From positions 1-21,724 of the IMG/VR virus record IMGVR_UViG_3300025759_000814: DNA of 21,724 nt; one strand, 5' to 3'. A program made the position numbers and the translations under genes. This stretch comes from a virus. Below the pieces are notes generated by a model. The model searched no databases, was not told the origin of the DNA, and was given only the letters and a program-made list of their open reading frames with translations. This document shows, piece by piece, positions 1 through 21,724 of the stretch. How positions within the stretch are numbered: the stretch's first letter is position 1; the number at the start of each line of letters is the position of its first letter.

Positions 1-382
1 CACAGTACAGCAGCATTGCGGTGCCGTCAGGAACAGCGATACCAGTACCTGAGCTAGTCTTTAGCGTAACAGTATAACTATTACCGACTGAATTATCCGC
101 TACATATAGTTTAGAAGACGCAGGACATACAACCGTCGCATTGCCTGTGAGCGCAGCCCCTGTGTCGGTAAATTTCAATATAGCCGCACGAGATTCAGAT
201 GTAGTTCCATCGGCAGTGGTCAACGTATGAGAATTAGTAGACCATGTATTTATAGTCGCTAACCCAGCAACGGCCTCATCGACCATCGAAGTGATGTTGT
301 CGTTAACCGTATCGCCCCATGTGCCGTCTAAAGTGCCCGAAACAGGCAACGCTAGTTTTAATAATGGTGTATATGTTGTCAT
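1..382 (-). CDS. Fibre-like virion protein, N-terminal part (cut by window edge)
   Basis: This is the first 127 codons of a gene that runs off the left end of the window; no stop is met. ATG at 382 follows a GAGG ribosome binding site and starts 7 bases after the stop of the upstream gene. The protein opens MTTYTPLLKLALPVSGTLDG and continues with GTWGDTVNDNITSMVDEA (about residues 20-37). That Gly-Thr-Trp-Gly head followed by an amphipathic helix is a recurring N-terminus of fibre or appendage proteins in marine phages. After it come Ser/Thr/Gly-rich beta-type segments with an alternating pattern (ILKFTDTGAALTGNATVVCP, KLYVADNS). Its place at the end of the fibre block supports a role in the tail appendage. 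The C-terminus, where receptor binding would normally reside, is not visible, so the exact role is unknown. Confidence 0.75.
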   Translation of the reverse strand, partial: MTTYTPLLKLALPVSGTLDGTWGDTVNDNITSMVDEAVAGLATINTWSTNSHTLTTADGTTSESRAAILKFTDTGAALTGNATVVCPASSKLYVADNSVGNSYTVTLKTSSGTGIAVPDGTAMLLYC

Positions 383-389
383 ACTAGCC

Positions 390-1022
390 TCACTGTTTGT
401 CGTACACGTCTACCCAATTTGGAGTCTGTGCGTCATCCACATCCTGCCATATGAGCAACCTGCCAAGTTCACCCGTAGCTGTCACACTCGTTACTTGTAC
501 CCGCATATTAATAGCAACATCTACATCGCCTACCGTTAGTGTAGCAGAATTACCAACGACTTGGAATATTGCATTTGTAGCCACACTTACGGTGCCTATA
601 GCACCTGTTGCTTGAACCCCTGTAACTGTTGTATTTCCATCAGCGGATACAACTACATTGCCTATAGATCCAGTCACCTGCAGGCCAGTAGGAATGATAG
701 TCGCTGCACCTGTTATGGTAACCGTGCCTAGCGCCGTGGTAGCAGATATTCCTACGACTGTAGCGTTTGCATCCGCGACTACAGTTACGTCACCTATAGC
801 GCCTGTGGCTTCTACTCCAGTGAGCGTAAAGTCCGCATCACCTGTAACAGTTACAGACCCAATACCACCTGTGGCTTCTAAACCAGAAGGTTCTATTAAG
901 GCCGTACCTCTTATGGTAACAGAGCCTAGCGCGGTAGTGGCTTCCACCCCCGTCAAACGAGCTATGTTCTGCTCGAATGTAGACGCTAATGGTGCGCCTG
1001 TAAGAGGGAAGAAGCCTAACAT
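390..1022 (-). CDS. 22-residue tandem-repeat beta-structured virion protein
   Basis: A 210-residue protein made almost entirely of tandem repeats. The unit is 22 residues, for example TGVEATGAIGDVTVVADANA plus two more, and about eight units run from residue 22 to 190. Each carries T-G-h-x-A-T-x-x-h-G-x-V-T-V, alternating hydrophobic and small residues, as expected of a stacked beta fold. Similar repeat proteins occur in the fibre region of marine phages; their function is not established. The last unit ends in LLIWQDVDDAQTPNWVDVYD, an aromatic and acidic tail that could be a contact surface. ATG at 1022 has a GGAGAG site upstream. Units 1-3 resemble units 4-6 in order, which shows a 66-residue duplication. 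A surface or appendage component is the likely role (inference). Confidence 0.75.
   Translation of the reverse strand: MLGFFPLTGAPLASTFEQNIARLTGVEATTALGSVTIRGTALIEPSGLEATGGIGSVTVTGDADFTLTGVEATGAIGDVTVVADANATVVGISATTALGTVTITGAATIIPTGLQVTGSIGNVVVSADGNTTVTGVQATGAIGTVSVATNAIFQVVGNSATLTVGDVDVAINMRVQVTSVTATGELGRLLIWQDVDDAQTPNWVDVYDKQ
704..950 (-). repeat. 198-bp internal duplication in the 22-residue-repeat gene
   Basis: GCCTAGCGC at 726 recurs at 924, and CCT(G/C)TTATGGTAAC near 709 recurs near 907, both 198 bases apart. 198 bases is three 22-residue units, so units 1-3 and 4-6 arose by one block duplication. Confidence 0.7.
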
Positions 1023-1025
1023 TGG

Positions 1026-1328
1026 TTACGGCTCTCCGTGGCTATCGCACCATGCGTCTACAATCGCGTCGATAGCAGAGTCAGACAACTCGTTGCCGTC
1101 CCCATCTAACATTGGGTAGTTAGCATCAATTCCACGCACTCTAGTTTTTAATTCTGCGCGGGTAAGTTCCGTGACACTATCTGGAACATAGTAGTCCCGA
1201 TCAGCAAGGTTCGGGGACCACCCAACCATCGTATTGTCGTCTGGGTTTAGAAATTGCCCACCGTCTTCTACCCATGAAGGCGTGCGTTTAGCCCCTGCTT
1301 CACGGATTAGCATGTACTCAAGAATCAT
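1026..1328 (-). CDS. Hypothetical protein, 100 aa, in fibre region
   Basis: A small acidic protein. The start is firm: ATG at 1328 has GGAGG seven bases upstream and overlaps the end of the preceding gene by 11 bases, implying translational coupling. The N-terminal half contains RTPSWVEDGGQFLNPDDNTM; the C-terminal half is helical and acidic (ELTRAELKTRVRGIDANYPM, then DSAIDAIVDAWCDSHGEP). I recognise no enzyme or binding motif. Small soluble proteins between fibre genes in phages are often fibre assembly chaperones or minor baseplate parts, but nothing in the residues proves this. The upstream neighbour is the coiled-coil protein ending at 1318 and the downstream one the 22-residue-repeat protein starting at 1022. 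Confidence 0.7.
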   Translation of the reverse strand: MILEYMLIREAGAKRTPSWVEDGGQFLNPDDNTMVGWSPNLADRDYYVPDSVTELTRAELKTRVRGIDANYPMLDGDGNELSDSAIDAIVDAWCDSHGEP

Positions 1329-2136
1329 CTTTTGCCTCCAGTCGGAGCATGTACTCCGTGTTCATAAACTCAGTTTTACCAAATAAACGCTCTGCTGTCA
1401 TGTCTACACTCGCGCAATATTTGTCCGCCATTTGATCCAAAAAGTTTTCCAGATCATTAGCGTGGGGTACTGTGCCATCTTTAATGAGCGCAGTTACGTG
1501 TTGGATATACCCGCTTACTTCAGTCAATGACACCTGCGGATGCACACCATATTGTTGCAAGTATTCAATTGTAGCAGTAGATGCACGTCCGCCATCAAGC
1601 AGATTACGATACATAAGTTCAAAGCCCCGTCGCACATGGTGCCGTTTTTCTTCTTTTTCAAACGTCTCTTCGTCCCAATCGTCAATACCATGTTTTGCTT
1701 TGATGTTTTCGTAAGCATCAATCAACGTAGCAATGTCTTTAAATGACCCGTTTATTTTTGACTCCAGCATCATTAGGCCATGCGTTGCGTGACGCAATTT
1801 AGCCTCTGAAACAGGATCATCTTTTTGTTCCAGCGTTTCTATTTTTTTACGTGTTTTAGCATGGTTTACTTGCGCTTCGGATAAAGCCATCTTACGCTTT
1901 TCCACTTCTGCCATTACCTGACGCATCATACGCATAGGCGACTGCCCGTTTAACATAGTCAACGTCATTAATGACAACGTGTGTTGGCTATTGTTGCGGT
2001 CAAACGCACGAGTTTTCTCATCTAACTCAGCTAGATGTTTGTTCACTTTAGCAACCGCAGCAGGGTTCATTCTGTCCGCTGCCATTGCTGGTAAGCTAAA
2101 CGCTACCTCTTCTTTTTTAATGATAGATTTATTCAC
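1318..2136 (-). CDS. Helical, charged protein of unknown function, 272 aa (GTG start)
   Basis: The reading frame is open as far as 2268, but the best start is GTG at 2136. It sits 1 base after the stop of the upstream propeller gene and has GGAG eight bases ahead, and the extra upstream residues would only be antisense-like readthrough of the propeller gene. The product is rich in Lys, Glu, Met and His. A long helix-prone stretch (about residues 22-130, MNPAAVAKVNKHLAELDEKT to KINGSFKDIATLIDAYENIK) looks like a coiled coil. Residues about 150-270 hold several shorter helices (EEKRHHVRRGFELMYRNLLD, LENFLDQMADKYCASVDMTA). It has no transmembrane segment, signal peptide or catalytic motif I can name. 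Lying between fibre genes it could be a fibre chaperone or a helical adaptor; this is inference only. Confidence 0.7.
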   Translation of the reverse strand: MNKSIIKKEEVAFSLPAMAADRMNPAAVAKVNKHLAELDEKTRAFDRNNSQHTLSLMTLTMLNGQSPMRMMRQVMAEVEKRKMALSEAQVNHAKTRKKIETLEQKDDPVSEAKLRHATHGLMMLESKINGSFKDIATLIDAYENIKAKHGIDDWDEETFEKEEKRHHVRRGFELMYRNLLDGGRASTATIEYLQQYGVHPQVSLTEVSGYIQHVTALIKDGTVPHANDLENFLDQMADKYCASVDMTAERLFGKTEFMNTEYMLRLEAKDDS

Positions 2137-2137
2137 A

Positions 2138-3226
2138 TTAGTCTCCTGAACAAGCTCCCAAGGAATATTTAGCCGCTGTAAGATCACCAAAGTCAATGGC
2201 GTTACCGGGAGTTTGGATGGTAATGTACTGAATAGTGTTAATGTCACTACCAGTAGTACCCCCAGCAAAAACTCCCCTTACCCCATTAGAAGTACCATCA
2301 GGCTGGTTTGTTTCACTAAGTAAATCTCCAAAGTCTGTAGCGTTACCTGTCGTATCTGTAGTAACATATTGTATAACATTAGTTCTAGCGGGGTTGCCGT
2401 CATAACCACCAGCAAAAACGCATCTTGTTAAATCTGAGCAAGCCCCCATACCGCTGACTGCTGCTAATAAGTCTCCGAAATCAGTGACATTACCAGTGGT
2501 TGCAATAGTGATGTATTCTATTACATTTAATCTGTTGGGGCTGGCGAAACCTCCAGCAAACAGCGCCCTTACACTACCACTAGCCGCTGCGGTAGTAGAC
2601 TTTGAGCTACTTAAATCACCAAAGTCTATGGCATTACCTGTGGTAGCTATGGTAATATAGTCTAGTACATTACCCGCGGGACTATAACTAGCAAAAACAC
2701 CTCTTTGAGCGTTACTTGCGCCCTTTGTTTGCCTTGCTACTGTTAAATCCCCAAAGTCTGTAGTATTTCCCGTGATGGCTATAGTAATGTATTCCATCAC
2801 ATTTGTTACATCGGAAAACTGTACAGTACCTCCTCCAAAAACACCCCTAACACTATTTGATACCGCACCTACACCAACTTTATTAGCGCTTAAATCACCA
2901 AAGTCCGTAGCATTTCCTGTATTGGCTATTGTAATGTACTCTATTACATTAAAAAAGCTACTTTGGCCCCCTGCAAAAACACCCCTTGATCCGTACCAGA
3001 CCGTTAAAGGTGCCACCGTTGTAGCAGTGTACCACTCTGAGTTAGTATATATCTTTAATACAGATTCACCTGTATCCCACCACAAAGCGCCCTCGTTAGG
3101 GTAACTTGGTGCAGTGGCAGAAGTTGTATATTCACGCTCAACAAAACCGTCTCCCACTTTTACGTTATATGGAAAATCTACGGGGGAACCATTATTTCCA
3201 AGAGAATTTACTTTTAAAGTGCTCAT
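2138..3226 (-). CDS. Six-repeat kelch-like beta-propeller appendage protein (paralogue 3)
   Basis: A 362-residue protein with an N-terminal tether domain and six repeats. Residues 1-90 hold MSTLKVNSLGNNGSPVDFPY and a YTTSATAPSYPNEGALWWDT segment shared with the two upstream paralogues. From about residue 85 the unit RGVFAGG[21 protein letters not shown] recurs six times, counted by the DFGDL motif, at roughly 45-50 residue spacing. Gly-Gly turns followed by a Tyr-Ile-Thr-Ile strand are typical of kelch/RCC1-type blades, so a six-bladed propeller is likely. Such proteins are common in marine phages and are presumed host-surface or glycan-binding appendages. Blade 3 is irregular (VFASYSP instead of VFAGG). 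The ATG at 3226 follows GGAGG. It is the third of three tandem paralogues. Confidence 0.85.
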   Translation of the reverse strand: MSTLKVNSLGNNGSPVDFPYNVKVGDGFVEREYTTSATAPSYPNEGALWWDTGESVLKIYTNSEWYTATTVAPLTVWYGSRGVFAGGQSSFFNVIEYITIANTGNATDFGDLSANKVGVGAVSNSVRGVFGGGTVQFSDVTNVMEYITIAITGNTTDFGDLTVARQTKGASNAQRGVFASYSPAGNVLDYITIATTGNAIDFGDLSSSKSTTAAASGSVRALFAGGFASPNRLNVIEYITIATTGNVTDFGDLLAAVSGMGACSDLTRCVFAGGYDGNPARTNVIQYVTTDTTGNATDFGDLLSETNQPDGTSNGVRGVFAGGTTGSDINTIQYITIQTPGNAIDFGDLTAAKYSLGACSGD

Positions 3227-3250
3227 TTTTAACCTCCAAACGCCGAACCG

Positions 3251-4378
3251 CTAACTGCTTTGTCCAGATGCCGCCCCGCTGGGTCTAGTTGTAAAGAGAA
3301 AATCGCCAAAATCAGCCGCGTTGCCAAGAGTGTCCATAGTAATATAATCCATAGTGTTAGTGTTTGAAAAATTAGACGAAGCACCAGCCACGAATACCGC
3401 TCTTGTCCCATTGCTTACCGCCGCAAAATTACTCCTAGCTAAAGTCAAATCACCAAAATCTGTAGCGTTGCCGGGAGTGTCTGTCGTCATATACTGTATC
3501 ACGTTTACTTTGCTACTTGATACTGTTCCTCCCCCAGCAACCGTTCTGGTTTTATTAGATGTAGCAGCAAGGTTAACAGTAGCAGACAGTAAATCGCCAA
3601 AGTCTGTAGCGTTACCTGTGGTCGCTATCGTAATGTAATCTATAGTGTTATATATAGTTACACCTTGATTGCCTGCCATAAACAAACCGTATGTGGTGCC
3701 CCCAGCGCCAGCTAGACTCCACCTACCAACTGTTAGATCGCCAAAGTCTATAGCGTTACCCGTTGTGTCTATCGTAATATAATCCATAACGGTGTCGTCT
3801 CCATCACCCGCACCGCCACCGAAAACACCTCTAACCGCGTTTGATGCTGCAGCCAAAAGACTTCTGTTTACTGTCAAATCACCAAAATCCGTGGTGTTAC
3901 CTTCATTGACAAAACCAAGGTATTGTATGTAGTTAGCGGGGTCTTGAGCGCCAGATGCCGCCCCCCCACCCCAAACGCCCCTACTACCGTTAGAAACCGC
4001 CGCAGTATAAGAAATCGACCCAGACACAATAGCTTGGCCCCCATACCCAGCAGCGTTGCTAAGTGTATCAAGATTACTTATTTTATAAATAAATTGGTTT
4101 TTACTATCAAACCCTAAAAAAACAGCTTTAGGGCCAAACCATGAAGGCGGCGGAGTCAAAGTGATTGTATACCAATCACCGTTAACATACTGTTTTGTGT
4201 TCGAGCCATTGTACCAAACCGCGCCGTTTGCAGGGGAAGAGGGTTCTGACGCCCCTGTGTAATATTCAGTCATCGTCACCAAACTGGTGATGTTTGTACC
4301 TTCTACTGACAAACCTTGACTAAAAGTTGGCGGTCCACCGGATATGTTTTCAATGTTCGTTGTGTTAAACTTACTCAT
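3251..4378 (-). CDS. Six-repeat kelch-like beta-propeller appendage protein (paralogue 2)
   Basis: A 375-residue paralogue of its two neighbours. The N-terminal part (1-100) carries MSKFNTTNIENISGGPPTFS and YTGASEPSSPANGAVWYNG, matching the same tether segment in the others, then PPPSWFGPKAVFLG as the entry to blade 1. Five clear blades end in TDFGDL or a variant ([24 protein letters not shown] twice, NAADFGDF). The first blade is degenerate: it has no DFGDL and reads KISNLDTLSNAAGYGGQAIV instead. It begins 3 bases after the stop of the upstream paralogue with a GGAG site inside that gene's end, so the pair is probably coupled. The role is presumed receptor or glycan recognition at the virion surface, from family context, not from any visible binding site. 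Confidence 0.85.
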   Translation of the reverse strand: MSKFNTTNIENISGGPPTFSQGLSVEGTNITSLVTMTEYYTGASEPSSPANGAVWYNGSNTKQYVNGDWYTITLTPPPSWFGPKAVFLGFDSKNQFIYKISNLDTLSNAAGYGGQAIVSGSISYTAAVSNGSRGVWGGGAASGAQDPANYIQYLGFVNEGNTTDFGDLTVNRSLLAAASNAVRGVFGGGAGDGDDTVMDYITIDTTGNAIDFGDLTVGRWSLAGAGGTTYGLFMAGNQGVTIYNTIDYITIATTGNATDFGDLLSATVNLAATSNKTRTVAGGGTVSSSKVNVIQYMTTDTPGNATDFGDLTLARSNFAAVSNGTRAVFVAGASSNFSNTNTMDYITMDTLGNAADFGDFLFTTRPSGAASGQSS

Positions 4379-4381
4379 GTG

Positions 4382-5509
4382 TCAGTCTCCAGATGCGCCG
4401 CCCATATAGTTCAACGGTTGGCCCGCGCTAAGATCTCCAAAATCAGATGCATTTCCCGGGGTTTGAATAGTAAAATAATCTATTGTAAGGGCCGTTGCGG
4501 CTTGAGAGCCGCCGCCAAGTATCCCTCTTGTTCCATTCGAGATTCCAGTCGCTTTGTCTCTTACTGCAGTAAGATCTCCAAAATCGGTAGCGTTCCCTGT
4601 AGTTTGTATTGTTACGTATTGAATTACGTTTTGTGCTGCTGAAGTAGTCCCTCCCGCAAAAACACCTCTCGTATCATCCGAACACGATCCCATATTTGCA
4701 GCAGCAGCAAGCAAATCTCCAAAATCAGTTGTGTTTCCTGTAGTTTGTATTGTTATGTATTGAATTGCGTTTTGTGATACACTTGAAGAATTTAAACCAC
4801 CCGCTATTAGTCCGCGAGTTTTGTCCGCGCACGCCGTAGTTTGGTTGCCCCCTGCAGTTGTAATGTCTAAGTCTCCAAAATCATTAGCGCTTCCAGTCGT
4901 TGCAATAAGAACGTAATCAATTACATTAGTCACAGAAAACTGAAAGCCCCCAGCAAACACCCCACGAAGGCCGTCTGAACAACTGCTAAGGTTATATCGA
5001 GAGAATGATAGGTTTCCGAAATTAGTCCCATTTCCAGACGTTGCGAAAGTAATGTAGTCAATGGCAAATGTTATAGAACTACCTCTCCCAGCACCGTAAA
5101 TGCCACGACTTCCGTTAGAACACCCTGCAAGCTCTTTTCTCGCACTTACCAGATTGCCAAAATCTGTAGCGTTTCCTGTCGTAGAAATAGTTACAGACTG
5201 TATGATGTTATAATAATTAGCTCCATCTACTGAACCACCACCCGCAAATACACCTGTATCGCCATAGTAAATAGGAGGTGGCGTTGAGTCTATCTCATAC
5301 CACCCATCATTGACATAATAGTAAATCTTCTCGTCACCAGTGTTCCACCAAACTGCACCGTTTGCAGGGTTATTAGGCTCGGTTGCGGAGGAAGTGTACT
5401 CCATTTGGTTTACAGAGGATAAAGCTGTACCACCTACAGTAATACCATCAGTAGCGTTTGGTGCGCCCGTACCCGCAACATCAGTAATTGTGTCTACTTT
5501 TAACGTCAT
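4382..5509 (-). CDS. Six-repeat kelch-like beta-propeller appendage protein (paralogue 1)
   Basis: A 375-residue protein starting at ATG 5509. That ATG shares four bases (ATGA) with the stop of the fibre gene and has GGTGG upstream; a longer TTG-initiated form at 5524 is less likely. The N-terminus [20 protein letters not shown] leads to [20 protein letters not shown] and a short [13 protein letters not shown] linker. Six blades follow, each ending in (D/N)FGDL or [52 protein letters not shown]. Unit spacing is 47-52 residues. Blades 4 and 5 are the most alike, suggesting recent blade duplication. It is the gene directly downstream of the main fibre and may attach to it (inference). Confidence 0.85.
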
Positions 5510-7242
5510 GTTACCACCGTCCAAGTTGAGCCAGAAGGCACTGTTACTGTTACACCACTGTCAATCGTAATCGGTCCCGCTGACATGGCATTTTTACCAG
5601 ACGTAATAGTGTAGTTCGCGGTTACATTAGTGTTGTTTTCATAGAACACACCGTCCGCCGCGCCGCCAGCAGCATCTGCCCACTCGCCAGCCGTTGCGCC
5701 AGCGTTTACTGTAAGTACCTGCCCAGCAGTTCCAAGAGACGAAGGGATGTTTGTAGCAATATCAACGCCGTCAACGGTGCCTGAGACAGTAATGTTGCCA
5801 GTTACATCTACACCCGTACTTTTCGTTGCAAGTTTTTCGCTTCCGTAATGGTATAGCTGAACTTCACCCGTGCTTCCATCCGCAACAAAATAATTTGCAG
5901 TGCCGCCGGAGCCATTATCACTTTGAATAAGAACATCTAAATCATTACCAAATTGCCTTATATAGAGATTACCCGTAGAAATATCTATAAAATTATTAGT
6001 TGAATGATATAGTGTAAAATCAGAAGATGAACCAAGTCTTATCTGTGCGTTATCTGGAAATTCTAAGGAATTATTAGAATAATCCCAAACAATGTCATAA
6101 ACACTGCCTGAAAAAGTTACATCACCCGTGAACGTACCACCTGACTTTGGCATAGCTGCATTAGCAGTAGTAGTTGTTGAAGTGAGAACTGCATCACGAG
6201 CGGCAATATCAACGCCATCTACAGTGCCAGAAACCGTTATGTTACCTGTAACTTGAACCCCTGTAGTGGTAGTAGCTAGTTTAAGACTACCATTAGTATA
6301 TAGTGAAACTCCGCCACTCTGAAAACCAACAATAGAATTTGTACCGCCCGAAGTTTTAAGTGTAAAACCACCTCCTGATATAATATTTAAATAAGCATTA
6401 CTTAAATTACTATCAATAACACTTTGAGTACCATCGTGATATATTTCTAAATCACCACCAGTGCCAAATACAGCTTTAGCATTATCTGCAAACTCTAACG
6501 CATTATCAGACTTATCCCATACGACATTGTAAGAGTCGCCCGTAAAGGTAACGTCACCCGTAAACGTACCACCAGCCAGTGGCATTAATGAAGACGTGTC
6601 TATCGTGCCGAAAGATAGAGTGCCAGAACCATTAGTCTGAAGTACCTGATCAGCAGTACCGTCTGAAGTTGGTAAGGTAAACGTATCTACAAAAGATTGG
6701 AGATTAGAGTCATAGGCAAGTACATCTGTGCCAATGGTTAAACCTAGTGAAGTACGCGCTGTAGCACCACTTTCTGTAACAAAGTTAGTGCCGTTTCCGA
6801 CAATAAAATTATTGTCTGTGGGAGTTAAACCTGCAATGTCCGCAAGCTGCGCATCATACGCTTGTACGTCCGAGCCAATAGCAACTCCAAGATTAGTTCG
6901 TGCAGTAGACGCATTATTTAAGTCTGATAGGTTGTTGGATGGCTGCATAATGTCAGCCGCAGCCGCTGTGATAAACACAGTAGCATCACCCGACAAGTTA
7001 ATAGCCGATCCGCCACTAGAACTTTCGCTAGGGGTACGAGATAGTGTCGTACCAGACGCGGTATACGTGCCTGTACCTATTTCCCAATTTGTACCATCTT
7101 CTATCGTGTAACGAACAGAATCACCGTCAGACACCCCAGCGGCAGCGAATGTTTGGTAGCCTGAAACGGCACTCCCTAGAGTTATTGTGCCTGTCCCGGG
7201 CGTAGAAGTTGAGACATAGGCTCTATTCTTTAAAACAGGCAT
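5506..7242 (-). CDS. Tail fibre protein, 578 aa
   Basis: The start [20 protein letters not shown] and the following [20 protein letters not shown] form the N-terminal domain (about 1-95) found on many marine phage fibres, presumably the part that attaches to the tail. Residues 100-215 hold two SDV(Q/L)AYD-type helical stalk segments ([20 protein letters not shown] and [20 protein letters not shown]). Two tandem modules follow at about 220-350 and 365-500, each opening [10 protein letters not shown] and closing [21 protein letters not shown]; they are an internal duplication. The C-terminus (about 530-578, [19 protein letters not shown] to SGSTWTVVT) is a beta-rich cap often seen on such fibres. 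No peptidase S74 chaperone domain is present. ATG at 7242 has an AGAGGT site. Host recognition is the inferred role. Confidence 0.88.
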
Positions 7243-7261
7243 TTACAATTACCTCTATAGC

Positions 7262-7699
7262 TTACGCAATACGGATGATTGCACTCGTAGAATCCGCTGT
7301 TGGGAACTGGATTTGAAAATCTCCGTTTGAAGACGATTTATCAGAACCAAAATCCAGCACTGCAACTGACGGGTTAGTGCCACCAGATTTGTAGATCAAC
7401 GCACCGCGAGCAGTGATTGTAGATGATGTCCATGTAGTGTTGGAAAAACTTAGGTATACAGTGGTGCCAGACCCACCATTTGTTGGGTTTGTGGATATAG
7501 TAAGTGTATTCCCGCCTGCTGTATATCCAGTGCCAGATACCTCATTTGATGTGGTATATGCTGTGGTAGCAGCACTCAATGTCGCGCTGGACGTATACAG
7601 AGCAATCTTAAATGTTTGCGCCGTATCGCTACTAAAGTCCATTTCACCATCAAGCAACGCTTGCTTGAAACTGGTACACATCGCCTGTGTTATAGCCAT
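7262..7699 (-). CDS. Conserved virion structural protein, 145 aa
   Basis: A 145-residue, Ser/Thr-rich protein starting MAITQAMCTSFKQALLDGEM. Its middle has TFKIALYTSSATLSAATTAY followed by GTGYTAGGNTLTI and a C-terminal SVAVLDFGSDKSSSNGDFQI. This arrangement, with a helical head then a compact beta domain, is a very common small structural protein in marine and alphaproteobacterial phages, normally next to fibre or tail genes. The biochemical role is not known; a tail-tip or collar component is plausible. The start has GGAG ten bases upstream and begins 12 bases after the upstream adaptor-like gene. There is no signal peptide or membrane segment. Confidence 0.75.
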   Translation of the reverse strand: MAITQAMCTSFKQALLDGEMDFSSDTAQTFKIALYTSSATLSAATTAYTTSNEVSGTGYTAGGNTLTISTNPTNGGSGTTVYLSFSNTTWTSSTITARGALIYKSGGTNPSVAVLDFGSDKSSSNGDFQIQFPTADSTSAIIRIA

Positions 7700-7711
7700 A
7701 TCTAGTCTCCT

Positions 7712-8341
7712 TTAACTTACTGGCACTCGGAACTGTCCCGAGCGATAGGCGTCTTCACGTAACTTACCTTCTCCGAGATTTTTTAACAATCCAAGAGATT
7801 GCACAAACATTTTATCATACGTTTGTACCATATCTGGCTCACCTTTTAAGAACCTGATGGCTTCCACCAATGCACCATTTAACAACGCACTGTCAAATTC
7901 ATCCCCAAGCCAAGTGGTGCCTGCCGTAACGATTGACGGTGGGTAATACCCATAGTGAAGCTCCGCAGTATAATTACTGTCAGGCGTTGGACCTAATATG
8001 AAAGAATCATCGTCAAAGTACGCATAGTGTTTGGGAAGCCCTACAGAAGTGGGTGTAGGGTACGCTTCTCTGATAAAGTTCACATCCTTATTTATTAGGT
8101 AGTGATACGCCCCATCGCTATCTACTAGCGCAAGCGAGTATGTGTACAGAAAGTCCGTAGGGGCTGTAAGGTATTTGTTATTTGTGGTCACAGACCCAGT
8201 AACATTTCTACGCAGCGCAGGTATCTGCACTGTGCTATATATTTTCTGTTCGGCCTGCTCCGTGAACATAGCGAGTTGAGCATCTGTGAACGAACTCTCA
8301 CAAATGTCTTCTATATTAGTTTTCAACTCGGTATAGTTCAT
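7712..8341 (-). CDS. Head-tail adaptor-like protein, 209 aa
   Basis: The protein begins MNYTELKTNIEDICESSFTD, then QLAMFTEQAEQKIYSTVQIP, a helical N-terminus that counts as the hallmark of the phage connector/adaptor family found between portal and tail (compare the SU10-type adaptor and P22 gp4-like proteins). A beta-rich middle with NKYLTAPTDFLYTYSLALVD and FILGPTPDSNYTAELHYGYY follows, and a C-terminal helix (LLNGALVEAIRFLKGEPDMV) that would line the connector. Its length fits adaptors of about 200 residues. Family placement is from sequence character recalled by eye, not a search. It sits among other adaptor-like genes. The start at 8341 is 3 bases after the stop of the small basic gene at 8345. 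Confidence 0.7.
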   Translation of the reverse strand: MNYTELKTNIEDICESSFTDAQLAMFTEQAEQKIYSTVQIPALRRNVTGSVTTNNKYLTAPTDFLYTYSLALVDSDGAYHYLINKDVNFIREAYPTPTSVGLPKHYAYFDDDSFILGPTPDSNYTAELHYGYYPPSIVTAGTTWLGDEFDSALLNGALVEAIRFLKGEPDMVQTYDKMFVQSLGLLKNLGEGKLREDAYRSGQFRVPVS

Positions 8342-8344
8342 AAC

Positions 8345-8524
8345 TTACCCCATAGGCCCACGAGCCATAAGACCTTTTGTAGCCGCACCTGTGCCACGAA
8401 CTTTAACACCGCCACCAGATTTATAAGCAGATGTCATCTTCTTGCCCGTCTTCTTGGCGTGGGCTTTTGCTTTCTTTTTCCCCGCTGCCGTATAGGGAAA
8501 AGATTTGTTTCCTACTTTTGGCAT
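8345..8524 (-). CDS. Small Lys/Gly-rich basic protein, 59 aa
   Basis: A short gene with a clear AGGAGG site six bases before ATG 8524. The product starts MPKVGNKSFPYTAAGKKKAK and ends GLMARGPMG. The KSFPYTAAGKKKAKAHAKK type of start is frequent among tiny marine phage proteins. Residues 36-50 (SGGGVKVRGTGAATK) echo the GGKVRG-x-G motif that ends three proteins at 10412-11420, although here the final CKMR is replaced by GPMG. The protein has about 14 Lys/Arg and almost no acidic residues, so nucleic acid or capsid-surface contact is plausible. No function is known. Confidence 0.7.
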   Translation of the reverse strand: MPKVGNKSFPYTAAGKKKAKAHAKKTGKKMTSAYKSGGGVKVRGTGAATKGLMARGPMG

Positions 8525-8534
8525 TACATACCTC

Positions 8535-8897
8535 CTACGATATAACTACACTAACAGTGCCAATTTTTCCAGTACCAACTAATGAGTTAGGTGTAAGACT
8601 AAAAGGATCATTTAGCCCCACAGGATTCCAACCCCATTGAATTACCCTACTACTCGTATCGCCAGACACCCCTAAACTTTGGTCTGGACGTGGATTACGT
8701 ATTGCTTGAGGGTCGTCCACTGGGAACTCGCCAAGTTTAAGCTGCGGATGATCAGGATCCCAACATTCAGGACAGGCTTTAATATTAGTGTCTCGCCCTT
8801 TAACAAACAGGTTTTTAAGCTCTCGTAGTTTGTATTGGAAGCCACATACATCACAAAGGGCTAAAGCGTTTTTACTAGAAGCAAACTTATTACCCAT
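8535..8897 (-). CDS. Zinc-ribbon-like virion-operon protein, 120 aa
   Basis: Two CXXC pairs are visible: CDVC at 15-18 and CPEC at 42-45, separated by 23 residues, with GFQYKLRELKNLFVKGRDTN between them. This is a rubredoxin-knuckle type zinc ribbon. It is followed by WDPDHPQLKLGEFPVDDPQA and RNPRPDQS, a very conserved passage in many marine phage genomes. The C-terminal half (66-120) is a Gly/Ser/Val-rich beta segment with the sequence WGWNPVGLNDP. Zinc ribbons often bind nucleic acid or stabilise small folds; a structural connector part is equally possible given its position between two adaptor-like genes. ATG at 8897 overlaps the stop of the upstream gene by one base (TAATG). Confidence 0.75.
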   Translation of the reverse strand: MGNKFASSKNALALCDVCGFQYKLRELKNLFVKGRDTNIKACPECWDPDHPQLKLGEFPVDDPQAIRNPRPDQSLGVSGDTSSRVIQWGWNPVGLNDPFSLTPNSLVGTGKIGTVSVVIS

Positions 8898-9586
8898 TAT
8901 GCAATCCTACCTATTCTAGGCACGAACCGTGCAGCCGTTTTCTCTCTATCCTCACCTGCTGCTAATTCAAACTGCTCATCATACGCGGCTTTGAGCATAG
9001 GGATACGCTCCGCTAGATCAGGAACCTTCATAGCTATGTGGTAGGCTAACCCCGCAACAAGGCAAGGGAAGAACCGGAAGTTCATATCAGCGGTTTCAAC
9101 GCCATTTCCAGCATCTTCAATCCGCCGCATACGCCAATAATAAAGCACATAATCGTTGTTATCAGGTACAGGCCACACGTTTACTTTGGGAGCATCACGC
9201 AAACGCTCTACATAAAGCTGTATAGGACGCCCTTGTGTTAGTTTGTTTGGTATAGAGGCATACGTACTTACACTTATTCGACTTATGGTAAGATCTGATT
9301 GTGTCGTAGCATTGCCGCTATTAGTACGTATTTGATGTTCCAACAGATCAATTGTGTCTGCTGGTAGAGTATACTGAGAAGTGCCTTGCACCAAACTCAC
9401 AGTGCCAGAATCAATGGTCCACATATTGATACCACGGTTCTGCCACTCGATAGTCATTAAGTTCATGGACCTACGCGCAGTGCGTAAATCATAGCCAGAA
9501 CGCATCTCGCTACCAGCACGCTCCCATGCTTCTTCGGCAATCTCCGTGAAGTCCATGTTAAACGCTGTGGTGCCTGATGTAGCCAT
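8897..9586 (-). CDS. Tail tubular / adaptor-like virion protein, 229 aa
   Basis: Residues 9-55 read FNMDFTEIAEEAWERAGSEM, then SGYDLRTARRSMNLMTIEWQ and NRGINMWTIDSGTV, a widely shared signature of marine phage proteins usually annotated as tail tubular or adaptor proteins (T7 gp11-like fold by analogy). The middle (60-150) has beta strands with TSQYTLPADTIDLLEHQIRT and RPIQLYVERLRDAPKVNVWP. The C-terminal part is helical (FPCLVAGLAYHIAMKVPDLA, IPMLKAAYDEQFELAAGEDR), as in connector subunits. Its size matches the 190-230 residues usual for this group. It lies with the zinc-ribbon and second adaptor genes in a probable neck module. The assignment is from recalled family features. Confidence 0.75.
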   Translation of the reverse strand: MATSGTTAFNMDFTEIAEEAWERAGSEMRSGYDLRTARRSMNLMTIEWQNRGINMWTIDSGTVSLVQGTSQYTLPADTIDLLEHQIRTNSGNATTQSDLTISRISVSTYASIPNKLTQGRPIQLYVERLRDAPKVNVWPVPDNNDYVLYYWRMRRIEDAGNGVETADMNFRFFPCLVAGLAYHIAMKVPDLAERIPMLKAAYDEQFELAAGEDREKTAARFVPRIGRIA

Positions 9587-9588
9587 AG

Positions 9589-9906
9589 TTACTTATCCTT
9601 AAAGTGCTTGATGACTTGCGCAACGAGAGTGTTTTTGGCTTTCCGTCTATCAAGCTCTACGCCTTCTGAACGCATCATAGCTTCTAATTCGTTCTTAGTC
9701 ATAGCCTTAATTCTAGCAACGGTGGGAACCTTAACTTTTGGTTTGGGGGCAGCAGGTTGCCCACCCATTGCTAGTAGTTTCGCTTCCGCTTCTCCCTTAG
9801 TCATAAGGTCAAAAACTTCCACGTTATATGTACCATCAGCGTTTCTTGTGCCTATCTGGTACACGGGTTCGCCTGAAGAGAACCTGCCATTCTGAAAAAC
9901 TTCCAT
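9589..9906 (-). CDS. Small protein with SAP/HeH-like C-terminal domain, 105 aa
   Basis: Two parts are seen. Residues 1-47 hold MEVFQNGRFSSGEPVYQIGT and a beta-rich stretch followed by DLMTKGEAEAKLLAM. A Pro/Lys linker (about 50-62, QPAAPKPKVKVPT) leads to ARIKAMTKNELEAMMRSEGV, then ELDRRKAKNTLVAQVIKHFK. The pattern of a helix with KNELEAMMR, a loop, and a second helix ending in a Lys/His-rich segment resembles the SAP or HeH helix-extended-loop-helix DNA-binding fold. That is inference; a LEM-like or Rho N-terminal-like fold would look similar. In phages such domains occur on small virion or DNA-associated proteins. ATG at 9906 lies 9 bases after the upstream gene. Confidence 0.65.
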   Translation of the reverse strand: MEVFQNGRFSSGEPVYQIGTRNADGTYNVEVFDLMTKGEAEAKLLAMGGQPAAPKPKVKVPTVARIKAMTKNELEAMMRSEGVELDRRKAKNTLVAQVIKHFKDK

Positions 9907-9915
9907 ATTACTTCC

Positions 9916-10245
9916 TCACATATAAAGGGTCTGTTTGCGTCTAGGCTCCATCACACACCCACACCCGCGAGCGATAGAGCGCTTTCTACGCGCTAGACCA
10001 CCACCTGCTAGCTTAACTGTAGCAGGCTTTGTATTTTTTACTACTGTCTTACCTTTACTGCCCTCACGCTTCTTTTTGTTAGCCGTAGCTTTACGCTGGC
10101 CTTGGGACAAACTTCTGGCTTTAGACTCTGGCAGGCACCTGTCAGGGTTCTTCTTATCTTTAGAAGTACCACATTCCCCCGCGATGTTCCCCTTGGAGTC
10201 GATGCGCTTCCATTTTTGATCCAGCCATTTTTGCAGTTGGCCCAT
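9916..10245 (-). CDS. Small basic Cys-containing protein, 109 aa
   Basis: A 109-residue basic protein. The N-terminal part MGQLQKWLDQKWKRIDSKGN runs into IAGECGTSKDKKNPDRCLPE and SKARSLSQGQRKATANKKKR, a layout that I recall from a conserved domain of unknown function in phage and bacterial small basic proteins (Trp-rich start, GECG/GRCG, then P-x-C-x-P, then Lys/Arg-rich). A Lys-rich linker precedes VKLAGGGLARRKRSIARGCG and CVMEPRRKQ. Four Cys residues (two near the middle, two near the end) could bind metal or form disulphides. Its start ATG 10245 overlaps the TAA of the upstream 54-residue gene. It has no known activity; nucleic acid or capsid contact is inferred from charge. Confidence 0.7.
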   Translation of the reverse strand: MGQLQKWLDQKWKRIDSKGNIAGECGTSKDKKNPDRCLPESKARSLSQGQRKATANKKKREGSKGKTVVKNTKPATVKLAGGGLARRKRSIARGCGCVMEPRRKQTLYM

Positions 10246-10409
10246 TACTTTTTCTTCTTACCCTTGGCCCCTTTTGCGTAGTTGGGGTCTTTACAATACT
10301 TAGACGCGGCGAGGTTTGCATACGCAGAAGGGTAGGTATCAAAAGTGCGTTTGGCCCATGCTTTACCAGAAGCACAAATCTTACCGCCCTTTTTATAATA
10401 CCTGCGCAT
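10245..10409 (-). CDS. Small basic protein, 54 aa, KKGG-type N-terminus
   Basis: A short gene starting MRRYYKKGGKICASGKAWAK and running through RTFDTYPSAYANLAASKYCK to a Lys-rich end (KGAKGKKKK). The passage KAWAKRTFDTYPSAYANLAA is a very common string in tiny marine phage proteins, so the frame is trusted despite its length. The MR-x-YYKKGG start is shared with the 102-residue protein at 11588 and, at DNA level, 17 bases are identical there. The start is set by a GAGGT site that lies in the last two codons of the upstream gene. The stop TAA overlaps the next ATG by one base. Function unknown; strong positive charge. Confidence 0.75.
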   Translation of the reverse strand: MRRYYKKGGKICASGKAWAKRTFDTYPSAYANLAASKYCKDPNYAKGAKGKKKK

Positions 10410-10411
10410 AA

Positions 10412-10624
10412 CTACCTCATTTTACAGGGGCGCACGCCCTTAGATGCTTTTCCTGCACCACGAACTTTACCACCATGACCAAACTTTTTAGGGCCATAGA
10501 TCTTATCACGGACTCGGGCTTCAAGCATCCTGCGGTCCACGTTAGGATTTAGCTTCAATTGAAACTCCAACTCCTCTTGGAACGCCATATCTTTGATGTC
10601 TTTTACGTCCTTATCCGTGTCCAT
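10412..10624 (-). CDS. Small protein with C-terminal GGKVRG...CKMR tag, 70 aa
   Basis: Residues 1-45 are acidic and helical (MDTDKDVKDIKDMAFQEELE, then FQLKLNPNVDRRMLEARVRD), while residues 46-70 are a basic tail, PKKFGHGGKVRGAGKASKG ending VRPCKMR. The tail is a diverged copy of the one on the two upstream genes. The gene starts 2 bases after the upstream stop, using GAGGT that is encoded inside the upstream CKMR-stop codons, and its own end supplies the same site for the 54-residue gene. The mixed charge suggests a helical head that is held by one partner and a tail that engages another. No function is known. Confidence 0.75.
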   Translation of the reverse strand: MDTDKDVKDIKDMAFQEELEFQLKLNPNVDRRMLEARVRDKIYGPKKFGHGGKVRGAGKASKGVRPCKMR

Positions 10625-10626
10625 GA

Positions 10627-10989
10627 TTACCTCATCTTACAGACTTTGCCGCCACGGGCTAATCCGTAACCACGAACCTTACCGCCTTTTTTAAAAGATC
10701 TATTCGTAGTATAGCTCATAGGTGCGGAACCAATAGCTTCTGACGCTGTATCTAATGCTTGCGATGCTTTACTCGCGGATACGGATATATCAGTGATATT
10801 ATCATACGCACTCTTATTTTGGTTCGGCTGTAGCGTACCCCCAAGTGTACCCCCAGAACCGCCGCCAATGGGGAGGAATTTAGCTATATCAAACCCACCC
10901 GGAGCACCTGAGTTATCCATACGCAAATCCCCACCAGTTTGGAATTTTTTAACTTTTTTAGAGGATTTATTTTTTGTCCGTTTACGCAT
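10627..10989 (-). CDS. Small Gly/Ser-rich protein with CKMR tag, 120 aa
   Basis: The N-terminus is strongly basic (MRKRTKNKSSKKVKKFQTGG). It is followed by a Gly/Pro-rich low-complexity stretch (DLRMDNSGAPGGFDIAKFLP, GGGSGGTLGGTLQPNQ) and a Ser/Ala helix (SVSASKASQALDTASEAIGS). The last 19 residues are GGKVRGYGLARGGKVCKMR, identical to the end of the upstream gene. The final 65 bases of the gene and its ribosome binding site context are an exact copy of the same region of that gene (see the repeat entry). The rest of the two proteins is unrelated, so only the tag is shared. A role as a flexible, tagged virion or scaffold-side component is speculative. Confidence 0.75.
   Translation of the reverse strand: MRKRTKNKSSKKVKKFQTGGDLRMDNSGAPGGFDIAKFLPIGGGSGGTLGGTLQPNQNKSAYDNITDISVSASKASQALDTASEAIGSAPMSYTTNRSFKKGGKVRGYGLARGGKVCKMR
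10628..10692 (-). repeat. 65-bp perfect direct repeat, copy A
   Basis: Identical over 65 bases to 10993-11057. It covers the last codons of the 120-residue gene from KKGGKVRG through CKMR and the start of its stop codon, together with the GAGGT that serves as ribosome binding site for the next gene. Confidence 0.95.
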
Positions 10990-10991
10990 AA

Positions 10992-11420
10992 CTACCTCAT
11001 CTTACAGACTTTGCCGCCACGGGCTAATCCGTAACCACGAACCTTACCGCCTTTTTTCATACCCATAGACTCTTTAGCTGCCGCTTCTTCAGCTATTTTA
11101 GCTACATTGCGTCCAAGATTGGCTCCGGGCAAAGCAAACATAGCCAAGTCTTCAGCGGTTCGTTTAGCTGCCCGATTGCCGCGCTCTATGGCTCCTATTT
11201 CATCCACGGTGGGCATATCATCAGGGCGTGCCCTTGGACGAAGTGACGCTTCCATAGTCGTATCATTCGGTCTTGCTCTTGGGCGCATAGAAGCTCTTGG
11301 AGCTAGCTTTGATGAAGGACGTGCCTTTGGGCGCATAGAAGCCTCTGGAGCTAGCTTTGAAGCGTCTTCTTTCTTCATCTTTTTGCCTCTTCTAGGCGCA
11401 TTTCTACCTTTTCTAGCCAT
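10992..11420 (-). CDS. Arg/Pro-repeat protein with CKMR tag, 142 aa
   Basis: Starts MARKGRNAPRRGKKMKKEDA. Residues 22-68 are three tandem repeats of 15-16 residues with the core (A/E)S(M/L)RP(K/R)ARP: KLAPEASMRPKARPSS, KLAPRASMRPRARPND, TTMEASLRPRARPDD. After these comes a helical stretch (VDEIGAIERGNRAAKRTAED, ANLGRNVAKIAEEAAAKESM) and then the 19-residue tag GGKVRGYGLARGGKVCKMR. The repeats are extended, Arg/Pro-rich and likely disordered. ATG 11420 immediately follows the TAA of the upstream gene. The protein is very basic; it could bind DNA or the capsid interior, but nothing here proves it. Confidence 0.75.
   Translation of the reverse strand: MARKGRNAPRRGKKMKKEDASKLAPEASMRPKARPSSKLAPRASMRPRARPNDTTMEASLRPRARPDDMPTVDEIGAIERGNRAAKRTAEDLAMFALPGANLGRNVAKIAEEAAAKESMGMKKGGKVRGYGLARGGKVCKMR
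10993..11057 (-). repeat. 65-bp perfect direct repeat, copy B
   Basis: Same sequence as copy A, at the end of the 142-residue gene. The bases just outside differ (T against C on the left; A against C on the right). A diverged third copy lies at about 10412-10480 in the 70-residue gene. Confidence 0.95.
11281..11364 (-). repeat. 48-bp tandem repeat encoding Arg/Pro motif
   Basis: The unit beginning GGGCGCATAGAAGC at 11281 recurs at 11329, 48 bases later, with very few changes; a third, more diverged unit lies at lower coordinates. It encodes the 16-residue (A/E)S(M/L)RP(K/R)ARP repeats inside the 142-residue protein. Confidence 0.85.
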
Positions 11421-11588
11421 TTACGTATTCCTTTTACGAGCGTTTATTCTCTTGCGCTTCTGGGAAAGCTCAGAGGGTTTAGTGTATTCTTTGCCCACAG
11501 ACTGAGGCACCCCTACTTTCTTAGCGAACTTAGGGTTATTAGCCACTGCTTGCATAAACTTTTCTTGTTTTGCGGATTTAGCAGGCAT
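11421..11588 (-). CDS. Small basic protein, 55 aa (MPAKS-type)
   Basis: A 55-residue basic gene: MPAKSAKQEKFMQAVANNPK, then FAKKVGVPQSVGKEYTKPSE, then a Lys/Arg-rich end. The opening MPAKS-x-x-Q-x-x-FM resembles the small DUF3008-type proteins seen in bacteria and phages, recalled from memory. The frame is supported by tight packing: ATG 11588 overlaps the stop of the upstream gene by one base, and its TAA directly abuts the next ATG. It has no acidic region except single residues and no known activity. Confidence 0.72.
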   Translation of the reverse strand: MPAKSAKQEKFMQAVANNPKFAKKVGVPQSVGKEYTKPSELSQKRKRINARKRNT

Positions 11589-11896
11589 CAGCAATTCCAC
11601 TTCCGTAAGCTCTTGTTGATGCGACTGTTCGGGTCATTAGCGGTCTTTTTGCTTGTCAGACGCTTCTTCATGCCTGACATACGCGCACAGAACGACTTGC
11701 GGCGGTTAGCGGCTTTAGAACCTTTTTTGAGTTTACTAGGCTTTGTAGTAACAGCGGTCTTCAGTTTACTACCGGGATTCTGTCTCCGATAGCTAGCAAC
11801 ACCTTTTGCGTTTAGACCCCCTGAAGGGTCTTTACCTTCCTTGCGCTGCCAAGCAGGGGATTTTACTCCTCCGCCCTTTTTATAATAAGTCCGCAT
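11588..11896 (-). CDS. Basic conserved protein of unknown function, 102 aa (DUF6321-like)
   Basis: Starts MRTYYKKGGGVKSPAWQRKE and continues GKDPSGGLNAKGVASYRRQN, PGSKLKTAVTTKPSKLKKGS, KAANRRKSFCARMSGMKKRL and ends SLRKWNC. The series AWxRKEGKxPxGGLNAKGxAS, then KxxSFCARMxG, then LRKWNC is one I recall as a conserved domain of unknown function (DUF6321-like) of phages and bacteria. Two Cys residues and about 30 Lys/Arg residues are present. The first ten residues match the 54-residue protein at 10245, as does the DNA. ATG 11896 has AGGTG upstream. The domain's conservation across unrelated genomes implies a real, probably nucleic acid or capsid related, job; none is established. Confidence 0.75.
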   Translation of the reverse strand: MRTYYKKGGGVKSPAWQRKEGKDPSGGLNAKGVASYRRQNPGSKLKTAVTTKPSKLKKGSKAANRRKSFCARMSGMKKRLTSKKTANDPNSRINKSLRKWNC

Positions 11897-11904
11897 ACCA
11901 ACAC

Positions 11905-12177
11905 CTAGCTATAGAAGAAGGTTATCGCAGTAATGTTTGTAGCAGCAGACACGTACACGTCTGACACAAACCGCACCCCATCATCAGGAATGTTCACTGA
12001 GTGAGAATCAGAGGCCAAAAAATCTAAGTCGATTAGTGTGGCCCCGCCGTTCCCATCAGTTAGTGTCAACCGTCCTGCGCCCGCACTTGTCAAAGCCTGT
12101 ATTTGACGGACACGTGCTGGCCCTACAGCTAGAGAACCTGTGCCTGTCACCCGTTTAGTTTGAACGTCAGAGGACAT
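11905..12177 (-). CDS. Small virion-type protein, 90 aa
   Basis: MSSDVQTKRVTGTGSLAVGP opens a 90-residue, largely beta protein with a Gly-rich centre (SAGAGRLTLTDGNGGATLID) and the C-terminal FVSDVYVSAATNITAITFFY. The plan (VRQIQALTSAGAGRLTLTDG, LDFLASDSHSVNIPDDGVRF) resembles small marine phage head or tail decoration proteins in which a short beta sandwich displays a signal-free body. The start has AAGGAG at a normal distance. It is the second gene of the transcript that probably begins after the terminator at 12487. Function unknown. Confidence 0.7.
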   Translation of the reverse strand: MSSDVQTKRVTGTGSLAVGPARVRQIQALTSAGAGRLTLTDGNGGATLIDLDFLASDSHSVNIPDDGVRFVSDVYVSAATNITAITFFYS

Positions 12178-12188
12178 GGACTAACTCC

Positions 12189-12404
12189 TTATCCTGCAGA
12201 TACAGTCAAAACGCCTGAGTTACTCCAAAGCTGCCCTGCGACAGATGGATCAGCGGTTGGTAGGTCTGTAAAGATTACAACACTGTTTGTACCATCGTGA
12301 GAAATAGAAATATCTTCTGTCACAGTACCCGTATTTGCAGCTTTTGTGATTGCTTTAAAACCGTTTTCTGAACGGACTGCACCATTAAAGGTCGAATTAG
12401 CCAT
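12189..12404 (-). CDS. Small virion-type protein, 71 aa
   Basis: A 71-residue protein starting MANSTFNGAVRSENGFKAIT and ending SVAGQLWSNSGVLTVSAG. The opening MANSTFNGxVRSENGF is a recurring string in marine phage genomes next to capsid genes. The rest has DISISHDGTNSVVIFTDLPT, again beta-prone, and the final LWSNSGVLTVSAG is an end also seen on fibre-type proteins. ATG 12404 follows AGGAG. It is the first gene downstream of the terminator and candidate promoter, about 60 bases from the predicted transcript start. A capsid or neck decoration role is likely but unproven. Confidence 0.72.
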   Translation of the reverse strand: MANSTFNGAVRSENGFKAITKAANTGTVTEDISISHDGTNSVVIFTDLPTADPSVAGQLWSNSGVLTVSAG

Positions 12405-12429
12405 ATGAATCTCCTGTCTTGGCTAGTGT

Positions 12430-12448
12430 CAGCCACACCATGTGACTG
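12430..12448 (-). other. Leader RNA hairpin before the 71-aa gene
   Basis: In the minus-strand transcript, CAGTCACA and TGTGGCTG can pair as an 8-bp stem with one G-U pair and a 3-base loop. It lies about 25 bases before the start codon at 12404 and just after the candidate promoter, so it is a 5' leader stem. No T-run follows, so it is not a terminator. It may protect the transcript end or mark processing. Confidence 0.4.
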
Positions 12449-12462
12449 TCAGGGATTGCCTA

Positions 12463-12491
12463 CGTATAACACAATAAGAACAAGCTATCAA
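12463..12491 (-). promoter_or_regulatory. Candidate promoter for the post-capsid operon
   Basis: On the minus strand, TTGATA (12491-12486, five of six to the -35 consensus) and TATACG (12468-12463, four of six to the -10) are separated by exactly 17 bases. The transcript would start near 12455 and enter the 71-residue gene at 12404. It lies inside the short gap right behind the capsid terminator, which is where an internal late promoter would be useful. It is a pattern match only. Confidence 0.42.
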
Positions 12492-12519
12492 CAAAAGAAA
12501 GGGCCGCACGAAGCGGCCC
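12487..12519 (-). terminator. Intrinsic terminator after the major capsid gene
   Basis: In the minus-strand RNA, GGGCCGC (12519-12513) pairs perfectly with GCGGCCC (12507-12501) around a 5-base loop, and the next bases (12500 downward) are TTTCTTTTGTT. The GC-rich 7-bp stem plus U-rich tail is a standard Rho-independent terminator. It sits 48 bases after the capsid stop, so capsid transcripts would end here, in part or fully. Confidence 0.85.
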
Positions 12520-12566
12520 AGTTTATTTGAGGCAGACGGGCAGGGAAAACCCGCCTAACGAGCAGT

Positions 12567-13475
12567 TTACGCTCCGGGCGAACCAAAAATCCCGAGGGGA
12601 TCAGAAACGCCGAAGCTGTAACGTTCCCGTGCCTTGTAGCGAGAGTTACCTGTGTCGAAGTCTGCATCCATAGATGTAGCCATCGGTGCACGAGTAAAGT
12701 GCTTCAAGCCGTTAGGAACGTCTGTCATTAAGAACCATGCGTCAGTGTCTGTCAAGTAGTGGTTGACAGTATAGCCTTCAGGGATCGAACCATTATTGCG
12801 AATCGCGTTAATGTCGTTATCGGCTGTACCAACACGTCCTTCAGTCTCAAGCAAACGAGTTGCAACAAACTGTAGGTTTGGCGGAATGACCAACTTGCGA
12901 GGTTTGGCTGCGATCAAGAGGCCACGCTCATCGGTCCACCCTGCGATCTGAATAACTGCCGCCTCAAGAGAGGTTTCGTTAAGGTCAGCCGCAACAGAAG
13001 GACGGTTTGAGTTAGTGCCACCTGACACAAGCGGGTGATCGGTAGCACAAAGTGTTTTACCGTCACCATAGGTTGTACCCGCAGCGAACGCATTGTTTAG
13101 GATCGCAGCAGCTTTAACCTGCTTGGTGTACGCCATAGCACGTGCGAGAGCTTTTGTGTAACGTGCAGACAATGAGTCATACAAGTTATCTTCGATAGCT
13201 TCCTCAGTGATAGAGAAGCCCATCGCAACAGTCTCGTGTGTATAGCGAGCAGTCCAAGTCTCTTGAGCAGAGTCATACTCAATTGCCGCACCTTCGTCTT
13301 TAACAGGTGCTGCTGAGAAGCCACTCAATTTGGTTTCTTCCTCGAATGAACGGTCAGAAGTCTCGCTTTCAAAGATTTCAGCGTGTTCCTCACCGTATTT
13401 TGCGTACTCCAATCCAAACAGCGCGTTTAGGCCGGGAAGGAGTTCTTTAAGTAACTGGGCGCGTGAAATAGCCAT
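12567..13475 (-). CDS. Major capsid protein, HK97 fold, Mu gpT-like
   Basis: The 302-residue product is the main head shell subunit. It opens MAISRAQLLKELLPGLNALF, an N-terminal helix, and has YTHETVAMGFSITEEAIEDN at about 78-97. GKTLCATDHPLVSGG near 137-152 is characteristic of the Mu gpT-like major head family, followed by the long helix LEAAVIQIAGWTDERGLLIA and the strand KLVIPPNLQFVATRLLETEG, consistent with the HK97 fold. The C-terminus GVSDPLGIFGSPGA is a typical short end. No protease-cleavable N-terminal delta domain is present, so a separate scaffold is needed; the gene at 14540 supplies it. AAGGAG precedes ATG 13475, and a strong terminator follows. Confidence 0.92.
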   Translation of the reverse strand: MAISRAQLLKELLPGLNALFGLEYAKYGEEHAEIFESETSDRSFEEETKLSGFSAAPVKDEGAAIEYDSAQETWTARYTHETVAMGFSITEEAIEDNLYDSLSARYTKALARAMAYTKQVKAAAILNNAFAAGTTYGDGKTLCATDHPLVSGGTNSNRPSVAADLNETSLEAAVIQIAGWTDERGLLIAAKPRKLVIPPNLQFVATRLLETEGRVGTADNDINAIRNNGSIPEGYTVNHYLTDTDAWFLMTDVPNGLKHFTRAPMATSMDADFDTGNSRYKARERYSFGVSDPLGIFGSPGA

Positions 13476-13488
13476 AGTACATCACTCC

Positions 13489-14082
13489 TTATACGCCAGT
13501 CGTGTTGTCATACTGGTGACCTGCGTTCCATTTAACGTAAGCCTCGGTATAACCACCCGAACTGTTTTTGGTTTCCTCAACCAGACCAATGATACGGAAT
13601 GGAAGAGTGTTTGTAGTTGCAGACGTATCAGAGATAGCGCAACGAGAATTACCCGAAACGGAATCACCTGTATTGTCTACACCCGCGACGTTTGCACCGA
13701 TGTCAGTGATTGCAAGATCACCAATCGTTGTACCTGAAGATACAACCGCAGCCTTAAACAGAAGGTCGGTACCATCTGCGACAAACGCTTGAATATCAGA
13801 TGCAACAGTGCTTGCAGGATATGACTGACGCCAGACCTTATAACCAAGGTTTGGATCTGTATATGTGCAGCCAAGGAAGACACCAACGGGTGTCATGGCA
13901 GCGTCAAACGTATCACGCTCAACGGTGCCTCCGGTAACTAGCTTTACAGCATCCCCATAAAAAATAGCCGTAGCATAACCACTTGCAATACTGAAGTGGC
14001 GTGTAACGCCTACAAAAGGAGAACCGCTCAACAATTTTACCGGAACCAGTCCATATGGACCATCAACAGCAGGATATGCCAT
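13489..14082 (-). CDS. Probable capsid decoration/stabilising protein, 197 aa
   Basis: Starts MAYPAVDGPYGLVPVKLLSG, then SPFVGVTRHFSIASGYATAI and FYGDAVKLVTGGTVERDTFD. A Gly-rich beta protein with this YGLxPV...SGYAxxIFxGDxV pattern is usual directly upstream of the capsid gene in marine phages and is often described as a head decoration or minor head protein. The middle reads MTPVGVFLGCTYTDPNLGYK, with later GNSRCAISDTSATTNTLPFR; the end (EAYVKWNAGHQYDNTTGV) is short. Two Cys are present. The start has AGGAG. It lies 13 bases before the capsid start, so the two should be made at similar levels. Cement role is inferred from position. Confidence 0.65.
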   Translation of the reverse strand: MAYPAVDGPYGLVPVKLLSGSPFVGVTRHFSIASGYATAIFYGDAVKLVTGGTVERDTFDAAMTPVGVFLGCTYTDPNLGYKVWRQSYPASTVASDIQAFVADGTDLLFKAAVVSSGTTIGDLAITDIGANVAGVDNTGDSVSGNSRCAISDTSATTNTLPFRIIGLVEETKNSSGGYTEAYVKWNAGHQYDNTTGV

Positions 14083-14097
14083 TATATACTCCTAGAG

Positions 14098-14547
14098 TTA
14101 AGTTCCTGTTCCAAAAGTGACCTTAGAACGTCTATCATTAAATAGAGGCATTCTAGGATCATTCTCCCGCATGAAGTTGTTATCAACAGAATCCATCTGA
14201 GATTTGGTTTGACTATTGTAGTAGTCACTCCGCTCTTCGACGAGTTCCTTTGGAGCTTTGCACAGCAACAACCCACCTATGACTACATTATCTTTAAACC
14301 GTTCATTCTCTACGGTTACCAGTGTAATCTCAGGGTGATCACTTGCCTTCACAGGCTCCCAACCTTCACGCAGTTTTGAGGATACGTTAGTAGCGTCAAT
14401 TTGGCCTTGCGTACTAACTCTAACCCAATGATACTCATATCCCGGCTCTGGATTCGGAGAAGGGAGTGTCTCTGGACGCTGCCAGTGACGTTTACGAGTT
14501 TTCTTTTCGCGGGTTTCAAGTTCTCTATCTAGCCTATTCTCAGCCAT
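14098..14547 (-). CDS. Conserved head-morphogenesis region protein, 149 aa
   Basis: Starts MAENRLDRELETREKKTRKR with HWQRPETLPSPNPEPGYEYH; the middle has WVRVSTQGQIDATNVSSKLR and EGWEPVKASDHPEITLVTVE, and the C-terminal third has GGLLLCKAPKELVEERSDYY followed by DNNFMRENDPRMPLFNDRRS. That set, especially VDNNFMRENDPRMPLF, is strikingly constant among many marine phages and always sits between scaffold and capsid. No biochemical role is known to me. The first 8 bases overlap the scaffold stop, so it is coupled to scaffold translation, which supports a role in head assembly. Confidence 0.72.
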   Translation of the reverse strand: MAENRLDRELETREKKTRKRHWQRPETLPSPNPEPGYEYHWVRVSTQGQIDATNVSSKLREGWEPVKASDHPEITLVTVENERFKDNVVIGGLLLCKAPKELVEERSDYYNSQTKSQMDSVDNNFMRENDPRMPLFNDRRSKVTFGTGT

Positions 14548-15535
14548 TTTGTTTCCTCATATCTATTGCAACCTGTCTGGCGTATTGTTCTGGAGTTAAA
14601 CCTAAACGTTTAGATAACGCTACTTGAGTCTGACTTAATTTTACCTTTTTAGGGGCTGTGCTCCGCGTTGCGGGTGCGACTACATTAGCGCTACGCTTTG
14701 GCGTAACTTCAGTTTGTTGATCAGCATCCTCGAAATTATCGGGGAAAACTTGCCGCATACGAGAATCTATTCTCTCGTAGTATTCATCTGACTGAGGACT
14801 TACGCCCTCCTTGATAAGTTTGGTATGCAGCCCCAACGCCAAACTTGTCATTTCGTCATCGACATTAAACCACGGATTTTGAGTTTTCCACTCTTCCGCA
14901 CGTGGGTCATGCCCTGTTTGTGGGGCGGATTCTGTTCTTGAGGGTACAGGAACCTGTGTTTCCTGTAAAGCGGGTATTTTGAAGTTTGCTAACCTATCAG
15001 CCTTTATCTTAGCTGCTGTTAACTTCTCCTGTGCAGAAAGCACTGCATCAGGATCTCCAGATTCATATGCTGTTTTATACTCTTGTTTGGCAGCATATGA
15101 TTCCGATTCAGCGTTTTTCTTAGCTTGTTCTATCAACGCTGATTGATTCTTGGTTACGTCCCCCTTGAGCTTGTTGTTTTCTTCAACTAGCTGCTTGGCA
15201 AACCGCTCTAGCTCTTCGCGCTCACGAATAGCCCTTTCTTTCTCCCGCCGCTCGTCGTGATAACCCTTGCTGAAGTGTTTGATCCGTTTTTGAACTTTTT
15301 CAGAATAATCTTCTAGTTCTTCTTCGGTAACATCTTCTGGGGGTTCAGAGGGCTTACGTCCTCTGTCGGCTTTTGGAGTGTCATCGACAACTTCAATTTC
15401 AAGAGAATCAGCTTCTTCAGCTTTTGCTCTAGCGGGCTTTTTGATTTCTTCAGCACTGGACGGCTCCACTTCTATCTCTGTGGACTCCTCTTCCTTCTCA
15501 TCAGGAAACTCAAATTCAACCTTTTGGAATGGCAT
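14540..15535 (-). CDS. Scaffolding-like protein, 331 aa
   Basis: The N-terminal 75 residues are acidic and low complexity (PDEKEEESTEIEVEPSSAEE). Residues about 70-190 form a long charged helix with coiled-coil character (HDERREKERAIREREELERF, then AKQLVEENNKLKGDVTKNQS). A proline-rich segment follows, then WKTQNPWFNVDDEMTSLALG. The end, KLSQTQVALSKRLGLTPEQY followed by ARQVAIDMRKQNG, is a basic helix-turn-helix of the type by which scaffolds contact the capsid protein. The size, charge layout and place between portal and capsid fit a scaffold. The ATG 15535 has AGGAG. It has no protease signature, so it is probably released whole. Confidence 0.82.
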   Translation of the reverse strand: MPFQKVEFEFPDEKEEESTEIEVEPSSAEEIKKPARAKAEEADSLEIEVVDDTPKADRGRKPSEPPEDVTEEELEDYSEKVQKRIKHFSKGYHDERREKERAIREREELERFAKQLVEENNKLKGDVTKNQSALIEQAKKNAESESYAAKQEYKTAYESGDPDAVLSAQEKLTAAKIKADRLANFKIPALQETQVPVPSRTESAPQTGHDPRAEEWKTQNPWFNVDDEMTSLALGLHTKLIKEGVSPQSDEYYERIDSRMRQVFPDNFEDADQQTEVTPKRSANVVAPATRSTAPKKVKLSQTQVALSKRLGLTPEQYARQVAIDMRKQNG

Positions 15536-15544
15536 ACTCTACTC

Positions 15545-15919
15545 CTATACTGTCATAATGCCGCGAGGATCAGGGATAACTGCCTCTACAGAATCATCGT
15601 TCATCAAACGAAACTCTTTGCCGTTTACTTTGAACCGTGTGCCTGTGTTCATACGGAACATCACGTAGTCCCCTACTTTACACCACGGACCCTCTGGAAA
15701 ACGCTCTTTGTCAGAGTATGCGTCTGCTCCCATGTCAATAACTACGCCCATAATAGACATAATGTATTCACGATGCTTTTCAGTATCAGTCTTGAGTAGA
15801 CTCGTGCCTTCATAATGATCATCAATATCAGGCAGTGCTACCAACAGTCTGTACCCTACAGGCACGGGAAGTTGGGCTTCCCATTGCTCGTCAGCCAGTT
15901 TTGTGACGGTGTTAGTCAT
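15545..15919 (-). CDS. GroES-like co-chaperonin homologue, 124 aa
   Basis: ATG 15919, with a GAAGAAG site and an 8-base overlap with the upstream gene, gives 124 residues; a longer frame to 15976 lacks support. The body matches the GroES/Cpn10 plan: a first strand VPVGYRLLVALP (18-30), a flexible segment DIDDHYEGTSLLKTDTEKHR (31-50) where GroES has its mobile loop, then IMGVVIDMGADAYSD (56-70), GPWCKVGDYVMFRMNTG (77-93) and VNGKEFRLMNDDSVEAVI (98-115). GroES caps the GroEL folding chamber; phage T4 gp31 does so for its capsid protein. Its place between portal and scaffold suggests help in folding the head proteins. Identity by eye only; the loop is longer than usual. Confidence 0.68.
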   Translation of the reverse strand: MTNTVTKLADEQWEAQLPVPVGYRLLVALPDIDDHYEGTSLLKTDTEKHREYIMSIMGVVIDMGADAYSDKERFPEGPWCKVGDYVMFRMNTGTRFKVNGKEFRLMNDDSVEAVIPDPRGIMTV

Positions 15920-16109
15920 TATCTTCTTCCATATAGTTACGCGAGAGGTCTTCAATGTAAGATTTGGTGGCTTCAAGACCCCGAATTAAGCCAACAACTT
16001 CCCTATAATTCGCATAATCTTTAGGTGATCCTGCGCGTAGGAAACTCTGTGCAGACGATATATCCTCGTCGATTCTATCCTTTAGCACGTCAAAGACGGT
16101 CTTTGCCAT
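15912..16109 (-). CDS. Small helical protein next to portal, 65 aa
   Basis: MAKTVFDVLKDRIDEDISSA, then QSFLRAGSPKDYANYREVVG and LIRGLEATKSYIEDLSRNYM, make a short, two-helix protein with an acidic end (EEDND). The form RxDYAxYRxVVGxIRGL is one I recall downstream of portal genes in many marine phages. The function is unknown; it may be a minor head factor or a portal partner. ATG 16109 overlaps the portal stop by one base (TAATG) and has AAGGAG about 12 bases upstream, so it should be made in step with the portal. Confidence 0.75.
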   Translation of the reverse strand: MAKTVFDVLKDRIDEDISSAQSFLRAGSPKDYANYREVVGLIRGLEATKSYIEDLSRNYMEEDND

Positions 16110-18544
16110 TAATTATTCTTCTCCTTCGATAGCTTAATAAGCTCTATGCCCTTCTTATCTGCGGCATCTTTCATAGCGCGGTCTATGTTTGCGCCTTTCT
16201 CTTCCGCCTCAATAGCCAACTCAGCGCGTTCGAGTTTAAGTCTTTCAGCTTCAATCATAGCTTTAGACATGTCTCTCGCAGTAGCTGTCTGGGCCTGCTG
16301 CTGGCGTATTTGAACATCTGCTTGATCTTTAGCGATCTTGCGTTGCACCTCTTGCTCTTTAATCTGCAACTCTTTCTGCTGCATCTGGATAATCGGATCT
16401 TGCGCTTTTTGCTGGGCAGCTTGTTGTGCGGCCTGTTGCTGATGCTGCTGCGTAAGCTGACGACCTGCGTCTGCCACCAGTTTAGAAAGTTCGACCTCTA
16501 TCTCTTCTGGCAACTCTTCATTCGGTCTAGGCAGCGCAACGCCCAGTTTCTCTTCTATCTGCGAGCGATACTGGAACCCAAGGTGCTCTGCTATGTGAGC
16601 TTGCATAGATGCACCGATCTGCTTGGCCTGTGGGTTTTGAGCAATCATCTGAGCAATCATAGGGTCTTGCAGGAACGACATATGCGTAGCGATATGTGCT
16701 TGGTGGTCCTGATACATAAACGCCTTCATAGGCTCGCCTGTAAGCGCGTCCATGTTCTCGCTGACTGGATCTTTCGGCTTGGCGTCCTCTTTTGTGGGTA
16801 CCAATTTATCTGCGTTTTTGATCCCCAACACCTCGATCATCTGCCTGTGTAACTGCGGTAGATTGTATATTTGAGGTGCCTGTTGTGACATCTGCAGTAC
16901 AGCCTGATACTGCACCACTCGTTGAGCCATTGTAGAACTGTTAGGGTCACTTACTGGTATGACATCCACAAGCATATAATCTGCTTGCTTGGCGCTAACC
17001 TCGCCTCTGTGCGGCTGGTACGCGTAGTCCATAGGCGCATACTCAGATATAATCCGCTTGAGCAGTTTAAACTCCTGCTTCATCGCGTAGTGTACACGCG
17101 CCTGAACAGCCGCCATAGGCTTCAGGGTACGCTCTAAAAGCGCCAGAGTGGTTCCAACGGGGGCGTTAGCTGACATGTCCGATATGTTCATGTCACTAAT
17201 AGCGCCTAGCCTACGTCCTTCCTGTGTTATCTTATCAAGTAGGGCGAGAAGGGTCTGGCTGGGTTCCTTGTACGGAAGAGGCATAATATTGTCACGGATG
17301 CTACCAGACGGCACGTCCACATCCTTAAACTCTCCCGGCTCTATCGGTGTATCGTCTCCCTTGATACGCAGCCCACGAGACTTTAAGCCACCGGGCAGAT
17401 TAGCTAATGTACCAGCATCGACAAGCTGTCGTATCAAGGAAGTCCCTGCTTTGGCATAACCGCCAATAATATGGATAAGGCCAAGGCCGTAGAACCCAAA
17501 TCCCGGCACGTACACGTAGTGCACGAAGTGCTGACGCTTCAGCATCAACGGATCATCGGGAGCATAGTTTCTACGCACTGCTAAGACCTCACCAGAGCCG
17601 CGTTCTATAGTGACCACGTATGGCTTGGCTATATCGTCTTCGTCATCTACGCCTTCTATAACGAGGTCTGCGTGTACCTCATATATGGTGTAGCGATCAT
17701 CATCTGTTAGAGAGAACCCACCTTCTTCAGCCTTACGCTTCTCTATATCCGAGTGGTATGGCTGTGGCTCTCCTACATCTACATCACTGTAAAACCCTAC
17801 AGACTGTAGCTTCTTCAACTCGTTTTTGGTCTTGCGCATTACATGTGTAACGCGTTCTGCGGTTTCTAGGTGGCTTGCTCCATAAGGAACAATAACATCC
17901 TCGGCGGGTATATACACAGCGACTTGCCGCCCAAGGTTGGGGTCATAGTACACTTTTTTGAACGCGGAACCTGCCAAACCAAGGTTATACAGCATACGCT
18001 CGTGCTCAGAGCGATACTCCACCATATGCTCTGTTAGCTCATAGTTCATATCTGCTTTAACACGGAGAGCCGCTTCTTCCTTATCCTTAGTCTCATCACC
18101 AAGAATTTTAACCTTTACAGGGCCAGCAGCGGGAAAAGTTTCCGACATTGTTTCGGCTTGGAACCGTATCGCAGCCTCTGCAAGCACTGTAGAATACACC
18201 CCACAAGCACCTTCCCACGGCTCAGTGCGGTCCTCGTATTTAAACCCTAACACGTCAAGCCCTTTGACAAATGTATCTGCCCATTCTTTGCGGCTATCAG
18301 TATCTGCGTCTATCATACCCATAAGATCAGAAGACAAAGAGTTAAGATCGCCCTCTGTCATAACTTCAGCTAAGTTGCCGTCAAATGGCACCATATCAAT
18401 TTCGTTTCCGGGCATTATGGTAATCTCCATAGACCCATCGTCCATTATAACCGCGTCAGGATTAACGATTTCAATCTCTACCTCGGAGAGTTCCTCGTCT
18501 TCCAAACCCTCTGGGGCTGTGTACACACTTTTCTCTATAGCCAT
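16109..18544 (-). CDS. Portal protein, 811 aa
   Basis: The 12-subunit head vertex through which DNA enters and leaves. The sequence has the usual plan: an acidic N-terminal extension (1-70), then EPWEGACGVYSTVLAEAAIR (about 108-127), LAGSAFKKVYYDPNLGRQVA (about 190-210), the wing region, VPGFGFYGLGLIHIIGGYAK (about 343-362), a long clip/stem helix region AISDMNISDMSANAPVGTTL (about 440-460), and a C-terminal barrel-like region. Residues about 680-800 are strongly helical and Gln-rich (QQHQQQAAQQAAQQKAQ, then EIQ/KEQ-type helix), as in the long barrel domains of podovirus portals. At 811 residues it is much longer than siphovirus portals and near the P22 and N4 size. Follows the TerL stop by 10 bases. 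Confidence 0.85.
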   Translation of the reverse strand: MAIEKSVYTAPEGLEDEELSEVEIEIVNPDAVIMDDGSMEITIMPGNEIDMVPFDGNLAEVMTEGDLNSLSSDLMGMIDADTDSRKEWADTFVKGLDVLGFKYEDRTEPWEGACGVYSTVLAEAAIRFQAETMSETFPAAGPVKVKILGDETKDKEEAALRVKADMNYELTEHMVEYRSEHERMLYNLGLAGSAFKKVYYDPNLGRQVAVYIPAEDVIVPYGASHLETAERVTHVMRKTKNELKKLQSVGFYSDVDVGEPQPYHSDIEKRKAEEGGFSLTDDDRYTIYEVHADLVIEGVDDEDDIAKPYVVTIERGSGEVLAVRRNYAPDDPLMLKRQHFVHYVYVPGFGFYGLGLIHIIGGYAKAGTSLIRQLVDAGTLANLPGGLKSRGLRIKGDDTPIEPGEFKDVDVPSGSIRDNIMPLPYKEPSQTLLALLDKITQEGRRLGAISDMNISDMSANAPVGTTLALLERTLKPMAAVQARVHYAMKQEFKLLKRIISEYAPMDYAYQPHRGEVSAKQADYMLVDVIPVSDPNSSTMAQRVVQYQAVLQMSQQAPQIYNLPQLHRQMIEVLGIKNADKLVPTKEDAKPKDPVSENMDALTGEPMKAFMYQDHQAHIATHMSFLQDPMIAQMIAQNPQAKQIGASMQAHIAEHLGFQYRSQIEEKLGVALPRPNEELPEEIEVELSKLVADAGRQLTQQHQQQAAQQAAQQKAQDPIIQMQQKELQIKEQEVQRKIAKDQADVQIRQQQAQTATARDMSKAMIEAERLKLERAELAIEAEEKGANIDRAMKDAADKKGIELIKLSKEKNN

Positions 18545-18554
18545 GAACTAATCC

Positions 18555-20108
18555 TCAGTAGTAACCGCCTTTGCGTTGCCTAAAGTATCTAGGCTCATCC
18601 GGTTCATCTGTAGGCAACCGTATAAACCCGCCCTGTCTAAACCGCATGAGGGCCATCACTGTAGAGTCAACAAGGTCATCGTGGCTCATAAACGGAAACC
18701 CTGCTATCTCCTCAATAACCTCTTCAGCCCAACGCGTCTGTGGTACCCATACCATACCAGAGGCTATTATGTCAGCTACAGAATTAAGTCTAGCCATCTT
18801 ATCCCCTGATCCACGGTGCGGGGTGTACTCCTGTACGGGCAATCCTGTCCTGCGCATCTCCTGATACAGGGCTGCACCAGAACTCTTTTTCTCCACAATG
18901 AACGAATCTGGCTCCCAGTCCGCGTACTCCTGCATAGCCAGTGCTTTTAGCTCTGGAAACTCAAGTCTTTGCTTTATGCTATTCAGCAGAATTATGTGAT
19001 ATGCGTTTTCTTCTTCGTTTAAGAAGACGCCCCAAGTTGTAAGCGCGGTAAAGTCGGCTCTGTTGTGTTTTTCTGCCGCTGCGTCCAAAGACATAATGAT
19101 ATATTCGCAAACAGGTGGGTTTTCGCTTGTCCATTCCTGCCACCACTCCCTTTTTACTACAGCCGCTTCTTCTGCGGTAGGTTGCTGTTGATACTGAGCG
19201 TTCCACTGGAACACAGGCATCGACGCTTTTGTGCGTTCCAACGCCTTCATATCAAAAAATTCAGGCCAAAGCGGTTTATGTACTACTTTACCGCTCTTTT
19301 TGCTTTCAATTTCTAGTATAGCGGGAAATTCTACCACTTCATACTGGTCTGACAGATCATTATTGACCATATCACGTGTTACACGGCCCGTCAGGTCATC
19401 CATGTGCCATCGTGTCTGAATAATTGCGACCCGACCCCCCGGCATAAGGCGAGTACGAGCACCGAATGTGAACCACTCGTAGGCTTTTTCAAATACCTCA
19501 AAGTTTCCGTTGATAACGTCTTGTTCCGAGTGGGGATCATCCACTAGAAGGAGGTCAGCACCACGTCCAGCGAGCGCAGAACCAATACCACAGGCGTAAT
19601 ATTCACCCCCAGAGTTAGTATTCCACCGTCCAGCAGACTTACTGTCCTGCGCAAGACGCACCGTAGGGAATATAGCACGATATTCGTCCGACGATATGAG
19701 GTTTCTGACCTTCCTGCCGAAGTCTACCGCCAAATCTGTGGTGTGTGACACCATCATAACCTTCTTATCGGGGTTACGACCAAGAAACCAAGCAGGAAAA
19801 TAAATAGAAACAAGCTGAGATTTGCCATGACGGGGTGGTATGTTCACACAAATCCGGTCTTTGTCCCCTCTTTCGATACCCATGAGCATGGTTGCTAGGA
19901 TTTTATGGTGTTTACCTACCAAATAATCAGGCTGCATCCGCTTACAAAACTCTATCAAGTCCATATATGCGGCTTTGTTCGCCTTGCGGTTGTTTAGCTC
20001 GTCAACCATACGGTCGATTTCTAGGATCTCCTCCTCAGAAAAAGCGTCTAGGTTGTCAAGAAGGTGGTCAACATCCACATCGTCGAATGTGACGGCCTTA
20101 TTCATCAT
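18555..20108 (-). CDS. terL: Terminase large subunit (ATPase and nuclease)
   Basis: The DNA-packaging motor and cutter. Numbered from ATG 20108 (517 residues): Walker A PPRHGKS at 91-97, then the adenine-side ISSDEYRAIFPTVRLAQDSK, Walker B LLLVDDP at 186-192, coupling motif QTRWHMDD at about 231-238. The C-terminal RNase H-like nuclease has MSLDAAAE with D342, FIVEKKSSG with E406, and SHDDLVDSTV with D477/D478. All active-site residues are in place, so it should be functional. ATG 20108 and 20105 are the alternative starts; GTG at 20117 is possible. The start overlaps the small terminase gene, so the two are coupled. Residues about 15-30 are acidic and helical. Confidence 0.95.
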   Translation of the reverse strand: MMNKAVTFDDVDVDHLLDNLDAFSEEEILEIDRMVDELNNRKANKAAYMDLIEFCKRMQPDYLVGKHHKILATMLMGIERGDKDRICVNIPPRHGKSQLVSIYFPAWFLGRNPDKKVMMVSHTTDLAVDFGRKVRNLISSDEYRAIFPTVRLAQDSKSAGRWNTNSGGEYYACGIGSALAGRGADLLLVDDPHSEQDVINGNFEVFEKAYEWFTFGARTRLMPGGRVAIIQTRWHMDDLTGRVTRDMVNNDLSDQYEVVEFPAILEIESKKSGKVVHKPLWPEFFDMKALERTKASMPVFQWNAQYQQQPTAEEAAVVKREWWQEWTSENPPVCEYIIMSLDAAAEKHNRADFTALTTWGVFLNEEENAYHIILLNSIKQRLEFPELKALAMQEYADWEPDSFIVEKKSSGAALYQEMRRTGLPVQEYTPHRGSGDKMARLNSVADIIASGMVWVPQTRWAEEVIEEIAGFPFMSHDDLVDSTVMALMRFRQGGFIRLPTDEPDEPRYFRQRKGGYY

Positions 20109-20694
20109 CAAATTCACTCATAATCGCATCAACATCTAGTGGACTATCGTCTAAAACGACTGCATCCTCTATATCTAGTGTTGGATTTGTCAATTTTGTC
20201 AGTTTCGCACGCAGCTTTTCCTTAATATCGTCGGTGGTCTGGTGCGTAATGGTCACTTCAGACTTCTCAGTAAACAAACCTACGTCTGATATTTTACCTA
20301 GAAGCTCCAACGCACGCATTCTGGTACGCGGGTCAGGGCTATCAGACTCAATAATCAGCTTGTTCGTGACTAAATGCCGAAGCTGCATAGAAGATTCTAC
20401 AACAGAGTGATTAAATTCTTTGATTATGGAGTTAGCTAACTTGATGGACGCAGGAGTAAGCGTAGCAGCACGTTTGTGTGTAACCTGTTTGGAGGTTCCG
20501 TCAGGGTCTTGCGCATAAGATGTTAGGAGCGTAGCGGCTACTTCTTCGTCTAACGCATCAGGTGTAGTGTCTACGCCGTGCTTCTCTAATTTGTTAACTG
20601 TATTGTCCAACGCCTCGACGCGTTCAGGAAGATCGACGCTTGTTATGCTGTCGTCCAAAGGTATGCCAAGCTCTGGTTCTAAATTCATCGCCAT
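20098..20694 (-). CDS. terS: Probable terminase small subunit
   Basis: 198 residues from ATG 20694 (ATG 20688 and 20727 are alternatives; none has a good ribosome binding site, and a TTG at 20739 is weaker). The product has a low-complexity acidic N-terminal part, then helices HKRAATLTPASIKLANSIIK and FNHSVVESSMQLRHLVTNKL, then SPDPRTRMRALELLGKISDV with GLFTEKSEVTITHQ. ALxLLGKxxDVGLFTEKxEVT is a motif I recall from terminase small subunit-like proteins. The gene directly precedes the large subunit, as expected. Small terminases bind the packaging site and feed DNA to the motor. The C-terminus is acidic (DAVVLDDSPLDVDAIMSEFD). Not proven, since these proteins diverge. Confidence 0.72.
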   Translation of the reverse strand: MAMNLEPELGIPLDDSITSVDLPERVEALDNTVNKLEKHGVDTTPDALDEEVAATLLTSYAQDPDGTSKQVTHKRAATLTPASIKLANSIIKEFNHSVVESSMQLRHLVTNKLIIESDSPDPRTRMRALELLGKISDVGLFTEKSEVTITHQTTDDIKEKLRAKLTKLTNPTLDIEDAVVLDDSPLDVDAIMSEFDDE

Positions 20695-20728
20695 AGTGTG
20701 TTCGCAGGTGTTACCCGTATAACGCATT

Positions 20729-20756
20729 AGGATACACAATAAAAAATTTTTTACAA
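20729..20756 (-). promoter_or_regulatory. Candidate promoter before terminase
   Basis: On the minus strand, TTGTAA (20756-20751, four of six to the -35 consensus) and TATCCT (20734-20729, four of six to the -10) are 16 bases apart in a T-rich stretch. A start near 20721 would place the terminase ATG at 20694 about 27 bases inside the transcript and excludes the 20727 and 20739 start codons. Weak pattern match. Confidence 0.3.
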
Positions 20757-20900
20757 GGGGAGGTTGGGACTCCTATGGGGGGTACTTCGGAAAATCGAAA
20801 ATTTTACAATTGTTCGTACAAATTAGTAGTGTGTAGTGTGTAGTGGAATCCTAAGCACATAGCCGGGGGTAGGGGGGTAGTACGGGTCAGGCGCTGGCGA

Positions 20901-20918
20901 TTCGGGCATGTGCCCGAA
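20901..20918 (+). repeat. Inverted repeat TTCGGGCA-TG-TGCCCGAA, copy 1
   Basis: Perfect 8-bp arms around two bases, followed by TGA. It lies about 108 bases before the plus-strand ATG. The same arms recur at 21693-21710. It may be a protein-binding operator or a small stem-loop; no T-run follows, so it is not a terminator. Confidence 0.85.
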
Positions 20919-21014
20919 TGACATATCATGGTTATCCCTTGTATAACGTGTCAGTACATGTCATAGCTTGGTTATCGGGACAAGCGAGCCGCTATGGTTT
21001 CCGCCGATTAACTG

Positions 21015-21020
21015 AAAGGA
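21015..21020 (+). promoter_or_regulatory. Ribosome binding site AAAGGA of the plus-strand gene
   Basis: AAAGGA ends six bases before ATG 21027. It fixes this ATG as the start and supports the plus-strand gene as real. Confidence 0.75.
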
Positions 21021-21026
21021 CATAAC

Positions 21027-21623
21027 ATGTCTACAAACTTCGATATTAAAGCTATCCGTAAAATTGGTGCTGACCTGATCAAAGTACACGGTCTAGGCGG
21101 TGAATTTAAATCCGACGATCTTGGAACGCTGGCAAGCGCACACTCCGGTGAAATGACATCTAGTCAGGCCTACGAATACCGCATTGCGGAATTGAGCGAT
21201 AAGCCAGAGAATTGGTTTACGCCTAGTCAGGAAGGCAGCACCAATGACAAAACGTCATGGGAAACCAAACGCAAGATGGCAATGGTAATATGCCTGACAC
21301 CTCACGAGGTGCATCGCATGGCAGAGACAAAAGGCACGACCGACGACGCGGAAAAACTGTTCCGCAAACAAATATCTGATAAGATCAGCGACAAGCTAAA
21401 GAATATCAGACGCGGTATGATTAACGCGGATCGCCGCCTTAATCCTGAGAAATACCAGCGGACTGTGACCAAACGTGACGCACAGGATCGCATCATGGAA
21501 CACGTCACAGCTATCGCCAAAATACTATCTGAGATTGGCGAAGACGATAACAGCATCTGGGATATACCAGAGACTAACATCGCGCTGAAAACACTTGAGA
21601 AACAAGTGAAACGCAAATCATAA
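21027..21623 (+). CDS. Plus-strand protein of unknown function, 198 aa
   Basis: The only gene facing right. It has its own AAAGGA site and an intrinsic terminator 16 bases after the stop, so it is an independent single-gene unit. The 198 residues are mostly helical, rich in Lys, Asp, Glu: MSTNFDIKAIRKIGADLIKV, then LGTLASAHSGEMTSSQAYEY, SWETKRKMAMVICLTPHEVH and, after KLFRKQISDKISDKLKNIRR, GMINADRRLNPEKY and RDAQDRIMEHVTAIAKILSE. I recognise no domain. There is no signal peptide, membrane segment or catalytic motif. The two amphipathic helical stretches at about 110-140 and 150-180 could dimerise. Position next to a divergent control region and between identical inverted repeats fits a small regulator or early protein, which is inference. 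Confidence 0.75.
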   Translation: MSTNFDIKAIRKIGADLIKVHGLGGEFKSDDLGTLASAHSGEMTSSQAYEYRIAELSDKPENWFTPSQEGSTNDKTSWETKRKMAMVICLTPHEVHRMAETKGTTDDAEKLFRKQISDKISDKLKNIRRGMINADRRLNPEKYQRTVTKRDAQDRIMEHVTAIAKILSEIGEDDNSIWDIPETNIALKTLEKQVKRKS

Positions 21624-21639
21624 CACACTACACCACACT

Positions 21640-21667
21640 GGGTCGCCTTTTGGCGGCCCATTTTTTT
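21640..21667 (+). terminator. Intrinsic terminator of the plus-strand gene
   Basis: GGGTCGCC (21640-21647) pairs with GGCGGCCC (21652-21659) with one G-U pair, loop TTTT, followed by A and seven T (21661-21667). This is a textbook Rho-independent terminator, 17 bases after the stop codon of the plus-strand gene. In the other direction there is no T-run, so it works one way. Confidence 0.92.
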
Positions 21668-21692
21668 ATGTCTAATGAAATGATAGTTTAGC

Positions 21693-21710
21693 TTCGGGCA
21701 GATGCCCGAA
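21693..21710 (+). repeat. Inverted repeat TTCGGGCA-GA-TGCCCGAA, copy 2
   Basis: The arms are identical to copy 1 at 20901-20918 and the 3' flank is again TGA; only the two central bases differ (GA, not TG). It lies beyond the terminator, so it probably belongs to the upstream region of the next plus-strand gene, outside the window. Confidence 0.85.
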
Positions 21711-21724
21711 TGAAATTTGATACC

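Follow-up and report, generated by a model that had tools for sequence, protein, structure and literature searches.

Near-invariant palindromes ahead of early genes in uncultured marine phages, and other palindromes in the same places in related lineages

The window analyzed here is the whole of IMG/VR record IMGVR_UViG_3300025759_000814, a linear sequence of 21,724 bp that is probably a fragment of a phage genome. Its minus-strand genes include those for the terminase large subunit, portal, capsid, and tail, and only its last ~1 kb reaches into a plus-strand early block. Megablast of the window against named phages gave no match. Just 3′ of the major capsid gene, positions 12402-12454 (minus strand) match the Rfam Mu-gpT-DE RNA (RF03012, 74 bits), as does a part of contig L125, and the minus-strand region 2138-5524 holds three tandem, apparently paralogous genes of 362-380 amino acids with internal repeats (VFAGG...), whose products are probably tail fibre or adhesin variants. 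The features at the right-hand end of the window are as follows.

20098..20739, minus strand: probable terminase small subunit gene (weak phrog_51 match), divergent, on the other side of palindrome copy 1
20901..20918: palindrome copy 1, TTCGGGCATGTGCCCGAA, with the family core TCGGGCANNTGCCCGA at 20902-20917; the start codon of the 198-aa gene lies 108 nt downstream
21027..21623, plus strand: gene for a 198-aa all-helical early protein, the first gene of the plus-strand early block of relatives
21640..21667, plus strand: intrinsic terminator of the 198-aa gene, GGTCGCC-tttt-GGCGGCC and a T-run, before copy 2 (direct reading)
21693..21710: palindrome copy 2, TTCGGGCAGATGCCCGAA, the opening unit of a non-coding tandem array that extends beyond the window
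21718..21724, plus strand: truncated start of a second repeated motif, TGATACCAGT, which follows the array palindromes in relatives

The two palindromes, TTCGGGCATGTGCCCGAATGA at 20901-20921 and TTCGGGCAGATGCCCGAATGA at 21693-21713, have perfect 8-base arms around a 2-base centre, and the window contains no further match to either at up to three mismatches (mean in dinucleotide shuffles, 0.05). The inverted repeats that a first-pass annotation had reported from this sequence are thus real and exact. That annotation placed them on either side of the plus-strand gene, which holds for copy 1, with the divergent small-terminase gene on one side and the 198-aa gene on the other, and for the position of copy 2, which starts 25 bases beyond the T-run of the terminator. 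Its suggestion that copy 2 leads into the next plus-strand gene does not hold, since this copy opens the non-coding array and the next gene has a copy of its own. The spacing between the two copies is 792 bp in the window and in three near relatives and 793 bp in a fourth, and in the relative L003 the following copy lies 127 bp further on. The array itself (L003 2503-2980, L010 5090-5700) consists of units of ~110-145 bp, each with the palindrome, TGATACCAGT, and a short GAGTAGC-type hairpin, and then runs into a repeat-rich, AT-rich tract; it is possibly a replication origin or a source of small RNAs.

A search of viral contigs with the 21-base pattern returned four contigs that are 88-99% identical to the end of the window. 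Two of these, L003 and L002, extend ~3 kb past that end, where plus-strand genes are preceded by four more copies. One lies in a non-coding stretch of ~700 bp, and the others stand before a zinc-ribbon gene, before a 292-aa gene (the ~300-aa gene of this family), and before an AAA+ ATPase gene, where the core is only 2 bases from GGAG (e.g., L003 4210). The plus-strand regulon that had been predicted to lie outside the window is therefore present in these relatives. The core common to the relatives is TCGGGCANNTGCCCGA (type 1 below), and scanning for it showed two to ten copies in each of more than 40 contigs, while many single-copy matches look like background. Each of six long records has 9-11 copies, confined to the early block. 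In G001 (67.5 kb), all ten copies fall between 18.1 and 26.8 kb, where the plus-strand early block starts, and the minus-strand structural genes contain none.

Within the early block the copies are concentrated just before start codons rather than scattered. Of the 60 copies in the six records, 33 precede a Shine-Dalgarno (SD) sequence and start codon by 10-25 nt, where 3.2 would be expected if copies were spread uniformly over the non-coding DNA of the same region, an enrichment of about ten-fold even against non-coding DNA. The distance from copy to start is mostly 16-22 nt and peaks at 18-20 nt; a second group stands at 12 nt. Placement is orthologous across clades, and a few copies lie inside genes. 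Strong TTGACA-N17-TATAAT-like (sigma-70-type) promoters precede the copies at two early genes, namely the first small gene past the non-coding stretch and the ~300-aa gene, with the −10 box ending 38-81 nt upstream of the copy; therefore, the palindrome lies in a transcribed leader. Such promoters stand upstream of only ~25 of 155 copies, and most copies ahead of later operon genes lack one.

The arms are nearly invariant, as no site with one or two arm mismatches was found in G001, G002, G004, or G009; one type-1 subclade (L012, L128-L130, L088, L101) has TCGGGYA half-sites. Ahead of the helicase gene there are precise empty sites, where some phages read ...AAAAAAT-AGGAGAAC and others ...AAAAAATAATTCGGGCAGGTGCCCGAAAGGAGAAC, and the 20-nt unit is therefore present or absent as a block.

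Repeats of other kinds were seen alongside these. GTAGGGG-NNN-CCCCTAC repeats occur in L193, L200, L211, L220, L240, and L252, apparently unrelated viral contigs in which several of them sit inside longer G-rich hairpins; given these other contexts, they were not counted. Rhizobium phage RHph_TM3_14A (L286, MN988472) carries more than 20 copies of TTACCTNNNNAGGTAA-like palindromes, and in some of them (e.g., 9438, 13198, 22742) the right arm is itself an SD-like sequence right before ATG, so the hairpin would hide the ribosome site. The records OL906435, OQ594354, and PP438419, for phages reported from Planktothrix, Synechococcus, and Planktothricoides, are all 65,014 bp long and give the same match; OL906435 has a G+C content of 68.5%, so the cyanobacterial host assignment looks doubtful.

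More distant relatives, with AAA+ proteins 46-52% identical, lack type-1 copies, and in them a different repeated palindrome precedes the same kinds of genes. Type 2, GTAGGGGTNACCCCTAC, is present in 10-12 copies and type 3, GCGTGGYTANNARCCACGC, in six or more. Type 4, GGTTCAGNCTGAACC, belongs to the named phage Pag-Yong1 of the same terminase group (42% identity), in which many copies separate a stop codon from the SD of the early gene that follows. The AAA+, vWA, and ~300-aa genes are common to all four types, and an intragenic copy in the vWA-type gene appears at the corresponding place in types 1 and 2. HTVC023P, HTVC027P, 023Pt_psg01, DSL-LC04, and CRP-901 showed no such repeat in the stretches searched, and these phages also lack the AAA+, vWA, and ~300-aa genes. 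The occurrence of different palindromes in the same places in related phages points to an undescribed gene-control system. We put at about even odds that this is a family-wide system of early-gene control in tailed phages, in which a near-invariant palindrome would mark every major early cistron between the previous stop codon or promoter and the SD, the whole set would be swapped by lineage (at least four types), the centre would be strand-symmetric in its rule and symmetry-breaking in its sequence, and an undescribed trans-acting factor would co-evolve with the sites.

As for what such palindromes do, the reading we prefer, to which we assign a probability of roughly 45%, is that they are duplex-DNA sites for a phage-specific dimeric regulator downstream of promoters, acting as a stoperator-like roadblock. 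The putative dimeric DNA-binding protein would probably be phage-encoded and would recognize dyad-symmetric sites, about ten of them spread over the early plus-strand block and mostly set in the short gap from the previous stop codon, or a host-type promoter, to the SD. Because the sites lie downstream of promoters and within operons, the target of the bound protein would be RNA polymerase that is already transcribing. By analogy with mycobacteriophage stoperators, the protein may act as a roadblock or pausing switch and so lower early transcription in the course of infection. The sites and where they stand, their occurrence in leaders that are transcribed, the symmetry of the centre rule, and the replacement of the set across lineages are all read in the sequences; a dimeric binding protein and its roadblock effect are what we infer. 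Against a roadblock, the distance to the start codon (mostly 16-22 nt) is tighter than that to the promoter (38-81 nt), as in leader RNA elements. Against an operator, some copies are intragenic, and the helix-turn-helix (HTH) proteins of these phages (an 83-aa protein and an HTH-DUF6378 protein) are candidates only.

The main rival, which we consider rather unlikely, is an RNA hairpin, UCGGGC-ANNU-GCCCGA, lying 5′ of the SD of each early cistron at which an RNA-binding protein or nuclease would bind or cut and thereby control the translation of early mRNAs, their processing, or their stability. The element is indeed transcribed, keeps a short, constant spacing to the start codon, and folds stably (−11 to −16 kcal/mol, with shuffle z scores mostly −2.6 to −4.2); an Rfam search matched no known RNA family at the palindromes. 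The centre, however, obeys a rule that is the same on both strands. When the centre dinucleotides of SD-proximal copies are oriented by the mRNA, 31 have G first and 34 have C last (p=0.80), GC is avoided (5 seen against 35 expected), and AA, AG, AT, CG, CT, and TT do not occur at all, though these contexts are related by descent and the counts are not independent trials. In most copies G, or T in the G001 clade, is present in one half-site and absent from the other. This constraint favours duplex DNA, since an RNA loop would distinguish the strands. Likewise, in types 1, 2, and 4 the two halves stay complementary right up to the dyad, at positions that could not pair in the loop of an RNA hairpin, and half-site letters vary independently, giving TCGGGYA in one type-1 subclade and CGTGGY in type 3. 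Taken from sequence comparison, these three observations favour the duplex-DNA reading.

Changes within the stem are divided. In the type-1 subclade one-sided changes are mostly U-G wobbles (11 contexts against 2 for C-A), as a hairpin would predict, while among all type-3-pattern matches C-A exceeds T-G by 18 to 11, the opposite of a wobble preference; these contexts, too, are related by descent rather than independent trials. Compensatory stem changes are nearly absent within type 1, and the copies that lie inside genes or in non-coding arrays also speak against a leader hairpin. The dyad-symmetric operator envisaged by the first-pass annotation is hence favoured by the strand-symmetric centre, although the regulator that it proposed, the 198-residue protein, is unsupported.

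Centres were also compared between near-identical contigs, defined as those whose 80 flanking bases average at least 90% identity. A reverse-complement flip separates 12 pairs, a single base 15, and another double change 6. Replacement of the centre by its own reverse complement, seen in L018/L047, L003/L004, L128/L129, and L012/L129, is about as frequent as single substitution. In the zinc-ribbon leader of L129 and L012, the two differing bases are those expected from inversion of the whole palindrome, and hairpin- or cruciform-mediated inversion is a likely mutational route behind the flips.

Two further explanations appear improbable, to a similar degree. In one, a phage-specific RNA polymerase or activator would use the palindrome as a promoter element, as with the early hairpin promoters of N4, and short-leader transcripts would result; strong conservation, replacement of the set between lineages, tight spacing to the SD and start, and the early location would all suit it. 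No RNA polymerase domain was found in the Pfam scan of selected large proteins, however, strong host-type promoters already stand ahead of some copies, and the 2-base gap between core and GGAG noted above is too small for an N4-like start. A search for the T7-type polymerase family PF00940 gave no match either, but its positive control was silent as well, so this result is not decisive. In the other, the palindromes are sites for replication, partition, packaging, or condensation that are intergenic merely because non-coding DNA is found there. The several copies in an origin-like setting (tandem array, ~700-bp non-coding stretch, AT-rich tract) and the resemblance of centromere sites to long near-invariant palindromes fit this proposal, yet it does not account for the ten-fold enrichment before SD and start even relative to non-coding DNA, or for genes with long leaders whose copies keep the spacing of 16-22 nt to the start codon. 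It is highly improbable that the palindrome is a chance repeat or a neutral or selfish mobile unit. The clean presence or absence of the 20-nt unit before the helicase gene and the centre flips between near-identical relatives would fit such a view, but the near-invariant arms, the orthologous placement across clades, and the exchange for different palindromes at the same genes imply selection for function.

Several proteins were considered as the regulator in the duplex-DNA reading. The predicted model of the 198-aa protein is all-helical (pLDDT 85), as the first-pass annotation had it, but the protein has no PDB or BFVD fold match below E 0.39 and no Pfam family, and it is only 19-26% identical between type-1 clades that share identical motif arms, which argues against it. 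The HTH-DUF6378 protein was set aside, as its recognition helix differs between G005 and G004 despite the same arms, and the AF2 model of the shared ~300-aa protein was too poor for use. The best lead, on sequence grounds, is a candidate AlpA/MerR-like HTH protein of 83 aa at the end of the early operon, present in types 1-3 and not found in Pag-Yong1. Among type-1 phages its helix is well conserved; types 2 and 3 have a different helix, which also varies among type-2 phages. The asymmetric 2-bp core had raised the idea of serine or tyrosine recombinase sites, which was dropped when no integrase or resolvase (PF00589 or PF00239) was matched in the searched records, which may be incomplete. No HTH_3 repressor scored above the cut-off in six records, so that, with no recombinase, a lysogeny repressor is unlikely. 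A host regulon was rejected as well: among the matches listed when bacterial and archaeal genomes were scanned for the 18-mer (80 contigs), there was one copy each in unrelated taxa, which is background only, with no repeated copies upstream of genes.

Three known phage systems resemble these repeats in part. The start-associated sequence (SAS) of cluster K mycobacteriophages spans 13 bp, is asymmetric, includes the SD, and has no established function, and the extended SAS (ESAS) is a pair of imperfect 17-bp repeats separated by a 4-13 bp spacer (PMC3203893; PMC12699233). As here, these elements occur in many copies at non-structural genes only, adjoin translation starts, often touch the previous stop codon, and have an inverted-repeat part that varies by subcluster, as palindrome type does by lineage. 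The present phages, in contrast, are unrelated marine phages with a single near-perfect palindrome of 16-18 bp; it lies 5′ of the SD and differs in sequence from the 13-bp GGGATAGGAGCCC found at the ribosome-binding site in cluster K. It shares with the ESAS an inverted repeat by non-structural start codons and a group-specific consensus, but differs in arm length and spacing. The stoperators of cluster A (L5, Bxb1) are asymmetric 13-bp sites that follow the direction of transcription, and the lysogeny repressor that binds them is known (PMC6550527). Both sets are dispersed (9-11 copies per relative here, with promoters at ~25 of 155), mostly away from promoters, and lineage-specific in consensus, and an elongation roadblock has been proposed for the stoperators. 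Here, however, the arms are palindromic (7-8 bp), the asymmetric centre occurs equally in both orientations, the binding protein is only putative, and no integrase was found in the records searched. N4 has three early promoters with a 3-base loop, used by its virion RNA polymerase (PMC4496689). Inverted repeats are likewise repeated in the early region here, and the AAA+ gene has N4-like relatives, but no such polymerase was seen (with the PF00940 control silent) and host-type promoters are present. As placement or dispersal is shared while the defining sequence features are not, the palindromes are not counted as members of these systems, and no description of them was found in the open-licence papers searched.

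Ultimately, the observation made at the edge of this fragment is confirmed and the idea of a regulon is right, while the proposed 198-residue regulator is not supported. The two repeats belong to what appears to be a control system, shared by many marine phages that are uncultured and, among named relatives, by Pag-Yong1 at least. Having a named relative makes the question approachable at the bench. The palindromes may serve as a marker for early-region boundaries in viral metagenomes, and the at least four natural specificities offer a co-variation route to the regulator. They also provide a testable parallel to the unexplained SAS and ESAS of the cluster K mycobacteriophages.
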